Of a stretch of DNA of 64,000 bases, positions 1-64,000 are shown piece by piece. This DNA comes from Streptomyces sp. DSM 15324. Its GTDB lineage: Bacteria; Actinomycetota; Actinomycetes; Streptomycetales; Streptomycetaceae. The DNA lies in NCBI RefSeq assembly GCF_001514285.1, contig NZ_KQ949027.1, forward strand, positions 62,001 through 126,000, given 5' to 3'. The notes under the pieces were generated by a model. It saw only the letters and a program-made list of their open reading frames with translations, was not told where the DNA came from and did no database searches. The translations under genes were made by a program, and so were the position numbers. Positions within the stretch are counted from its first letter, which is position 1. The number at the start of each line of letters is the position of its first letter.

Positions 1-29
1 ACGTCAGCAACGGCGAGGAGGCGGATGTC

Positions 30-1598
30 GTGGTCCGTGCGGTTGGAGAGAGCGGAGAGGATCCCACCACTTCCGGCGATACCGATGCCCATGCCCATGC
101 CGATGCCGATGCCGATGCCTCAGGAGATTCCGACACCCGCCTGACGGATCTGCTGCGCGGCGCGCCCGCCCGGGCCTACCCGGCGCTGCGCGCGCTGCGC
201 GCCCGCCACGAAAGCGCCGTCCTCGCCTACGCCCGCCGGTGCACGACCAGCGAACCGGCCGCGCGCCGGCTGGCGGCGGAGGCGTTCACCCTCACCGCCC
301 GCGAGACCGCGCGCGGCAGCGAACCGGGCGGCGCCTGGCGGCACCGGCTGCTGCTCCAGGTGGTACGGGTGGCGGCGGACTGGGCCGGGGACGACCGGGC
401 GAGCGGCCTGGACGCGGGCCTGCTGCTGGTCCTCCGCACGGCCCCCGCCCCCCACGCCCCGCTCCCTCCCCTCACTCCGGCCTTCCACTCCCTCCCGTCC
501 CGCACGCAGGGCCTGCTCTGGTACGGCGTGGTGGAGCGGGACCCGCCGGCCCGCATCGCCGTACTCCTCGGCCTGACCCCCGAGGACGTGACGTACGGAA
601 TCGCCCCCGCCCTCCACGCACTGGCGGGAGCGGCGCTCCGGCTGCGCCTGGCCGCCTCCGCCGACCCCCGCTGCGGGGACTTCCGGCGGCTGATCGAGGA
701 GTCCGTACGGCCGGAGGGCGCCCGCCGCAGCCCCGACCTGGAGGCCCACCGGGCGCACTGCCCGCACTGCGCGACGGCGTACGAGGAACAGCGCGCGCTG
801 CGGGCCACGCCGCGCACGGCGCTCGCGGAGGGCTTGCTGCCGTGGGCGGGGACGGCGTACGTGCGGGAGGAGCGGGAACCGGCGGCTGCGGTGACGGCAC
901 CGGTACGACGGCTCCCGCGGCGCCGTCCGGTCCTGGTCTCGGCGGCGGCAGCGCTGGCCCTGCTCCCCCTGGGGCTGACCCTGCTGCCCTCGGACGACGG
1001 GGGAGCCCCGACCGGCGCGGCCGTCGCGGCCCCGTCGACGGCCCCTCGGGTGACGGTGACTGCGACGGTGTCGGCGTCCGCCCCCACCCCCGCCCCGACC
1101 ACCAGATCCCCGGCACCGAGCGCGACTCCGTCGCCCTCCCGCACCACCGCACCCCCGCCCCCGGCCCCGACCCCGTCCCCTTCCCCGACCCGTGCGCCGG
1201 GTGGGACGTACGCCCAGGTCGTGAACGTCGCGACGGGCCGCTGTCTGGAGGTGGCGGGGGACTTCGACAACGGCACGGACGTGGTGACGGTGCCGTGTAC
1301 GTCGTCGCCCAGCCAGCGTTGGCGGGTGGACACCGACCGCGAGGTGCTCCAGTCGGCCGCCGACACCGACTTCTGCCTGGACAGCCGGGGCTCGGTGGAC
1401 AAGGGGGTCGGCGTCTGGCAGTGCGCCTCGGTGGAGGGCGACAACGGCGACAACCTCCGCTTCACCGTGGACCCCGACGGGACGATCCGCCCGCGGATCG
1501 CGATCCTCACGGGGCTGACGGCGGACGCGGGCGGCGGGGTGTCACTGGAGCCGCTGGACGGCGGCGGGGACCAGCGGTGGCGGGCGGGCGCGCGCTGA
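30..1598 (+). CDS. Sigma-like / zinc-finger membrane protein with C-terminal ricin B lectin domain
   Basis: The 522-residue product appears to join four parts. An N-terminal helical region (about 40-210) resembles RNA polymerase sigma region 2 and 4 helices. An HRAHCPHC motif near residues 240-247 is like the zinc site of anti-sigma domains. A single hydrophobic segment lies near 301-319, followed by a Pro/Thr/Ser-rich linker. Residues about 392-521 form a beta-trefoil ricin-type lectin domain with CLEV and QRW repeats. The predicted topology is cytoplasmic N-terminus and carbohydrate-binding domain outside. The GTG start has GAGGAGG at 15-21, eight bases upstream. The frame stays open to base 3, so a start outside the window cannot be excluded. 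The family has no function known to me; a surface-sensing role is inference. Confidence 0.8.
   Translation: MVRAVGESGEDPTTSGDTDAHAHADADADASGDSDTRLTDLLRGAPARAYPALRALRARHESAVLAYARRCTTSEPAARRLAAEAFTLTARETARGSEPGGAWRHRLLLQVVRVAADWAGDDRASGLDAGLLLVLRTAPAPHAPLPPLTPAFHSLPSRTQGLLWYGVVERDPPARIAVLLGLTPEDVTYGIAPALHALAGAALRLRLAASADPRCGDFRRLIEESVRPEGARRSPDLEAHRAHCPHCATAYEEQRALRATPRTALAEGLLPWAGTAYVREEREPAAAVTAPVRRLPRRRPVLVSAAAALALLPLGLTLLPSDDGGAPTGAAVAAPSTAPRVTVTATVSASAPTPAPTTRSPAPSATPSPSRTTAPPPPAPTPSPSPTRAPGGTYAQVVNVATGRCLEVAGDFDNGTDVVTVPCTSSPSQRWRVDTDREVLQSAADTDFCLDSRGSVDKGVGVWQCASVEGDNGDNLRFTVDPDGTIRPRIAILTGLTADAGGGVSLEPLDGGGDQRWRAGAR
84..119 (+). repeat. Six-base coding repeat (GATGCC/CATGCC x6)
   Basis: Six tandem hexamers (GATGCC, CATGCC, CATGCC, then GATGCC three times) encode an Asp/His-Ala run near the N-terminus of the sigma-like protein. 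Such a run can change length by slippage without breaking the frame. Confidence 0.85.
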
Positions 1599-1714
1599 CC
1601 GGCCCGCGCCGACCAGGAACCCGGAGCGCCGGCGCATCTGCCGGCGGCCTGCGCCGGGCGCCCCGTCAGCGTCCCGGCCGTACGCCCCCTCGTTCCGATG
1701 AGGCCGGGCCCCGC

Positions 1715-2890
1715 TCAGACCACCCGTACGCCCCTCTTCCACACCCCCGAGACGAGGGGGACCCCGGGCCGGTAGGCCAGGTGGACGTGGCTCGGGGCGT
1801 CCAGGAGGGTCAGGTCGGCGTAGGCGCCGGGGGTGAGGCGGCCGACGTCCGTGCGGCGGAGGGCTGCCGCGCCGCCCGCCGTGGCCGACCAGACCGCCTC
1901 GTCCGGGGTCATGTGCATGTCCCGGACGGCCAGGGCGATGCAGAAGGGGACCGAGGAGGTGAAGGAGGAGCCGGGGTTGCAGTCCGTCGACAGGGCCACC
2001 GTGACGCCCGCGTCCAGGAGCCGGCGGGCGTCCGGCCACGCGGCACGGGTCGAGAACTCGGCGCCGGGCAGGAGCGTGGCGACGGTACGGCTGTTCGCGA
2101 GCGCGTCCACGTCCGCGTCCGTGAGGTGGGTGCAGTGGTCGGCGCTCGCGGCGTCGAGCTCGACGGCGAGCTGGACGCCGGGGCCGTAGGACAGCTGGTT
2201 GGCGTGGATGCGGGGGTGCAGGCCCTTCGCCCTGCCCGCGGTGAGGATCGCGCGGGCCTGGTCGCCGTCGAAGGCGCCCTTCTCGCAGAAGACGTCGATC
2301 CAGCGGGCGTGCGGGGCGCAGGCGTCCAGCATCTCGCCGGTGACCAGCGAGACGTACGCGGCCGGGTCGTCGGCGAGGTCCGGGGAGACGATGTGGGCGC
2401 CGAGGTAGGTCACCTCGTCGGTGTGGCGGGCGGCGATGCGCAGGGCGCGGGCCTCGTCGGCGACGGTCAGGCCGTACCCGGACTTGGTCTCGAAGGTGGT
2501 CGTGCCCTGGTGGAGGGCCTCGGAGAGGTAGCGGGTGAGGTTCGCCTCGAGCTGCTCGTCACTGGCCGCCCGGGTCGCCGCCACCGTCGTCCGGATGCCG
2601 CCCGCGGTGTAGCCGCGGCCGGACATCCGGGCGTTGAACTCCTCGGTGCGGTCGCCCGCGAAGACGAGGTGGGAGTGGGAGTCGACGAAGCCGGGGAGGG
2701 CCGCCCGGCCGTCGGCGTCGACCCGGTTGTCAGTGGCGGGTGCTTTGCTGGAGTCACCGGTCCACACGACGCGGTCGCCCTCGACGACGACGGCCGCGTC
2801 CCGGACCAGACCGAGGGGAGAACCGTCACCGAGGGAGGGGTCGTTGGTGACCAGCGTGGCGATGTTGGTGATGACGGTGCTGCTGCTCAT
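1715..2890 (-). CDS. hutI: Imidazolonepropionase
   Basis: HutI hydrolyses 4-imidazolone-5-propanoate to N-formimidoyl-L-glutamate, the third step of histidine breakdown. The 391-residue product is of normal family length and has the amidohydrolase metal motif [11 protein letters not shown] (His72, His74), [13 protein letters not shown] and the late STDCNPGSS motif. ATG at 2890 is chosen because GAGGA lies about eight bases upstream; an in-frame GTG at 2911 is an alternative. It is the last gene of the minus-strand hut operon, about 50 bases after the stop of the HutF gene, and converges on the ricin-domain gene. Confidence 0.95.
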
Positions 2891-2940
2891 CGTCGTGTCC
2901 TCGTGGCTCACAGGGGCGCGGGCGGATGCGGGGGCGGGGG

Positions 2941-4290
2941 TCAGTCGTGCAGTGCTTCCACCGCACGGGCCAGCGCCTGCGGCACGTCCGGTACGAGCGT
3001 GTGGGCCCCGTCGCGTACGACGTGCCGGCCCGCGACGACCGTATGCCGCACGTCCGCCGCGGTCGCCGCGAATACGGCGGTCTCGGCGCCGAGCCGGGGC
3101 AGCGGGCCCGCTGTCCTGACGGAGTCGAGGGCGATCGTCGTGAAGTCGGCGGGGGCGCCGGTCTCCAGGGCGCCCGCCTCCGGGCGGCCCAGGGCCGCGT
3201 GGCCGTCGGCGGAGGCGGCGCGCAGCAGGGCGGCCGCCGTCCAGTGACCGCGGGTGCGGGTGCGCAGGCGTTCGTTCAGCTCCATCGCGCGCGCCTCCTC
3301 CAGGAGGTCGATCACGGCGTGGCTGTCGGAGCCCAGACAGAGCGGTGAGCCCTCGTTCTGGAGGGCGACGGCCGGTCCGATGCCGTCCGCGAGGTCCCGC
3401 TCGGTCGTGGGGCACATGCAGGTGCCGGTGCCGCTGCCGCCGAGCAGGGAGATGTCCTCGGCGGTGAGGTGCGTGTTGTGGACGCCGGTGGTGCGCGGGC
3501 CGAGGACCCCGTGCAGGGCGAGGAGCTGGGTCGGGGTGCAGCCGTGGACCTCGTGGCAGGCCTCGTTCTCGGCGGTCTGCTCGGAGAGGTGGACGTGCAG
3601 CGGCGCGCCGCGCTCCCCGGCCCAGCCGGCCACGGTCGCCAGTTGCTCGGCGGGCACGGCCCGTACCGAGTGGATCGCGGCCCCGATCCGTGCGTGATCC
3701 CGTTCCTTGAGAAGTGAAGAGCGTTCGGCCCAGGCGTCCGCGCTGCCGTCGGAGAAGCGGAGCTGGTGGGCTTTGGGGGGCTGTCCGAAGCCGGAGGACA
3801 GGTAGGCGGTGTCGAGGAGGGTGATGCGGATGCCGGCTTCGGCGGCGGCCTCGATCAGGGCCTCGCCCATCGCGTTGGGGTCGGCGTACGGGGTGCCGCC
3901 GGGGGCGTGGTGCAGATAGTGGAACTCGCCGACGGCCGTGATCCCGGCGAGCGCCATCTCGGCGTACACCGCGCGCGCCAGGGCGTGGTAGGTGTCGGGG
4001 GTCAGCCGGTCGGCGACGGAGTACATGATCTCGCGCCAGGTCCAGAAGGTGCCGGAGCCGACCTGGACGGTGCCGCGCAGGGCGCGGTGGAAGGCGTGCG
4101 AGTGGGCGTTCGCCAGACCGGGGAGGGTGAGGCCGCGCAGGATCTCGGCGCCCGGGGGCGGGGTGTCGACGCCGGTGCGGACGGCGGTGATCCGGCCGTC
4201 CGTGACGTCCAGGGCGACGCCCGGCTCCACCCGCGGGTCGAGCCAGGCGTGCTCCAGCCAGTAGGTCCGTGTCCGCTGCGTGGAGGTCAC
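2941..4290 (-). CDS. hutF: Formimidoylglutamate deiminase
   Basis: HutF deiminates N-formimidoyl-L-glutamate to N-formyl-L-glutamate and ammonia, which places this organism on the formylglutamate branch of histidine degradation. The 449-residue protein has the amidohydrolase signature [11 protein letters not shown] (His63, His65), a HVHLSEQ motif and [15 protein letters not shown], all typical of HutF. Its start codon overlaps the stop of the upstream M20 amidohydrolase gene by four bases (ATGA, 4287-4290), so the two are probably translationally coupled. Confidence 0.95.
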
Positions 4291-5504
4291 CTGCAGGCCA
4301 GTCCTTCCAGTACGTCGGCGAGGGCGTGCACCCCGGCCACGCAGTCGTCCTCGGCGGCGAACTCGGCCGGGGAGTGCGAGACACCCGTGGGGTTGCGCAC
4401 GAACAGCATGGCGGTCGGAATGCGTCCGGAGAGGATCCCGGCGTCGTGTCCGGCGCCGGTGCCGAGGACGGGCACCTTGAGGTCGGTGTCCCGGCCCAGG
4501 ATGCGGGCGAGTTCGTCGCGCAGGGCGTGGTCGAACTCGACGACCGGGGTGAAGGACTCACGTACGACGTCGAGGTCGATGCCGTGCTCCTCGGCGTAGG
4601 CGCGGGCGGCCTTCTCGATGCCGCCGACGACGGTGTCGAGGGTGGCCTGGTCCTCGGCCCGGGAGTCGAGCCAGCCGCGCACCAGGGAGGGGACGGCGTT
4701 GACGCCGTTCGGCTCGACGGAGATCTTGCCGAAGGTGGCGACGGCACCGGCGAGCGCGGCCTCGCGGCGGGCGGCGAGGACCGTCTCGGCGTACGACAGC
4801 ATCGGGTCGCGGCGGTCGGCGAGGCGGGTGGTGCCGGCGTGGTTGGCCTCGCCGCGGAAGTCGAACCGCCAGCGGCCGTGCGGCCAGATGGCGCTGGCGA
4901 TGCCGACCCGGTCGCCGGACAGGTCCAGCGCGCGGCCCTGTTCGACGTGGAGTTCGACGAACGCGCCGATGCGGGCCAGCCGTTCGGGGTCGGGGCCGAT
5001 GGCGTCGGGGTCGTGGCCGGCGGCCTCCATGGCCTGCGGGAGGGTGATCCCGTCGGCGTCGGTGAGGCGGTGCGCCTGCTCGGCGGTGAGCGCTCCGGCG
5101 GTGAGCCGGGAGCCGACGCAGGCCAGACCGAAGCGGGCGCCCTCCTCGTCGCCGAAGTTGACGACGGCCAGCGGCCTGGTGAACTCGGCGCCGCGGGTGC
5201 GCAGTTCGTCGAGCGCGGCGAAGGAGGAGACCACTCCGAGCGGTCCGTCGAAGGCGCCTCCGTCGGGCACGGAGTCGAGGTGCGAGCCGGTGACGACGGC
5301 GTCCCCGGCGGCCGGGTCGCCGAGCCACGCCCACTGGTTGCCGTTGCGGTCCAGCTCGTAGGCCAGACCGCGCGCGGCGGCCTGCTCCTCGAACCAGGTC
5401 CGGCACTCGGCGTCGGCGGCGGTCCAGGCGAACCGGCGGTAGCCGCGGGAGGCGGAGTCACGGCCGACGGGCAGCAACTCCGCCCACATGCTGTGGAACG
5501 TCAC
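4287..5504 (-). CDS. M20 family amidohydrolase (allantoate/N-carbamoyl amino acid type), possible formylglutamate deformylase
   Basis: This 405-residue protein belongs to the M20 metallopeptidase/amidase family that includes allantoate amidohydrolase and N-carbamoyl-amino-acid hydrolase. Likely metal ligands are visible: His75 in [11 protein letters not shown], Asp86 in FDGPLG, Glu120-Glu121 in GDEEGARFG, and a later AGHDAG motif. It lies between hutU and hutF with ATGA overlaps on both sides, so it is made together with the histidine pathway. No HutG-type formylglutamate deformylase gene is present in the cluster. I infer that this enzyme may remove the formyl group from N-formylglutamate, although by sequence alone it would be called allantoate amidohydrolase. 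Confidence 0.85.
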
Positions 5505-7165
5505 GCGTCGTCACCTTCGCGCATCGGCACCCGCACGCCCCGCTCGTCGGCGACGGTCTCCGCGATGTCGTAGCCGGCGTCGACGTGCCGGATGACGCCC
5601 ATGCCGGGGTCGTTGGTCAGGACGCGGCGGATCTTCTCTCCGCCCAGCTTGGTGCCGTCGGCGACGGTGACCTGGCCGGCGTGGATGGAGCGGCCCATGC
5701 CGACGCCGCCGCCGTGGTGGAGCGAGACCCAGGAGGCACCGGAGGCCACGTTGACCATGGCGTTGAGCAGCGGCCAGTCGGCGATCGCGTCGGAGCCGTC
5801 GAGCATGGCCTCGGTCTCCCGGTACGGGGAGGCGACGGAGCCGCAGTCGAGGTGGTCGCGGCCGATGGCCAGCGGGGCGGCCAGCTCGCCGGAGGCCACC
5901 ATGTCGTTGAAGCGCTCGCCGGCCTTGTCGCGCTCGCCGTAGCCGAGCCAGCAGATCCGGGCGGGCAGGCCCTGGAAGTGGACGCGCTCGCCGGCCAGCT
6001 TGATCCAGCGGGCCAGGGACTCGTTCTCCGGGAAGAGGTCGAGGATGGCCTTGTCGGTCTTGGCGATGTCGGCGGGGTCGCCGGACAGGGCGGCCCAGCG
6101 GAAGGGGCCCTTGCCCTCGCAGAACAGGGGGCGGATGTAGGCGGGGACGAAGCCGGGGAAGGCGAAGGCCCGGTCGTAGCCGGCGAGCTGGGCCTCGCCG
6201 CGGATGGAGTTGCCGTAGTCGAAGACCTCGGCGCCGGCGTCCAGGAAGCCGACCATGGCCTCGACGTGGCGGGCCATCGACTCCCGGGCCCGCGTGGTGA
6301 AGCCGGCCGGGTCCTTGGCGGCCGCGTCGGCCATGTCCTCGAAGGCCACCCCGACCGGCAGGTAGGCCAGCGGGTCGTGGGCGGAGGTCTGGTCGGTGAC
6401 GATGTCGATGGGGGCGCCCATCGCGAGGAGCTGGGGGACCAGTTCGGCGGCGTTGCCGAGGACGCCGATGGACAGCGGGCGGCGCGCGTCACGGGCCTCG
6501 ACGGCCAGCTGGAGGGCGTGGTCGAGGGAGTCGGCCTTCACGTCGAGGTAGCGGTGCTCGATGCGGCGCTCGATGGCGCGCGGGTCGCAGTCGATACAGA
6601 GCGCGACACCGTCGTTCATGGTCACGGCGAGGGGCTGGGCACCGCCCATGCCGCCGAGGCCGGCGGTGAGGGTGATGGTCCCGGCGAGGCTGCCGCCGAA
6701 CTTCTTCGCGGCGACGGCGGCGAAGGTCTCGTAGGTGCCCTGGAGGATGCCCTGGGTGCCGATGTAGATCCAGGAACCGGCGGTCATCTGGCCGTACATG
6801 GTCAGGCCGAGGGCCTCCAGGCGGCGGAACTCCTCCCAGTTGGCCCAGTCGCCGACGAGGTTGGAGTTGGCGATGAGGACGCGCGGGGCCCACTCGTGGG
6901 TCTGCATGACGCCGACGGGGCGGCCGGACTGGACGAGCATCGTCTCGTCCTGCTTCAGCCCCTTCAGGGTGCGCACCATGGCGTCGAAGGAGCGCCAGTC
7001 GCGGGCGGCCTTGCCGGTGCCGCCGTAGACGACGAGCTTGTCGGGGTGTTCGGCGACCTCGGGGTCGAGGTTGTTCTGCAGCATCCGCAGAGCGGCTTCC
7101 TGCTGCCATCCCAGGGCGCTCAGTTCCGTACCGCGCTGTGCTCGTACGGGGCGGGGTCCTGACAT
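5501..7165 (-). CDS. hutU: Urocanate hydratase
   Basis: Urocanase adds water to urocanate to give 4-imidazolone-5-propanoate, using tightly bound NAD. The 554-residue product has the family signatures [49 protein letters not shown] and the Gly-rich [11 protein letters not shown] stretch. The ATG start has AAGGAGG about seven bases upstream. It is the first gene of the hut operon and its stop overlaps the start of the M20 gene by four bases. A promoter with an overlapping palindrome lies about 55-85 bases upstream. It looks like a normal urocanase and not a thiourocanate hydratase, but I cannot exclude the latter from motifs alone. Confidence 0.96.
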
Positions 7166-7211
7166 GGTCTGCCTCCTTGCGGACGGTTCGTCCCGACGGA
7201 CTGTTGCTCTC

Positions 7212-7249
7212 TCTATTCACATCCTGGACTCCTGAATAGAACTAGTCAA
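7212..7249 (-). promoter_or_regulatory. hutU promoter with overlapping palindromic operator
   Basis: On the minus strand a -35 box TTGACT (7244-7249) and a -10 box CAGGAT (7221-7226) are separated by 17 bases. A perfect inverted repeat, TCTATTCA (7212-7219) and TGAATAGA (7233-7240) with a 13-base spacer, overlaps both boxes. This is the arrangement expected for a repressor site. The rest of the 378-base gap to 7543 holds the promoter of the next operon and nothing else I can name. Confidence 0.6.
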
Positions 7250-7351
7250 TACACCGGGGCGAAGCCGCGCGCGAAAAGGGGGGAGGGGCGCTGGGGGCAG
7301 GACAGGGGCGCGCGGCACCGAGTTCACCACCCCTGACGGGAGGGCGCGCCG

Positions 7352-7381
7352 TTGACGTAAACCGTGCTCACGGTGTTGATA
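7352..7381 (+). promoter_or_regulatory. Candidate promoter of the Roadblock/DUF4388 operon
   Basis: TTGACG (7352-7357) and TTGATA (7376-7381) are spaced by 18 bases. A small inverted repeat ACCGTG-CT-CACGGT (7361-7374) lies between them. The -10 box is weak, so this is only a candidate. Confidence 0.35.
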
Positions 7382-7543
7382 GGGACGCATGGGGCGTCGC
7401 GCCCCCAATCGGGGCCAGCCGACCCACGTTAGTCAGTCGGTCGCATGTTCCGCTGGAAAATGCCAGATCCCTCACCCGTGGCGCATACGTTGCGTAGCGT
7501 CTCCCTCACTCATCCGAACCGCGGGCGGGAGGGGAGCCGAACG

Positions 7544-7960
7544 GTGCCCGGAATCGACGAGTGCCTACTGGAGGCCATGCGGCTGCCCGGGGCCCGGGGA
7601 GCGGCGTTGGTCGACTGGACCAGCGGGCTGGCGCTGGGCGCCGTCGGGGAGTTCCCGGGCGGCGACCACGAGGCGGCGGCCGCCGAGGCCGCCGAGGTCG
7701 CCCGGCTGACGGCCGAGCAGCGCGCGTTCACCCCCGAGGGGTACGACGCCTCCGGCGACGGTGCCACGCAGGAGGCGGCCGAGCCCCCGGTGGAGGATCT
7801 GATCATCAGCAACCGGGACAGTTACCACCTGCTGCGGTTCGTGCCGACGTCCTTCGACAGCAGTGTCTTCCTGCACGTGTGGCTGAGCCGGTCGGACGGC
7901 AATCTCGCGCTGGCCCGGATCCGGCTGGGCGAGATGGCCGGACGGCTGGTGCTGGGGTGA
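7544..7960 (+). CDS. Roadblock/LC7-like protein (paralogue of the fourth operon gene)
   Basis: The 138-residue protein shares three blocks with the 124-residue product at 9565-9939: GAALVDWTSGLALG near the start, VEDLIISNRDSYHLLRF in the middle, and NLALARIRLGEM near the end. These are the strands and helices expected of the Roadblock/LC7 fold, which regulates small GTPases such as MglA or the CvnD proteins of Streptomyces conservons. An acidic insertion of about 25 residues separates the first two blocks and is absent in the paralogue. The GTG at 7544 has GGAGGGG about nine bases upstream; the frame also extends upstream to 7445. The stop overlaps the next start. Partner and function are unknown. 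Confidence 0.75.
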   Translation: MPGIDECLLEAMRLPGARGAALVDWTSGLALGAVGEFPGGDHEAAAAEAAEVARLTAEQRAFTPEGYDASGDGATQEAAEPPVEDLIISNRDSYHLLRFVPTSFDSSVFLHVWLSRSDGNLALARIRLGEMAGRLVLG

Positions 7961-8976
7961 CGCTCGTGGGGACGACACCGAAGGGCACGACCCCGCCGCC
8001 CCGCCTTCCGGTGCGGGAGAGATCGGCGGCCCGGGAGGCGGGAGGCGGGCTGTCGCCGATGCTGACCCGGCTCGCCGCGGACCGGGCCACCGGCGTCCTG
8101 GAGCGCGAGCGCGGCTCGCTCTACCTCGCCGAGGGCCGCGTGGTGCACGCCGAGAGCCCCTTCGCTCCGGGTCTCGACGTGCTCCTCCTGACCCACGGCA
8201 CCCTCGACGGCGCCTCCTGGCAGCAGGCGCTGGACCGCGCCGGCCCGGAGCAGGGCGCGCTGCGGCTGCTCCTGGACGCCGGCCGGATCCCGCGCGGCGC
8301 GCTGGAGCTGTGCCAGCTGGCGGCGCTGTACGACGCGGCGTACTTCGTGCTCGCGCCCAGCAGCGCCCCGGGCCGCTTCCGCTACGGCGCGGTCCACCCC
8401 CTGGGCGGGCTGCGGTCGGTGCCGGTGGGTTCGCTGCAGCGCGAGACGCTGCGCCGCCGTGAGCTGCTGGACCGGCTGTGGCCGGACCCGGTGGCCGACG
8501 GGGCGCCGCTGGTGCGGGCCGAGGCCTTCGCCGCCCCGGCGCCGACCGCGCGCCAGCGCGCCGTGCTGGCGCTGGTGGACGGGGTGCGCACGGCGTCGGA
8601 CATCGCCCGTGCGTTGGGCCGGCAGGCGTTCCACACCCTGGTGGACGTCCGCCGGCTGGCCGCGGCGGGGCTGCTGACGGGGCTGTTCCCCCCACCGCCA
8701 CCGCCGCCCCCGCCGTACGTCCCGGCAGGAACGGCGGGGGCGGCAGGAACGGCCGGAGCGGCAGGGACGGCGGGAGCGGCGGGGGCACCGGGCTCGTCAC
8801 CGGCCGGCGGCCCCGGCGGCCGGGGGGCGCCGGGAACGGCCGGTGCGCCCGCTGTGCCCGGCGCGCCCGGGGTGCCGCCCACCGTCCAGCCCCCGCACGC
8901 GGCCTCGCTGCCCCGTGTCAACGACCCCGACATCACCTTGCTGAAGAGGCTCAGAGATGCGCTGGAGGCCCTTTGA
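7957..8976 (+). CDS. DUF4388 (PATAN-like) protein with proline/glycine-rich tail
   Basis: The 339-residue product has an N-terminal region (about 33-150) with LAADRATGVLERERGSLYLAEGRVVHAES, split here as LAADRATGVLERERG and SLYLAEGRVVHAES, which fits DUF4388, a domain found in signalling proteins with Roadblock partners. Residues about 190-235 look like a winged helix (RQRAVLALVDGVRTASDIAR). A run of nine prolines and a Gly-Ala-Thr repeat follow, ending in a short helix. It starts with GTG at 7957, overlapping the previous stop as GTGA. The gene order suggests it works with the three Roadblock-like proteins; whether it is an adaptor or DNA-binding protein is not known. Confidence 0.75.
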   Translation: MTLVGTTPKGTTPPPRLPVRERSAAREAGGGLSPMLTRLAADRATGVLERERGSLYLAEGRVVHAESPFAPGLDVLLLTHGTLDGASWQQALDRAGPEQGALRLLLDAGRIPRGALELCQLAALYDAAYFVLAPSSAPGRFRYGAVHPLGGLRSVPVGSLQRETLRRRELLDRLWPDPVADGAPLVRAEAFAAPAPTARQRAVLALVDGVRTASDIARALGRQAFHTLVDVRRLAAAGLLTGLFPPPPPPPPPYVPAGTAGAAGTAGAAGTAGAAGAPGSSPAGGPGGRGAPGTAGAPAVPGAPGVPPTVQPPHAASLPRVNDPDITLLKRLRDALEAL

Positions 8977-9010
8977 GCGGCAGCGACCGCGCGACGGGAG
9001 GAGCGAACTG

Positions 9011-9589
9011 ATGGCCGCCGGGCCGGAGATCCTCGACGAGCTCCGCCGGTTGCGGGCCCGGTTGCCGCAGCTGACCGGTGCGCTGGCGGCCGGCGTGGAC
9101 GGACTCGTCCTCGCCCACGACACCCCCGGCGTGGAGCCGGAGGGGGTGGCCGCGCTGACCGCCGCGGCCCTGGGCGTCGCCGTCCGGCTCACGGACAGCA
9201 CCGGGCAGGGCGATCTGCGCGAGCTGCTCGTGCGCGGTCGGTACGGCTATGTCGCGACGTACGCGGCCGGCGGTCACGCCGTGCTGACGGTGCTCGCGCA
9301 GGACCGTGTCAACGTCGGTCGGCTCCACCTGGAGGGCCGCCGGGCCGGGGCCCGGATCGGTGAGCTGGTCGACGCGTACGAGGCGAGGGCGCGCGAGGCG
9401 CGGATGCGTGAGCCGAAGGCCGCCCCCGCGAAGCCGTCGGCCCAGCCGCCCGTGCGGATGCCGGCCAGACCCCCCGCCGCCCCCCCATGGACCAGATCGG
9501 CGCGCGACACCACCACGGACGCGCGCACCACCACGGAAAGTCGAGAGGAACCGAGGAACACGTCATGGCCAACACCGAAACCGCACTGA
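9011..9589 (+). CDS. Roadblock/LC7 domain protein with disordered tail
   Basis: The 192-residue protein has a Roadblock/LC7 core (about 5-125) with GVDGLVLAHDTPGVEPE and a C-terminal helix rich in Arg and Glu. A Pro/Ala/Lys-rich tail of about 65 residues follows. ATG at 9011 is chosen because GGGAGGAG lies seven bases upstream; an in-frame ATG at 8957 would overlap the previous gene. The 3' end overlaps the next gene by 25 bases. Family members bind and regulate small GTPases; no GTPase is encoded here. Confidence 0.75.
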   Translation: MAAGPEILDELRRLRARLPQLTGALAAGVDGLVLAHDTPGVEPEGVAALTAAALGVAVRLTDSTGQGDLRELLVRGRYGYVATYAAGGHAVLTVLAQDRVNVGRLHLEGRRAGARIGELVDAYEARAREARMREPKAAPAKPSAQPPVRMPARPPAAPPWTRSARDTTTDARTTTESREEPRNTSWPTPKPH

Positions 9590-9939
9590 AAGAGGCGCTC
9601 GCCACCATCGAGGGGGCGTCGGCAGCCGCCCTGGTCGACTACACCAGCGGAATGGCGCTGGGCACGCTGGGCGGCTCCAAGACCTTCGACCTCAACGTGG
9701 CCGCGGCCGGCAACACCGACGTGGTGCGCGCCAAGATGCGCACCATGGAGCACCTCGGGCTGAAGGCCCAGATCGAGGACATCCTGATCACGCTGTCCGA
9801 CCAGTACCACCTGATCCGTCTGATCAGCGGGCGCGGCGGCAACGGGCTCTTCCTGTACCTCGTGCTGGACGCCAAGCGGGCCAACCTCGCGATGGCCCGC
9901 CACCAGCTCAGGAAGATCGAGGAGGACCTGGAGGTCTAG
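9565..9939 (+). CDS. Roadblock/LC7-like protein
   Basis: This 124-residue protein is the shorter paralogue of the product at 7544-7960, sharing ALVDYTSGMALGTLG, IEDILITLSDQYHLIRLI and ANLAMARHQLRKIEEDLE. It begins inside the 3' end of the preceding gene with CGAGG upstream of ATG 9565, so coupling is likely. The stop lies 12 bases from the stop of the convergent membrane-protein gene. The two paralogues and the third Roadblock protein could form mixed dimers; that is inference. Confidence 0.78.
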   Translation: MANTETALKEALATIEGASAAALVDYTSGMALGTLGGSKTFDLNVAAAGNTDVVRAKMRTMEHLGLKAQIEDILITLSDQYHLIRLISGRGGNGLFLYLVLDAKRANLAMARHQLRKIEEDLEV

Positions 9940-9951
9940 GACAGCCCGGAG

Positions 9952-10536
9952 TCAGACGGAGGAGGGAGTGCCGCGGCGGGTGCCGCCCGGGGCCGCGTCG
10001 CCCGCCCCGATGCCGGTGCTGCGGTACGCCTTGACCGCCTTTCCGGCCGGACGGCCTCCGTACCGGCCGAGCCAGTCGACGCGCACCCACAGCAGCGCGT
10101 CCCCGGCCCGCTCGCGCCGCCCGAGCCAGGCCGCCTTCAGCCGCAGCCCGGTGCCGCAGCCGGCGAGGAGCATGCCGGCGGCGGCGGGCACGGCGAAGGA
10201 GCCGGCCAGCGCGACCGCGAAGGCGAGCAGCAGCCACCAGCGGTGGCCGCGCCGCCACGTGCGGACGGTGACCGCCCGGTCCTGGAGCACATCGTGCTTG
10301 CCGGCCCGGGCGGCACCGCCCGCGAGCGCGGTGTACCGCCTACGGCCGTACAGCGCCACCACGGCCGCCCCCACGAGGAACAGCGCGGCCCCCGCCATGA
10401 CCCCGATCCGGCGGCCGGTGATCCCGGGCGGCAGGACGCCGACCCCCGCCGTGAACACCCCGCACCACCACAGCGGTGCGGCCCCGGCCCGTACGACCAC
10501 GGCCACCCGGGCCAGCCCTTGACCTCCGCGCGCCAC
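9952..10536 (-). CDS. Membrane protein of unknown function
   Basis: The 194-residue product has hydrophobic segments near 13-35, 41-60 and 98-125, so two to four transmembrane helices, with a basic, Gly-rich C-terminus. GTG at 10536 has GAGGAGGAG about seven bases upstream. It is convergent with the Roadblock operon and separated from the RpiR-type gene by about 85 bases. I do not recognise the family. Confidence 0.7.
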   Translation of the reverse strand: MARGGQGLARVAVVVRAGAAPLWWCGVFTAGVGVLPPGITGRRIGVMAGAALFLVGAAVVALYGRRRYTALAGGAARAGKHDVLQDRAVTVRTWRRGHRWWLLLAFAVALAGSFAVPAAAGMLLAGCGTGLRLKAAWLGRRERAGDALLWVRVDWLGRYGGRPAGKAVKAYRSTGIGAGDAAPGGTRRGTPSSV

Positions 10537-10621
10537 GTCCGTCTCCTCCTCGCTCCGGCACGTTCTGGTGACCGGTCAGGCTAGTGAGCGAACGTGAGAC
10601 CAGTCTGAGAACCGAGCGGCG

Positions 10622-11491
10622 CTATTCGACGAAGAGCCCGCGGGCCGCCGCCCGGGTGTCGAACTCCTCCAGGCGGGCCTGCGCGTCGGGCAGGTCGTCG
10701 CACATCGCCTCCAGCAGGACCCGGCCCAGCAGCATCGGCGCGCACGCCGTGTCGAAGGCGAGACCGGTGCCGACGGCGGCGGGCAGCAGCAGGTCGGAGA
10801 CCTTGGCGACCGGGGCGAACGCGGAGTCGGCGACCGTGACGACGGTCAGCCCCGCCTCCTTCGCGCAGGTCAGCGCGTCGAGGACCTCGCGCGGATGCCG
10901 GGGCAGGGCGAAGCACAGCAGCGCGCTCGCACCGGCGCGCACGGCCGCGTCGATCCGGTCCTGGATCATCGTGCCGCCCTCGTTGAGCAGCCGTACGTCG
11001 GGGTGGACCTTGGCGGCGAAGTAGGCGAAGCCGTAGGCCTGGGAGGCGGCGGCCCGCAGGCCCAGCACCACAAGGGGCCGGGAGGCGGCCAGCAGCCGAC
11101 CGGCGCGGTGCACCGGGCGCGGGTCGGCGAGGAGTTCGGCCAGATGCCGCAGGTTCTCGATCTCGGCCTCGACGGCCTGCTGGTACTCGTTGTAGGAGGC
11201 GGAGCCGGCGGGCTGGTCGGCGGGCGCGACCTCGCGCAGGTGCCGGCGCAGCGCGGGGTAGCCGTCGAAGCCGAGGGCGACGGCGAACCGGGTCACGGAG
11301 GGCTGGCTGACCCCGGCCAGCTCGGCCAGCTCGACGCTGGACAGGAACGGCACGTCGGCGGCGCGCCGCACCATGCTGTGGGCGATGCGCCGCTGGGTGG
11401 GTGTCAGCCGGTGCCCCTCGAAGAGCCGCTGCAGCCGTCCGGCGGGCGTGTCCGCCACCCCCGTGCCGTCCATGTCGGTCTCCCCGTTCAT
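10622..11491 (-). CDS. RpiR-family transcription regulator (HTH + SIS)
   Basis: The 289-residue protein has an N-terminal RpiR helix-turn-helix (about 15-90, with LSSVELAELAGVSQPSVTRF) and a C-terminal SIS domain (about 130-265) that normally binds a sugar phosphate or other small ligand. ATG at 11491 has GGAGGGGGAG upstream and overlaps the stop of the lyase gene by four bases (11488-11491), so regulator and lyase form one operon. It is the best candidate to control the divergent importer and perhaps hutU, since their promoter regions share a sequence element. The ligand is unknown; RpiR proteins also regulate amino-acid catabolism. Confidence 0.88.
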   Translation of the reverse strand: MNGETDMDGTGVADTPAGRLQRLFEGHRLTPTQRRIAHSMVRRAADVPFLSSVELAELAGVSQPSVTRFAVALGFDGYPALRRHLREVAPADQPAGSASYNEYQQAVEAEIENLRHLAELLADPRPVHRAGRLLAASRPLVVLGLRAAASQAYGFAYFAAKVHPDVRLLNEGGTMIQDRIDAAVRAGASALLCFALPRHPREVLDALTCAKEAGLTVVTVADSAFAPVAKVSDLLLPAAVGTGLAFDTACAPMLLGRVLLEAMCDDLPDAQARLEEFDTRAAARGLFVE

Positions 11492-12996
11492 GCCCCGCTC
11501 CCCCTCCAGATGTCCGTGAACCGGTCCAGCAGCCGGGCCGCGGCGCTCACGTCGTCGGTGAGCGGCCGGTCGGCCTGTTCGGCGTCGAGCGCCGCCTCGG
11601 CGAGCTCCAGCGCCGCCCCGGCCGGGAGTCCCGGCCCGGGCCGCAGCTCGCGCTGGCGCAGCGCCCGTACGGCGGCGACGAGTTCGCAGCCGACCACGAG
11701 ACGGTACGCGGCGCACGCCCTCAGTGTCTGCCGGGCGGCGAGCGAGGCGAAACTGGCCTGTTCCTCGACGCCTCGGGAGAGTACAGCGTGGCCGAGCGAC
11801 GCGGGCGCGGAGAAGGCCCGCAGGTCGCCGAGGGCGGCGCCGGCGGCGTACTCCAGGATCATCACTCCGGAGGAGGCCGGCCGCTCGTCGGCGAGGAAGG
11901 GCCGCAGCCGGGTGTAGGCGGGCTCGTTGAGGGTGGAGAGCCGGGCGGTGGACAGCCGGGCCACCTGCACCAGCGAGAGCCTGAAGTGGTCCAGGGCGAG
12001 GGCGAGCTGGGCCTGGTAGAAGCCCCCGTGGTGGTAGGCGGTCTGGTCCTCGGGGGAGATGAGGGGGTTCTCGGCGGCTGCGTTGATCTCGATGCCGAGC
12101 ACCTCCTCCAGGGCGTCGGCGGCATCGTGCGCGGGGCCGTGGATCTGGGGCAGGCAGCGGAAGCCGTACGGGTCCTGGATGCGCCCGAGGGGAGGGGTGG
12201 GCCGGTCCTCGGCGCCGATCAGCTTCCGCATCCGGCGGGCGACCTCGCGGGAGCCGCGGTGGGGGCGGGCGACGTGCACGGGGGCGGCGTACGCCTCGTG
12301 CGAGCCGTCGACGGCGAGCAGCGAGAGCGCCGCGACGACCTGGGTGGCCTCCAGCAGCCCGCGCAGTTCGTCGAGGGCGAGGGCGGACTGGCCGAGGGTG
12401 AGGGCGTTGCTGCTGATCAGGGCGAGGGCGTCGTTGTTGTCGAGCTGCTGGGGTGCGGGGGCGCCGGCTCCGCGCCAGGGATGTTCCCCGGCCAGCGCCA
12501 GCCCCACCTGGGCCAGGGCCGCCAGGTCACCGGTGCCCACCGAGCCGAACTCGTTGACAACCGGGTGCGCGCCGCCGGTCAGGGCCTCGCACAGGGCGGT
12601 GACCACGCCGGGGCGCAGGCCCGCGCCGCCGGCGAGGAGCTGGTTGGCGCGGACGGCGAGCATCGCGCGGACCTGCCGGGCGGGGAGCTCCTCGCCGATG
12701 GCGCCGGCGTGACTGCGCAGCAGCCGCAGACCGTGCTCGGCGGCCTCCTCGGTGGGCACGTCCTCGTTCCGGTTGGCGCCGACTCCGGTGGAGCGGCCGT
12801 AGACGCGTCCGGTGGCGGCGATCTGCCGGGCGGCATCCCAGACCTCGCTCATCCGGCGCATCGCGTCGGTGCCGGGCACCGGCCGGGCGGTGCCGTCGGC
12901 GAGGCGGACGACGTCCGGGACGCCGAGGGCGACGCCGTCTAGGACGACGAGGCCACTGTGTACGACACCCGGATCATCCACGATCTGAGACGACAT
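11488..12996 (-). CDS. Divergent MIO-family (histidine/phenylalanine ammonia-lyase-like) enzyme lacking the Ala-Ser-Gly triad
   Basis: The 502-residue protein has the full length and fold motifs of histidine ammonia-lyase: VYGRSTGVGANR with the catalytic-type Tyr66, GSVG-TGDLAALAQ, RIQDPYGFRCLPQ and AAENPLISPED. Several active-site positions differ. The MIO triad Ala-Ser-Gly is Gly154-Thr155-Gly156. The usual LINGTQ is LISSNA, so the MIO-contacting Asn is lost. GGNFH becomes HGGFY. The histidine-binding Glu in QEDHVSM is replaced (EEQASFASLA). A normal MIO cofactor is therefore unlikely. It may be a histidine lyase variant or, like ergothionase, may eliminate a better leaving group such as trimethylamine from a histidine betaine (inference). 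ATG at 12996 has GAAGGG ten bases upstream; TTG 13005 lacks spacing. Confidence 0.85.
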   Translation of the reverse strand: MSSQIVDDPGVVHSGLVVLDGVALGVPDVVRLADGTARPVPGTDAMRRMSEVWDAARQIAATGRVYGRSTGVGANRNEDVPTEEAAEHGLRLLRSHAGAIGEELPARQVRAMLAVRANQLLAGGAGLRPGVVTALCEALTGGAHPVVNEFGSVGTGDLAALAQVGLALAGEHPWRGAGAPAPQQLDNNDALALISSNALTLGQSALALDELRGLLEATQVVAALSLLAVDGSHEAYAAPVHVARPHRGSREVARRMRKLIGAEDRPTPPLGRIQDPYGFRCLPQIHGPAHDAADALEEVLGIEINAAAENPLISPEDQTAYHHGGFYQAQLALALDHFRLSLVQVARLSTARLSTLNEPAYTRLRPFLADERPASSGVMILEYAAGAALGDLRAFSAPASLGHAVLSRGVEEQASFASLAARQTLRACAAYRLVVGCELVAAVRALRQRELRPGPGLPAGAALELAEAALDAEQADRPLTDDVSAAARLLDRFTDIWRGSGA

Positions 12997-13073
12997 TGAC
13001 CCCAAACCCTTCTTAATACGGACACTCGATCTTGTTCAGCGGACATCCGTTACATCGGTTTAACGCCAACCCG

Positions 13074-13109
13074 TTGACAAGCTATTCAGCCACCAAGAAC
13101 TCTGCATGA
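13074..13109 (+). promoter_or_regulatory. Importer promoter region with hutU-like element
   Basis: TTGACA (13074-13079) is followed two bases later by CTATTCAG (13082-13089). The hutU promoter has TTGACT, four bases, then CTATTCAG. A partner half-site TGCATGA (13103-13109) matches TGAATAG at only four of seven positions. The -10 box is not clear. On the other strand the same region would serve the lyase/RpiR operon. The shared element suggests one regulator for both loci. Confidence 0.45.
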
Positions 13110-13137
13110 CGTTATACAGCCGGGCAAGGGACATCTC

Positions 13138-14172
13138 ATGATCCAGTTCGATGCGGTCCACAAACGCTTCCCCAACGGCACGACAGCAGTGCACGACCTC
13201 ACCCTGACCATGCCGGAAGGCGGCGTGACCGTACTGGTCGGCTCCTCCGGCTGCGGCAAGACCACCACCCTGCGCATGGTCAACCGCATGGTGGAACCGA
13301 CGTCCGGAACCATCAGGGTCGGCGGCAGGGACGTCACCCGACAGGACGCGGCCGAACTGCGCCGTTCCATCGGGTACGTCATCCAGCAGGCCGGCCTCTT
13401 CCCGCACCGCACGGTGCTCGACAACATCGCCACCGTGCCACTGCTGCTCGGCCACGGCCGCCGCCGAGCCCGCGCCCGCGCCGCCGAACTCCTGGAGACC
13501 GTCGGCCTCTCCGCCGACGCCGGGAAGCGCTACCCGCACCAGCTCTCCGGCGGGCAGCAGCAGCGCGTCGGGGTGGCCCGCGCGCTCGCCGCCGACCCGC
13601 CGGTGCTGCTCATGGACGAGCCCTTCGGCGCGGTCGACCCCGTCGTGCGCACTCAGCTCCAGGACGAACTGCTCCGCCTCCAGAAGGAGTTGAGCAAGAC
13701 CATCGTCTTCGTCACCCACGACATCGACGAGGCCGTCCGCCTCGGCGACCGCATCGCCGTCTTCCGCACCGGCGGACACCTCGTCCAGTGCGCCTCGCCT
13801 GCCGAACTGCTCGCCCGCCCGGCCGACGACTTCGTCGCCGACTTCCTCGGCGCCGAGCGCGGCCTGAAGCTGCTGTCGCTGAAGACCCTCGCGGGCGTCC
13901 CCCAGGGCCCGGCCCCCGAGGGCGGCGCCTGGGCTCTCGTCCTCGACGAGGCCCGCAAGCCGCTCCACTGGGCCTCCCGGGACGCGGAGCTCCCCGTACG
14001 GCCGCTCACCGACGACGACTCCCTGCTGTCGGCGCTCAACGAGTCCGTCGCCTCCCCCACCGGTCTGGTCGCCCGCGTCGACAAGGCCGGCGTCCTCACC
14101 GGCGTCACCTCCCGCGACGAGGTCCACCAGCACGCCGGCCAGGCCCACGCGGAAGCCCGGGTGGCCGCATGA
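13138..14172 (+). CDS. Quaternary-amine/osmoprotectant-type ABC importer, ATP-binding protein
   Basis: The 344-residue ATPase has Walker A GSSGCGKTT (35-43), the signature LSGGQQQR, Walker B VLLMDEPFGAVDP and the His switch VTHD. The segment IGYVIQQAGLFPHRTV is typical of the ProV/OpuCA/OpuBA subfamily that drives uptake of betaines, choline and, in some bacteria, histidine. A C-terminal extension (about 250-335) resembles a degenerate CBS-type regulatory region. Its stop overlaps the first permease start by four bases. It heads a four-gene operon divergent from the lyase. Confidence 0.92.
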   Translation: MIQFDAVHKRFPNGTTAVHDLTLTMPEGGVTVLVGSSGCGKTTTLRMVNRMVEPTSGTIRVGGRDVTRQDAAELRRSIGYVIQQAGLFPHRTVLDNIATVPLLLGHGRRRARARAAELLETVGLSADAGKRYPHQLSGGQQQRVGVARALAADPPVLLMDEPFGAVDPVVRTQLQDELLRLQKELSKTIVFVTHDIDEAVRLGDRIAVFRTGGHLVQCASPAELLARPADDFVADFLGAERGLKLLSLKTLAGVPQGPAPEGGAWALVLDEARKPLHWASRDAELPVRPLTDDDSLLSALNESVASPTGLVARVDKAGVLTGVTSRDEVHQHAGQAHAEARVAA

Positions 14173-14810
14173 GCATCGACTGGTCCTGGATAGCGGGCCA
14201 CACCGACGACCTGACCACGCTCACGCTCTCCCATCTCCAGGCCGCGCTGACCGCCGTCTTCTTCGGCCTGCTGATCTCGCTGCCGCTCGCCGTGGTCGCC
14301 CACCGGATCCGCCCCCTGCGCGGCTTCCTCCTCGGGCTCTCGAACGTCCTGTTCACCATCCCGTCGATCGCGATCTTCGTGCTCCTGCTGCCGGTCAGCG
14401 GTCTCACCCGCACCACGACCGTCATCGGCCTGACCGTCTACACCCTGGTCGTCCTGCTGCGGAACACGGTCGAGGGCCTCGACTCGGTGCCCACGCGGAC
14501 CAAGGAGGCGGCCAGGGCCATGGGCACCCGCCCGCTGCGCACCCTCCTGACCGTCGAGCTCCCGCTCGCGCTCCCCGTGATCATGGCGGGCGTCAGGATC
14601 GCGACCGTCATGTCGATCTCCCTGGTGTCGGTCGCCACCTACATCGGCGACGGCGGCCTCGGCCAGCTCTTCACCGACGGCTTCCAGCGCGACTTCCCGA
14701 CCCCGGTGATCGCGGGCGTGGTCCTCACGATCCTCCTCGCCGTCGTCGCGGACGCGGCCCTGGTCGCCCTCCAGTACGTCCTGACCCCGTGGCAGAGGCG
14801 GCGAGCCTGA
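14169..14810 (+). CDS. Quaternary-amine-type ABC importer, permease 1
   Basis: The 213-residue integral membrane protein has about five hydrophobic segments and the EAA-loop sequence EAARAMGTRPLRTLLTVELP that contacts the ATPase. This matches ProW/OpuCB permeases. It begins inside the ATPase stop codon (ATGA) and ends one base before the second permease, so the subunits are made in equal amounts. Confidence 0.92.
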   Translation: MSIDWSWIAGHTDDLTTLTLSHLQAALTAVFFGLLISLPLAVVAHRIRPLRGFLLGLSNVLFTIPSIAIFVLLLPVSGLTRTTTVIGLTVYTLVVLLRNTVEGLDSVPTRTKEAARAMGTRPLRTLLTVELPLALPVIMAGVRIATVMSISLVSVATYIGDGGLGQLFTDGFQRDFPTPVIAGVVLTILLAVVADAALVALQYVLTPWQRRRA

Positions 14811-14811
14811 C

Positions 14812-15489
14812 ATGTACGAACTCTTCACGAACCTCGGCTCGTGGCTGACCAGCGGCACCCAGTGGTCCGGCTCCGACGGCATCGCCCACCGGCTCGCCGA
14901 ACACCTCCAGTACTCGCTGCTCGCCACCCTCATCGCCGCCGCGATCGGCCTGCCCCTCGGACTCCTCATCGGCCACACCGGCAAGGGCGCCTTCCTCGCC
15001 ATCAACCTGGCATCGTTCGGGCGCGCCCTGCCGACCGTCGGCCTGGTGGTGCTGGTCTTCCTGGCCGGCGGGCTGTCGATGCTGCCGGTGTACGTCGCGC
15101 TGGTCGCCCTCGCGGTCCCCTCGATCGTCACCAACACCTACGCGGGCATGGCGGCCGTCGACCCGGAGGTGAAGGACGCCGCACGCGGACAGGGCATGCG
15201 CGGCCACCAGGTCCTCCTCCAGGTGGAGCTGCCCCTCGCGCTCCCCCTGATCATGACCGGCGTGCGGCTCGCGCTCATCCAGGTCGTCGCCACGGCGACC
15301 ATCGCCGCGTACGTCTCCTTCGGCGGCCTCGGCCGCTATGTCTTCGACGGCCTCGCCCAGCGCGACCTCGTGCAGGTGATGGGCGGCGCCGTACTGGTCG
15401 CCGTGGTCGCCGTCACGCTCGACCTGCTGCTCTCCGGCCTCCAGCGCCTCCTCTTCAGCCACCGCACCGCCCAGGGACACCGCCCATGA
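14812..15489 (+). CDS. Quaternary-amine-type ABC importer, permease 2
   Basis: The 225-residue second permease has five to six transmembrane segments and a conserved EAA-type loop (DAARGQGMRGHQVLLQVELP). It is homologous to permease 1, so the transporter is a heterodimeric OpuC-like system, with the binding protein as a separate lipoprotein. Its stop overlaps the start of the binding-protein gene. Confidence 0.92.
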   Translation: MYELFTNLGSWLTSGTQWSGSDGIAHRLAEHLQYSLLATLIAAAIGLPLGLLIGHTGKGAFLAINLASFGRALPTVGLVVLVFLAGGLSMLPVYVALVALAVPSIVTNTYAGMAAVDPEVKDAARGQGMRGHQVLLQVELPLALPLIMTGVRLALIQVVATATIAAYVSFGGLGRYVFDGLAQRDLVQVMGGAVLVAVVAVTLDLLLSGLQRLLFSHRTAQGHRP

Positions 15490-16418
15490 ACCGTCGTACC
15501 CTCCTCGGTGGCCTGCTCGCCGCCGGCTCCGTGCCCGCCCTCGCCGCCTGCTCCAGCGGCATCACCTCCCTGAACGAGCAGAACGGCTCGACCGCCGGCG
15601 GTGGTTCGAGCAAGGGCGGGATCACCATCGGCACCGCCAACTTCACCGAGAACCAGGTGCTCGGCTACCTGTACGCGGCCGTGCTGGAGCAGGCCGGCGT
15701 CAAGGTGAAGGTCCGCCCCAACCTCGGCACCCGGGAGATCGTGATCCCCGCGCTCAGGGCGGGCGACATCGATCTGCTGCCCGAGTACCAGGGCGCCCTG
15801 CTCAACTACCTCGCGCCCAAGGACGACTCCGCCGAGCCCGGCACCATGCAGAACGCGCTCACGCTGGCGCTGCCCGCCGGCCTCCAGGTGCTGCCGTACG
15901 GGCAGGCGGCCGACTCCGACTGCTTCGTCGTCACCCGGGCCACCGCCCGGAAGTACGGTCTGACCTCGCTGGCCGACCTGGCCAAGCAGAACGGCAGGCT
16001 GGTCATCGGCGCCGCGCCCGAGGTGAAGAAGCGGCGGGTGGGCGTGGTCGGCCTGAAGGAGGTGTACGGCGTCGAGTTCAAGGAGTTCAAGTCGCTGGAC
16101 TCCGACGGACCGCTCGTCAAGGGCGCGCTGAAGAAGGGCGACGTGGACGTGGCGAACCTGTTCACCACCGACACCGACATCGAGGCCGACGACTGGGTGG
16201 TGCTGACCGACCCGAAGAACCTCGTCCCGAGCCAGCACATCGTCCCGCTCATCGCCGACCGCAAGGCCGACGACACGGTCCGCAAGGCCCTCGCCCGGAT
16301 CGGCAACGTGCTCACCACCGAGCAGCTCACCCAGCTCAACAGCCAGGTCGACAACGACAAGAAGGACCCCGAGGACGTGGCGAACGCGTACGCGAAGCAG
16401 CACGGGCTGGCGAAGTAG
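15486..16418 (+). CDS. Quaternary-amine-type ABC importer, substrate-binding lipoprotein
   Basis: The 310-residue product starts with a signal peptide with paired arginines (NRRTLLGGLLAAG) and a lipobox LAAC with Cys22, so it is anchored outside the membrane. GTANFTENQVLGYLYAAVLE and PNLGTREIVIPAL place it in the OpuAC/OpuBC/OpuCC ligand-binding family, whose aromatic cage holds quaternary ammonium groups; the S. pneumoniae EgtU domain for ergothioneine is a relative. The usual EYTGT hinge motif reads PEYQGALL here, so the ligand may not be glycine betaine or choline. Context next to a histidine-lyase relative points to histidine, hercynine or ergothioneine (inference). Last gene of the operon. 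Confidence 0.9.
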   Translation: MNRRTLLGGLLAAGSVPALAACSSGITSLNEQNGSTAGGGSSKGGITIGTANFTENQVLGYLYAAVLEQAGVKVKVRPNLGTREIVIPALRAGDIDLLPEYQGALLNYLAPKDDSAEPGTMQNALTLALPAGLQVLPYGQAADSDCFVVTRATARKYGLTSLADLAKQNGRLVIGAAPEVKKRRVGVVGLKEVYGVEFKEFKSLDSDGPLVKGALKKGDVDVANLFTTDTDIEADDWVVLTDPKNLVPSQHIVPLIADRKADDTVRKALARIGNVLTTEQLTQLNSQVDNDKKDPEDVANAYAKQHGLAK

Positions 16419-16426
16419 GCGAGGCG

Positions 16427-16460
16427 CCGGGTCGGGTCCACCCCGGTGAACCCGACCCGG
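16427..16460 (+). terminator. Hairpin terminator of the importer operon
   Basis: A perfect 11-bp stem, CCGGGTCGGGT (16427-16437) with ACCCGACCCGG (16450-16460), encloses a 12-base loop nine bases after the binding-protein stop. A second CGGGGG/CCCCCG hairpin follows around 16465-16480. Confidence 0.75.
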
Positions 16461-16537
16461 AAGACGGGGGTTTACCCCCGTGCGCGGGCCGCCGGCGCTC
16501 CCTACCGTGGAGGTCCATGACGGGATGGGAGACCACC

Positions 16538-16963
16538 ATGGACGCGCGCGACAGCGACCTGAAGAAGGAACTCGACGCCACCTTGCAGACCCGCAGGGAG
16601 CTGGGCGAGGAGTACGAGTCCGCGCTGGTGGACTCCTTCCTGGAGAAGGTCGACCAGCGCATCGACGCGGCGGTGGAGCGCCGGGTGCGCAGGGGGTTCG
16701 CGCAGGCGCAGACGGCGACGGCCCGTGACTCCCGTTCCCCGAGGGCCACCGACTCCTGGGGCGAGCGGTTCGGCTTCGGCATCGTCTCGCTGGTGCTGGC
16801 GGTCCCGCTGTCCGCGATCGGCGCGGGCACCGCGCACCTGCCCGGGCTGATCGTCACCTGGGTGGGCATCGTCGGCGTCAACGCCGTCCAGGCGGCCCGC
16901 AGCAACCCCGGCCTCTTCGGCTCCCGCCGCCGCCCCGCGGAGCACGGCGACTGGGAGGGCTGA
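16538..16963 (+). CDS. Small membrane protein with charged coiled-coil N-terminus
   Basis: The 141-residue product has a highly charged helical N-terminal half (about 1-60, Glu/Lys/Arg rich) and two hydrophobic segments near 80-98 and 100-120, then a basic tail. ATG at 16538 has GGGAG six bases upstream; the in-frame ATG at 16517 lies only three bases from its GGAGG and is less likely. No function is known to me. Confidence 0.7.
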   Translation: MDARDSDLKKELDATLQTRRELGEEYESALVDSFLEKVDQRIDAAVERRVRRGFAQAQTATARDSRSPRATDSWGERFGFGIVSLVLAVPLSAIGAGTAHLPGLIVTWVGIVGVNAVQAARSNPGLFGSRRRPAEHGDWEG

Positions 16964-16979
16964 CGGCCCTCTGGGGGCC

Positions 16980-17402
16980 TCAGCCGTCCCAGCCGCGGAA
17001 CGTGCCCGTGGCGTCGGCGCAGTCGGCGAAGTCCGCGAAGTCGAGGTTGGCGATCGAGAGGTTCGCGGACAGGTCGGGGAACCACGCCGGCGGGACCCGG
17101 ACCGTGCGCCCCGGCTCGTCGTAGAGGTCGACGGCGAGCAGGAAGCGCTCCGGGCCGTCGGCGAGCGCCTTGGCGTCGGCGAGGAACACGTAGGTGAGCC
17201 GGTCCTCCTCGTCCGCCGCGCCGTCCTCCTCCAGGAGCGCGGGGATGCCCGCCCCGTCGTAGCGCGGGTCGCTGACCCAGGTGCCGTACGGGCCGCCGTC
17301 CGGGGCGTCGTACGCGGCGCGCAGCGCGTGCCAGGCGGCGTCGTCGGAGAAGTCGGTGCGCAGAACGAGCGAGGTCAGGTCATCGGGCGGGGGCAGGGCC
17401 AT
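16980..17402 (-). CDS. Conserved hypothetical protein (DUF6924-like)
   Basis: The 140-residue acidic soluble protein contains LVLRTDFSDDAAWHALRAAY near the start and ANLSIANLDFADFAD near the end, a pattern I associate with the actinobacterial DUF6924 family. It lacks a signal peptide or membrane segment. It converges on the small membrane-protein gene. Function unknown. Confidence 0.7.
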   Translation of the reverse strand: MALPPPDDLTSLVLRTDFSDDAAWHALRAAYDAPDGGPYGTWVSDPRYDGAGIPALLEEDGAADEEDRLTYVFLADAKALADGPERFLLAVDLYDEPGRTVRVPPAWFPDLSANLSIANLDFADFADCADATGTFRGWDG

Positions 17403-17432
17403 ACGGCGATGCTCTCACCCGGCAACGGCCGC

Positions 17433-17588
17433 AGGAAAAGCCCTACCGGACCGCCGGGAAAGCCCCGTACCTGACCGCCGGGAAAGCCCCCGTACCGGCC
17501 CGCCCAGAAAGCCCCCGTACCGGCCCGCTGGGAAAAGCCCCTGTACCGGCCCGCCGGGAAAGCCCCCGTACCGGCCCGCCGGAAAAAG
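17433..17588. repeat. Tandem repeat of a 24-26 base unit, about six copies
   Basis: The unit GGGAAAGCCCCCGTACCGGC plus CCGCC recurs about six times with small changes, and ends with a partial copy. It fills the first third of the 514-base gap between the DUF6924-like gene and the cystathionine beta-synthase gene. Reading frames through it encode only repetitive Pro/Arg/Lys peptides and are not credible genes. Confidence 0.9.
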
Positions 17589-17867
17589 GTGTGCGCGGGG
17601 ACCGCCGCACCCCCGTTACCGGGGGGCGGGACGACGGCGGTCCCCGCGAAGGACGCGGGCCGGGTCAGGCCGGGCTTGCGCGTCCATGGCGCCTGTGGAA
17701 GGTCCGGGAGCCGCTCCGGAGGTCCGTGACGCCGTTCGGTTGCCGGCCTGGGCGGGGAGCCGCTCCCGCCCTGCCGACACCCACTAATCTGCCGGACCCG
17801 TGTTAAGCGGGTGCTGCGCGGACGTGACGCGCTCGTACCACTTCCGCGAAGTCCCTCACTTCGGCAG
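17589..17867. other. Noncoding stretch without recognised feature
   Basis: About 280 GC-rich bases between the tandem repeat and the cbs terminator. I see no gene, RNA or clear promoter in it. Confidence 0.5.
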
Positions 17868-17904
17868 GTGAACGGAAGTTCGCCGCCGGCACCGGCGGTT
17901 CACC
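17868..17904 (-). terminator. Candidate terminator of cystathionine beta-synthase gene
   Basis: GGTGAAC (17868-17874) pairs with GTTCACC (17898-17904), enclosing a smaller CCGCCGG-CA-CCGGCGG hairpin (17883-17898). It begins about 12 bases after the stop on the minus strand. There is no T-run. Confidence 0.45.
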
Positions 17905-17916
17905 GGACGTTCGCCG

Positions 17917-19305
17917 TCACTTGCCGCCCTTGGCCAGGAAGGCCAGCAGGTCCTGACGGCTGACCACGCCCTTGGGCTTGCCCTCGACGAGCACGATCGC
18001 GGCGTCCGCCGAGCCGAGCACGGACATCAGGTCGCCGACCGGTTCCCCGGAGCCGACCTGCGGCAGCGGGGCCGACATGTGCTTCTCCAGCGGGTCGGAC
18101 AGGGAGGCGCGCTGGGTGAACAGCGCGTCGAGCAGCTCGCGTTCGACGACCGAGCCGACGACCTCCGCGGCCATGACGTCCGGGTGACCGGCGCCCGGCT
18201 TCACGATCGGCATCTGCGAGACGCCGTACTCGCGCAGCACCTCGATGGCCTGGCCGACCGTCTCGTCCGGGTGCATGTGGACGAGGGACGGGATCGCGCC
18301 GTGCTCCTTGTCGTTCAGGACGTCGCCGACCCGCGCGGACGGGCCCTCGTCCTCCAGGAAGCCGTAGTCGGCCATCCACTCGTCGTTGAAGATCTTCGAC
18401 AGGTAGCCGCGGCCGCTGTCCGGCAGCAGCACGACCACGACGTCGTCGGGGCCGAGCCGCTCGGCGACCCGCAGCGCGGCCACGACCGCCATGCCGCAGG
18501 AGCCGCCGACGAGCAGGCCCTCCTCCTTGGCCAGCCGGCGGGTCATCTGGAAGGAGTCCTTGTCGGAGACCGCGACGATCTCGTCGGCGACGGTCCGGTC
18601 GTAGGCGGTCGGCCAGAAGTCCTCACCGACGCCCTCGACCAGGTACGGCCGCCCGGAGCCGCCGGAGTAGACGGACCCCTCGGGGTCGGCGCCGACCACC
18701 TGGACACGGCCGTCGCTGGCGTCCTTCAGATAGCGCCCGGTGCCGGAGATCGTGCCGCCGGTGCCCACGCCCGCCACGAAGTGCGTGATCTTCCCCTCCG
18801 TCTGCTCCCACAGCTCCGGGCCGGTGGAGTGGTAGTGGGAGAGCGGGTTGTTGGGGTTGGAGTACTGGTCGGGCTTCCAGGCGCCGGGCGTCTCGCGCAC
18901 CAGCCGGTCGGAGACGTTGTAGTAGGAGTCCGGGTGCTCGGGGTCCACGGCGGTCGGGCAGACGACGACCTCGGCGCCGTAGGCCCGCAGCACGTTGATC
19001 TTGTCGGTGCTCACCTTGTCGGGGCACACGAAGATGCACTTGTACCCCTTCTGCTGCGCCACGATGGCCAGCCCGACGCCCGTGTTGCCGCTGGTCGGCT
19101 CGACGATCGTGCCGCCCGGCTGGAGCTCCCCGCTCTTCTCGGCGGCCTCGATCATGCGCAGGGCGATGCGGTCCTTCACGGAACCGCCCGGGTTGAAGTA
19201 CTCCACCTTGGCCAGAACGGTGGCCTGGATGCCCTGGGTCACGCTGTTGAGCTTCACCAGCGGGGTGTTGCCGACGAGGCTGATCATCGAGTCGTGGAAT
19301 CGCAC
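17917..19305 (-). CDS. cbs: Cystathionine beta-synthase
   Basis: This PLP enzyme joins serine and homocysteine to cystathionine in reverse transsulfuration. The 462-residue product has the PLP lysine motif EYFNPGGSVKDR, the TSGNTGVGLA serine-binding loop and the phosphate loop VGTGGTISGTG in the first 330 residues. Two C-terminal CBS domains (about 335-460) follow. It lacks the haem-binding N-terminus of animal enzymes. The start is GTG 19305 with CGGAGA upstream. It stands alone and is divergent from the SGNH hydrolase gene. Confidence 0.92.
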   Translation of the reverse strand: MRFHDSMISLVGNTPLVKLNSVTQGIQATVLAKVEYFNPGGSVKDRIALRMIEAAEKSGELQPGGTIVEPTSGNTGVGLAIVAQQKGYKCIFVCPDKVSTDKINVLRAYGAEVVVCPTAVDPEHPDSYYNVSDRLVRETPGAWKPDQYSNPNNPLSHYHSTGPELWEQTEGKITHFVAGVGTGGTISGTGRYLKDASDGRVQVVGADPEGSVYSGGSGRPYLVEGVGEDFWPTAYDRTVADEIVAVSDKDSFQMTRRLAKEEGLLVGGSCGMAVVAALRVAERLGPDDVVVVLLPDSGRGYLSKIFNDEWMADYGFLEDEGPSARVGDVLNDKEHGAIPSLVHMHPDETVGQAIEVLREYGVSQMPIVKPGAGHPDVMAAEVVGSVVERELLDALFTQRASLSDPLEKHMSAPLPQVGSGEPVGDLMSVLGSADAAIVLVEGKPKGVVSRQDLLAFLAKGGK

Positions 19306-19456
19306 CGTTGTCTCCGGTTGCTTGCAAAAAAACAGTGGTCGTAGTGGTTACGCCAGCCTACGGCCCGTCCGAGAGGTTCACTCCCCGCCGAGATTGGCCG
19401 ACGGTCCGTACGGGGCAAGGAGTGGGTGTACGGACACGAGGAGGTGGCGGCGAGGC

Positions 19457-20503
19457 ATGACGAGCATGTCGAGGGCGAGAGTGGCCCGGCGCATCGCGGC
19501 CGGCGCGGCCTACGGCGGCGGCGGCATCGGCCTGGCCGGGGCGGCGGTCGTGGGACTGCTGCTGGCGGAGGCGCAGCTGGCCCGGCGCCATGTGAACGGG
19601 GGCGGCGAGCACCACCGGGTCCCGCACGCGGACGGCCGCTACGGCCGGACGTACGACGCCCCCGGCACCCCGGCCGCGGAGCCCCTGCGCCTGGTCCTGC
19701 TGGGCGACTCCACGGCGGCCGGGCAGGGCGTCCACCGCTCCGGCCAGACCCCGGGCGCACTGCTGGCCTCCGGCCTCGCGGCGGTCGCGGAACGCCCGGT
19801 GGAGCTGCGCAACGTCGCCCTGCCCGGCGCCCGGTCCGACGACCTGGACCGGCAGGTCGCGCTGATCCTCGGCAGCTGCGATCAGGTGCCCGACATCTGC
19901 GTGATCATGATCGGCGCGAACGACGTCACCCACCGCATGCCGCCGACCCGTTCGGTGCGGCACCTGTCGGCGGCGGTACGGCGGCTGCGCACGGCCGGTG
20001 CGGAGGTGGTGGTCGGCACCTGTCCCGACCTCGGCACGATCGAGCCGGTGCCGCAGCCGTTGCGCTGGCTGGCCCGCAGGGCCTCCCGTCAGCTGGCGGC
20101 CGCGCAGACGATCGGCGTGATCGAACAGGGCGGACGCACGGTGTCGCTGGGGGATCTGCTGGGTCCCGAGTTCGAGGAGAGGCCGCGCGAGCTGTTCGGC
20201 CCCGACCACTACCACCCCTCGGCGGAGGGGTACGCGACCGCCGCGATGGCCGTCCTGCCCACGCTCTGTGCCGCGCTCGGCCTCTGGCCGGCCGAGGAGG
20301 AGCGCCCGGACGTCTCCCGCCGCGAGGGCTTCCTGCCGGTGGCCCGCGCCGCGGCCGAGGCGGCGTCGGAGGCGGGCACCGAGGTCACGGCCGCCATGCC
20401 GACGGGCCCGCGCGGTCCCTGGGCCCTGCTGAAGCGGCGCCGCAGGAGGCGGGTCGAGGAGGCGGAACCGAGCCGGCCCGCACCAGACCAAGCAAGCGCT
20501 TAG
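19457..20503 (+). CDS. SGNH/GDSL-family esterase with N-terminal membrane anchor
   Basis: The 348-residue product has one hydrophobic segment near 22-42 and then an SGNH hydrolase domain: block I GDSTAAGQG (nucleophile Ser), block III GANDVTH and block V DHYHPSAEGY with the Asp-x-x-His pair. It probably hydrolyses an ester outside the membrane, substrate unknown. A Lys/Arg-rich tail follows. ATG 19457 has GAGGTGG nine bases upstream; ATG 19466 is an alternative. Confidence 0.85.
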   Translation: MTSMSRARVARRIAAGAAYGGGGIGLAGAAVVGLLLAEAQLARRHVNGGGEHHRVPHADGRYGRTYDAPGTPAAEPLRLVLLGDSTAAGQGVHRSGQTPGALLASGLAAVAERPVELRNVALPGARSDDLDRQVALILGSCDQVPDICVIMIGANDVTHRMPPTRSVRHLSAAVRRLRTAGAEVVVGTCPDLGTIEPVPQPLRWLARRASRQLAAAQTIGVIEQGGRTVSLGDLLGPEFEERPRELFGPDHYHPSAEGYATAAMAVLPTLCAALGLWPAEEERPDVSRREGFLPVARAAAEAASEAGTEVTAAMPTGPRGPWALLKRRRRRRVEEAEPSRPAPDQASA

Positions 20504-20610
20504 AAAGTGCGGCCAGGGTCACACCGCGACACGGATGACCGCGAGAGTACGGACAGGTAACTTCCCAAGCAGCCGTGCCCGAACGAACCCCTTCCGCCAC
20601 TGGAGCCGTG

Positions 20611-21831
20611 ATGCCCGAAGCCGTCATCGTCTCGACCGCCCGTTCCCCGATCGGCCGCGCCGTCAAGGGCTCCCTGAAGGACCTGCGCCCGGACGACCTC
20701 ACCGCCACGATCATCCAGGCCGCCCTGGCCAAGGTCCCCGAGCTGGACCCGCGGGACATCGACGACCTGATGCTCGGCTGCGGCCTGCCCGGCGGCGAGC
20801 AGGGTTACAACCTGGGCCGGATCGTCGCCGTGCAGATGGGCATGGACCACCTGCCGGGCTGCACGATCACCCGTTACTGTTCCTCGTCCCTCCAGACCTC
20901 CCGCATGGCCCTGCACGCCATCAAGGCCGGCGAGGGCGACGTCTTCATCTCGGCCGGCGTCGAGATGGTCTCCCGGTTCGCCAAGGGCAGCTCCGACGGC
21001 CTCCCGGACACCAGGAACCCCCTCTTCGCCGAGGCCGAGGCCCGCACCGCCGCCACGGCCGCGTCCGAGGGCTCCACCTGGCACGACCCGCGCGAGGACG
21101 GTCTGCTCCCCGACCCCTACATCGCGATGGGGCAGACCGCGGAGAACCTGGCCCGCGTCAAGGGCGTCACCCGCCAGGACATGGACGAGTTCGGCGTCCG
21201 CTCGCAGAACCTCGCCGAAGAGGCCATCAAGAACGGCTTCTGGGAGCGCGAGATCACCCCGGTGACCCTCCCCGACGGCATGGTCGTCTCCAAGGACGAC
21301 GGCCCGCGCGCCGGCGTCACCCTGGAGGCCGTGTCCGGCCTGAAGCCGGTCTTCCGCCCCGACGGACTGGTCACGGCCGGCAACTGCTGCCCCCTGAACG
21401 ACGGTGCCGCCGCCGTCGTCATCATGTCCGACACCAAGGCCCGCGAGCTGGGCCTGACCCCGCTCGCCCGGATCGTCTCCACGGGCGTCTCCGGCCTCTC
21501 CCCCGAGATCATGGGCCTCGGTCCGGTCGAGGCGTCGAAGCAGGCCCTCAGCCGCGCCGGTCTGACCATCGACGACATCGACCTGGTCGAGATCAACGAG
21601 GCGTTCGCCGCGCAGGTGATCCCCTCCTACCGCGACCTCGGCATCGACCTCGACAAGCTGAACGTCAACGGCGGCGCCATCGCCGTCGGCCACCCCTTCG
21701 GCATGACGGGCGCCCGGATCACCGGCACCCTCATCAACTCCCTCCAGTTCCACGACAAGCAGTTCGGCCTGGAGACGATGTGCGTCGGCGGCGGCCAGGG
21801 CATGGCGATGGTCATCGAGCGCCTGAGCTGA
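20611..21831 (+). CDS. Acetyl-CoA acetyltransferase (thiolase)
   Basis: The 406-residue thiolase has the acyl-accepting Cys90 in [16 protein letters not shown] with the catalytic His-region, [10 protein letters not shown] and the C-terminal CVGGGQG with the base Cys. It cleaves or condenses acyl-CoAs in fatty-acid breakdown or acetoacetyl-CoA formation. ATG 20611 has GGAG five bases upstream; GTG 20608 is adjacent. A strong terminator follows. No beta-oxidation partner is adjacent, so the substrate length is open. Confidence 0.9.
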
Positions 21832-21880
21832 CCCCCGCGGGCGGCTCTGCGTCACCGCTTCGGCACCCGCCGTCACGTCA

Positions 21881-21917
21881 CGGCCCGGAGTCCGGGAAGC
21901 CCCTGGACTCCGGGCCG
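21881..21917 (+). terminator. Strong hairpin terminator of thiolase gene
   Basis: CGGCCCGGAGTCC (21881-21893) pairs perfectly with GGACTCCGGGCCG (21905-21917) across an 11-base loop and is followed by ATTTGTG. Confidence 0.85.
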
Positions 21918-22113
21918 ATTTGTGATCCAATCTCCCCCAGGATGTGACCTATCTCCCTCTGTCAGGGATTTGCGCAGCTCAGCACGGATCACAGCCACGC
22001 CACCGACCCAATTTCCTGTCCGTTTCGTGACGTTACGCACTGACAGCGGGATAGTCCGCCCTTCAAGCTGATGTAGGAAGTCGGGGGTCGACTTTGAAAC
22101 CGGGAGTACGTCA

Positions 22114-22905
22114 GTGAGCGCCATGCCGATCGCCTTGCTGGTCACCACGGCCGCCACGGGCGCCGTGGGCGTCGCCGTCCTGCGCACCCTCTTGCAGCTG
22201 CGCCGGCAGGTCGCCGCCCTGCACGTCCAGCTCGCCGAGAACCTCGCGGCCGAGCGGCGGGGCTTCGTGCCGGCCGCCCGCAGCACCACGGACACCGCCG
22301 AGATACGCGCGGCCGTGGCCGAGGCGCTCGCGGAGGAGCGGGAGCGGGAGCTGGCCGAGGCGCGCGCCTTCTGGGCCGCCCAGGAGACCCGTGACGCCTC
22401 CGAAACCCCCTCCCTGCTGGGCCTGCCGGACAGCGAGCTGTTCCTGCCCCGGCAGTCCGACTTCGTGGGCCTGGAGCCGCTGGAGCCGGTGACCGAGCCG
22501 CCCGCGGACGCCGACGAGTTCGCCGGGGACTCCCCCGAACTGGCCGCGGCCCGCCGCCGTCACCCCTCCCACCCCGACTTCGTCCCGGTCCAGTCACCGG
22601 TCGTGAACGACCACGAGCGCACGGTCGCCGCCCTGGAGGAACTGGCGGAGTCCCGCACCGAACTGACCGACGTGCGCCCGGGCCCGCTCGGCACCCTCGA
22701 CGTCTACGTCTTCGCCGACGGCACCACCCTGTGCATGACGCCGGGCCACCGCGAGACGGCCGACCGCCTCGCCGCCGCCCTCACCGCGGGCGAGACCCCG
22801 TACCTCCTCGGCGGCTCGGGCATCTCGGGCGCGTACACCCTGACGTTCGCGTGCGGCGAGGAGAACGTCTACATCCTCGCGGACCGGGTCATCGCCAGCC
22901 TGTAG
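22114..22905 (+). CDS. Conserved hypothetical protein with N-terminal membrane segment
   Basis: The 263-residue product starts with a hydrophobic stretch (about 4-22) and a helical, Ala/Glu/Arg-rich segment (30-95) that looks like a coiled coil. An acidic linker and a C-terminal alpha/beta region (about 170-263) with LDVYVFADGTTLCMTPGHRE follow. It is probably membrane-anchored with the bulk in the cytoplasm. GTG 22114 has GGGAG seven bases upstream. Function unknown. Confidence 0.78.
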   Translation: MSAMPIALLVTTAATGAVGVAVLRTLLQLRRQVAALHVQLAENLAAERRGFVPAARSTTDTAEIRAAVAEALAEERERELAEARAFWAAQETRDASETPSLLGLPDSELFLPRQSDFVGLEPLEPVTEPPADADEFAGDSPELAAARRRHPSHPDFVPVQSPVVNDHERTVAALEELAESRTELTDVRPGPLGTLDVYVFADGTTLCMTPGHRETADRLAAALTAGETPYLLGGSGISGAYTLTFACGEENVYILADRVIASL

Positions 22906-22953
22906 GCGCCGCGGACCGCACCCGCCCCGGGGCGCGGTGGACCGCGCCGCGCC

Positions 22954-23265
22954 TCAGACCCCCGCCCGCTTCTGCGCCTCCGCGACCAACCGCACGGCCT
23001 CGTCGACCTGGGCGTCCTCGGACAGCACGACCGACAGATCGTGCACGGCCACGGTGATCTGGTCGGCGGCGGCGAACATCCCCGCGTCCGGCATCTCCCG
23101 GGGCTCCGCGCCGGGCTCCTCGATCCGCTGCGCCCACCGGGCCAACTCGCGGGCCAGTCCCAGCGCCTCGGCCGCCGCCCCTCTCTGCAAGCGGCTCTGC
23201 GGAGCGGCACGCAAACGATCGGCGAAGTGATCCACCGCACGGGTCAGAGACGTCGTATCCACCAC
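22954..23265 (-). CDS. Small conserved hypothetical protein
   Basis: The 103-residue helical protein contains LTRAVDHFADRLRAAPQSRL and ADQITVAVHDLSVVL. It has no membrane segment. The start is one of two adjacent GTG codons (23265 or 23262), without a strong ribosome site. It is divergent from the DUF4287 gene. Confidence 0.65.
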   Translation of the reverse strand: MVDTTSLTRAVDHFADRLRAAPQSRLQRGAAAEALGLARELARWAQRIEEPGAEPREMPDAGMFAAADQITVAVHDLSVVLSEDAQVDEAVRLVAEAQKRAGV

Positions 23266-23369
23266 GCCGTGAGCGTACGCGCCGTACCCGCACTGTTGCC
23301 AACGGGCGAACGCTCAGGCACCGTGACCTGAAGGACCGGCTTACATCCCCTTTGCAACCGGAGGCGCCG

Positions 23370-23597
23370 ATGTCCCATGTCCTCTCCGAGGAGACCCACC
23401 GCAACATGCTCGCCCGTATCCCCCACTGCACCGGCCGTGAAGTCTCCGACTGGCTGCGCACCGTCGACGAAGGCCCCGCTCTCCGCTTCGAGGAGAAGGT
23501 CAGCTGGCTGCGCCACGAGCACAACCTCGCGTACGGCCACGCCAAGGCGATCATCCACGAGTACGAGCTGAGGAGGGCCGCGCGCAAATTCGCCTAG
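23370..23597 (+). CDS. DUF4287 domain protein
   Basis: The 75-residue protein matches DUF4287, with TGREVSDWLRTV and LRHEHNLAYGHAKAIIHEYE. ATG 23370 is chosen because GGAGG lies six bases upstream; an earlier in-frame start at 23352 lacks one. The gene is followed by a two-way terminator shared with the BI-1 gene. Role unknown; family members are small soluble proteins. Confidence 0.82.
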   Translation: MSHVLSEETHRNMLARIPHCTGREVSDWLRTVDEGPALRFEEKVSWLRHEHNLAYGHAKAIIHEYELRRAARKFA

Positions 23598-23616
23598 CGC
23601 GCACCGGACATGAGAG

Positions 23617-23643
23617 AGGGCCCCGGGCGAACCCCGGGGCCCT
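23617..23643. terminator. Bidirectional hairpin terminator
   Basis: AGGGCCCCGGG (23617-23627) and CCCGGGGCCCT (23633-23643) form a perfect 11-bp stem with a 5-base loop between the convergent DUF4287 and BI-1 genes; TTT follows on the plus strand. Confidence 0.88.
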
Positions 23644-23676
23644 TTCGCCGTACGGCCGTGACGACCGCGGTCGTGC

Positions 23677-24579
23677 TCAGTCGCTCTGGTTGAGGATGGC
23701 GAGGAGTCGCAGGAACTCCATGTAGATCCAGACCAGCGTCATCGTGAGGCCGAAGGCGGCGAGCCAGGCCTCCTCGCGCGGCGCGCCGTAGGCGATGCCG
23801 TCCTCGACCTGCTTGAAGTCCAGGGCGAGGAAGCAGGCACCCAGGATGATGCCGATGATGCCGAAGACGATACCGAGGCCACCGCTGCGGAAGCCGAGGC
23901 CGTCGCCGCCGCCGAAGACGGTGAACAGCAGGTTCACGGCCATCAGCAGGACGAAGCCGAGCGCCGCGGCCATCACGAAGCCGTAGAAGCGGCGGTTGAC
24001 GCGGATCCAGCCGGCCTTGTAGGCCACCAGCACACCGGCGAAGACCGCCATGGTGCCGAGGACCGCCTGGGCGACCACGCCGTCCGCGATGTACGTCGAC
24101 ACCGCGGACGAGATCACGCCGAGGAAGACGCCCTCGAGGGCGGCGTACGACAGGATCAGCGCGGGGGCCGGGCGGCGCTTGAAGGACTGGATGAACGCCA
24201 GCACCATCGCGGCCAGACCGGCGACGACGCCGATGCCGTAGGACTTGCCGAGGTTGGCCTCGTCCACGGGCAGCAGCAGCCAGGACAGGACCGCCGTGAC
24301 GACCACGGCGCCGAGCGTGGTCGCGGTGCGCGCGACGACGTCGTCCATGGTCATGGCGCCCGGGGTGACCGGGGCCTGCGGCGGGGCGCCCACCTGCTGG
24401 GCGTAAGGGTTCTGCGCGTAGGGGTTGCCCGCCTGCTGGGCGTACGGGTTGCCCTGCGCGTACGGGTTGGCCTGCGTACCGACAGCGGGTCCCCCGGCCT
24501 GCGGCGTCGCGTTGAAGCCCGCGTAGCCGTTGTCGCGGCTGAACCCCCGTCGCGAGAAGACCGGGTTTCTGCTCCTCAT
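23677..24579 (-). CDS. Bax inhibitor-1/YccA family membrane protein
   Basis: The 300-residue protein has a cytoplasmic N-terminus with NPYAQ repeats (about 38-65) followed by seven hydrophobic segments and the conserved C-terminal DFKQVEDGIAYGAPREEAW. That pattern belongs to the BI-1/YccA family, pH-sensitive calcium-leak channels in other bacteria. The ATG has GGAGG upstream. The repeat-rich N-terminus is commonly found in Streptomyces homologues and may vary in length. Confidence 0.9.
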   Translation of the reverse strand: MRSRNPVFSRRGFSRDNGYAGFNATPQAGGPAVGTQANPYAQGNPYAQQAGNPYAQNPYAQQVGAPPQAPVTPGAMTMDDVVARTATTLGAVVVTAVLSWLLLPVDEANLGKSYGIGVVAGLAAMVLAFIQSFKRRPAPALILSYAALEGVFLGVISSAVSTYIADGVVAQAVLGTMAVFAGVLVAYKAGWIRVNRRFYGFVMAAALGFVLLMAVNLLFTVFGGGDGLGFRSGGLGIVFGIIGIILGACFLALDFKQVEDGIAYGAPREEAWLAAFGLTMTLVWIYMEFLRLLAILNQSD

Positions 24580-24807
24580 TTCACTCCTCCATGGCCGCCG
24601 TGCGCGGCCTTGGCGTCAAGAGTAATAGGTAGGCAAAGGATTGACCCTAGTGCTTGGGGAGGATCTTTCCCTCGTCGTGCTGCGCAACACGCTACGCGGC
24701 GGGCGGATTCCCGCTACGGCGGGCTCTCCTTCATGACCAAGCTGGGACATGCCCGGAACCGGCCGGAGATCAACCGGCCCCGGATCCGCCGCCAGGTCGC
24801 CGCGCGT

Positions 24808-25983
24808 TCACCCGAACGGGAACCCGGTGTACCCCTCCGCCAGGTCGGTCTCGGCGGCGCGCGAGGAGGCGATCCGCTCCAGCCGGGCGATCTGGAGCCG
24901 GTCCTCGAAGGGGGTGGCGCCCGGTGCGCGGTGCAGCAGGGTCGTCATGTCGTACGAGAACCGCTCGGCCTGCCAGACCCGGTCCAGACAGGTCGCCGAG
25001 TAGGCGTCGAGCAGTTCGTCCGATCCGGTCTCCTCGCGGTGCGCCAGGGCCCGCGCGAACGTGACGACGTCCCCGACGGCCAGATTCAGCCCCTTGGCTC
25101 CGGTCGGCGGGACGATGTGGGCGGCGTCCCCGGCGAGGAAGAGCCGGCCGTACCGCATCGGCTCGTGGACGTAGGACCGCATGGGGGTGACGGACTTCTG
25201 GGTGATCGGACCGCGCTCCAGCCGCCAGCCGTCCGCGGTCTCGAAGCGGCGCTCCAGCTCGTCCCAGATCTCCTCGTCGCCCCAGCTGTCGGCGTCGGTG
25301 CCCTCGGGCACCTGGAGGTAGAGGCGGGAGACGGACGGGGAGCGCATGGACAGCAGAGCGAAGCCGCGGTCGTGGCGGGCGTAGACCAGTTCGTCGTGCG
25401 AGGGCGGCACGTCGGCGAGGATGCCCAGCCAGCCGAAGGGGTACGTCCGTTCGAAGACGCGGGTCAGTTCGGCCGGGATCGCGCTCCGGGCCACCCCCCA
25501 GAAGCCGTCGCAGCCGACGACGTACGCGCACTCCAGGACGTCCTCGACCCCCCCGTGCCGGAAGCGCACGCGCGGACTGTCGCTGTCGGCGCCCTCCACG
25601 GCCAGCGCCTCGGCCTCGAAGAGCAGCGGGCCGCCCTCCTTGAGCTGGAGGGCGATGAGGTCCTTGCACACCTCGGTCTGGGCGTAGACCGTCACGGACC
25701 GGCCGCCGGTGAGGGCGGGGAAGTCGACGCGGTGGCGCTTTCTGTCGTAGCGCAGCTCGATGCCGTCGTGGCGCAGGCCCTCGCGGTCCATGCGCTCCCC
25801 GGCGCCGGCCGCGCGCAGGACGTCCACCGTGCCCTGCTCCAGGATCCCGGCGCGCTGGCGGTGTTCGACGTAGGCCCGGTCGCGGCTCTCCAGGACGACG
25901 GAGTCGATGCCGGCGTTGTGCAGCAGGCGGGCGAGGAGGAGGCCGGCCGGGCCGGCGCCGATGATGCCGACGGTGGTGCGCAT
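24808..25983 (-). CDS. pobA: 4-Hydroxybenzoate 3-monooxygenase
   Basis: PobA is an FAD monooxygenase that turns 4-hydroxybenzoate into protocatechuate with NADPH (or NADH) and oxygen. The 391 residues match the family length of about 394. Motifs are the N-terminal FAD site GIIGAGPAGLLLARLL, VVGCDGFWGVAR in the DG region, and FLAGDAAHIVPPTGAKGLNL. ATG 25983 follows GGGAAG. No pca ring-cleavage genes are adjacent, so protocatechuate must be degraded by enzymes encoded elsewhere. A small palindrome upstream may be its operator. Confidence 0.93.
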   Translation of the reverse strand: MRTTVGIIGAGPAGLLLARLLHNAGIDSVVLESRDRAYVEHRQRAGILEQGTVDVLRAAGAGERMDREGLRHDGIELRYDRKRHRVDFPALTGGRSVTVYAQTEVCKDLIALQLKEGGPLLFEAEALAVEGADSDSPRVRFRHGGVEDVLECAYVVGCDGFWGVARSAIPAELTRVFERTYPFGWLGILADVPPSHDELVYARHDRGFALLSMRSPSVSRLYLQVPEGTDADSWGDEEIWDELERRFETADGWRLERGPITQKSVTPMRSYVHEPMRYGRLFLAGDAAHIVPPTGAKGLNLAVGDVVTFARALAHREETGSDELLDAYSATCLDRVWQAERFSYDMTTLLHRAPGATPFEDRLQIARLERIASSRAAETDLAEGYTGFPFG

Positions 25984-26047
25984 CGGGCTTCCCTTCAGAC
26001 AGCGGATCACATGAGGGTGGGGAGGGGGAGTGGCGATCTGTTCGTCC

Positions 26048-26065
26048 AGTGAAATTTTCTTCACT
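26048..26065. promoter_or_regulatory. Candidate operator upstream of pobA
   Basis: A perfect inverted repeat, AGTGAA (26048-26053) and TTCACT (26060-26065) with a 6-base AT-rich spacer, lies about 65-80 bases upstream of the pobA start. Aromatic catabolic genes in Streptomyces are usually controlled by IclR or MarR regulators. Confidence 0.4.
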
Positions 26066-26176
26066 TTTCTCAGGTGAGTCTGCGCGCGGGTGCACCCGGT
26101 GTCAACGGGAGGGGGCGCCGACACGCGCCTTCCTGTACCGACCGTATGCACAGGTCACCCCAAGTGACCGAGGAAG

Positions 26177-26260
26177 TGCCCAGAGCCGGACTTGAACCGG
26201 CACGCCCGCGAAGGGGCAGCGAGGTTTAAGCTCGCCGTGTCTGCATTCCACCATCTGGGC
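26177..26260 (-). tRNA. bldA: tRNA-Leu (anticodon UAA), bldA
   Basis: The minus strand folds as a class II tRNA: acceptor GCCCAGA/TCTGGGC, anticodon stem GCGAG/CTCGC with loop CTTAAAC (anticodon TAA), a long variable arm TGCCCC-TTC-GCGGGCG, and T-loop GGTTCAAGTCC. The discriminator is A and CCA is not encoded. This is the only tRNA that reads UUA, a codon used in Streptomyces mainly in developmental and antibiotic genes, and its loss gives bald mutants. A possible -10 box TAGGGT lies at 26289-26294 on the minus strand, which would give a short 5' leader. Confidence 0.97.
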
Positions 26261-26339
26261 AGGCCTTGGGCCCCGCGTTGAGCTTCCGACCCTATCGGGA
26301 TCCGTCCCCCGAACAGCGGAAGAGTGGACCGATGTTGTC

Positions 26340-26546
26340 TTATTTTATTGACGTCTGAGGGAGCATCAGCACCTGGAACTCGCCATCCGCACTTGCCAGT
26401 AGCCTGGCGCGCGGCGACCGCTTGCGCATGCGGAATGACGGAATTTCACCGCCCGAACGAGGTTGCTCCACCGGTTCTTGACGATCCGTCTCCTCCTGAC
26501 GAGGCCTCTCGCCCTCCGGGACAGGTGTCATCCCCAGGTATGACAC
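26340..26546 (-). CDS. Possible small basic protein upstream of bldA
   Basis: An open frame of 68 codons starts at GTG 26546 with GAGGA about six bases upstream. It encodes a hydrophilic protein with SGGEIPSFRMRKRSPRARLL and ends in an AT-rich stop region. Codon use is less GC3-biased than neighbours. No homologue is recognised and a palindrome covers its start, so it may not be a gene. Confidence 0.3.
   Translation of the reverse strand: MSYLGMTPVPEGERPRQEETDRQEPVEQPRSGGEIPSFRMRKRSPRARLLASADGEFQVLMLPQTSIK
26525..26546. promoter_or_regulatory. Candidate operator of the first ABC exporter operon
   Basis: A perfect inverted repeat, GTGTCA (26525-26530) and TGACAC (26541-26546) with a 10-base spacer, lies about 135 bases upstream of the ATPase start. 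It is a plausible regulator site; no -10/-35 pair is clear next to it. Besides bldA and the possible small gene, nothing else is visible between 25984 and 26679. Confidence 0.4.
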
Positions 26547-26679
26547 GGCGGTCCTCGGTCCGACCGGAGTCTGCCTTCAGAACCGGAACAGCGACTGACT
26601 ACAGGGCCGCCGGGCCCCGCGACGATGGTTGAGGTCCTCGAGGACCCCACACCCCTCGTCCCGACAGGAGCGCGTTCCC

Positions 26680-27450
26680 GTGACCACCAGCCCCCTCGCC
26701 GAACGGTCCACCGCCGTGGCCGCACGCGCCACGGACCTGTCGAAGATCTACGGGCAGGGCGAGACCCAGGTGGTCGCCCTGGACCGGGTCTCCGTCGACT
26801 TCCGGCAGGCCGAGTTCACCGCGATCATGGGCCCCTCCGGGTCCGGCAAGTCCACCCTCATGCACTGCGTCGCCGGCCTCGACACCTTCTCCTCCGGCTC
26901 GGTGCGCATCGGCGAGACGGAACTCGGCTCGCTCAAGGACAAGCAGCTCACCAAGCTCCGCCGGGACAAGATCGGGTTCATCTTCCAGGCGTTCAACCTG
27001 CTGCCGACGCTCACCGCCCTGGAGAACATCACCCTCCCGATGGACATCGCCGGGCGGAAACCGGACAAGGAGTGGCTCGACTCGGTCATCGCGATGGTGG
27101 GCCTGAAGGACCGGCTGGACCACCGCCCCTCCCAGCTCTCCGGCGGACAGCAGCAGCGCGTCGCCGTCGCCCGCGCCCTGGCCTCCCGGCCCGAGATCAT
27201 CTTCGGCGACGAGCCGACCGGCAACCTCGACTCCCGCTCCGGCGCCGAGGTCCTCGGCTTCCTGCGCAACTCCGTGCGGGAACTGGGCCAGACGGTGGTG
27301 ATGGTGACCCACGACCCGGTGGCCGCGGCGTACGCGGACCGGGTGGTGTTCCTCGCGGACGGGCGGATCGTCGACGAGATGTACCGCCCGACGGCGGAGA
27401 CGGTCCTCGACTTCATGAAGCAGTTCGACGCGAAGGGCCGTACCAGCTGA
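26680..27450 (+). CDS. MacB/LolD-type ABC exporter, ATP-binding protein
   Basis: The 256-residue ATPase has Walker A GPSGSGKST, the family-specific stretch RRDKIGFIFQAFNLLPTLTA, signature LSGGQQQR and Walker B IIFGDEPTGNLDS. This is the LolD/MacB class that powers mechanotransmission and not substrate import. GTG 26680 has AGGAG ten bases upstream. Its stop overlaps the permease start by one base (TGATG). A paralogous pair lies at 49.8-53.2 kb. Confidence 0.92.
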   Translation: MTTSPLAERSTAVAARATDLSKIYGQGETQVVALDRVSVDFRQAEFTAIMGPSGSGKSTLMHCVAGLDTFSSGSVRIGETELGSLKDKQLTKLRRDKIGFIFQAFNLLPTLTALENITLPMDIAGRKPDKEWLDSVIAMVGLKDRLDHRPSQLSGGQQQRVAVARALASRPEIIFGDEPTGNLDSRSGAEVLGFLRNSVRELGQTVVMVTHDPVAAAYADRVVFLADGRIVDEMYRPTAETVLDFMKQFDAKGRTS

Positions 27451-29978
27451 TGTTCCGCACCGCCCTGCGCAACGTCCTCGCGCACAAGACCCGGCTCCTG
27501 ATGACCGTGCTCGCCGTGATGCTCGGCGTGGCCTTCGTCTCCGGGACCCTCGTCTTCACCAACACCCTCTCCCACGCCCTGCAGAACAGCTCCGCCAAGG
27601 GCTTCGACCAGGTCGACGTGGCCGTCACCGCCCAGCCCCAGCCGGACGTCGGCGACCGCATCGTCGCGACGCCCGACCTGACCGAGGCGCTGCGCGAGAA
27701 GAGCGCCCGGGTGCCCGGCGCCGCGTCCGCCATCGGGGTCGTCACCGGCTTCACCGCCGTCGCCGACAAGGACGGCAAGCTCGTCGGCGACGGCTTCCAG
27801 TCCCAGGGCGGCAACTACTGGGGCACCGACGACCCCCGCTACCCCCTCGCGGAGGGCAGGGCGCCGAAGGGCCCCGACGAGGTCGCCCTGGACTGGAAGA
27901 CCGCCGAGCGCACCGGCTACCGGGTCGGCGACCGGCTGCGGCTCTCCGTCGACGGACCGGTGCTCACGCCCACCGTCTCCGGCGTCTTCCGGACCGACGA
28001 CGGCAATGTCGCGGCCGGCGGCAGCCTCACCCTGTTCGACACCCCGACGGCGCAGAAACTGTTCGGCAAGGCGGGCGCGTACGACGAGATCGACGTGAAG
28101 GCCGCCGCCGGCACCACCCAGACCGAGCTGCGCAGGGCCCTGGACGCGGCGCTGCCGCGCGACCGGGTCGACACCGAGACCGGCAGGCAGCTCGCCGACC
28201 GGCAGGCCGAGTTCATCGCCTCCTCGATGAGCGGTCTCAAGCAGGGCCTGCTGGTGTTCGCCGGGATCGCGCTGTTCGTCGGCACGTTCATCATCGCCAA
28301 CACCTTCACCATGCTGGTCGCCCAGCGCACCAAGGAGCTGGCGCTGCTGCGCGCGGTCGGCGCCTCGCGCCGCCAGGTGACCCGGTCGGTGCTGATCGAG
28401 GCCTTCGTGGTGGGCCTGGTGGCCGGCGCGACCGGTCTGGTGGTCGGCATCGGCATCGGCGCCGGACTGCGCACCCTCATGGGCTCCCTTGGGGCGTCCG
28501 TCCCCGACGGACCGCTGATCGTGTCGGCGGGCACGGTCGCCGCCTCGTTCGCCGTCGGTGTGGTCATCACCGTGCTGGCCGCCTGGCTGCCCGGCCGCCG
28601 CGCCGCGAAGATCCCGCCGGTCGCCGCGATGAGCAGCCTGCACGCCAAGGCGACCACCAAGTCGCTGGTGCTGCGCAACACCTTGGGCGCACTGTTCTCT
28701 GCGGCGGGCGTGGCGACCGTCCTGTACGCGACGACGATGGACGGCTCGGACGGCCAGGCCCCGATGGGCTTCGGCGCGGTCCTGCTCATCATCGGTGTGT
28801 TCATCCTGACCCCGCTGCTGTCCCGTCCGCTGATCGCGGCCGCCGCGCCGGTCCTCAGGATCTTCGGGGTCTCCGGCCGGCTGGCCCGGCAGAACTCGGT
28901 GCGCAATCCGCGCCGTACGGCCGCCACCGCCTCGGCGCTGATGATCGGCCTCACCCTGATCACCGGGATGACGGTGATGGCGGGCAGTCTGCAGAAGTCG
29001 ATCGACAAGATGGCGTCCTCGGCGATCCGCGCCGACTACGTGGTGTCGATGGCGAACGGCAACCCGCTCTCCCCGGACATCGAGAAGAAGCTGACGTCGG
29101 CCGGGGGCGTGACCCTCAGCAGTCCGATGCGCAACGCGCCGGCCCGGATCGACGGCAGCACCGAGAACATCACCGGCGTGAACGGCTCCGCCTTCGGCGA
29201 GCTGACCGATCTGCCGGTCGACGACGGCAGGTTCGAGGTGGGCGGCACGAAGGTCGTCGTCGACGAGGAGACCGCGAAGTCGTTCGGCTGGAAAGCCGGT
29301 TCGGCGTTCCAGGTGGCGTACGAGGACGGGGCGAAGCAGCGGCTGACCGTCTCCGGGGTCTACCGGGCCAACGAGCTGTTCCGCGGGATCCTGCTCGACA
29401 CCGCGACGCTCACCCCGCACCAGGACTCCCCGGACGACATGCAGGTCATGGTGAAGACCTCCGGCGGCGCCTCCGACGCGGCCAAGGACCGGCTGGAGAA
29501 GGCCCTCGGCTCCAACCCGGGCGTCAAGGTGCAGAGCAAGCAGGACCTCTCCGACTCCATCGCTCAGATGTTCACCCTGATACTGAACATGCTCTACGGC
29601 CTGCTCGCGATGGCGGTGATCGTCGCCGTGCTCGGTGTCATCAACACGCTGGCGATGTCGGTCTTCGAGCGGTCGCAGGAGATCGGCATGCTGCGGGCGA
29701 TCGGCCTGGACCGCCGCGCGGTCAAGCGGATGGTCCGGCTGGAGTCCCTGGTCATCTCCCTGTTCGGCGGTGTGCTCGGCATCGGCCTGGGCGTGTTCTT
29801 CGGCTGGGCGGCCGGTGAGCTGCTCGGCACGAGGATGGCGACGTACGAACTCGTCCTGCCCTGGGACCGGATGGCCGTGTTCCTGCTGCTGGCCGCCGGG
29901 GTGGGCGTCCTCGCCGCGCTGTGGCCGGCCCGGCGGGCGGCCCGGCTGAACATGCTGGCGGCCATCAAGGCGGAGTAG
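27450..29978 (+). CDS. FtsX/MacB-type ABC permease (duplicated, two periplasmic domains)
   Basis: The 842-residue protein repeats the FtsX-like layout twice. A first helix (about 15-37) is followed by an extracellular domain (about 40-260), three helices, a short linker with helices (about 400-460), a second extracellular domain (about 520-700) and three C-terminal helices. Both halves contain the RAVGASRRQV / RAIGLDRRAV coupling motif after a helix. With the upstream ATPase it forms an exporter-like or sensing complex, possibly in envelope stress or peptide resistance (family knowledge, not shown here). A perfect terminator follows. Confidence 0.9.
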   Translation: MFRTALRNVLAHKTRLLMTVLAVMLGVAFVSGTLVFTNTLSHALQNSSAKGFDQVDVAVTAQPQPDVGDRIVATPDLTEALREKSARVPGAASAIGVVTGFTAVADKDGKLVGDGFQSQGGNYWGTDDPRYPLAEGRAPKGPDEVALDWKTAERTGYRVGDRLRLSVDGPVLTPTVSGVFRTDDGNVAAGGSLTLFDTPTAQKLFGKAGAYDEIDVKAAAGTTQTELRRALDAALPRDRVDTETGRQLADRQAEFIASSMSGLKQGLLVFAGIALFVGTFIIANTFTMLVAQRTKELALLRAVGASRRQVTRSVLIEAFVVGLVAGATGLVVGIGIGAGLRTLMGSLGASVPDGPLIVSAGTVAASFAVGVVITVLAAWLPGRRAAKIPPVAAMSSLHAKATTKSLVLRNTLGALFSAAGVATVLYATTMDGSDGQAPMGFGAVLLIIGVFILTPLLSRPLIAAAAPVLRIFGVSGRLARQNSVRNPRRTAATASALMIGLTLITGMTVMAGSLQKSIDKMASSAIRADYVVSMANGNPLSPDIEKKLTSAGGVTLSSPMRNAPARIDGSTENITGVNGSAFGELTDLPVDDGRFEVGGTKVVVDEETAKSFGWKAGSAFQVAYEDGAKQRLTVSGVYRANELFRGILLDTATLTPHQDSPDDMQVMVKTSGGASDAAKDRLEKALGSNPGVKVQSKQDLSDSIAQMFTLILNMLYGLLAMAVIVAVLGVINTLAMSVFERSQEIGMLRAIGLDRRAVKRMVRLESLVISLFGGVLGIGLGVFFGWAAGELLGTRMATYELVLPWDRMAVFLLLAAGVGVLAALWPARRAARLNMLAAIKAE

Positions 29979-29990
29979 CCGGCACCGGCA

Positions 29991-30022
29991 AGGGGCCCCG
30001 CGTCACGAGACGCGGGGCCCCT
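29991..30022 (+). terminator. Strong rho-independent terminator
   Basis: AGGGGCCCCGCGTC (29991-30004), loop ACGA, GACGCGGGGCCCCT (30009-30022), then CTTTTT: a perfect 14-bp stem with T-run, ending the first ABC operon. Confidence 0.95.
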
Positions 30023-30040
30023 CTTTTTCATGTCCGGGTG

Positions 30041-30120
30041 CGCTGATGCCGCCGTGCGCCGATGTCGCCGTGCGCTTGTGTTCCCATGCGCCTGTGTCCC
30101 CGTGCGCCTGTGTCCCCGTG
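30041..30120. repeat. Five tandem 16-base units
   Basis: Five head-to-tail units of exactly 16 bases occupy 80 bases; the last two are identical (CGCCTGTGTCCCCGTG) and the others differ by a few bases. They stop three bases before the stop codon of the minus-strand cyclopropane synthase gene. Confidence 0.92.
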
Positions 30121-30123
30121 CGC

Positions 30124-31413
30124 TCAGTTCCAGGTGCGGCTGCGCAGGGGCATCCCCGACTCCCCGGACTCGGGGGGCCGGACGGCGAGGACCTGGTTGA
30201 CGCCGATGCGGTTGCGTTCGAAGGCGACGGCGCAGGCGGCCATGTACAGCCGCCAGACCCGGGCCCGGCCGGCGCCGCTCAGCCGTACGGCGCGCCGCCA
30301 GTCGTCGTCCAGGCGGGCCACCCAGCGGCGCAGGGTGAGGGCGTAGTGCTCGCGCAGGGACTCCACGTCCCGGACCTCGAAGCCGGCCCGTTCGAGCTGG
30401 GTCACGGTGGTGCCGATCGGGGCCAGTTCGCCGTCCGGGAAGACGTAGGCGTCGATGAACCCGTCGAGTTCGTAGGCGGCCTCGTCGCGCTCGGGCCGGC
30501 GGGCGATCTGGTGGTTGAGGAGCCGCCCGCCGGGAGCGAGCAGGCCGTACAGGTCGCTCGCGTACTCCAGGTACTTGTCGGCGCCCACGTGCTCGGCCAT
30601 GCCGATGGAGGAGATCGCGTCGTACGGCCCGTCGGTGACGTCCCGGTAGTCCTGCACCCGGATCTCGATCCGGTCGGTGAGGCCGGCGTCGGCGACGCGC
30701 TTGCGGGCGTAGGCCGCCTGCTCCTGGGAGAGGGTGATCCCGACGACCCGGACGCCGTGCTCGCGGGCCGCGTGGACGGCCATGGACCCCCAGCCGCAGC
30801 CGACGTCGAGCAGACGCTGATCCGGCTTCAGGGCGAGTTTGCGGCAGACGAGTTCGAGCTTGTCGTGCTGGGCCTGTTCGAGGGTGGCGCCGGGGGCCGG
30901 CCAGTAGGCGCAGGAGTACACCATGGACGGGCCGAGGACGATCTCGTAGAAGTCGTTGCCGACGTCGTAGTGGTGGCTGATGGCCTGTCGGTCGGTGCGG
31001 CGGGTGTGGCGGTGCCGGGTGCGGCGCACCTCCTCGCGGGGCGGGGCGGGCGGCAGCGGAGGGCCGGCCATCTTCAGCAGCGCCAGGGCGGCCGCGCGGA
31101 ACCCGGGGTCGCCCAGGGCCCGGACGAGGCCGGGGGCGTCGTCGCCGCGCTCCCAGACGAGCCCCGAGAGCAGGTCCATGGCGACGAAGAGGTCGCCCTC
31201 GATCTCCAGGTCCCCGGCGACCCAGGCGCGGGCCAGGCCGAGTTCACCGGGCTTGAACACCATACGGCGCAGGGCTCGGCGATTGCGTACGACCAGCGCG
31301 GGCGCCCCGGGCGGACCCGCCTGCGAACCGTCCCAGGCGCGGATGCGCATCGGGAGCGGGGCACCCAGCAGCTGTTCGACGATCGCGTGGAGCCGCGGCG
31401 CGGCATCGGCCAT
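30124..31413 (-). CDS. cfa: Cyclopropane-fatty-acyl-phospholipid synthase
   Basis: The enzyme transfers a methylene from S-adenosylmethionine to unsaturated acyl chains in membrane lipids. The 429-residue product has an N-terminal lipid-binding region, HHYDVGNDFYEIVLGPSMVYSC split as HHYDVGNDFYEIVLG and PSMVYSC, the SAM motif LLDVGCGWGSMA, and SIGMAEHVG with the conserved Glu/His. ATG 31413 follows GGAGG. It could also be a related mycolic-acid-type methyltransferase, but Streptomyces lack mycolates. Confidence 0.9.
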   Translation of the reverse strand: MADAAPRLHAIVEQLLGAPLPMRIRAWDGSQAGPPGAPALVVRNRRALRRMVFKPGELGLARAWVAGDLEIEGDLFVAMDLLSGLVWERGDDAPGLVRALGDPGFRAAALALLKMAGPPLPPAPPREEVRRTRHRHTRRTDRQAISHHYDVGNDFYEIVLGPSMVYSCAYWPAPGATLEQAQHDKLELVCRKLALKPDQRLLDVGCGWGSMAVHAAREHGVRVVGITLSQEQAAYARKRVADAGLTDRIEIRVQDYRDVTDGPYDAISSIGMAEHVGADKYLEYASDLYGLLAPGGRLLNHQIARRPERDEAAYELDGFIDAYVFPDGELAPIGTTVTQLERAGFEVRDVESLREHYALTLRRWVARLDDDWRRAVRLSGAGRARVWRLYMAACAVAFERNRIGVNQVLAVRPPESGESGMPLRSRTWN

Positions 31414-31550
31414 GGAGCACACCTCCGTGACGGTGATCCCGGACTGTCCGGATTCCACGTAAACACGGAAGGTGCCCGAGTTCAGTCCCGCGCGGCCGGT
31501 ACGTCCGGGCAAAAAGAGGTGCGGACGCCACGGGTACGGCTGGACGGCCG

Positions 31551-31588
31551 AAGGGGCCGCCCGCACCACGGATGGCGGGCGGCCCCTT
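31551..31588 (-). terminator. Strong hairpin terminator of ndh
   Basis: AAGGGGCCGCCCGC (31551-31564) and GCGGGCGGCCCCTT (31575-31588) form a perfect 14-bp stem with a 10-base loop, 22 bases after the ndh stop on the minus strand. Confidence 0.88.
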
Positions 31589-31610
31589 CGGGTCGTTCAG
31601 GGGGTGGAGA

Positions 31611-32996
31611 TCAGGAGGCCTTGGCCTTCTCGTTCTCCGGCTTGGCGGCGGCCGGGGCCGGGGCGGGCTTGGCGGCCTCGTAGAACTCCTCGCGGGGGTT
31701 CTCCATCGCGCCGAGGGAGACGACCTCGCGCTTGAGGAACATGCCGAGGGTCCAGTCGGCGAAGATGCGGATCTTGCGGTTCCAGGTCGGCATCGCCAGA
31801 CCGTGGTAGCCACGGTGCATGTACCAGGCGAGACGGCCCTTGAGCTTGATCTTCATCTTGCCCATGACGATCATCGCGACGCCCTTGTGAAGGCCGAGAC
31901 CGGCCACCGCACCCTTGTTGGAGTGCTCGTAGTCCTTCTGCGGGAAGCCCCGCATGCCGGAGACCACGTTGTCGCCGAGGACCTTGGCCTGGCGCAGCGC
32001 GTGCTGGGCGTTCGGCGGGCACCAGGCGTTCTCGACACCGGCCTTGCGGGCGGCGACGTCGGGGACCTGGGCGTTGTCGCCGGCGGCCCAGATGTAGTCG
32101 GTGCCCTGGACCTGGAGGGTCGGGGCGGTGTCGACGTGACCGCGGGGGCCGAGCGGAAGGCCGTAGCGGGCCAGGACCGGGTTCGGCTTGACGCCGGCGG
32201 TCCACACGATGGTGTTGGAGTCGACCTCGAGGCCGTTCTTCAGCACGACGTGGCCGTCGACGCAGGAGTCCATGGAGGTGGAGAGGTAGATCTCCACGCC
32301 GCGGGCCTCGAGGTGCTCCTTGCCGTACTGGCCGAGCTTGGGGCCGACCTCGGGCAGGATCTTGTCGGCGGCGTCGACGAGGATGAACCGCATGTCCTCG
32401 CGGGACACCGTCTTGTAGTACTTGGCCGCGTCGCGGGCCATGTCCTCGACCTCACCGATGGTCTCCGCACCGGCGAAGCCGCCGCCGATGAAGACGAAGG
32501 TGAGCGCCTTGCGGCGGATCTCCTCGTCGGTGGTGGAGTCGGCCTTGTCGAGCTGTTCGAGGACGTGGTTGCGCAGGCCGATGGCCTCCTCGACGCCCTT
32601 CATGCCGATGCCCTGCTCGGCGAGGCCGGGGATCGGGAAGGTGCGGGAGACCGCGCCGAGCGCGATCACCAGGTAGTCGAAGGGCAGCTCGTACGCCTCA
32701 CCGACCAGCGGGGAGATCGTGGCCACCTTGCGGTCCTGGTCGATGGTGGTGACCCGGCCGGTGAGGACCTCCGCCTTGGGCAGCACGCGTCGCAGCGGGA
32801 CGACGACGTGGCGCGGGGAGATGTTGCCGGCGGCGGTTTCGGGGAGGAAGGGCTGGTAGGTCATGTACGACCGGGGGTCGACGACCGTGACGGTCGCCTC
32901 GCCGTAGCGCATCTTCTTGAGGATGCGCCGAGCTGCGTACAGGCCTACGTACCCACCGCCTACTACGAGGATCCTGGGACGCTCCGTGGTGCTCAT
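31611..32996 (-). CDS. ndh: Type II NADH dehydrogenase
   Basis: NDH-2 passes electrons from NADH to menaquinone without pumping protons. The 461-residue protein has the FAD Rossmann motif ILVVGGGYVGLYAARRI near the N-terminus, the NADH motif FVFIGGGFAGAETIGE near residue 170, the second FAD contact WAAGDNAQVPD and an amphipathic C-terminus ending in an Ala/Lys/Pro-rich tail. ATG 32996 is chosen by family N-termini; the ribosome site is weak. The 435-base upstream region holds two sequences resembling Rex operators, which fits redox control of respiration. Confidence 0.92.
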   Translation of the reverse strand: MSTTERPRILVVGGGYVGLYAARRILKKMRYGEATVTVVDPRSYMTYQPFLPETAAGNISPRHVVVPLRRVLPKAEVLTGRVTTIDQDRKVATISPLVGEAYELPFDYLVIALGAVSRTFPIPGLAEQGIGMKGVEEAIGLRNHVLEQLDKADSTTDEEIRRKALTFVFIGGGFAGAETIGEVEDMARDAAKYYKTVSREDMRFILVDAADKILPEVGPKLGQYGKEHLEARGVEIYLSTSMDSCVDGHVVLKNGLEVDSNTIVWTAGVKPNPVLARYGLPLGPRGHVDTAPTLQVQGTDYIWAAGDNAQVPDVAARKAGVENAWCPPNAQHALRQAKVLGDNVVSGMRGFPQKDYEHSNKGAVAGLGLHKGVAMIVMGKMKIKLKGRLAWYMHRGYHGLAMPTWNRKIRIFADWTLGMFLKREVVSLGAMENPREEFYEAAKPAPAPAAAKPENEKAKAS

Positions 32997-33043
32997 GGCA
33001 TCGAGTATCCACCCGCCCGAGGGGGGCCGCTCGTGCGCCCCTT

Positions 33044-33055
33044 CACAAGCTTGTG
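33044..33055. promoter_or_regulatory. Perfect 12-bp palindrome upstream of ndh
   Basis: CACAAGCTTGTG lies about 50 bases before the ndh start. It may be a protein site or an RNA element in the leader. Confidence 0.35.
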
Positions 33056-33236
33056 GAGGGTGTGTGCTATCCTCCGCGACCCGCGTGATCCACATCATGG
33101 CGCCAAGGGGGAACCAGCGGGCGGGGCGAGGCGTTGTCAATGCCGCGTGAGCTGCCTCTCCGGGTGTCCGGGGGTGGGGTGAGGGGTCGGAAACACCCCT
33201 GGGGCGGACCTCCTCGAAACGTCCGTGCGCGCCTCT

Positions 33237-33252
33237 TTTGAACACGTTCACA
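33237..33252. promoter_or_regulatory. Rex-operator-like site 1
   Basis: TTTGAA-CACG-TTCACA matches the S. coelicolor Rex operator TGTGAACGCGTTCACA at 11 of 12 arm positions with the same 4-base centre spacing. It lies about 240 bases before the ndh start. Confidence 0.5.
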
Positions 33253-33316
33253 CGGGTGTTGGCCCCCCGGAAGGGTCAACCGGCCCTCATGGGGCGCCCA
33301 CCAGGGCCCAATTCCT

Positions 33317-33332
33317 TGTGAAGAACTTCACG
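33317..33332. promoter_or_regulatory. Rex-operator-like site 2
   Basis: TGTGAA-GAAC-TTCACG matches the Rex operator arms at 11 of 12 positions. It is 80 bases (centre to centre) from site 1, so both could lie on one face of the DNA helix. Confidence 0.5.
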
Positions 33333-33431
33333 AACTTTCCCGGAGGGGTGTCGTGGAGAACCGTTTCGGGCCACCACGAGCACCCCGCCGCCACGCTCAT
33401 ACGTCATTCGGGCTGCTCAGCAGAGTGCCCC

Positions 33432-34391
33432 CTACAGGGTCCCCGGGGCTCCCGCCACCGACCACGCGATGCCGTCGAGGATGTCGTGCTCGCTCACCAC
33501 GACCTCCCGCGCGCCGATCCTTTCCATGATCGACAGCAGCACGAGGGCGCCCGCCGCGATCACGTCCACCCGGCCCGGGTGCATCGAGCCGATCGCCGCG
33601 CGCTCGGCGTGGGTGGAGCGCAGCAGCCACTCGGTGATCTCCCGGACCCCGGCGTGGGAGACGCGCGAGTGGTGGATGGCCACCGAGTCGTAGGCGGGCA
33701 GCTCCTGCGCGATGGCCGAGACCGTCGTCACGGAGCCCGCGAGGCCCACCAGCGTGTGCGCCTCGCGCAGCGGGACGGTCTCCTCGGCGAGGTCCAGGGC
33801 CGCCTCGATGTCGGCGCGCATCGCCGCGATCTGCTCCGCGCTCGGCGGGTCGGTGACCTCGCCGTCCACCACGAGGTGCCGCTCGGTCATCCGCACACAG
33901 CCGACGTCCACCGAGCGGGCCGCCCGTACGTGCTCCTCGCCGACGACGAACTCCGTGGAGCCGCCGCCGATGTCCACCACCAGATAGGGGCGGGCGAGGT
34001 CCGTACGGCCCTTGAGCTCCTTCGTGGCGCCCGTGAAGGAGAACTCGGCCTCCTGCTCGCCCGTGATGACCTCGGGCTCGACGCCCAGGATGTCCAGCAC
34101 GCCCCGGACGAACTCGTCGCGGTTCTCGGCGTCCCGGGAGGCGGAGGTGGCGACGAACCGCAGCCGCTGCGCGCCCAGCTCCTTGATCACCGCCGCGTAC
34201 TCCCGGCACGCGGCGAAGGTCCGCTCCAGCGCCTCGGGCGCCAGCCGGCCGGTGCGGTCGACGCCCTGGCCGAGGCGGACGATCGTCATACGGCGGTCGA
34301 GGTCGACCAGTTCGCCCGTCTCCGGGTCGGCGTCGGCGACGAGGAGGCGGATGGAGTTCGTACCGCAGTCGATGGCGGCGACACGGGTCAC
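33432..34391 (-). CDS. ppx: Ppx/GppA exopolyphosphatase
   Basis: The 319-residue protein belongs to the ASKHA phosphatase fold that degrades polyphosphate or pppGpp. The first phosphate motif AAIDCGTNSIRLLVAD is at the N-terminus, and VVDIGGGSTEFV (second phosphate motif) and VGLAGSVTTVSA are present. It is short, lacking the C-terminal HD domain of the long Ppx/GppA forms. GTG 34391 overlaps the DUF501 stop as GTGA, so the two are coupled. Confidence 0.92.
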   Translation of the reverse strand: MTRVAAIDCGTNSIRLLVADADPETGELVDLDRRMTIVRLGQGVDRTGRLAPEALERTFAACREYAAVIKELGAQRLRFVATSASRDAENRDEFVRGVLDILGVEPEVITGEQEAEFSFTGATKELKGRTDLARPYLVVDIGGGSTEFVVGEEHVRAARSVDVGCVRMTERHLVVDGEVTDPPSAEQIAAMRADIEAALDLAEETVPLREAHTLVGLAGSVTTVSAIAQELPAYDSVAIHHSRVSHAGVREITEWLLRSTHAERAAIGSMHPGRVDVIAAGALVLLSIMERIGAREVVVSEHDILDGIAWSVAGAPGTL

Positions 34392-34993
34392 CGCTCGTCT
34401 CCGTCCACCGGCTTGAAGGCGAAGTGACCGGAGCCGTCCTCGGAGGTCTCCACCTGCCACCCCTCGCCGGACGGCGCACCGGGCAGGGTGACGCACGTCC
34501 CCTTGGCCCACCACTGCGGCAGCATGGCGAGCGCCTCGTCGCCGAGCGGGTTCACCCCCGGGCCCGCCGCCAGGGAGTGCGCCACGAGCACGTGCAGGCA
34601 CTTCACCCGGTCCGGCATGCCGCCCGCGCTCGGGAAGCCCTTCAGCTCCTCGATCTCGTCCCGGCGCCGGACGTAGTCCTCGTGGGCGGCGCGGTAGGCG
34701 GCCGCGAGCTCCGGGTCGCTCTGCAGCCGCTCCGTCATCTCCTTCATCACGCCGTTCGCCTCGAGCGTGCCGATCGCGGAGTTCGCCTTGGGGCACGTCA
34801 GGTAGTACAGCGTCGGGAAGGGGGTGCCATCGGGCAGCCGGGGCGCCGTCTCGACGACGTCCGGCTGACCGCACGGGCAGCGGTGCGCGATCGCGCGCAG
34901 TCCGCGCGGCGGGCGGCCGAGCTGCTGCTTGAAGGCCTCGACGTCGGCGTCGGTGGGCTCGGTGCGCGGGGTGGTCGGCGGGGGCGTTTCCAT
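34388..34993 (-). CDS. DUF501 family protein
   Basis: The 201-residue protein contains the DUF501 cysteine motifs HRCPCGQPDVVET and LYYLTCPKANSAIGTLEA, perhaps a metal site. It is always found next to divIC and ppx in actinobacteria, as here (26 bases after divIC, overlapping ppx). The ATG at 34993 has no strong ribosome site. Function unknown. Confidence 0.85.
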   Translation of the reverse strand: METPPPTTPRTEPTDADVEAFKQQLGRPPRGLRAIAHRCPCGQPDVVETAPRLPDGTPFPTLYYLTCPKANSAIGTLEANGVMKEMTERLQSDPELAAAYRAAHEDYVRRRDEIEELKGFPSAGGMPDRVKCLHVLVAHSLAAGPGVNPLGDEALAMLPQWWAKGTCVTLPGAPSGEGWQVETSEDGSGHFAFKPVDGDER

Positions 34994-35019
34994 GCTTGGA
35001 GGACTGTCTCTCTGTCGGT

Positions 35020-35496
35020 TCACTGGTCGGAGGCGTCGGACTTGTCGACCCCGTCCCAGACGTTGGAGTACCAGGGGCGGTCGGCCGCCCCGAGGTCGGC
35101 GCGGGCCTTCTTGACCGCGTCGGGGTCGATCACGATGAAGCCGGTCTCCCCCGGCATCACATAGTGCAGGCGCTCCCGGATCTGCTGCTCGGCGTACGCG
35201 TCGTCCTGCCAGCGAGCCTTGAGGTCGCGCAGCTGTTCCACCCGTCGGGTGGCCTCGGCCTTCTCCCGCTCCAGATCGGCGATGTCCGCGCGCTGCGAGA
35301 CGTACTGCCGCATCGGGTAGGCGAGAGCGACGATCAGGGTGCACAGGACCAGCGCGAGCAGCGCGGCGCGGCCGGTCAGACGGGAGCGGCGGGCCTGGCG
35401 CTTGGTCTGGGAGCGGTAGACGCGGGCCGCGGTCTGCTCGCCGAGCACCCGCAGTCTCGTCGCGGTGGAGAAACGGTCCCGGTCCCTCGCGGCCAT
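35020..35496 (-). CDS. divIC: Septum formation initiator (DivIC/FtsB)
   Basis: The 158-residue bitopic protein has a basic cytoplasmic N-terminus, one transmembrane segment (about 43-63), and a coiled coil (about 70-100, ADIADLEREKAEATRRVEQL) followed by an extracytoplasmic region with RERLHYVMPGE. It is the FtsB/DivIC partner of FtsL and FtsQ/DivIB in the division complex. ATG 35496 has GGGAGG about 11 bases upstream. Its position downstream of eno is the usual actinobacterial order. Confidence 0.92.
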   Translation of the reverse strand: MAARDRDRFSTATRLRVLGEQTAARVYRSQTKRQARRSRLTGRAALLALVLCTLIVALAYPMRQYVSQRADIADLEREKAEATRRVEQLRDLKARWQDDAYAEQQIRERLHYVMPGETGFIVIDPDAVKKARADLGAADRPWYSNVWDGVDKSDASDQ

Positions 35497-35524
35497 CGGC
35501 TTCGCGCCTCCCCTTTCACACGCG

Positions 35525-35569
35525 CGTACGTCCCCGCACACGGTACGGGACCGAGTACGGGGACGTACG
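35525..35569 (-). terminator. Hairpin between eno and divIC
   Basis: CGTACGTCCCCG (35525-35536) and CGGGGACGTACG (35558-35569) form a perfect 12-bp stem with a 21-base loop. It may terminate eno or act in the divIC promoter region. The remaining bases to 35698 contain loosely repeated GACTGTGCCTG segments. Confidence 0.5.
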
Positions 35570-35698
35570 TACGACTGGCTGTCGCTTGACCCGGGCCGGG
35601 TCAGCCCTCGGGCACTGCGCGCTCCTGTGCCCACGGGTCCTGCCTGCCGCTTCGCCTACTGACTGTGCCTGCCGGCTCTGCCGACTGGCTGTGCCTGG

Positions 35699-37063
<1,365 letters not shown>

Positions 37064-37122
37064 CTAGAGCCTAACCGCCCCGGGGCCCGCGGCAGCCGAC
37101 CGACCGCCCCGTGGACAAACTG

Positions 37123-37160
37123 ACCGTACACATTGTTCCCCATCGGAACAATGTGTACGG
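37123..37160 (-). promoter_or_regulatory. eno promoter overlapped by a 16-bp-arm palindrome
   Basis: On the minus strand TTGTTC (37146-37151) and TACGGT (37123-37128) are 17 bases apart, a good -35/-10 pair for eno. The arms CCGTACACATTGTTCC (37124-37139) and GGAACAATGTGTACGG (37145-37160) form a perfect inverted repeat with a 5-base loop covering the whole promoter. It is AT-richer than its surroundings and looks like an operator. Confidence 0.6.
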
Positions 37161-37193
37161 GTGGCGCAGAGACGAACACCTGGGCAAAGAAAA

Positions 37194-37236
37194 CCCCGCT
37201 CCGGTGCGTACGGGGGAAATACGCACCGGAGCGGGG
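37194..37236 (-). terminator. Strong rho-independent terminator of rpfA
   Basis: CCCCGCTCCGGTGCGTA (37194-37210) and TACGCACCGGAGCGGGG (37220-37236) form a perfect 17-bp stem; on the minus strand it is followed by TTTTCTTT. It separates rpfA from the eno promoter. Confidence 0.95.
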
Positions 37237-37327
37237 AGCCCGCGGGGACGGGGGGTGACCCTCACGAGTCCTCAGCGTGCGGGGCCGCGATGTGAGCGGC
37301 CTGTGGCCCCGCACGGCAGCGGCTGTG

Positions 37328-38074
<747 letters not shown>

Positions 38075-38085
38075 TCATCCCCTCA

Positions 38086-38250
38086 CCGACGCCTGCGAGG
38101 TGAGCTGTCGGGTTCGGGCCGGTTGAGTTGCCCGGCCGCGCACCTCGTGGTGCGCGGCTTCACCCCGAGCCGGTTCCGGCGGTCAACCGCCGGGCCCGGC
38201 ACTTACCTTGGGTCCCCCGCTCCTGCCTACGGCGCTTGACGCGACGACTG
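38086..38250 (-). promoter_or_regulatory. ydaO-type cyclic di-AMP riboswitch in the rpfA leader
   Basis: On the minus strand the leader carries the conserved ydaO segments in order: GTCGCGTCAAGCGCC, GGAGCGGGGGACCCA, CTCGGGGTGAAGCC, a variable GC-rich hairpin (GCCGCGCACC/GGTGCGCGGC), and CGAACCCGACAGCTCACCTC followed by GCAGGCG. This ligand turns expression off in other genes of the class. It ends about 15 bases before the rpfA start and overlaps the region where an sRNA (scr3097) was described in S. coelicolor. The rest of the gap to 38449 probably holds the promoter. Confidence 0.9.
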
Positions 38251-38449
38251 TTCCCGGGCCGCCACTGGCAGGATTCGGCGTTGCGGCGGCCGGGGCCCGG
38301 ATTGCCGAGCGGTCCTGACCGTAGACACCCCATCCCGGGAATTTCAAAGACGATCACGACTTCTGAGACTCATCCCACACTTTCACCAAACCGGACAATC
38401 GTCGCGAAGTGGGACGTGAACTCCCGGTGTTTTTACGGGCGTTCCGCCC

Positions 38450-39430
38450 TTATTGCACCACTGTGTCGAGGGTCTGACCGGGCATGATGGCGCCCGGGTC
38501 GGCACCGATACGGTCCTTGTTCTCGGCGTAAAGGGCGCGCCATCCGCCGTCGACGCCAAGGGAGTCGGCGATGGAGGCGAGGGTGTCGCCCTCGCGGACC
38601 GTGTAGGTGGAGGCGGCATGCCGGCCGGCACTGGCGGTCGAGGTGCCGTCCGTGGCGGCCTCGTCGGCTGTGGCGCCGCGATGCCGGCCGGAGCCGAGGG
38701 AGCTGGTGTCGACCAGGCTCCAAGTCCCGGCATCCTGTACCGAATTATCCGAGTTGTCCACTTCCGGCTCGACCGTGGACGGACCGCCGGACTCCTGTGC
38801 GTCCTCTTTGGACTTACCCGAAGTGTCGGACTTGCCCGAGTCGTTCGCCTCGGAGGAGGAAGCGGACGAAGGGGATTCCGAGGCTGAAGCGGACGGATCG
38901 GCCGAGGGGGTGGAGGCGTCAGCGGCGGAGTCGCCGGACCCGTCGGAGCCGTCGGAGCCGGACGTCCCCTTGGACAGGTCGGACAATCCGGATGACACGG
39001 GCGAGTCGGACTCGTCGCCCGCCACTCCGGTGTCCACGCCGTCCGCCGCGCCGTTCACCTGGGTGAGCCCGGACGTCAGCCCGCAGGTGCCCCAGGCGCC
39101 GACGCCCTCCTTGGCCAGGAGCTGCTGGGCCACGGCTATCTGCTGGTTGCGGCTGGCCAGATCCGGGTGGGGGGCGTAGTCGAGGCCGCCGTACGTCTCC
39201 CAGTCCTCCTGGGAGAGGCTCAGGCCGCCGTACTCGCCGCCACCCTTGTCGGCGCTCCAGGAGCCGCCGGTCTCGCACTGCGCCACCTTGTCCCACACCG
39301 TGCCGTCGGCCGCGCTCGCGCCGCTGGCGGCGAGGAGCGGGAGGGCGATGGCGGAGCCGGTCACTCCGGCCGCGACGAGGAGGGCCGGAGCCTGACGGGG
39401 GCGACGGTGCCGACCGTTCCCGGAGAGCAT
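38450..39430 (-). CDS. rpfC: Resuscitation-promoting factor with LysM domain, long acidic linker
   Basis: Second secreted Rpf enzyme, 326 residues. It has a signal peptide ending ASA (near 40), an Rpf domain (about 42-118) with Glu53 in AQCETGGSW, and a very long Ser/Asp/Glu-rich disordered linker (about 125-270). A C-terminal LysM (about 276-322, YTVREGDTLASIADSLGV) completes it. Rpf enzymes cleave the glycan strands of dormant walls. It lies upstream of rpfA on the same strand, but has no riboswitch; direct heptamers in its promoter region suggest a different regulator. Confidence 0.92.
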   Translation of the reverse strand: MLSGNGRHRRPRQAPALLVAAGVTGSAIALPLLAASGASAADGTVWDKVAQCETGGSWSADKGGGEYGGLSLSQEDWETYGGLDYAPHPDLASRNQQIAVAQQLLAKEGVGAWGTCGLTSGLTQVNGAADGVDTGVAGDESDSPVSSGLSDLSKGTSGSDGSDGSGDSAADASTPSADPSASASESPSSASSSEANDSGKSDTSGKSKEDAQESGGPSTVEPEVDNSDNSVQDAGTWSLVDTSSLGSGRHRGATADEAATDGTSTASAGRHAASTYTVREGDTLASIADSLGVDGGWRALYAENKDRIGADPGAIMPGQTLDTVVQ

Positions 39431-39552
39431 GCGAGGGCCTTTCTCTGGACAGCAGTGACCGGCGCGACGGACGACGTGAGCGCACAGGGGTTCGCCGCGC
39501 TGACGACCGAACGTATCGGCAGACGATCAGTAGTCACAAGTTAATGCCGCGC

Positions 39553-39570
39553 AGATCACGTGAAGATCAC
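39553..39570 (-). promoter_or_regulatory. Direct heptamer repeat upstream of rpfC
   Basis: On the minus strand GTGATCT occurs twice with an 11-base period (TCAC between), the spacing typical of OmpR/PhoB-family response regulator sites. It lies about 125-140 bases before the rpfC start. Confidence 0.35.
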
Positions 39571-39624
39571 AGACTTGAGGGTCGGTCACCTTTGCTCCAT
39601 CGGACGGTCACACTGCGGCTGACC

Positions 39625-40932
39625 TCAGGTCAGCTCGCTGTGGTCCACCTGCTGGCCCCGCACCGCGGTGAACTCCACCGGCAGGGTGCGCAGTCCGCGC
39701 ATGATGAGCCCGCCGCGCCATCTCAAGTCGGCCGGGTCCGCCGCGAGTCGGAGGTCGGGCAGCCGGGTGAGGAGGGTGCCGAGGGCACTCTGGCCCTCCA
39801 GCCGGGCAAGGGGGGCGCCCAGGCAGTAGTGGATGCCGTGGCCGTACCCGAGGTGCTGGTTGTCGCGGCGGGAGAGGTCGAGGGTGTCGGGGTCGGTGAA
39901 GCGGGCGGGGTCGCGGTCGGCGGCGGCCAGGACGACGAGGACGGGATCGCCGGGGGCGATGTCCTGCCCGCCGAGGGTGAGGGGTTCGGTGGCGAAGCGC
40001 CAGGTGGCCAGTTCGACCGGGCCGTCGTAGCGCAGGAGTTCCTCGACGCCGGTCTCCAGGAGGGCGCACTCCCCCTGTGCCAGGGACCGCTGGAGCCGCT
40101 CCCGCTGGCCGGGGTGGGTGAGGAGGGCGTAGGTGCCGTTGCCGATGAGGTTGACCGTCGTCTCGAAGCCGGCGAAGAGCAGGATGAAGGCCATCGCGGC
40201 GGCCTCGTTCTCGGTGAGGTGCTCGCCGTGGTCGGAGGCGCGGATCAGACCGGAGAGGAGGTCCTCGCCGGGGTCCGGCCGCTCGGGAAGCTCCGCGCGC
40301 TTGCGGTGGATGAGTTCCAGGAGGTAGCCGCGCATCTTCTTCACGGACCGCGCGACACCGCCCCGGGGTCCGCCGCCGTGACGGATCATCATGCCCGCCC
40401 AGTCCCGGAAGTCGTCCTGGTCCTCGCGGGGCACGCCGAGGAGGTCGCAGATCGCGTAGATGGGGAGCGGGAAGGCGAAGTCGTGGATCAGATCGGCCTC
40501 GCCCGCGCCGGCGAACCGGTCGATGAGGTCGTCGGTCAGCTCCTGCACCCGGGGCGCGAACTCGGCCACCCGGCGCGGGGTGAACGCCTTGCTGACCAGC
40601 CGCCGCAGCCGGGTGTGGTCCGGCGGGTCGATGTTCAGCAGATGCGTCATCAGCTCGGCCTTGCGCTCGCCCGGGATGCCGGTCCGGCCCCTGGCGTGCT
40701 CGGGCTCGTCGTGGTGCGCGGGGTTCTTGGAGAGCCGCTGGTCGGCGAGGGCCTGTTTCGCGTCGGCGTACCGGGTGACCAGCCAGGCCTCCACTCCGCT
40801 GGGCAGCCGGGTCCGGTGCACGGGGGCGTGCTCGCGCAGCCAGGCGTAGGCCGGGTAGGGGTCAGTGGCGAACTCCCAGGTGAAGAGCTCGGGGGCGGGC
40901 GGGACGGTCGGGGGGTGGGGCCGGCTGCTCAC
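39625..40932 (-). CDS. Cytochrome P450 (CYP107-like)
   Basis: The 435-residue haem monooxygenase has the I-helix oxygen motif LLFAGFETTVN, the EELLR Glu-Arg pair, a PVELATWRFA region and the haem loop GYGHGIHYCLG with the ligand Cys. Such P450s oxidise secondary metabolites or fatty acids. GTG 40932 is chosen with AGGAAG nearby; the frame runs upstream to 41091 through a Glu/Ala-rich low-complexity region that overlaps mazG, which I think is not translated. No ferredoxin gene is adjacent. Confidence 0.85.
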   Translation of the reverse strand: MSSRPHPPTVPPAPELFTWEFATDPYPAYAWLREHAPVHRTRLPSGVEAWLVTRYADAKQALADQRLSKNPAHHDEPEHARGRTGIPGERKAELMTHLLNIDPPDHTRLRRLVSKAFTPRRVAEFAPRVQELTDDLIDRFAGAGEADLIHDFAFPLPIYAICDLLGVPREDQDDFRDWAGMMIRHGGGPRGGVARSVKKMRGYLLELIHRKRAELPERPDPGEDLLSGLIRASDHGEHLTENEAAAMAFILLFAGFETTVNLIGNGTYALLTHPGQRERLQRSLAQGECALLETGVEELLRYDGPVELATWRFATEPLTLGGQDIAPGDPVLVVLAAADRDPARFTDPDTLDLSRRDNQHLGYGHGIHYCLGAPLARLEGQSALGTLLTRLPDLRLAADPADLRWRGGLIMRGLRTLPVEFTAVRGQQVDHSELT

Positions 40933-40963
40933 TGCTTCCTGCTCCTCGCGTGCACGCTCTGCG

Positions 40964-41003
40964 CCTTCTCCTTCTTCTCCCTCTGCTTCTGCTTCTCCTT
41001 CTG
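40964..41003. repeat. Polypyrimidine microsatellite (CTTCTC/CTTCTG)
   Basis: A 40-base run of C/T with CTTCTC and CTTCTG repeats lies in the gap between mazG and the P450 gene. It is prone to slippage and could change the P450 reading frame if an upstream start were used. Confidence 0.7.
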
Positions 41004-41005
41004 AT

Positions 41006-41992
41006 TCACCGCTCTTCCTGCTTCTCCCGCTCGCGGATCGCGTCCCGGTAGACGCGGGCCGCCGCGCGCAGGGCCTCCTCCGGGTCGACACCCTCCGCCT
41101 CCGCCCCTGCGGCGAGGGCGAGCAGCCGGTAGCCGATGCCCTCGGCGGCGGGGAGGGGGACGTCGAGACCGGCCGAGCGGACCCTCGACGACAGCTTCGC
41201 GGCCAGGGCGAGGCCGGGCTGGTGGAGGGGGATACCGTCCGTGACGGACTCCCGCTGCTTCTCCACCGCCTTCGTGCGCAGCCAGTGCGCCTTGACCTCC
41301 TCCGGGGTGGTGGCCGTGGCGTCGCCGAAGACGTGCGGGTGGCGGTGGATGAGCTTGGTGACGATGGTGGCGGCCACGTCGTCGATGGAGAAGGGGGCGT
41401 CCTCGTCCTCCTCGGCTATCCGGGCGTGGAAGACGACCTGGAGGAGGACGTCGCCCAGTTCCTCGCGCAGCTCGTCGCGGTCGCCGTCCTCGATGGCCTC
41501 GACGAGTTCGTACGCCTCCTCGATGCCGTACTTGGCGAGCCCCTGGTGGGTCTGCCGGGAGGACCAGGGGCACTCGCGGCGGATCCGGTCCATCACCTGG
41601 ATCAGGTCGAGGAGGCGGGCGCCGGGGAGGTCGTAGGAGGCGGGGAGCAGTTCCAGCTCGGGCATCGCGACCCGGCCGGAGCCGGCCAGCCGGGCCAGTC
41701 CGTCCGTCAGGGCCGGTTCGCCCTCGCCGGTCGCGACGACCACGACCGTGCGTCCGCCCGCGCAGGAGGTGAGCAGGTCCTCGGCGGTCGGGGAGGCCTC
41801 CTCCACCTGTATCCCCGCCTCGCGCAGATACGGCAGCTGGGGGTGGGCGCCGTCGGCGCACAGCACCCGGTCGGCCTCGCGCAGGGCCTGCCAGGCGGGC
41901 CAGGACAGCAGGCCGGGGGCGACCCGGTGGCTGGTGGTCAGCAGGACGACTCGGCCCGTCGCGGAGCCGGTGGGTGCGGTCACATCGTTCAC
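41006..41992 (-). CDS. mazG: MazG-family nucleoside triphosphate pyrophosphohydrolase with methylase-like N-terminus
   Basis: The 328-residue product hydrolyses NTPs to NMPs, housecleaning noncanonical nucleotides and possibly lowering ppGpp substrates. The MazG domain (about 125-245) shows RRECPWSSRQTHQGLAKYG, EEAYELVEAIE and ELGDVLLQVVFHAR with the metal-binding Glu/Asp residues. The N-terminal 110 residues resemble part of a tetrapyrrole-methylase fold, as in B. subtilis YabN, but with no obvious SAM motif. GTG 41992 is chosen; the ribosome site is weak. Confidence 0.85.
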   Translation of the reverse strand: MNDVTAPTGSATGRVVLLTTSHRVAPGLLSWPAWQALREADRVLCADGAHPQLPYLREAGIQVEEASPTAEDLLTSCAGGRTVVVVATGEGEPALTDGLARLAGSGRVAMPELELLPASYDLPGARLLDLIQVMDRIRRECPWSSRQTHQGLAKYGIEEAYELVEAIEDGDRDELREELGDVLLQVVFHARIAEEDEDAPFSIDDVAATIVTKLIHRHPHVFGDATATTPEEVKAHWLRTKAVEKQRESVTDGIPLHQPGLALAAKLSSRVRSAGLDVPLPAAEGIGYRLLALAAGAEAEGVDPEEALRAAARVYRDAIREREKQEER

Positions 41993-42109
41993 ACACCGAA
42001 CGTAACCCACGGCCGCCGGCCGCTCCGCCCGGTTGTCCACAGGCAGGGCGGCCGGTCATACCGTCGTACGGTCACACCTTCATACGTCCTGTGGTCATAC
42101 GTCCTGTGG

Positions 42110-42754
42110 TCAGGTCGGCTGCGTGCCCGCCGCCGTGACCTCGCGGACCCAGGGGGTCTTCGCGTCCACGCGACTGACCTTGCGCACGTCCCACGTTCCG
42201 TAGCGCGGGTTGAGGTCGACGCCGAGCTTCTTCGACGTCACCGACAGCGCGCTCCAGAACGCGGGGTCACCGGTGGTGGTACCGAGCCGGGTGGCGAGCT
42301 TCTGGGCCTCCACCTGGAGGCGGAGGTTGTCGTCGAGGCGCTCGGGCGCGACGCCGTACTGCTGGAGCCAGGAGGTCTCCAGGCCCCGGGCGCCGCCCGC
42401 CTGCTCCTCCAGACCGGCCCGCGCCTGCTGGACCTCGCGACGGGTGACGGTGATGCCCGCGTCCTCGGCAGCCCGGTCCAGCACCTCGTCCAGGACCATG
42501 CCGTGCAGGGTGTCCCGGGTGAGGGTGCTCGTCTGGGCGAGGACCTGGGCGTACTGCGCCTCGTCGTGGACGGCCGCCCGCTGGGCCTCGCGCACCTCGT
42601 TCACCCGGTTCTCGAGCTGGGCGACGGTGATCCGCTGACCGCCGACGACGGCCGCCGCGCCGGGATGCGCGTCGTTCCCGCAGGCGGTGAGGAGGGGGGC
42701 CGCCACGATCGCGGCGGACAGCAGGAACGCGGTGCGGCGGCGACGGCGGTGCAA
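42110..42754 (-). CDS. SurA-N-like lipoprotein
   Basis: The 214-residue product has a signal peptide with lipobox LLTACG (Cys near 25), so it is anchored outside the membrane. The chaperone-like SurA N-terminal helices follow: VVGGQRITVAQLENRVNEVR and LDEVLDRAAEDAGITVTRRE. There is no PPIase domain. The start is TTG 42754, chosen because GGGAGG lies five bases upstream. It probably helps fold exported proteins (family inference). Confidence 0.8.
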   Translation of the reverse strand: MHRRRRRTAFLLSAAIVAAPLLTACGNDAHPGAAAVVGGQRITVAQLENRVNEVREAQRAAVHDEAQYAQVLAQTSTLTRDTLHGMVLDEVLDRAAEDAGITVTRREVQQARAGLEEQAGGARGLETSWLQQYGVAPERLDDNLRLQVEAQKLATRLGTTTGDPAFWSALSVTSKKLGVDLNPRYGTWDVRKVSRVDAKTPWVREVTAAGTQPT

Positions 42755-42911
42755 GGGAACCTCCCGGTCGGAGATTGTGCGACGGTGCACAAAGTCTTGC
42801 GGTGATCGATGGTAGGCAGTGGGGCGCCTGGGGCCAACCCATTCGACCAACGATTCACCAGGACTTCGGGCACCGCCGCGCTCGGACCGGCCCGCTCGTC
42901 GGTGCGAGGGA

Positions 42912-43037
42912 TCAGCCCGGTACCGCGGTCACCGCGTCGCCGATCGCGTGGGCGACTCCCGCGCGCACGCCGTCGCCGGTGCCCGCCGTGCTGACGTTCG
43001 CCCGCGCACGGGTGCCGCCCACCGCGTCGAAGGACAC
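42912..43037 (-). CDS. Possible small or remnant coding region
   Basis: A 41-codon frame starting GTG 43037 encodes an Ala/Gly/Val-rich peptide with SFDAVGGTRARANVSTAG and GDAVTAVPG. Its composition looks coding, but it has no ribosome site and a stop lies just upstream. It may be the end of a lost gene. The rest of the gap between 42755 and 43098 shows only short hairpins, including CCCCGGT-C-ACCGGGG. Confidence 0.25.
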   Translation of the reverse strand: MSFDAVGGTRARANVSTAGTGDGVRAGVAHAIGDAVTAVPG

Positions 43038-43098
43038 CCCCGGTCACCGGGGCGTGGCTCACGCGCGCGTGCGTCGTCGGGGACGCGCCGCCCCCGGG

Positions 43099-43929
43099 TC
43101 AGCCCACGAGGGCGACCGGGGCGTCCCACGCGTCGCGGTCCACGGTGATGGTGGAGCCGCCGCGGGTCTCCTTGCTGTTGACCAGGTACTGGTGGCCACG
43201 GCTGTGGTCGGTGTACTGCGTGGCGCCCCACGGCCAGTCGGTGGTCGTGGTGTTCGTCTTGTCCCACAGCGCGTACCACAGGTTGCCCGGCAGGTCCGTC
43301 TTGTCCGTCGCGTCGGCGATCGCCTTGGCGCTGGAGCTGCTGAAGCCGTAGTAGCCGGCGCGGTACGTCTTGGCGCGCAGGGTCTTGGTGAAGGAGCGGA
43401 CGTACGCGAGCACGGCGTTGTTGCACGACGTGTTCGTGATGTCGTACGCCTCCATGTCGAGGTAGATCGGGCTGCCGGTCTTCATGCCGAGCGCGGAGGC
43501 CTTGGCGACGGCGTCCGCGGCGTCCGTGGCACCCAGGGAGGTGGCCGTGGCGGCGGTGATCTTCTCGGGGCTGGAGCCGGTCTGGCACGGCGGCTGGGCC
43601 CCGACGTAGAGCGGGATGAGCTTCCAGCCGAGGGAGTCGACCGACTTGACCCAGGAGGCGGTGAGGTTGGGCTGGTTGCAGCCGCGGTTCCTGCCGCCGA
43701 CGTAGACGGCGGCGGCGCCGTAGAAGCCGTCGGTCTTCCAGGCCTTCATCGCGGACAGGGAGGGCGCGGTGCACGTGTCGAAGGCGCGGCCCGTATAGGT
43801 CTTCTGCGCGGGCCAGGTGGTCGCCGCCATGGACTGCTGGGCGGCGATCCCGGCACCGGCGACGACGGCCGCCCCGGCCACGCCCCACGTGATGTACCTG
43901 CGCTTCCTGGACTGCCGGTGCTCGGCCAT
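43099..43929 (-). CDS. Secreted DUF1906 glycoside-hydrolase-like protein
   Basis: The 276-residue product has a basic N-terminus with SRKRR and a hydrophobic segment (about 13-36), a likely Tat signal. The DUF1906 domain follows (TGRAFDTCTAPSLSAMKAWK, YVGGRNRGC, IPLYVGAQPPC, IYLDMEAYD, WYALWDK, GATQYTDHSRG), the fold of Rv2525c from M. tuberculosis, related to glycoside hydrolases. The IYLDMEAY acid residues could act on cell-wall glycans. ATG 43929 follows a GGGTGGGG stretch. Confidence 0.88.
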   Translation of the reverse strand: MAEHRQSRKRRYITWGVAGAAVVAGAGIAAQQSMAATTWPAQKTYTGRAFDTCTAPSLSAMKAWKTDGFYGAAAVYVGGRNRGCNQPNLTASWVKSVDSLGWKLIPLYVGAQPPCQTGSSPEKITAATATSLGATDAADAVAKASALGMKTGSPIYLDMEAYDITNTSCNNAVLAYVRSFTKTLRAKTYRAGYYGFSSSSAKAIADATDKTDLPGNLWYALWDKTNTTTTDWPWGATQYTDHSRGHQYLVNSKETRGGSTITVDRDAWDAPVALVG

Positions 43930-44137
43930 CCCCACCCCACCCGTTTTCCTGAGATCGATCGTCGATGCGTATGTGTGTGCGTACCAAACGGATCGCACGG
44001 TAACGCGCGCCGCCCCCGCGATCGGGAAACACCTGTTCCCCATAGCCACAAGATTCGCTCATGTCACAGTAAAGGGAGCGCAGGGCCGGAACCGGCCGCG
44101 ATGACCTACCCTTGCCCCCTGATGACCTGGGGGCGGG

Positions 44138-44521
44138 ATGAGTATGGCGACGACAACGACGGGTGCGCAGAAGCGGCTCGAGGGCGGCTGGTTCCAGCGG
44201 CTGGCCTGGGCCGCCCTGGGATGGTTCTCGCTGGGCTTCCTGGTGTGGGTGCCCTTCCTCTATGTGGCACTGCGCCGCGGCCGCCCCTCCGACTGGGGCG
44301 CCTGCGCCTCGTTCGTGCTGTACGAGTGCGTGACACTGCCGTGGGCGGCGACCTCCAACAACGACGACGGTGACGCGTTCCTCGGCGTCGCCTGGTTCGT
44401 GACCCTGCTGGTGGCGACCGCGCTGCTGCTCTTCTGGGTGTTCGACAAGAAGACCCCGACGGCACCGCCCGTGCCGGTGTACGGGCAGCCGTATCAGCAG
44501 GGCTACCCGTACGGGCGCTAG
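44138..44521 (+). CDS. Small membrane protein with Tyr/Pro-rich tail
   Basis: The 127-residue product has three hydrophobic segments (about 20-45, 55-70 and 82-100) and a C-terminus of PVYGQPYQQGYPYGR. ATG 44138 has GGGGGCGGG just upstream; ATG 44144 is an alternative. The tail resembles the NPYAQ region of the BI-1 protein. Function unknown. Confidence 0.75.
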   Translation: MSMATTTTGAQKRLEGGWFQRLAWAALGWFSLGFLVWVPFLYVALRRGRPSDWGACASFVLYECVTLPWAATSNNDDGDAFLGVAWFVTLLVATALLLFWVFDKKTPTAPPVPVYGQPYQQGYPYGR

Positions 44522-44606
44522 GTGTGTACGGCCCCGCCCGCGGGGGCGGCTCCCGCGGCCCTCAGCCGCGCGGCAGGGCACTGAACACCGTCACCGGCGC
44601 GCCGCC

Positions 44607-45353
44607 TCAGCCCGCGTGGAAGCGCTCCGGCGCCTTCGTGGGGTTGCCGCCCGTGGGGAGCTTCTGGCCGGGGCAGGAGGTGAGGACCTTCTGCATCGCG
44701 GACTTCTCCGCCGCCGTGACCCACAGCCCGTACTTCTTCTTGACGGCCACCTGCGCCGCGACGTACGTGCACCGGTAGGCCTTGTTGGGCGGCAGCCAGG
44801 TCGCGGTGTCCCCGTCCCCCTTGGAACGGTTGGTGCTCGCGTCGACGGCCAGGAGGTTGAGCGGGTCGTTGGCGAGCGCTATCCGCTTGCCGGCGTCCCA
44901 GTACTTCGCGCCCGTCTGCCAGGCGTCGGACAGGGCGACGACGTGGTCGATGTCGACCTTGCTCGCACCGCGCCGGTAGGTCACGTCCTTGCCGGAGTAG
45001 GGATCCGACTCCAGCACGCCGTACGACACCTTGCAGTCCCCGCCGGTGAACCTGACCCCCTTCAGGTCACGCTTGAGTATGTCGTCGCGCGTGTCACAGC
45101 CGTTGGAGTCGGTGTCGGCCCACGCGGCGCCGAACCGGTCCCGCGCGTAGCCGGTCTTGGGCGCGCGCCCCTTCACGGTGAGCGACCCGGCGGCCGTGAG
45201 GGCCGCCCCTCCGCCCGCCTTCGGCCCCGAACCGGAACCCGGCTCCGATCCGAGGCCCCCTCCGACGCCCTGGCCGTCACAGCCGGCCACCGCCATGACG
45301 GCCACCGCGCTCATCAGCATGGCGGCGGTCGCCGCCCCACCCCTCCGACGCAT
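44607..45353 (-). CDS. Secreted HNH nuclease-like lipoprotein (DUF1524/GmrSD C-terminal type)
   Basis: The 248-residue lipoprotein (VMAVAGCDG lipobox) has a nuclease region with DIDHVVALSDAWQTGA and LLAVDASTNRSKGD, the His-Asn-Asn metal finger layout of DUF1524 family HNH enzymes. It is probably an extracellular DNase for nutrient scavenging. ATG 45353 has GGGGAGGGG upstream. Confidence 0.88.
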   Translation of the reverse strand: MRRRGGAATAAMLMSAVAVMAVAGCDGQGVGGGLGSEPGSGSGPKAGGGAALTAAGSLTVKGRAPKTGYARDRFGAAWADTDSNGCDTRDDILKRDLKGVRFTGGDCKVSYGVLESDPYSGKDVTYRRGASKVDIDHVVALSDAWQTGAKYWDAGKRIALANDPLNLLAVDASTNRSKGDGDTATWLPPNKAYRCTYVAAQVAVKKKYGLWVTAAEKSAMQKVLTSCPGQKLPTGGNPTKAPERFHAG

Positions 45354-45546
45354 CCCGCGCGCCCCTCCCCTTGCCTGCCCGCTGCCACCCCGCACGGGGC
45401 GGTTTCCCCGGCGGGCGTCGGTGCACACCGTACCGATCGGGTACACCGCGGCATTCGCGAGGTCCAGACCACCACGACTTCAACTGGTCATACCTCGCAC
45501 ACCCGGCATATCGTCGAGGGTGAGTCACCTCCGGAAGGAGCTCTGC

Positions 45547-45741
45547 ATGGGCATCCTCGACAGGTTCAGGCACAGCCGGGCGGCACAGGACAAGGCCAAG
45601 GACATGTCCGACGCCGGCGAACGGAAGGTCAACGAGAGGACGGGCAACACGTACGAGGGTCAGATCGACGAAGCCCAGCAGAGGATCGAGGGCTCGCTCG
45701 GCATGGACCGCGAACGGCCCGACCGGCCCGAGGGACAGTGA
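45547..45741 (+). CDS. Small antitoxin-like protein (MT0933 family)
   Basis: The 64-residue acidic protein has MGILDRFRHSRAAQDKAKD and NERTGNTYEGQIDEAQQ, matching the MT0933 antitoxin family (related to Rv0909). ATG 45547 follows AAGGAG with six bases spacing. No toxin gene is adjacent, so an antitoxin role here is unproven; many Streptomyces homologues are orphans. Confidence 0.75.
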   Translation: MGILDRFRHSRAAQDKAKDMSDAGERKVNERTGNTYEGQIDEAQQRIEGSLGMDRERPDRPEGQ

Positions 45742-45834
45742 CCCCGGCCCTCCCCGGGGCCCGACGCGATCGCCGCAGCGACCGCTGCCGAAGCGACCAG
45801 TGCGGTGGGGGCCGGGCCGGGCAGCGAGGAGAGC

Positions 45835-45854
45835 GTCCGGCCCGCGGGCCGGAC
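45835..45854. terminator. Perfect 20-bp palindrome, probable convergent terminator
   Basis: GTCCGGCCCGCGGGCCGGAC reads the same on both strands and lies between the convergent MT0933-like and mfd genes. Confidence 0.6.
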
Positions 45855-45930
45855 CCGCACACCACCTGAAACGAGAAGCCGTCCGCGCCGCCTCACCTCC
45901 CGCGGGCGGCTTCCCGCACGTCCCGGCGGC

Positions 45931-48900
45931 CTACGACCCCAGCACCGACGCCAGGAACTCCCCCACCCAGCCCAGCAGTTCCCGGCCGACCAGCGGCTTG
46001 CCGCCGACCTTCGCCGTCTTCGGGCGGGGAACGAGGATCTGGTGGACGGCCGGCTTGATGACGGAGCCGGGGTACAGGCGCTTCAGCCGCAGTTCCTGCG
46101 ACTCGCGCAACTCCACCGGCGCGAAGCGGATGTTGGTGCCCTGGAGGACGATCTCGCCCACCCCGCACGCACGGGCCAGCATGCGCAGCCCCGCGACGAG
46201 GAGCAGGTTCTCCACCGGCTCGGGCACCTTGCCGTAGCGGTCGACGAGTTCCTCGCGTACGGCCCTCACGTCCTCCTCGGAGGTGGCCGAGGCGATGGCA
46301 CGGTAGGCCTGCAGGCGCAACCGCTCGCCGGGGGCGTAGTCGTGCGGGACGTGCGCGTCGACCGGCAGCTCGATCTTGACCTCGAGCGGCGGCTCCTCCT
46401 CGATCTCCCCGGTCTCCAGCTGACGCCGGTAGTCCGCGACCGCCTCACCGACCATCCGGACGTACAGATCGAAACCGACGCCCGCGATGTGCCCGGACTG
46501 CTCGCCGCCCAGCAGGTTTCCGGCTCCCCGGATCTCCAGGTCCTTCATCGCCACGTACATGCCCGCGCCCATCTCGGTGTGCTGGGCGATCGTGGCGAGC
46601 CGCTCGTGCGCGGTCTCCGTCAGCGGCTTCTCCGGCGGGTACAGGAAGTACGCGTACCCGCGCTCACGGCCACGGCCCACCCGGCCGCGCAGCTGGTGCA
46701 GCTGGGAGAGGCCGAAGGTGTCGCCGCGCTCCACGATCAGGGTGTTGGCGTTGGAGATGTCGATGCCGGACTCGACGATCGTCGTCGAGACGAGCACGTC
46801 GAACTTCTTCTCCCAGAAGTCGACGACGACCTGTTCGAGGGCCGATTCGGACATCTGGCCGTGGGCGGTGGCGATCCGCGCCTCGGGGACGATCTCCCGC
46901 AGCCGGGCCGCCGCGCGGTCGATCGACTCGACCCGGTTGTGGATGTAGAAGACCTGGCCCTCGCGCAGCAGTTCACGGCGGATGGCGGCGCCGATCTGCT
47001 TCTCCTCGTACGGGCCGACGAACGTGAGCACCGGGTGGCGCTCCTCCGGCGGGGTGGTGATCGTCGACATCTCGCGGATGCCGGTGACCGCCATCTCCAG
47101 GGTGCGCGGGATGGGGGTCGCGGACATGGTCAGCACGTCGACGTTGGCGCGGAGCTTCTTCAGCTGCTCCTTGTGCTCGACACCGAAGCGCTGCTCCTCG
47201 TCGACGATGACCAGGCCGAGGTCCTTGAACTTCGTCTCCGAGGAGAACAGGCGGTGGGTGCCGATGACGACGTCGACCGCGCCCTCGCGCAGGCCCTCCA
47301 GGACCGCCTTCGCCTCGGTGTCCGTCTGGAACCGGGACAGCGCCCTGACGTTGACCGGGAACTGCGCGTACCGCTCGCTGAACGTCCCGAAGTGCTGCTG
47401 GACCAGCAGGGTCGTCGGGACGAGGACCGCGACCTGCTTGCCGTCCTGGACGGCCTTGAAGGCGGCGCGGACCGCGATCTCCGTCTTGCCGTAGCCGACG
47501 TCACCGCAGATCAGGCGGTCCATGGGGACCGTCTTCTCCATGTCGTCCTTGACCTCGGCGATGGTGGTGAGCTGGTCGGGGGTCTCCGCGTACGGGAACG
47601 CGTCCTCCAGCTCGCGCTGCCACGGCGTGTCCGTGCCGAAGGCGTGCCCGGGGGCGGCCATCCGCGCGGAGTACAGCTTGATCAGGTCGGCCGCGATCTC
47701 CTTGACGGCCTTCTTCGCACGCGCCTTGGTCTTCGTCCAGTCCGCGCCGCCGAGCCGGTGCAGGGTGGGTGCCTCGCCGCCGACGTACTTGGTGATCTGC
47801 TCCAGCTGGTCGGTGGGGATGTAGAGGCGGTCGCCGGGCTGGCCGCGCTTGGCGGGGGCGTACTCCACGACCAGGTACTCGCGCGTGGCGCCCTGCACGG
47901 TGCGCTGCACCATCTCGATGTAGCGGCCGACGCCGTGCTGCTCGTGGACGATGTAGTCGCCCGCCTCCAGGGTGAGCGGGTCGATCGTCTTGCGGCGCCG
48001 CGCGGGCATGCGCGCGCCGTCCTTGCCGGCTGCCTTCTGGCCCGAGAGGTCGGTCTCGGTGAGGACGACCAGCTTCAGCGCCGGGTCGACGAAGCCGTAC
48101 TCGACGGAACCGCACGCCACCTGGACGACGGAGGGGCTCAGCGAGGCGAGGTCGGTGTCGAGGCGGGCGGCGACGCCCTCGCCGCCGAGGACCTCCACCG
48201 TGCGGGCCGCCGGGCCCTGGCCCTCGGTGACGAAGACGACGCGCCAGCCGTCGGCGAGCCACCCCTTGGTGTCGGCGAGGGCCTTCGCGGTGTCGCCGCG
48301 GTAGGTCTCGGGGGCGTGCATGCCGAGCTGGAGGGTGTCAGCCTCCAGTTCGAGGTCGGCGGCGAACGGCGACACCGACCACCACATCATGTCCCGCTCG
48401 CGCGCGTGCTCGCGGACGTCCGCGATCGACCACAGGGAGGCCGCTCCGACGTCGATGGGCGCCTCACCGCCGCCGGCCGTGGCCGCCCAGGACGCCTGGA
48501 GGAACTCCTGCGAGGTCGCCACCAGGTCGGCGGCCCGGGTGCGGACCCGCTCCGGGTCGCACACGACGGACATGGCGCCCTTCGGCAGGACGTCGATCAG
48601 CAGCTCCATGTCGTCGACGAGGACGGGCGCTAGGGACTCCATGCCCTCGACCGCGATCCCCTCGGCGATCTTGTGGAGGAGTTCGCCGAGTTCCGGGTGC
48701 TGCTCGGCGAGGGCACGCGCACGCGCGCGGACGTCGTCCGTCAGCAGGAGTTCACGGCAGGGCGGGGCCCACAGGCCGTGCTCGGCGACTTCGAGGGAGC
48801 GCTGGTCGGCGACCTTGAAGTAGCGGATCTCCTCGATGTCGTCGCCCCAGAACTCGATGCGCAGGGGGTGTTCCTCGGTGGGCGGGAACACGTCCAGGAT

Positions 48901-49464
48901 GCCGCCGCGCACGGCGAACTCGCCGCGCTTCTCGACGAGCTCCACGCGCGCGTAGGCCGCTGCGGCGAGGGCGGCGACGGTCTGGTTCAGGTCGGCCTGC
49001 CCGCCGGTGCGCAGGGCCACCGGTTCCAGGTCGCCGAGGCCCTTGACCTGCGGCTGGAGCACCGAGCGGACCGGTGCCACCACGACGGAGACGGGGCCGG
49101 TCTCGGGGTCGTCCGGGCGCGGGTGGGACAGCCTGCGCAGGACGGCGAGCCGGCGGCCCACGGTGTCGCTGCGGGGGCTGAGGCGTTCGTGCGGAAGCGT
49201 CTCCCAGGAGGGGTACTCCACGACCGTGTCGGGCGGGAGCAGGGAGCGCAGGGCGGCGGCCAGGTCCTCGGCCTCCCGGCCGGTGGCGGTGACGGCGAGG
49301 ACCGTGCGGCCGGTCTCGCGGGCCAGGGCGGCGATGGCGAAGGGGCGGGCCGCCGGGGGGCCGACGAGGTCGATGTGCATGCGGTTGCCGTCTGCGGCCG
49401 CGGGGATCGCTTCGGCGAGGGCGGTGTCCTTGACGACGGCGTCGAGCAGACCGTGCAGGCTCAT
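45931..49464 (-). CDS. mfd: Transcription-repair coupling factor
   Basis: Mfd removes stalled RNA polymerase and recruits UvrA to the lesion. The 1177 residues show the UvrB-like N-terminal module, the RNA-polymerase-interaction domain (HEQHGVGRYIEMVQRTV near residue 500) and the translocase with Walker A GDVGYGKTEIA and DEEQRFG. VESGIDISNANT, QLRGRVGRGRERGYAY and the C-terminal TRCF domain follow. The ATG at 49464 has only a weak ribosome site. It is monocistronic and ends before the convergent terminator. Confidence 0.97.
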   Translation of the reverse strand: MSLHGLLDAVVKDTALAEAIPAAADGNRMHIDLVGPPAARPFAIAALARETGRTVLAVTATGREAEDLAAALRSLLPPDTVVEYPSWETLPHERLSPRSDTVGRRLAVLRRLSHPRPDDPETGPVSVVVAPVRSVLQPQVKGLGDLEPVALRTGGQADLNQTVAALAAAAYARVELVEKRGEFAVRGGILDVFPPTEEHPLRIEFWGDDIEEIRYFKVADQRSLEVAEHGLWAPPCRELLLTDDVRARARALAEQHPELGELLHKIAEGIAVEGMESLAPVLVDDMELLIDVLPKGAMSVVCDPERVRTRAADLVATSQEFLQASWAATAGGGEAPIDVGAASLWSIADVREHARERDMMWWSVSPFAADLELEADTLQLGMHAPETYRGDTAKALADTKGWLADGWRVVFVTEGQGPAARTVEVLGGEGVAARLDTDLASLSPSVVQVACGSVEYGFVDPALKLVVLTETDLSGQKAAGKDGARMPARRRKTIDPLTLEAGDYIVHEQHGVGRYIEMVQRTVQGATREYLVVEYAPAKRGQPGDRLYIPTDQLEQITKYVGGEAPTLHRLGGADWTKTKARAKKAVKEIAADLIKLYSARMAAPGHAFGTDTPWQRELEDAFPYAETPDQLTTIAEVKDDMEKTVPMDRLICGDVGYGKTEIAVRAAFKAVQDGKQVAVLVPTTLLVQQHFGTFSERYAQFPVNVRALSRFQTDTEAKAVLEGLREGAVDVVIGTHRLFSSETKFKDLGLVIVDEEQRFGVEHKEQLKKLRANVDVLTMSATPIPRTLEMAVTGIREMSTITTPPEERHPVLTFVGPYEEKQIGAAIRRELLREGQVFYIHNRVESIDRAAARLREIVPEARIATAHGQMSESALEQVVVDFWEKKFDVLVSTTIVESGIDISNANTLIVERGDTFGLSQLHQLRGRVGRGRERGYAYFLYPPEKPLTETAHERLATIAQHTEMGAGMYVAMKDLEIRGAGNLLGGEQSGHIAGVGFDLYVRMVGEAVADYRRQLETGEIEEEPPLEVKIELPVDAHVPHDYAPGERLRLQAYRAIASATSEEDVRAVREELVDRYGKVPEPVENLLLVAGLRMLARACGVGEIVLQGTNIRFAPVELRESQELRLKRLYPGSVIKPAVHQILVPRPKTAKVGGKPLVGRELLGWVGEFLASVLGS

Positions 49465-49580
49465 TCGGGGCGGCTTTCGTCGGTGGGTGGGCAACGCGAA
49501 GGGCCCGACACGCGTCACGGGCCGGGGGTGTCCAGGGTACGACGGGGCGCCGCGGTTCGCCGGGGGCTGTGGACAACCAG

Positions 49581-49648
49581 GGTTTCTCAGGGGGCGCGTA
49601 CCGGGTTTCTCGGGGTGCGCTGTACCGGTTTCTCGGGGTGCGGACACC
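49581..49648. repeat. Three tandem 23-base units
   Basis: GGTTTCTCGGGGTGCGCTGTACC-type units occur three times at 23-base spacing (split here: GGTTTCTCGGGGTGCG plus a variable 7 bases) between mfd and the second ABC operon's terminator. The 342-base gap holds no gene. Confidence 0.8.
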
Positions 49649-49720
49649 AGGGGGTGCGCACGAGGTGCGCGTTCCGGCCGGTGCGCACGAGGGTCGCCCG
49701 CGCCGGGACCGCGCAGCCGG

Positions 49721-49768
49721 ACGACCCGGCGCCGAGAAGCCCCCCGTGACTTCTCGGTGCCGGGTCGT
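49721..49768 (-). terminator. Long hairpin terminator of the second ABC operon
   Basis: The 19-base arms ACGACCCGGCGCCGAGAAG (49721-49739) and CTTCTCGGTGCCGGGTCGT (49750-49768) pair at 18 positions around a 10-base loop, about 40 bases after the permease stop. Confidence 0.88.
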
Positions 49769-49806
49769 GTCCCCCGTAGCGCCGCCTGGTCCGTCGCTGT
49801 CGCCGC

Positions 49807-52389
49807 CTAGTCCGTGGCGATCGCGTTCAGGACGTTCATGCGGCCGGCGCGGAAGGCGGGGATCAGGGCCGCGAACAGGCCCACGAAGGCCGAGCCGATG
49901 AAGACACCGGTGATGGTCGGCCACGGGATCTCGAGGACGGTCAGGCCCTCCAGGGCGAGGAGCTGCTGGGCGGTGGCGCCCCAGCCCATGCCCAGACCGA
50001 GACCGAGGAGGGCGCCGAAGAGGGCGATGACCACCGACTCCATGCGGATCATGCGGCGCAGCTGGCGGCGGGAGAGGCCGATGGCGCGCATCAGGCCGAT
50101 CTCGCGGGTGCGTTCCACCACCGACAGGGCCAGCGTGTTCACCACGCCGAGGATCGCGACGACGATCGCGAGCGCCAGGAGGCCGTAGATCAGGTTGAGG
50201 AGCTGGCCGATCTGGTCCTTCAGGGCCTGCTTGTAGTCGGTCTGGTCACGGACGGCGTACTGGGGGTAGTCGTGCAGGGCCGACTTGAGGGACGTGTACG
50301 CGGCGTCCTGCTGCCCGTCCTTCGCCGAGGCGAAGACCAGCTGGTCGAGGGGGAGCTTGTCGGCCGGGACGTACTTCTTCATCGTGGCGATGGAGGTGTA
50401 CATCGCGCCCTGGTCGATGACGACGTCACTGCTGGTGATCGCGCGGACGGTGAGGCGGGCCGTGGAGCCGTTGTCGAACGCCACCGCGATCTTGGACCCG
50501 AGGTGGATGTCGTGGTCCTTGGCGAACGTCTCGTGGACGGACATCGAGTCCGGCTCGTAGGCGTCGGCGAGCTTGCCGGCGACCGTCTCGGTGCGCAGGT
50601 CCGTGGCGTAGCTCGGGTCGGCGGCGGTGATGGCCGTGCCGTCGAGCGTCTTGCCGTCGGGCGTGGTGAAGTCGGCCTTGGTCCACTTGTACTCGGTGAC
50701 CCGCTCCAGGCCCGGGGCGTCCTTGACGGCGCGGACGGCCTGCGGGGTGATGAGCTGCCCGTTGTCGCTCTGGATGATGAAGTCGGTGCCGACGGTCTTG
50801 TCGAGCTGGTCGGTCGCGGAGGCGACCATCGAGGAGCCGACGACCGACAGGCAGGCGACGAGGGCGAGGCCGATCATCAGGGCGGCGCCGGTGGCCCCGG
50901 TGCGGCGCGGGTTGCGCAGGGCGTTGCGTTCGGCCATGCGGCCGACGGGGCCGAAGGCCCTCAGCAGGACCGCGCCGAGGACGCGGACCACACCGCCGGC
51001 GAGCAGCGGACCGATGACGACGAAGCCGATCAGGGACAGCACCACGCCGAGGCCGAGCCAGAGGGAACCCTCCTTGGCCTTGTCGGCGGCGGAGGCCAGG
51101 TAGAGGCCGTAGCCGCCGGCGCCGGTCAGCAGCAGGCCGAGGACGGCCCGTACGGCACCGGCCTTGGCGTCGGCCGGGGCGCCCGCGTCGCGCAGGGCGG
51201 CCATCGGGGAGACCTTGCCGGCGCGGCGGGCGGGCAGCCAGGCCGCGAGGACGGTGACGATCACGCCGAGGGCGAGGCCGACCACCGGGGTCGTCCAGGC
51301 CACCGTCAGGTCGTCGGTGGAGAGGTTCATGCCCGTCATGCCCATGAGCTTCATCAGGCCGACGGCGAGACCGATGCCGGCGCCGACGCCGAGGACCGAG
51401 CCGACGACACCGAGCAGCAGGGCCTCGGCGAGGACGGAGCGGTTGACCTGCCTGCGGCTGGAGCCGATGGCCCGCATCAGGCCGATCTCGCGGGTGCGCT
51501 GGGCGACCAGCATGGAGAAGGTGTTGATGATCAGGAAGATGCCGACGAGGAAGGCGATCCCGGCGAAGCCGAGCATCGCGTACTTCATCACGTTCAGGAA
51601 GTCGCCGACGTCCGCGCGGTTGGCGTCGGCCGTCTCCTTGGCGGTCTGCACCTTGTAGCCGGCCGTGCCGAGTTCCGCCGTGACGTTCTTCTTCAGCTGC
51701 TCGTCGCTGACGCCGGCCGCGGCGGTGACGTTGACGTTGGTGTACACGTCCGGCTCGCCGACCAGCGTCTGCTGGGCGGTCTTCGTGTCCAGGTAGAAGA
51801 TCGCGGCGCCGGGGTTGGTGACCTGGAAGGCGGCGATGCCGGAGATCCGCGCGGTGTGCGTGCCGACCGCGCTGATGACGCCGATCTCGTCGCCGAGCTT
51901 CAGGTGGTGCTTGTCGGCGGTGTCCTGGTCGACCATGACCTGGCCGGAGCCCTTCGGCGCCGTACCGGAGGTGATCTTCATGGTGCGGGCGTCGTTGCCG
52001 TTCCAGCTGCCGACGATGGTCGGGGCGCCGCTGGACGGGGAGAGGTTGTCCTTGTCGGCGTCCACGACGGTCACCGAGGTCGAGAAGACGGTCCCCTCGG
52101 CCGTCTTCACGCCCCTGGCCTCGCGCACCTTGCTGACCACGGAGGCCGGCATGACCGGCGGCCTGCCGTTGTCCGAGGTGGTCTGGCCGGTGTCCGAGGC
52201 GTCCTTGGCGCTGACCGTGACGTCGGAGGAGGTCGCGGCGAACAGCTTGTCGAAAGTGGTGTTCATGGTGTCGGAGAACACCAGGGTGCCGCAGACGAAG
52301 GCGACGGAGAGCAGGACCGCGACGGCCGACAGGACCATGCGTCCCTTGTGCGCGAAGAAGTTGCGCATCGAGGTCTTCATCACGGTCAT
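49807..52389 (-). CDS. FtsX/MacB-type ABC permease (second exporter)
   Basis: This 860-residue permease repeats the FtsX layout twice, with extracellular domains (about 40-260 and 520-740), helix groups and the RAIGSSRRQVNRSVLAEALL / RAIGLSRRQLRRMIRMESVV coupling motifs. It is a paralogue of the 27.4-30.0 kb permease, sharing most helix motifs. Its ATG overlaps the ATPase stop by four bases (52386-52389). Substrate unknown. Confidence 0.9.
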   Translation of the reverse strand: MTVMKTSMRNFFAHKGRMVLSAVAVLLSVAFVCGTLVFSDTMNTTFDKLFAATSSDVTVSAKDASDTGQTTSDNGRPPVMPASVVSKVREARGVKTAEGTVFSTSVTVVDADKDNLSPSSGAPTIVGSWNGNDARTMKITSGTAPKGSGQVMVDQDTADKHHLKLGDEIGVISAVGTHTARISGIAAFQVTNPGAAIFYLDTKTAQQTLVGEPDVYTNVNVTAAAGVSDEQLKKNVTAELGTAGYKVQTAKETADANRADVGDFLNVMKYAMLGFAGIAFLVGIFLIINTFSMLVAQRTREIGLMRAIGSSRRQVNRSVLAEALLLGVVGSVLGVGAGIGLAVGLMKLMGMTGMNLSTDDLTVAWTTPVVGLALGVIVTVLAAWLPARRAGKVSPMAALRDAGAPADAKAGAVRAVLGLLLTGAGGYGLYLASAADKAKEGSLWLGLGVVLSLIGFVVIGPLLAGGVVRVLGAVLLRAFGPVGRMAERNALRNPRRTGATGAALMIGLALVACLSVVGSSMVASATDQLDKTVGTDFIIQSDNGQLITPQAVRAVKDAPGLERVTEYKWTKADFTTPDGKTLDGTAITAADPSYATDLRTETVAGKLADAYEPDSMSVHETFAKDHDIHLGSKIAVAFDNGSTARLTVRAITSSDVVIDQGAMYTSIATMKKYVPADKLPLDQLVFASAKDGQQDAAYTSLKSALHDYPQYAVRDQTDYKQALKDQIGQLLNLIYGLLALAIVVAILGVVNTLALSVVERTREIGLMRAIGLSRRQLRRMIRMESVVIALFGALLGLGLGMGWGATAQQLLALEGLTVLEIPWPTITGVFIGSAFVGLFAALIPAFRAGRMNVLNAIATD

Positions 52390-53174
52390 GACGTACGCCC
52401 CCGCGCGTCGAAGTCCTTCATGCGGTCCAGGACGGCGTCCGCGGTCGGCTTGAGCATCTCGTCGACGATCCGGCCGTCGGCGAGGTACAGCACGCGGTCC
52501 GCGTAGGAGGCCGCGACCGGGTCGTGGGTGACCATCACGATGGTCTGGCCCAGCTCGTCGACGGAGCGGCGCAGGAAGCCCAGGACCTCGGCGCCGGCGC
52601 GCGAGTCGAGGTTTCCGGTCGGCTCGTCACCGAAGATGATCTCGGGGCGGGCCGCCAGGGCGCGCGCCACGGCGACACGCTGCTGCTGGCCGCCGGAGAG
52701 CTGGGTGGGCCGGTGCTTGAGCCGGTCGGAGAGTCCGACGGTGTCGACCACGCGCGCGAGCCACTCCCTGTCGGGCTTGCGGCCCGCGATGTCCATGGGG
52801 AGCGTGATGTTCTCGATCGCGTTGAGCGTGGGCAGCAGGTTGAACGCCTGGAAGATGAAGCCGATCCGGTCCCGGCGCAGCTGGGTGAGCTTCTTGTCCT
52901 TCAGGCCGGTGATCTCGGTGTCGTCCAGGTAGATCTGACCGCCCGTCACGGTGTCGAGACCGGCGAGGCAGTGCATCAGTGTGGACTTGCCGGACCCCGA
53001 GGGGCCCATGATCGCGGTGAACTGGCCGCGGGCGATGTCCACGTCGACGTGGTCGAGGGCGACGACCCGGGTCTCTCCGGACCCGTACGCCTTGACGACC
53101 TGCCGCGCCCGCGCGGCGACGGCCGTACGCCCTCCAGTGCCCCTGTGCCTGGGAATGGTCACAGCCGAAGTCAC
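52386..53174 (-). CDS. MacB/LolD-type ABC exporter, ATP-binding protein (second exporter)
   Basis: The 262-residue ATPase has GPSGSGKST, RRDRIGFIFQAFNLLPTLNA, LSGGQQQR and IIFGDEPTGNLDS and is very close in sequence to the first exporter's ATPase. GTG 53174 follows AGGAG with eight bases spacing. The 513-base gap to the MFS gene carries a repeat and a palindrome that may control it. Confidence 0.92.
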   Translation of the reverse strand: MTSAVTIPRHRGTGGRTAVAARARQVVKAYGSGETRVVALDHVDVDIARGQFTAIMGPSGSGKSTLMHCLAGLDTVTGGQIYLDDTEITGLKDKKLTQLRRDRIGFIFQAFNLLPTLNAIENITLPMDIAGRKPDREWLARVVDTVGLSDRLKHRPTQLSGGQQQRVAVARALAARPEIIFGDEPTGNLDSRAGAEVLGFLRRSVDELGQTIVMVTHDPVAASYADRVLYLADGRIVDEMLKPTADAVLDRMKDFDARGRTS

Positions 53175-53250
53175 GGTAGATCTCCTATGTCTGAAGTGAA
53201 TGCGAGAAGTGCGCGAACTGCGGGACGCGCGCGGACTGCGGGACGTGGCG

Positions 53251-53298
53251 GAAGTGCGGGAAGTGCTACGTCGAGAAGTGCGGGAAGTGCTACGTCGA
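53251..53298. repeat. Perfect 24-base tandem duplication
   Basis: A 24-base unit (GAAGTGCGGGAAGTGCTACG plus TCGA) occurs twice without change at 53251-53274 and 53275-53298, within a longer GAAGTGC-rich run upstream of the second ABC ATPase. Confidence 0.95.
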
Positions 53299-53353
53299 AG
53301 AGTCTGGCGGCGGGAGGGGGCCGGCGCGCTGGTGCCGGGACCCGTCTTCCCGG

Positions 53354-53365
53354 GGGGTTAACCCC
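53354..53365. promoter_or_regulatory. Palindrome GGGGTTAACCCC, candidate operator
   Basis: A perfect 12-bp palindrome with a related AGGTTAAG at 53409-53416 lies in the gap between the divergent ABC exporter and MFS genes, about 180 and 330 bases from their starts. The gap also holds CCCCTAGGGG (53482-53491) and a TCCACC/GGTGGA hairpin (53495-53510). No promoter boxes are clear. Confidence 0.35.
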
Positions 53366-53687
53366 ACCCTTTGCCGCTGGGGCTGGCCACCCCCGACGGC
53401 GTAAAGCCAGGTTAAGAAGGCACCCGGGCCGGTCTCGTCCTCCGTCGGTACGAACCCTCCCCGAGACGTAGTACGGAGGTACCCCTAGGGGCTCTCCACC
53501 GCCAGGTGGAGCGGTTCTCGGGGTCGGCTCCACCCTTCGACCCGCGCCTGTCCGTCCCGGCGATGCCACCCCGCACCCTTCCGTCGCGGGAAGGTCAAGG
53601 CTGCCCCGGCGCGCGGGGCAGGTGGGAAGCTGTCCTCCGGCAGATGGATGCAGGGGGCACGGGAGACGGCGGCAGGGGAGGGCGGCG

Positions 53688-55319
53688 GTGGAGGACACGA
53701 GACCCGCGACCCGCGAGGGCGCAGCGCGACGCACGGGCGGAGAGCGGCGGGGCGCGGTGGTGGCCGCGCTGATGCTCTCCATGGCGCTGGCCGCCCTGGA
53801 CTCCACCGTGGTCTCCACGGCCGTCCCGCAGATCGTGGGCGACCTGGGCGGGTTCTCGGTGTTCTCCTGGCTGTTCTCGGGCTATCTGCTCGCGGTGACG
53901 GTCACCCTGCCCGTCTACGGCAAGCTCTCCGACACCTTCGGCCGCAAGCCGGTGCTGGTGGTGGGCGCCGCGCTGTTCCTGCTGGGGTCGCTGCTGTGCG
54001 CGCTCGCCTGGAACATGGCGGCGCTGATCGCGTTCCGCGTGGTGCAGGGGCTGGGCGGCGGCGCGCTCCAGGGCACGGTGCAGACGCTCGCCGCCGATCT
54101 GTATCCGCTGGAGGAGAGGCCGAAGATCCAGGCGAAGCTGTCCACGGTGTGGGCGGTGTCGGCGGTGGCCGGCCCCGGCCTGGGCGGGGTGCTCGCGGCG
54201 TACGCGGACTGGCGCTGGATCTTCCTGGTCAACCTGCCCATCGGGGCGGTGGCGTTGTGGCTGATCGTCCGTCACCTGCACGAGCCGCAGCGGGAGTCGC
54301 GGGCGGCCCGCGAGCCCGGGCGGGAATCGTCGCCACGCGCGCGTGAGAGCCGGAACCCCGCACCGGAATCGTCGCCACGCGCGCGTGTGGACTGGGGCGG
54401 GGCGTTGGGCGTGTTCGCCTGTGGTGGGGTGTTGCTGACCGCACTGGTGCAGGGCGGGGTGGCCTGGCCGTGGTGGTCCGGGCCCTCGCTGGGGCTGTTC
54501 GGGGCGGGGCTGGCGCTGGCGGGACTCGTGGTGGTGGTCGAGCGCCGGGCGGCGGAGCCGATCATCCCGGGGTGGGTGTGGCGGCGCCGTACGATCGCCG
54601 CGGTCAATCTGGCGCTGGGCGCGCTGGGCCTGCTGATGGTGGCGCCCACGGTGTTCCTGCCGACGTACGCGCAGTCGGTGCTGGGGCTCGGTCCCGTGGC
54701 GGCCGGCTTCGTGCTCTCGGTGTGGACGCTGAGCTGGCCGGTGTCGGCCGCGCTGAGCCAGCACCTGTACCGGCGGATCGGCTTCCGTGACACCGCGCTG
54801 CTCGGCATCGGCGCCGCCGCGCTGGTCCTGCTGGCTTTCCCCTTCCTGCCGTATCCCGGCGCGGCCTGGCAGCCGGCCCTGCTGATGCTGGTCCTCGGCG
54901 CGGCGCTCGGCCTCTTCCAGCTGCCGCTGATCGTGGGGGTGCAGTCGACGGTGGGCTGGTCGGAGCGCGGGACGACGACCGCGTCGGTGCTGTTCTGCCG
55001 GCAGACCGGGCAGACGATCGGCGCCTCGGTGTTCGGCGCGGTGGCCAACGGGGTGCTGGCGTCCCGGCTGGGCGGGGCGGGCGACCTGGACTCGGTCACC
55101 CGCGCGCTCGACGCCGGTACGGCGCCCGAATCCGTCCGGCGCGCTGTCGCGAGCGCCGTGCACGCCGTGTATCTGGGCGCGTCGTGCGCGGCCGCGCTGG
55201 CCTTCCTGGTGCTGCTGTGTGTGGCGCCGCGCCGGTTCCCGGTGCTGGGGGAGCAGGAGCGGGCCGAGCCTCCGACGGCGGACGAGCAGCCGGAGGGCCG
55301 GGCGGAACAGCGCGGTTAA
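53688..55319 (+). CDS. DHA2-family (EmrB/QacA-type) multidrug MFS exporter, 14 helices
   Basis: The 543-residue membrane protein has fourteen hydrophobic segments and motif C-like VSAVAGPGLGGVLA, plus LDSTVVSTAVPQI and YGKLSDTFGRKPVL motifs of the DHA2 family. The cytoplasmic loop between helices 6 and 7 contains a 14-residue duplication (RESSPRAR). GTG 53688 has GGGGAGGG five bases upstream. It exports drugs or secondary metabolites; the substrate is unknown. Confidence 0.9.
   Translation: MEDTRPATREGAARRTGGERRGAVVAALMLSMALAALDSTVVSTAVPQIVGDLGGFSVFSWLFSGYLLAVTVTLPVYGKLSDTFGRKPVLVVGAALFLLGSLLCALAWNMAALIAFRVVQGLGGGALQGTVQTLAADLYPLEERPKIQAKLSTVWAVSAVAGPGLGGVLAAYADWRWIFLVNLPIGAVALWLIVRHLHEPQRESRAAREPGRESSPRARESRNPAPESSPRARVDWGGALGVFACGGVLLTALVQGGVAWPWWSGPSLGLFGAGLALAGLVVVVERRAAEPIIPGWVWRRRTIAAVNLALGALGLLMVAPTVFLPTYAQSVLGLGPVAAGFVLSVWTLSWPVSAALSQHLYRRIGFRDTALLGIGAAALVLLAFPFLPYPGAAWQPALLMLVLGAALGLFQLPLIVGVQSTVGWSERGTTTASVLFCRQTGQTIGASVFGAVANGVLASRLGGAGDLDSVTRALDAGTAPESVRRAVASAVHAVYLGASCAAALAFLVLLCVAPRRFPVLGEQERAEPPTADEQPEGRAEQRG
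54323..54387 (+). repeat. 42-base direct repeat within the MFS loop
   Basis: A 23-base sequence (GGAATCGTCGCCACGCGCG plus CGTG) recurs at 54323-54345 and 54365-54387, a 42-base period that keeps the reading frame. Confidence 0.9.
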
Positions 55320-55495
55320 TGCGGGTAACACCCCAGGTCAGCGGCCGGATCGCACAGTAAGCGCATACCGACCGACCAGTTTGGTGAAAAGACTTCGCAC
55401 CGACCGTACTCCCGAGTAACGTGCGTGGCTCGCCACCCCCACCCCACCTCCCTGCGGTCCGCCGCCACGGACCCGAGCCGCGCAAGGAGCACGGG

Positions 55496-55903
55496 ATGTC
55501 CTACGACCCGTCCCGCCCCCGCCCGACATACCCCTGGCAGCCGCCACCCCCGCCACCCGCCGCACCCCCGCGCCACCGCCCCGACCACCCCACCCCGCTC
55601 GGGCACCACAGCGACCTGCGGACGCTGCGCGGGGCCTACCGCCGCCAGCGCCGCGTGGCCACGCTCACCGCGCTCGGCTACTTCGTCGTGTTCCTGATCC
55701 TGTCCGGCTTCGCGCCGTCCCTGATGACGGCCACCGTCACCACCGGACTGCCCGCCGGCCTCCTCCTCGGACTGATCCAGCTCCCCGTCACCTGGCTGGC
55801 GATCGGCGTCTACGAGCGCACCGCCCGGCGCCGGGTCGACCCGCTCGCCGACCGCATCCGCAAGCAGTACGAGATCGACGCACGGCGGGGGGCCACCCGG
55901 TGA
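55496..55903 (+). CDS. DUF485 membrane protein
   Basis: The 135-residue protein has a Pro-rich N-terminus and two transmembrane segments (about 55-73 and 83-103) with the DUF485 motif. ATG 55496 has AAGGAG six bases upstream. It overlaps the symporter gene as GTGA. DUF485 proteins are the small partner encoded with SSS-type acetate or solute symporters (YjcH with ActP). Confidence 0.9.
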   Translation: MSYDPSRPRPTYPWQPPPPPPAAPPRHRPDHPTPLGHHSDLRTLRGAYRRQRRVATLTALGYFVVFLILSGFAPSLMTATVTTGLPAGLLLGLIQLPVTWLAIGVYERTARRRVDPLADRIRKQYEIDARRGATR

Positions 55904-57546
55904 GCACGGCACCGACCCCCCTCGCGGCCTCCGTCACGGAGTTCAGCGGCGACGCGCAGACCACGTCCCTGGCCGCCTTCACCGCGGTCGCCACCGTCAC
56001 CCTGCTGCTGTGCGTGATGACCGGCCCCGACCGCGACGACCTGGACGAGTTCTACACCGGCTACCGCTCGCTGTCCCCGCTGCGCAACGGCCTCGCCATC
56101 GCCGGCGACTACATCTCCGCCGCCACCGTCCTCGGCACCGGCGGAGTCATCGCCCTCTGCGGCTACGACGGTGTCGTCCTCGCCCTCAGCACGGCCCTGT
56201 CGCTGATGCTGCTGATGTTCCTGCTGGCCGAACCCCTGCGCAACGCCGGCCGGTTCACCATGGGCGACGCGCTGGCCAGGAGGATGCCCGGGCGCGCCGT
56301 ACGGATCACCGCCTGCGCCGTCACCCTCGCCGCGCTGCTGCCGATGATGCTGGTGCAGCTCGCCGGCACCGGACAGCTCCTCGCGTTCATCCTGGGCTTC
56401 TCCGCAGACTCCGTGAAGACCGGCTGTGTCGTCGTCATGGGCGCACTGATGATCAGCTATGCGGCGATCGGCGGCATGAAGGGCACCGCGCTCATCCAGA
56501 TCCTGAAGATCGTGACCCTGCTCGGCTCCGGAATCGCCGTCGCCCTCGTCGTCCTCGCGCGCTTCGACTGGAACCCCGGCACCCTGTTCGACGCGGCCGC
56601 GCAGGGCAGCGGGGTCGGCGACGCGTTCCTGCGCTCGGGCTTGGAGTTCGCCGACAGCCCGTACCCCCGTGTCGACATGATCACGGCCCAGCTGTCGGTC
56701 GTCCTCGGCGGTGCCTGCCTGCCGCACATCACCATGCGCATGTACACCGCCTCCAGCGCCCGCCAGGTGCGCCGCTCCCTGTCCTGGGCGGTGTCCGGGG
56801 TCGCGGTGTTCGTCCTGGTCATGACGGTCGTCGGATGCGGCGCCACGGCCCTGGTCGGACGTGCGGCGATCGCCGCGGCGGACCCGCGGGGCAACACCGC
56901 CTATCTGCTGGGCTCACGGGCCGCGTTCGGCGCGGAGCTGTCCACCGCGGAGACCCTGCTGTTCACGGCGGTCACCACGGCGATCTTCCTCACCGTCCTG
57001 GCCTCCGTCGCGGGCATGATCCTCGCCTGCGCCAACTCCCTCGCCCACGACGTCTTCGCGGCACGCGCGCGAGGCACCACCCCCCGGCGCGAGATGCTGA
57101 TCGCCCGGCTGTCCGCGCTGGCCGTCGGCGCACCGACCGTCCTGCTCGCCACCCAGGTGCAGCACCGCAGCCTGCAACCCCTGGTCACGCTCTCCTTCTG
57201 CCTGGGCGCCTCCGCGCTCGCCCCCGCCCTCGTCTACAGCCTCTTCTGGCGCCGCTACACCCGCACCGGCCTGCTGTGCACCCTCATCGGCGGCACCCTC
57301 GCCGTCCTGGTCCTCATGCCGGGCACGAACCTGGTCTCCGGCTCGCCCGCCGCCGCGTTCCCCGAGGCCGACTTCAACTGGTTCCCCTTCACCACCACCG
57401 GCATCGTCACCGTCCCCCTCGGCTTCGTCTTCGGCTGGCTGGGCACCCTGGCCTCCGGCCGGCAGGGCGCCGAGGAGCAGCGCCGCCGCTACGAGGCGGT
57501 GGAGGGCTGGATCCTGGCGGGAGCGGCGGTACGCAAGGACAGGTGA
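55900..57546 (+). CDS. Sodium:solute symporter (ActP-like, SSS family)
   Basis: The 548-residue protein has about thirteen hydrophobic segments and the SSS signature DEFYTGYRSLSPLRNGLAIAG near residue 50 (split here DEFYTGYRSLSPLRN / GLAIAGDYISAA) and ISYAAIGGMKGTALIQ. Paired with DUF485, it most resembles acetate or monocarboxylate symporters. GTG 55900 overlaps the DUF485 stop. The substrate cannot be fixed from sequence. Confidence 0.88.
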   Translation: MSTAPTPLAASVTEFSGDAQTTSLAAFTAVATVTLLLCVMTGPDRDDLDEFYTGYRSLSPLRNGLAIAGDYISAATVLGTGGVIALCGYDGVVLALSTALSLMLLMFLLAEPLRNAGRFTMGDALARRMPGRAVRITACAVTLAALLPMMLVQLAGTGQLLAFILGFSADSVKTGCVVVMGALMISYAAIGGMKGTALIQILKIVTLLGSGIAVALVVLARFDWNPGTLFDAAAQGSGVGDAFLRSGLEFADSPYPRVDMITAQLSVVLGGACLPHITMRMYTASSARQVRRSLSWAVSGVAVFVLVMTVVGCGATALVGRAAIAAADPRGNTAYLLGSRAAFGAELSTAETLLFTAVTTAIFLTVLASVAGMILACANSLAHDVFAARARGTTPRREMLIARLSALAVGAPTVLLATQVQHRSLQPLVTLSFCLGASALAPALVYSLFWRRYTRTGLLCTLIGGTLAVLVLMPGTNLVSGSPAAAFPEADFNWFPFTTTGIVTVPLGFVFGWLGTLASGRQGAEEQRRRYEAVEGWILAGAAVRKDR

Positions 57547-57560
57547 CGGTCGGACAGCGA

Positions 57561-57670
57561 ACACGGCACGGCACGCGCGCGCATGCGTGCGTGCGTGCCG
57601 TGCCGTGCCGTGCCGTGTCTGTCTCTCTGTCTGCCTGTCTCTCTGCCTGCCTGTCCGCCTGGCTGTCCCT
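57561..57670. repeat. Simple-sequence region: CGGCA, TGCG, CCGTG and TCTG/CCTG repeats
   Basis: The 137-base gap after the symporter is almost entirely short tandem repeats. ACACGGCACGGCACGC (57561-57576) can pair with the CCGTG run at 57593-57607, giving a likely terminator; a C/T-rich run of TCTG/CCTG follows to 57670. Confidence 0.85.
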
Positions 57671-57684
57671 GCGGCGCGGTCCGA

Positions 57685-58569
57685 TCACTCCGCCGGGCGG
57701 CCCGTGAGCGCCCTGAGGCTCTCCTGGACCTGCTCCATGTGCGCCCGCACCTCCTCCGAGAGCTCCTGGTGCTTGCGCACCACCCGTTCGGTCTCCTGCG
57801 CGATGCGGTCCTCCTTCAGCCGGGCCTCGGCGAGGATCTGCGTGGCACGCGCGCGTGCCTCCTCCTGCCGCCGGCCGATCGACTCCTGAGCTTCGGTGAA
57901 CTCCCGCTGCGCCGCGGCCAGAGCCTCCTCGGCACGGGCCACCGCCCGCTCGTTGTTCGCCTCCAGGGCCGCGATGCGCTCGGCCAGCTCACGGTCCGCC
58001 TCGGCCCACTTCTCGGCGTGCTCGTGCTTCGGCTCCACCAGCAGACCCGCCGTGCGCTGCCGTACGTCGCGCAGCGCGTCGAGCTCCGCGCCGCGGAACT
58101 CCTTCACCTTGCGCCGCGCGGTGACCCGGATACCCTGCGCCTCGGCGCGCGCGGCGAGCAGCCGCTGGTGGGCGTGCTCCTTGGCCTCGGTGCGGATCGC
58201 CTCCGCCTGCTCCTGCGCCGTACGGCTCAGCCTCTCGGCGTGCTCCTCGGCCTGCGCGACCTCCTCCGCCGCCTCGCGCCGGGCCCGCTCGACCATCCCC
58301 GCCGCCTCTTCCTGGGCGAGCTCCCACAGGCGCCGGGCCTGTTCCCCGAGGGACTCGTACGTCTGCGGTCTGATCTCCGTGCAGGCCTCGCGCAGCCGCT
58401 TGGCCTCGACCACCATGTCCTTGGCCAGCATCGTGAGCCGGGTGACCCGCTCCCAGGCCGCGTCGCGTTCGGCGGAGAGCGCGGCGGTGAACATGTCGAC
58501 TTCTTTGGGCCGGTAGCCGCGCCCGAGAACGGTCACGAACCCCGGCGATGACACCCGTGCGCTGCTCAT
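57685..58569 (-). CDS. Long coiled-coil protein (DivIVA/Scy-like)
   Basis: The 294-residue protein is almost entirely Glu/Ala/Arg-rich helix with heptad spacing (about 30-285). The N-terminus FVTVLGRGYRPKEVDMFTAA resembles the DivIVA-type membrane-targeting turn. Streptomyces homologues are named cellulose-binding proteins and are relatives of polar coiled-coil proteins. ATG 58569 follows GGAAGGGG. A scaffold role is inferred. Confidence 0.82.
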   Translation of the reverse strand: MSSARVSSPGFVTVLGRGYRPKEVDMFTAALSAERDAAWERVTRLTMLAKDMVVEAKRLREACTEIRPQTYESLGEQARRLWELAQEEAAGMVERARREAAEEVAQAEEHAERLSRTAQEQAEAIRTEAKEHAHQRLLAARAEAQGIRVTARRKVKEFRGAELDALRDVRQRTAGLLVEPKHEHAEKWAEADRELAERIAALEANNERAVARAEEALAAAQREFTEAQESIGRRQEEARARATQILAEARLKEDRIAQETERVVRKHQELSEEVRAHMEQVQESLRALTGRPAE

Positions 58570-58691
58570 GCTGTAGCCCCTTCCACCAGACGGACGCGAA
58601 ATAATGATTTCCCGCATATCTTGATGTATCGGACTTAAGTGTTCATAACGCGACACTCCGGGCACGGGGTGTGGGCCTTCCCGCACAGAAA

Positions 58692-58725
58692 AGGGCCGGG
58701 CCGGTCATATGACCGGCCCGGCCCT
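58692..58725 (-). terminator. Perfect 34-bp palindromic terminator
   Basis: AGGGCCGGGCCGGTCAT (58692-58708) and ATGACCGGCCCGGCCCT (58709-58725) are exact reverse complements with no loop; on the minus strand TTTTCTG follows. It ends the deaminase/SUKH-4 operon. Confidence 0.92.
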
Positions 58726-58756
58726 CGACACACCTCGTGTCAGCGGGACGCCCGCC

Positions 58757-61582
58757 TCACAGCAGCCCGTCCCACATCTGCTCCAGCAGCACCGACCACC
58801 AGCTCTCCGGCGAACCCAGCGCCGCCGGGTCCAGCGAGGCCAACTGGGCCTGGAAGTCCACCGTCCAGCGCCCGGCCTGCTCCTGGTTCAGCCCGAACCG
58901 CAGCCGCCACATCCGGCCCAGCAGAGCGAGACACCGCTGGAACTCGGGCAGCCCGGTGTTCACGAACTGCGGCGGCACCGAACCGCCGCCCGGCCCCGCC
59001 TCCACCGGCACCGCGACGATGTTCGCCGTCCCGTACTGCACACAGACGGCCTTGCCGAAGTCACTGCCCATGACGAGGTACGACCCCGCGTCCGGCGCCG
59101 ACCGCACCCCCCGCTCCGCCGCCAGCTCCGCCAGCGTCGGCACCGGCCGCCCCGGCTGGGCCTGCGCCCAGAAGAACGGCCCCATGTCCATCGGCAGACC
59201 CGCCACCACCAGCGTGTGCGCCACGACCGGCGGCACGCCCTGCCGGGACACCGCCGCCTGCTCGAACCGGAAGAGCCCCGGCCCGAACGCCGCGCCCAGC
59301 TCCTGCGCGATCGCCTCCGGCGGAATCGGCGGGACCGGCTGCACCGGCGGCAACGGCGCCCGCACCGGCGCGGGCCGCGCGGGACCGTCGGCCACCTGGT
59401 GCAACTCCCCCTGGTGTGCCAGCAACTGCTGCATGCCCTGCTGCCGGCTCGCGTGGTCCGTGCCGTACGGCGCGATGCTCGCCAGCCGCGCCTGCGGCCA
59501 CTGCTCCCGGATCATCCGCGCGCAGTACGCGCCCGGCAGCTCGCACGACTCCAGCTCGGTGTGCAGCTCCAGCACCTGGCCCGGAGGCACGTTCATGGCC
59601 CGCAGCTCGTGGAAGATCTGCCACTCCGGGTGCGGGGTGCCCGGCGCCGAACGCCGGATCACCTGCTGCTCCGAACCGTCCTGCGCGCGGTAGCGCAGCA
59701 CGGCCTGGTACCCCGGGCCGACCGTCGGCTGCCCGGGCGGCTGCTGGGGATACCCGTACCCCGGCGGCTGCCCCGCTCCGGGCCCACCCACGGGCACGCT
59801 CCGAGGGGCACCCGCGGGCATCCCAGGGGCGGGCGGCGGGGGCGCACCCGGGGCGCCGACCGGAGGCCCGGCCATCATGGTCTGCGCCTGATGCGGAGCA
59901 CCGGGGACTCCGGGGGCACCGGGTGCCTGGGGTACGCCGGGCGCGCCCGCCGGAGGCGGCGGCATCCCAGGGGCGCCCGGAGGCTGCGGCGCGCCCCCGA
60001 CCCCACCGGGGCCACCAGGGCCACCGGGCCCGACCGGACCACCGGGCCCACCCGGGCCCATCCGCCCCGGGTCGGCCAGCATGGTCGCGGCATGGTGCAC
60101 ACCGCCGGGAGGAGCACCCCCCGGCGTGCTCGGGCCGCCCGGCGTGCTCGGGCCGCCCGGGGCGTTCGGCCCGGCGGGCGCGTTCGGCGCACCGGGACCG
60201 GCAGGCCCCTCCGGCCCGAGGGCCGACACCAGCTGCGTGGGCACATAGCCCCCCGCCGTCCCGGCCCCGGGCGCACCCGGACCGGGCGGCGGCGGAGTCG
60301 GCGCAGCGCCCGGCCGACCACCCGGAGCCCCCGGCGCGCCCGGCGGAGGCGGCGGCGTGGCCCCACCGCGCGGACGGCGCGGAGGAGGAGCCGCCTTGCT
60401 GGTCGCGGCGTCGGCGATCTCACCGGCGTTCGGCGCGAGCGACCGCCCCGGCGCGCCCCCACCCGTGGCACCGGCACCGCCAGGCCCCTGTGGATACCCG
60501 TACGACGCCCCAGCGGTTCCCTGAGGGGGAGTCGGCGGCACGGGCGCGCCCGGCCCCTGCGGATACGCGTACGACGACCCGTCCGGCCCGGGCGGCGGAG
60601 GCGGGGCCGGCGTACCGCCCCGCGTGCCCGCGGCACCCGGTGCGCCCGCGGCACCCGGTGCGCCCGCGGCAGCCGCCGCGCCCGGGGCGTCCATCGCCGG
60701 GGCGACCGCCGTCGGCGGCAGCTGGCTGCCGCCCTTCATCAGGGCCGTCTTGGCGTCCGGCAGCCCGGCGGGCGGCGGCGCGGGCTCGTCGGAGCCGCTC
60801 AGCGGCGGCGCGAAGACCGTCGCGGGCAGCGGTACGGAACGGTCGTCGCCGGCGTCGCCGTTGGTGTCCGTCCCCGTCCAGGGCGTGGCCCCGGCGGGCG
60901 GCGGCGGGACAGGACCCCCCGGCGCACCGGCCGCGGGCCCCGCCGGAACTCCGGGCTGCGTCTGCGGCAGCCCGCTCCCGGACACACCCGCCTGCGTCTG
61001 CGGCAGCCCGCTCCCCGACACACCCGCCTGCGTACGCGGCAGCGACGGATCGGGGGCCACGCCCCCACCCGCCGCACCGCCGACACCCACCGCACCGGCC
61101 GACAGACCAGCACCGGCACCGGCACCGGCACCGGCACCGGCACCGGCACCAACTCCCGTACCGACCCCGGCTCCCGCGGCCCCGCCGTCGGACTCCCGCG
61201 TCTCCCCGATGCCCAGCTTGTCCGCCGCCTCCTGCAACCACTCCGGCGGCGACAACAAGAACGACGTCTGGTTCAGATCCACCCGCGCCGCAGGCGCCGG
61301 CACCGCGTCCCGGGGCTCGTCCGGACGCCCGTACTCCTCCTCGTAACGGCGGATCACCTCACCCACCGGCAGCGCCGGCCACAACGTGGCCTCCCCGCTG
61401 TCCCGGGCGATCACCAGCCGCTGCGCGCCCCCGTCCGACCGCGGACCCTCCGCGCGGTCCTCCGCCCACACCACGAACCCGAGCCCGAACTCCCGCACCC
61501 GCACCTCACGGTGCTGGTACGCCGGAACGTCCCCGTTGATCCACTCCTCGGCGCGCTCCTGCGCCTGCGCGAACGTCACCAT
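58757..61582 (-). CDS. Imm35-like / deaminase / SUKH-4 multidomain protein
   Basis: The 941-residue product has an N-terminal Imm35-like region (about 1-90, FAQAQERAEEWINGD, VVWAEDRAEGPRSDGG) and a 530-residue Pro/Gly/Ala linker with many repeats. A nucleic-acid deaminase-like region (about 627-705) shows HPE near 651-653 and SCELPGAYC, the metal-binding His-x-Glu and Cys-x6-Cys layout of the polymorphic-toxin deaminase class. The C-terminal SUKH-4 immunity domain (about 754-941) has MGPFFWAQAQPG and GSYLVMGSDFGKAVC. Toxin-like and immunity-like parts in one chain suggest a self-restrained or sensing system (inference). No signal peptide is seen. It lies eight bases after the HNH/SUKH-1 gene. 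Confidence 0.8.
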   Translation of the reverse strand: MVTFAQAQERAEEWINGDVPAYQHREVRVREFGLGFVVWAEDRAEGPRSDGGAQRLVIARDSGEATLWPALPVGEVIRRYEEEYGRPDEPRDAVPAPAARVDLNQTSFLLSPPEWLQEAADKLGIGETRESDGGAAGAGVGTGVGAGAGAGAGAGAGAGLSAGAVGVGGAAGGGVAPDPSLPRTQAGVSGSGLPQTQAGVSGSGLPQTQPGVPAGPAAGAPGGPVPPPPAGATPWTGTDTNGDAGDDRSVPLPATVFAPPLSGSDEPAPPPAGLPDAKTALMKGGSQLPPTAVAPAMDAPGAAAAAGAPGAAGAPGAAGTRGGTPAPPPPPGPDGSSYAYPQGPGAPVPPTPPQGTAGASYGYPQGPGGAGATGGGAPGRSLAPNAGEIADAATSKAAPPPRRPRGGATPPPPPGAPGAPGGRPGAAPTPPPPGPGAPGAGTAGGYVPTQLVSALGPEGPAGPGAPNAPAGPNAPGGPSTPGGPSTPGGAPPGGVHHAATMLADPGRMGPGGPGGPVGPGGPGGPGGVGGAPQPPGAPGMPPPPAGAPGVPQAPGAPGVPGAPHQAQTMMAGPPVGAPGAPPPPAPGMPAGAPRSVPVGGPGAGQPPGYGYPQQPPGQPTVGPGYQAVLRYRAQDGSEQQVIRRSAPGTPHPEWQIFHELRAMNVPPGQVLELHTELESCELPGAYCARMIREQWPQARLASIAPYGTDHASRQQGMQQLLAHQGELHQVADGPARPAPVRAPLPPVQPVPPIPPEAIAQELGAAFGPGLFRFEQAAVSRQGVPPVVAHTLVVAGLPMDMGPFFWAQAQPGRPVPTLAELAAERGVRSAPDAGSYLVMGSDFGKAVCVQYGTANIVAVPVEAGPGGGSVPPQFVNTGLPEFQRCLALLGRMWRLRFGLNQEQAGRWTVDFQAQLASLDPAALGSPESWWSVLLEQMWDGLL
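60956..61040 (-). repeat. 36-base repeat encoding a 12-residue unit
   Basis: Two near-identical 36-base copies (60956-60991, 60992-61027) and a partial third encode LPQTQAGVSGSG-type units in the deaminase/SUKH-4 linker. Confidence 0.88.
61111..61150 (-). repeat. CACCGG hexanucleotide run
   Basis: CACCGG is repeated six times and partly a seventh, encoding an alternating Gly-Ala stretch in the linker. The length could vary without frame loss. Confidence 0.9.
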
Positions 61583-61590
61583 CGCTCAGC

Positions 61591-62583
61591 TCACTCCCCC
61601 GCACCGGACGCCACGGGCACCGCACGCGCGAACCCGCCGTCCACCATCAGATTCGCCACCGTCTCCAGCTCCGGCGGATTACCGGCCAGCCGCGACAGGA
61701 ACACGTCGAAGTCGTCACCGCACGGCAGCAGCAGCCGCTGCGTACGCTCCGCGGGCGGCAACGCGGGATCCACGTCCCGGACGTCGTCGTACGCGCAGAA
61801 CCACACCGAACCGACCCGCTCGCCCTTCACCTTCACCGCGAGCAGGCCGCCCTGCACGAACCCGACGCCCAGGTAGTCCTTCGTCAGATGGTCCCGCAGA
61901 CACTTGTTGACGTACACCAGGTCATTGACCGCCGCCTCGTCCCGCACCGTGAAGAACGGCTGGTCCACCAGCAGCCCCAGCTCGGCGTCGAGCGCCGCGC
62001 CCACCGGCGCACACCCGCCCGCCGCCTTCAGGAACGACCGGTACGCCCCCGGCAGCCGGTACCCCAGGTCCTCCTCGACCCCCTGCACCTGCGCCTCCGT
62101 CACCGCCACACCCGACTTCGGCAGCCCCACATGCGCCGGACGCGTCTCCTGCAACGGCCGCGTCCCCCGCTTCCCCTGGTCCACCGCCGCCGTCGCCAGG
62201 CCACCGTGATGCCTCAGCAACGCCTTCACCTCGACCGGAACCAGCTCCAGCCGCCGCGAACCCACCACGTGGTGCCACGTCCAGCCGTGCGGCGTCGCCA
62301 CGTTCGGCACCGTGTCCCACAACGCGTGACCCGACGCCGCCAGCACCGCGTTCGCCGACACGTAGTCCGTCAGCCGCAACTCGTCCACCCCGAAACCCTC
62401 CGGGGGATCCGCGATCTCCGCCGCCGCACGCGCGTACGGCGAGAAATCCGGATAACCGCGCTCGTCGATCCGCACCCCCCTCGGGTGCCGCGCCGCACGC
62501 ACCGGATCCGGGAAGTGCACGACCTGCCCGGCATAGGCCGCGTTGGGCGGCGCGGCTTGCTGCCCGAGCCGACTCGTCGTCAT
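61591..62583 (-). CDS. HNH nuclease-like toxin domain fused to SUKH-1 (SMI1/KNR4) domain
   Basis: The 330-residue protein has an HNH/Endonuclease VII-type toxin region (about 20-145) with WTWHHVVGSRRLELVPVE and a later HHGG (His125, His126), the WHH pattern of polymorphic toxins. It is joined to a SUKH-1 domain (about 160-315, VEEDLGYRLPGAYRSFLKA). SUKH proteins usually neutralise such nucleases. ATG 62583 has CAGGGGG about eight bases upstream. No export signal is seen. Confidence 0.82.
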   Translation of the reverse strand: MTTSRLGQQAAPPNAAYAGQVVHFPDPVRAARHPRGVRIDERGYPDFSPYARAAAEIADPPEGFGVDELRLTDYVSANAVLAASGHALWDTVPNVATPHGWTWHHVVGSRRLELVPVEVKALLRHHGGLATAAVDQGKRGTRPLQETRPAHVGLPKSGVAVTEAQVQGVEEDLGYRLPGAYRSFLKAAGGCAPVGAALDAELGLLVDQPFFTVRDEAAVNDLVYVNKCLRDHLTKDYLGVGFVQGGLLAVKVKGERVGSVWFCAYDDVRDVDPALPPAERTQRLLLPCGDDFDVFLSRLAGNPPELETVANLMVDGGFARAVPVASGAGE

Positions 62584-62906
62584 GGCGGTTGCCCCCTGCG
62601 GCACTCTGGTACGGCCCGCAGCGACCGGTCCCGCTTCCGGACCCGGCCCACCACGCCCCGTATCGACTGTCTCCAACGGTTTCCCACACGCGCCCACCGC
62701 GCGCGTCACGGTGCCGACAGCCTATGCGGTACGACGACACGGGTCACCGGCGCTCCGTCCGACGCCCCCCGCACCCGTGACCAGCCGTCACCCCACCCTC
62801 ACGGACCGCCCGAACACGGGCGTGTCGCACCGCCCAGCTTCCCCACCAGCCACGCCATTTGGCACCCTGTGACGTCCGAGGGCATGCTCGGGAGGGGATG
62901 ACGATC
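62584..62906. other. Divergent promoter region of the toxin-like locus
   Basis: The 323-base gap separates two divergent transcription units. I found no convincing -10/-35 pair, palindrome or small gene. Confidence 0.4.
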
Positions 62907-63431
62907 ATGAACGTAACGCAAACGGGGCAGCACAACGGGCCGCAAACGCCCGCATCAGGCGACCCCCGCATCGGCTGGTCCAGCACCGAGACCCCCCACA
63001 CCCCCACACTCCGTCACCGCCGCGACGGCATACTCCCCACCATCGCCGCAGCCCTCTCCGTGCGCGGCGCCACCCTCACCGGCACCGCGGCCCGCGGCGA
63101 CCAGCCACCGGCCCTGCACCACCTCGTCCAGGACTTCCTCGACACCCTCGGCAGCGCCCAGCGCGACCGCTTCACCGGACGCTGCGCCGAAGCACTCCTC
63201 ATCTCCCGCCACATCGCGGCCGCCGACGCCGCCCGCAGCAGACGCGCCGCCCGCAAACCCATGACCAACGGCGAAGCCCGCAAGGCACTGAAACAAGCCA
63301 AACTCACCGCCCGCCGCATCCGCGAGGACGGCGACCCGCTGCACGGCAGCTTCGCCGCACCCTGCCGCGCCTGCACCGCCCTCAGCGCCCACTTCGGCGT
63401 CCGCATCGTCGACCCGGAAGCCGGCGACTGA
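62907..63431 (+). CDS. YwqJ-like deaminase
   Basis: The 174-residue protein has a YwqJ-type deaminase motif pair: CAE at 93-95 (GRCAEALLIS) and PCRAC at 152-156. It is followed by FGVRIVDP. These are the zinc ligands and base of cytidine-deaminase-fold toxins. The N-terminus is Pro/Thr-rich and there is no signal peptide. ATG 62907 has GGAGG-type spacing of nine bases; ATG 62898 lies directly on that site. A SUKH-3 gene follows downstream. Confidence 0.8.
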   Translation: MNVTQTGQHNGPQTPASGDPRIGWSSTETPHTPTLRHRRDGILPTIAAALSVRGATLTGTAARGDQPPALHHLVQDFLDTLGSAQRDRFTGRCAEALLISRHIAAADAARSRRAARKPMTNGEARKALKQAKLTARRIREDGDPLHGSFAAPCRACTALSAHFGVRIVDPEAGD

Positions 63432-63443
63432 CGCCCCCACCAG

Positions 63444-63540
63444 CACCGCGAACCAAGCACCGCGAACCAAGCACCGCGCAGACGCACCGCGAACGAAACA
63501 CCGCGAACGAAACACCGCGCAAGACGCACCGCGAACGACG
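63444..63540. repeat. Seven tandem 13-14 base units before the SUKH-3 gene
   Basis: CACCGCGAACNAAN-type units repeat seven times with six of 14 bases and one of 13. They fill the gap between the YwqJ-like and SUKH-3 genes and end 11 bases before the SUKH-3 start. Confidence 0.92.
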
Positions 63541-63551
63541 AACGAAGGCCG

Positions 63552-64000
63552 ATGCACCCGGACCCGCGCACCTCAACCACCCGCTTCCCCGTCCCCGTGG
63601 ACGCCACCCTGCGCGCCGCCGGCTGGCAACCCGGACGCTGGGACATCAAACAGGCCGAGATCTGGGCCGACACCCTCCGCGACCACACCAGCCCCGCCGG
63701 CCACCGCCACGCCGTCTTCCCCGCCGCCGTCGAAGCCTGGGCCGAATTCGGCGGCCTCACCCTCACCCCCGCCGGACCCGGCCGGCAGGTCGCCCCCACA
63801 CCCCTGCACCTCGACCCCCTCCACGGCCTCCACATGGCCCGCACCCTCGCCGACCTCGGCCGCGCCCTCGACACCGACGTCAGCCCCCTCGGCACCGAGA
63901 CCGACACCCACTCCCTCCTCGCCATCGACGCCGAAGGCCGCGTCTACGCCCTCGACCACACCGGCGACTGGTACCTCGGCCCCGACATCGACCACGCCCT
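63552..64000 (+). CDS. SUKH-3 domain immunity-like protein (partial, runs off the window)
   Basis: The first 149 residues read through to the end of the window. They show AAGWQPGRWDIKQ, AVEAWAEFGGLTL, PLGTETDTHSLLAIDAEG and GRVYALDHTGDWYLG, the pattern of SUKH-3 immunity domains. ATG 63552 starts 120 bases after the YwqJ-like gene, with the tandem repeats between. It is the likely antidote of that deaminase; the 3' end is outside the window. Confidence 0.78.
   Translation, partial: MHPDPRTSTTRFPVPVDATLRAAGWQPGRWDIKQAEIWADTLRDHTSPAGHRHAVFPAAVEAWAEFGGLTLTPAGPGRQVAPTPLHLDPLHGLHMARTLADLGRALDTDVSPLGTETDTHSLLAIDAEGRVYALDHTGDWYLGPDIDHA

Follow-up and report, generated by a model that had tools for sequence, protein, structure and literature searches.

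The RpiR-type protein encoded beside HAL2 is likely the histidine-utilization regulator of this Streptomyces; we propose that it reads the half-site CTGnATA and represses the hutU operon, hutH, the HAL2-rpiR operon and the importer, and that a pathway metabolite releases it. Control of histidine degradation by a sugar-type (RpiR) regulator appears to be shared by Streptomyces at large and some related bacteria. The proposal draws on the sites found, their conservation, the linkage of the genes, one matched joint absence of regulator and site, and genome-wide specificity. The window (the whole 64-kb stretch of DNA analyzed) holds the following genes:

1715..2890, minus strand: hutI, imidazolonepropionase, 391 aa, last gene of the hutU operon (named from sequence and operon place)
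2941..4290, minus strand: hutF, formimidoylglutamate deiminase (NF006681 and TIGR02022, both above cut-off)
4287..5504, minus strand: M20-type amidohydrolase of the hutU operon, annotated as allantoate amidohydrolase (NF006770, 667 bits)
5501..7165, minus strand: hutU (urocanate hydratase), heading the hutU operon (TIGR01228, 898 bits, cut-off 375)
10622..11491, minus strand: rpiR, regulator with an RpiR-type HTH_6 domain, proposed to control hut (PF01418)
11488..12996, minus strand: HAL2, HAL-family lyase paralogue, first gene of the HAL2-rpiR operon (PF00221)
13138..14172, plus strand: importer ATPase, ProV/OpuC type (TIGR01186, 304 bits, under the cut-off of 327)
14169..14810, plus strand: importer permease 1, ProW/ChoW-like
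14812..15489, plus strand: importer permease 2, ProW/ChoW-like
15486..16418, plus strand: importer substrate-binding protein, ProX/EgtUC/OsmF-like (PF04069; PDB matches ProX and EgtUC)

The proposed regulator and the HAL-like enzyme

The rpiR start codon overlaps the stop codon of the upstream gene (ATGA). The N-terminal part of the protein matches HTH_6 (PF01418) with 42.4 bits against a gathering score of 28.3, and its HTH segment, AGVSQPSVTRFA, is invariant across 18 diverse orthologues. The C-terminal part gave no Pfam SIS match, but the profile alignment extends across the SIS domains of both 4ivn and 3sho. The phosphosugar-binding loop of SIS domains (S-x-S-G-x-T) is replaced in RpiR by LPR(H/Y)PxE; 3sho likewise lacks the loop, which is therefore not universal among RpiR proteins.

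The HAL-like gene of the window was considered as hutH and rejected, since it scored 282 bits against the hutH cut-off of 539 and the MIO triad (A/C-S-G) is missing; its loop reads GSVGTGD in 30 of 30 HAL2 orthologues versus GSLGCSGDL in all 30 canonical hutH sequences. The true hutH was located at G000:C3:393956-395464.

The predicted hutU operator and its conservation

The preliminary description had placed TTGACT, four nucleotides and then CTATTCAG, the last within a perfect palindrome, at hutU, and TTGACA, two nucleotides and CTATTCAG before the importer, and both arrangements were confirmed. At hutU, TTGACT (7244-7249) is followed on the minus strand by 4 nt (AGTT) and CTATTCAG (7232-7239); on the plus strand of the importer side, TTGACA (13074-13079) is followed by 2 nt (AG) and CTATTCAG (13082-13089). 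The predicted elements of the hutU promoter are:

7212..7240, no strand: predicted operator, TCTATTCA-N13-TGAATAGA (from sequence, conservation in Streptomyces and model R1)
7244..7249, minus strand: putative -35 hexamer TTGACT (from sequence; kept across hutU promoters)
7221..7226, minus strand: putative -10 hexamer CAGGAT (from sequence; 17-nt spacer to TTGACT, CAGGATG conserved)

The operator palindrome is perfect, and such palindromes appeared in none of 100 shuffles (0/100). Its half-sites, A and B, are of the CTGnATA type; they diverge, are separated by 13 bp and flank the -10 hexamer. Within the window, CTATTCAG occurs at two sites only (hutU and importer) against 0.17 expected, and at least two copies were present in 2 of 100 shuffles; judged within the window alone, its sharing is thus an event of about 2%, only modestly unusual. 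Of the four copies of the heptamer CTGNATA in the 64 kb, one is at hutU, two are in the importer intergenic region and one is elsewhere.

Absence of the element from orthologous promoters would have spoken against the preliminary interpretation, but hutU promoters across the genus Streptomyces conserve TATTCA-N13-TGAATA. Canonical hutH, which lies elsewhere in the genome, carries the same element with N13 spacing (N14 in some Streptomyces), its right part overlapping the start codon. ATTCA-N13/14-TGAAT was found 50 times in 20 genomes, 19 times at hutU and 10 times at hutH, versus 4 times in a reversed control, the sampled promoters being related and the counts therefore not independent. Model R1, built from the hutU and hutH sites, retrieved genome-wide hutU and hutH alone in five of six genomes at E up to 10. 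The element was not found in canonical hutH promoters outside Streptomyces, so that membership of hutH in the regulon looks confined to this genus. Outside it, hutU promoters with an adjacent RpiR carry a converging TGAAT-N6-ATTCA.

The HAL2-rpiR/importer intergenic region

The following elements lie between the divergent HAL2-rpiR operon and importer:

13074..13079, plus strand: putative importer -35 hexamer TTGACA (tracks the importer start)
13082..13089, plus strand: CTATTCAG half-site (A), common to hutU (30/30 orthologous regions)
13102..13119, no strand: palindrome CTGCAT-N6-ATACAG of the RpiR type, made of half-sites B and C (30/30 orthologous HAL2/importer regions)
13099..13104, minus strand: candidate -10 CAGAGT of the HAL2-rpiR operon (from sequence; conserved)
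13122..13127, minus strand: candidate -35 TTGCCC of the HAL2-rpiR operon (from sequence; 17 nt from the -10, conserved)

On this side, CTATTCAG falls within an extended element that combines CTGYAT-N6-ATNCAG with a CTGAATA half-site. An exact search of the whole genome for CTGNAT-N6-ATNCAG returned 13102..13119 as its single match, while a genome-wide search for further targets with one mismatch gave 90 matches versus 81 in the control, which is near background. The importer site was also tried as a second hutU palindrome, and this was rejected, the hutU/hutH model not detecting it.

The preliminary description had united the two loci by an element TTGAC(A/T)...CTATTCAG. What the hutU and importer promoters have in common is the half-site CTGnATA; TTGAC(A/T) had to be dropped as a component of the shared motif, being a putative -35 hexamer that stands at differing distances from CTATTCAG and tracks the importer. 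TTGACA is present in 25 of 25 orthologous regions with the importer start and in none of five without it (0/5), and the half-sites remain in the latter. The importer-side element is primarily a promoter element of the HAL2-rpiR operon itself: an element of this type precedes rpiR also in genomes without the HAL-like gene and the importer, the same half-sites are present at the rpiR promoter of Streptomyces lacking HAL2, and this class of palindrome is found at rpiR in two other families as well.

Distribution of RpiR and its linkage to hutU

An RpiR orthologue was found in 194 of 199 Streptomyces genomes, HAL2 in 88 of 199. Where RpiR and hutU share a contig, they lie within 1-20 kb of each other in 37 of 37 cases (median 4.5 kb), and RpiR stays near hutU also where HAL2 is absent or distant. 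Outside Streptomyces, the linkage recurs in eight genomes of three families, mostly as direct adjacency. RpiR might have belonged solely with the HAL-like gene and the importer; this idea was rejected, RpiR being near-universal and tied to hutU.

Regulator and hutU site are both missing from G214, a non-Streptomyces genome whose congeners G281 and G331 have both, and from G121. In G102 and G008 the hutU site is kept and RpiR was not found, although these assemblies are highly fragmented (1420 and 740 contigs) and the absence is uncertain; G059 has RpiR without a recognizable site at its divergent hutU. As befits a local hut regulator, RpiR is linked to hut genes across lineages, and a conserved predicted operator stands both at hut and at its own promoter. 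The earlier suggestion that RpiR would be the common regulator of both loci gains strong contextual support from (i) its near-universality, (ii) its linkage to hutU, (iii) the half-sites at its own promoter and (iv) the matched joint absence.

Proposed mechanism and alternative explanations

According to the proposed model, RpiR would recognize the half-site CTGnATA. At the hutU operon and hutH, two diverging half-sites enclose the -10 hexamer (TATTCA-N13/14-TGAATA), and at HAL2-rpiR and the divergent importer promoter they converge (CTGnAT-N6-ATnCAG) with a third half-site nearby; at both, bound RpiR would block RNA polymerase. A metabolite of the pathway, in all probability an imidazole (urocanate or histidine, for example), would act as inducer by binding the SIS-like domain; its binding would release RpiR, and hutU-hutF-hutI, hutH, rpiR and the importer would be induced together. 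The predicted parts of the model are RpiR binding, repression over activation, the inducer and the promoter hexamers. On the sequence evidence, the regulon most likely comprises the hutU operon, hutH, rpiR and the importer, and its control is most likely repression.

Two regulators might account for the sites instead, with RpiR acting on CTGCAT-N6-ATGCAG at its own promoter (HAL2-rpiR/importer) only, an unlinked protein acting on TATTCA-N13-TGAATA at hutU and hutH, and the likeness of the half-sites being coincidental. The half-sites are indeed arranged differently in the two classes, and the hutU/hutH model misses the importer site, but the rpiR promoter holds a hutU-type half-site (TGAATAG) at N14 spacing, hutU promoters next to RpiR outside the genus carry the converging arrangement, and no other candidate regulator was noticed with hutU, short of a systematic search. 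We consider this explanation unlikely; one protein may plausibly read both the diverging half-sites of hutU and the converging ones of rpiR. We give still less credence to RpiR binding these sites and chiefly activating hut transcription. The direction of control is not readable from sequence and some RpiR proteins are activators; however, in the hutU, hutH and HAL2-rpiR promoters the half-sites flank the predicted -35 and -10 hexamers or sit between them, positions from which a bound protein would keep polymerase away.

Very improbable, in our judgment, is that constraints on the core promoter or start site account for the conservation, with a chance match of CTATTCAG at the importer and no common regulator. 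It would accommodate the 2% frequency of two copies per window and the overlap of the element with the hutH start codon, but not the half-sites that stay where TTGACA is lost with the importer, the genome-unique palindrome CTGNAT-N6-ATNCAG, or the joint absence of site and RpiR in another family. An ARG-box (ArgR) identity, prompted by the TGAAT/TGCAT half-sites, was provisionally set aside on the spacing of ARG boxes.

Discussion

RpiR resembles the sugar-catabolism regulators of the MurR/RpiR family (RpiR, MurR, HexR; structure 4ivn) in its HTH_6 domain and probably in a SIS-like effector domain; these regulators are local and often autoregulatory, as the proposed hut regulator would be. It differs from them in its predicted targets, which are histidine genes, and in having LPR(H/Y)PxE where the SIS loop of 4ivn reads SSSGST. 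In Pseudomonas, the local hut regulator HutC, which responds to a pathway metabolite, belongs to the GntR family (PMC12772324, PMC12977541); local control of hut genes and a metabolite response are proposed here as well. HutR of Corynebacterium, also actinobacterial, is an IclR-family protein encoded within the hut cluster, as RpiR is, and was predicted from gene context only (PMC3350403). We found neither an RpiR-type hut regulator nor any named Streptomyces hut regulator in the searchable open-access literature.

The HAL2 loop is one residue short and MIO-less, as is that of ergothionase (Treponema denticola, 6s7j), a MIO-less enzyme of the HAL fold that releases trimethylamine from ergothioneine, although in the profile search the scores of two ordinary HALs exceed that of ergothionase. 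Since the HAL-like enzyme shares the lack of the MIO triad with ergothionase, it may act on a histidine betaine. The substrate-binding protein of the importer matches ProX and EgtUC but lacks the EgtU determinants G244 and F293, and a profile scan of the genome returned a single hutU-type hydratase and no thiourocanate hydratase above cut-off. Hercynine is trimethylhistidine and is common in fungi. Tentatively, the RpiR regulon might link ordinary histidine degradation with a branch for a histidine betaine: hercynine would be taken up by the ProX-type importer, the MIO-less enzyme would convert it to urocanate and trimethylamine, urocanate would pass to HutU, and a sugar-type regulator with its effector pocket re-tuned to an imidazole compound would govern both.

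These findings point to a concrete candidate for the hut regulator that has been missing in Streptomyces, together with a predicted operator sequence and regulon. They would extend RpiR regulators from sugar metabolism into amino-acid catabolism, the effector pocket being altered, and would connect the regulation of hut with an importer and a lyase lacking MIO, possibly opening a catabolic route for histidine betaine.

The hutU element and its conservation

The preliminary description had placed TTGACT and TTGACA at the hutU and importer promoters, followed after four and two bases by the same 8-mer, with a perfect palindrome at hutU, and all of these were found.

Features of the hutU and HAL2/importer promoters (HAL2, HAL-family lyase paralogue)
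5501-7165, minus strand: hutU
7212-7240: hutU perfect palindrome, TCTATTCA-N13-TGAATAGA
7232-7239, minus strand: CTATTCAG at hutU, four bases after TTGACT, within the palindrome
7244-7249, minus strand: TTGACT of the hutU promoter
12997-13137: divergent HAL2/importer intergenic region, 141 bp
13074-13079, plus strand: TTGACA, importer promoter
13082-13089, plus strand: CTATTCAG at the importer, two bases after TTGACA

The palindrome is clearly not due to chance, since none of 100 shuffles of the window reproduced it. The 8-mer CTATTCAG occurs in the window only at hutU and the importer, and because 2 of 100 shuffles did likewise, window statistics are insufficient for this sharing and outside evidence is needed. 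The element was kept in other Streptomyces, as the proposal required: among thirty hutU promoters read, 27 aligned without gaps on TTGACT-AG-n-C-TATTCA, then CAGGATG-TGAATA, and the flanks were not conserved. In three of the thirty (loci L018, L031 and L036) the first half-site is kept but no inverted TGAATA accompanies it; in L031 and L036, CTATTCAG occurs again further downstream, in direct orientation. The arrangement of L031 and L036 recurs in four more distant Streptomyces (L298, L299, L301 and L302 in genomes G105, G050, G184 and G047), whose hutU promoters have no inverted second half-site but do have CATTCAG as a direct repeat further downstream. Independently, a search of a public set of genomes found exact CTATTCA-N13-TGAATAG, with hutU starting just downstream, at 34 loci or more.

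The canonical hutH of the source genome (709 bits) lies outside the window, at C3:393956-395464. In Streptomyces, the hutH -10, of TACGCT/TAGGGT type, is surrounded by TTCA-N13-TGAATA, with N14 spacing in some promoters. Across 20 genomes, ATTCA-N13/14-TGAAT occurred 50 times, versus 4 for the reversed control, with 19 sites at hutU and 10 at hutH. A sequence model of the element was run against six whole genomes with an E limit of 10: in five its only matches were hutU and hutH, and in the sixth, whose sites have N14 spacing, there were none; the model was trained on such promoters, and the result therefore tests specificity, not discovery.

The HAL2/importer region

In the divergent regions of 30 genomes, all with HAL2, CTGCAT-N6-ATNCAG and a CTATTCAG-type half-site (GTATTCAG in L189) were present in every case, whereas TTGACA was found in 25 of 25 regions that contain an importer start and in 0 of 5 that do not. 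TTGACA is therefore the importer -35, and the remaining element serves another gene set. Thus, of the proposal that TTGAC(A/T) and the 8-mer form one element, the shared CTATTCAG stands, but the importer hexamer must be separated from it. The CTGCAT-N6-ATNCAG plus half-site element belongs to the minus-strand HAL2-rpiR operon, in which the HAL2 stop overlaps the rpiR ATG and the candidate promoter is TTGCCC-17-CAGAGT; Streptomyces without HAL2 at the locus have the same composite directly before rpiR (e.g. CTGCATATGCTCATGCAG-N13-TGAATAG). Exact CTGNAT-N6-ATNCAG has a single match in the 9.4-Mb genome, the divergent region itself; with one mismatch allowed it also appears at the hutH start, but such matches are near background.

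Three variations were seen in this region. L211 (G151) has the composite in tandem duplicate, with CATTCAG replacing TATACAG, a putative natural operator variant. In L199 (G182) the importer start has apparently decayed and the importer -35 reads TCGACA in place of TTGACA, with the rpiR-side element intact. An ATCCG-N6-CGGAT-like block upstream of the importer -35 (about 13046-13062), kept in relatives (e.g. L192, L195) and weaker in the window, is possibly a second regulatory site.

Neighboring genes

HAL2 (11488-12996, minus strand), divergent from the ProX-type quaternary-amine importer (13138-16418, plus strand), scores under the hutH cut-off and lacks the MIO triad; all 30 orthologues have GSVGTGD where canonical hutH has GSLGCSGD. 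This loop equals in length the SSIGEGD loop of ergothionase, an enzyme described as being without the MIO group (PMC13405746). Ergothionase was not the best hit in the HAL2 profile search, two ordinary HALs scoring higher. The importer binding protein has Phe and Tyr instead of the EgtU ergothioneine determinants G244 and F293 (alignment against PMC9732360), and the only hutU-type hydratase in the genome is a urocanate hydratase, under the thiourocanate-hydratase cut-off. Speculatively, HAL2 and the importer could serve a path that turns a histidine betaine (hercynine) into urocanate, as a possible histidine-betaine uptake/trimethylamine-lyase module. In the hutU-hutF-hutI operon, an M20-type 'allantoate amidohydrolase' (4287-5504, minus strand) occupies the expected place of N-formylglutamate deformylase (HutG) and may perform its role.

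RpiR as a candidate hut regulator

RpiR orthologues were found in 194 of 199 Streptomyces, and HAL2 in 88. In each of the 37 sampled genomes where RpiR and hutU share a contig, the two were 1-20 kb apart (median 4.5 kb), and RpiR stays near hutU in G056, where HAL2 is far off. G030 lacks hutU, and its sole RpiR match is weak (2.8e-59), at the level seen elsewhere for a second RpiR paralogue. The linkage extends to eight genomes of three other families, mostly as direct adjacency; in two of these families a palindrome of the same class lies in the rpiR promoter (e.g. TTGAATGAAAGTATGCAG), and hutU promoters outside Streptomyces carry CTGAATCTATTCATTCA or TGAATGCATTCATTCA. Of three genomes from a single genus outside Streptomyces, G281 and G331 have both RpiR and the site and G214 has neither; Streptomyces G121 likewise lacks both. 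Three genomes depart from this pattern: G102 and G008, both fragmented assemblies, have the hutU site but yielded no RpiR, and G059 has RpiR and a divergent hutU without the site.

Half-sites at all loci fit CTGnATA closely. Since the -10 hexamers of hutU and hutH each lie between two diverging half-sites, and the palindrome lies between -35 and -10 at HAL2-rpiR, their positions favor a model in which RpiR would block transcription sterically. The RpiR HTH segment AGVSQPSVTRFA, invariant in 18 diverse orthologues, is in keeping with a conserved operator. Unlike sugar-responsive relatives, whose SIS domain has a phosphosugar loop (SSSGST in 4ivn), hut-linked RpiR has LPR(H/Y)PxE in its SIS-like domain, which makes a sugar phosphate an unlikely effector.

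Local regulation of hut genes is known from HutC, of the GntR family (PMC12772324, PMC12977541), and predicted for HutR, of the IclR family (PMC3350403); the open-access literature searched, which leaves most subscription journals outside its scope, held no report of a counterpart in the RpiR family. Judged from sequence, the Streptomyces RpiR would thus be a local hut regulator, a kind already known, drawn from a different family.
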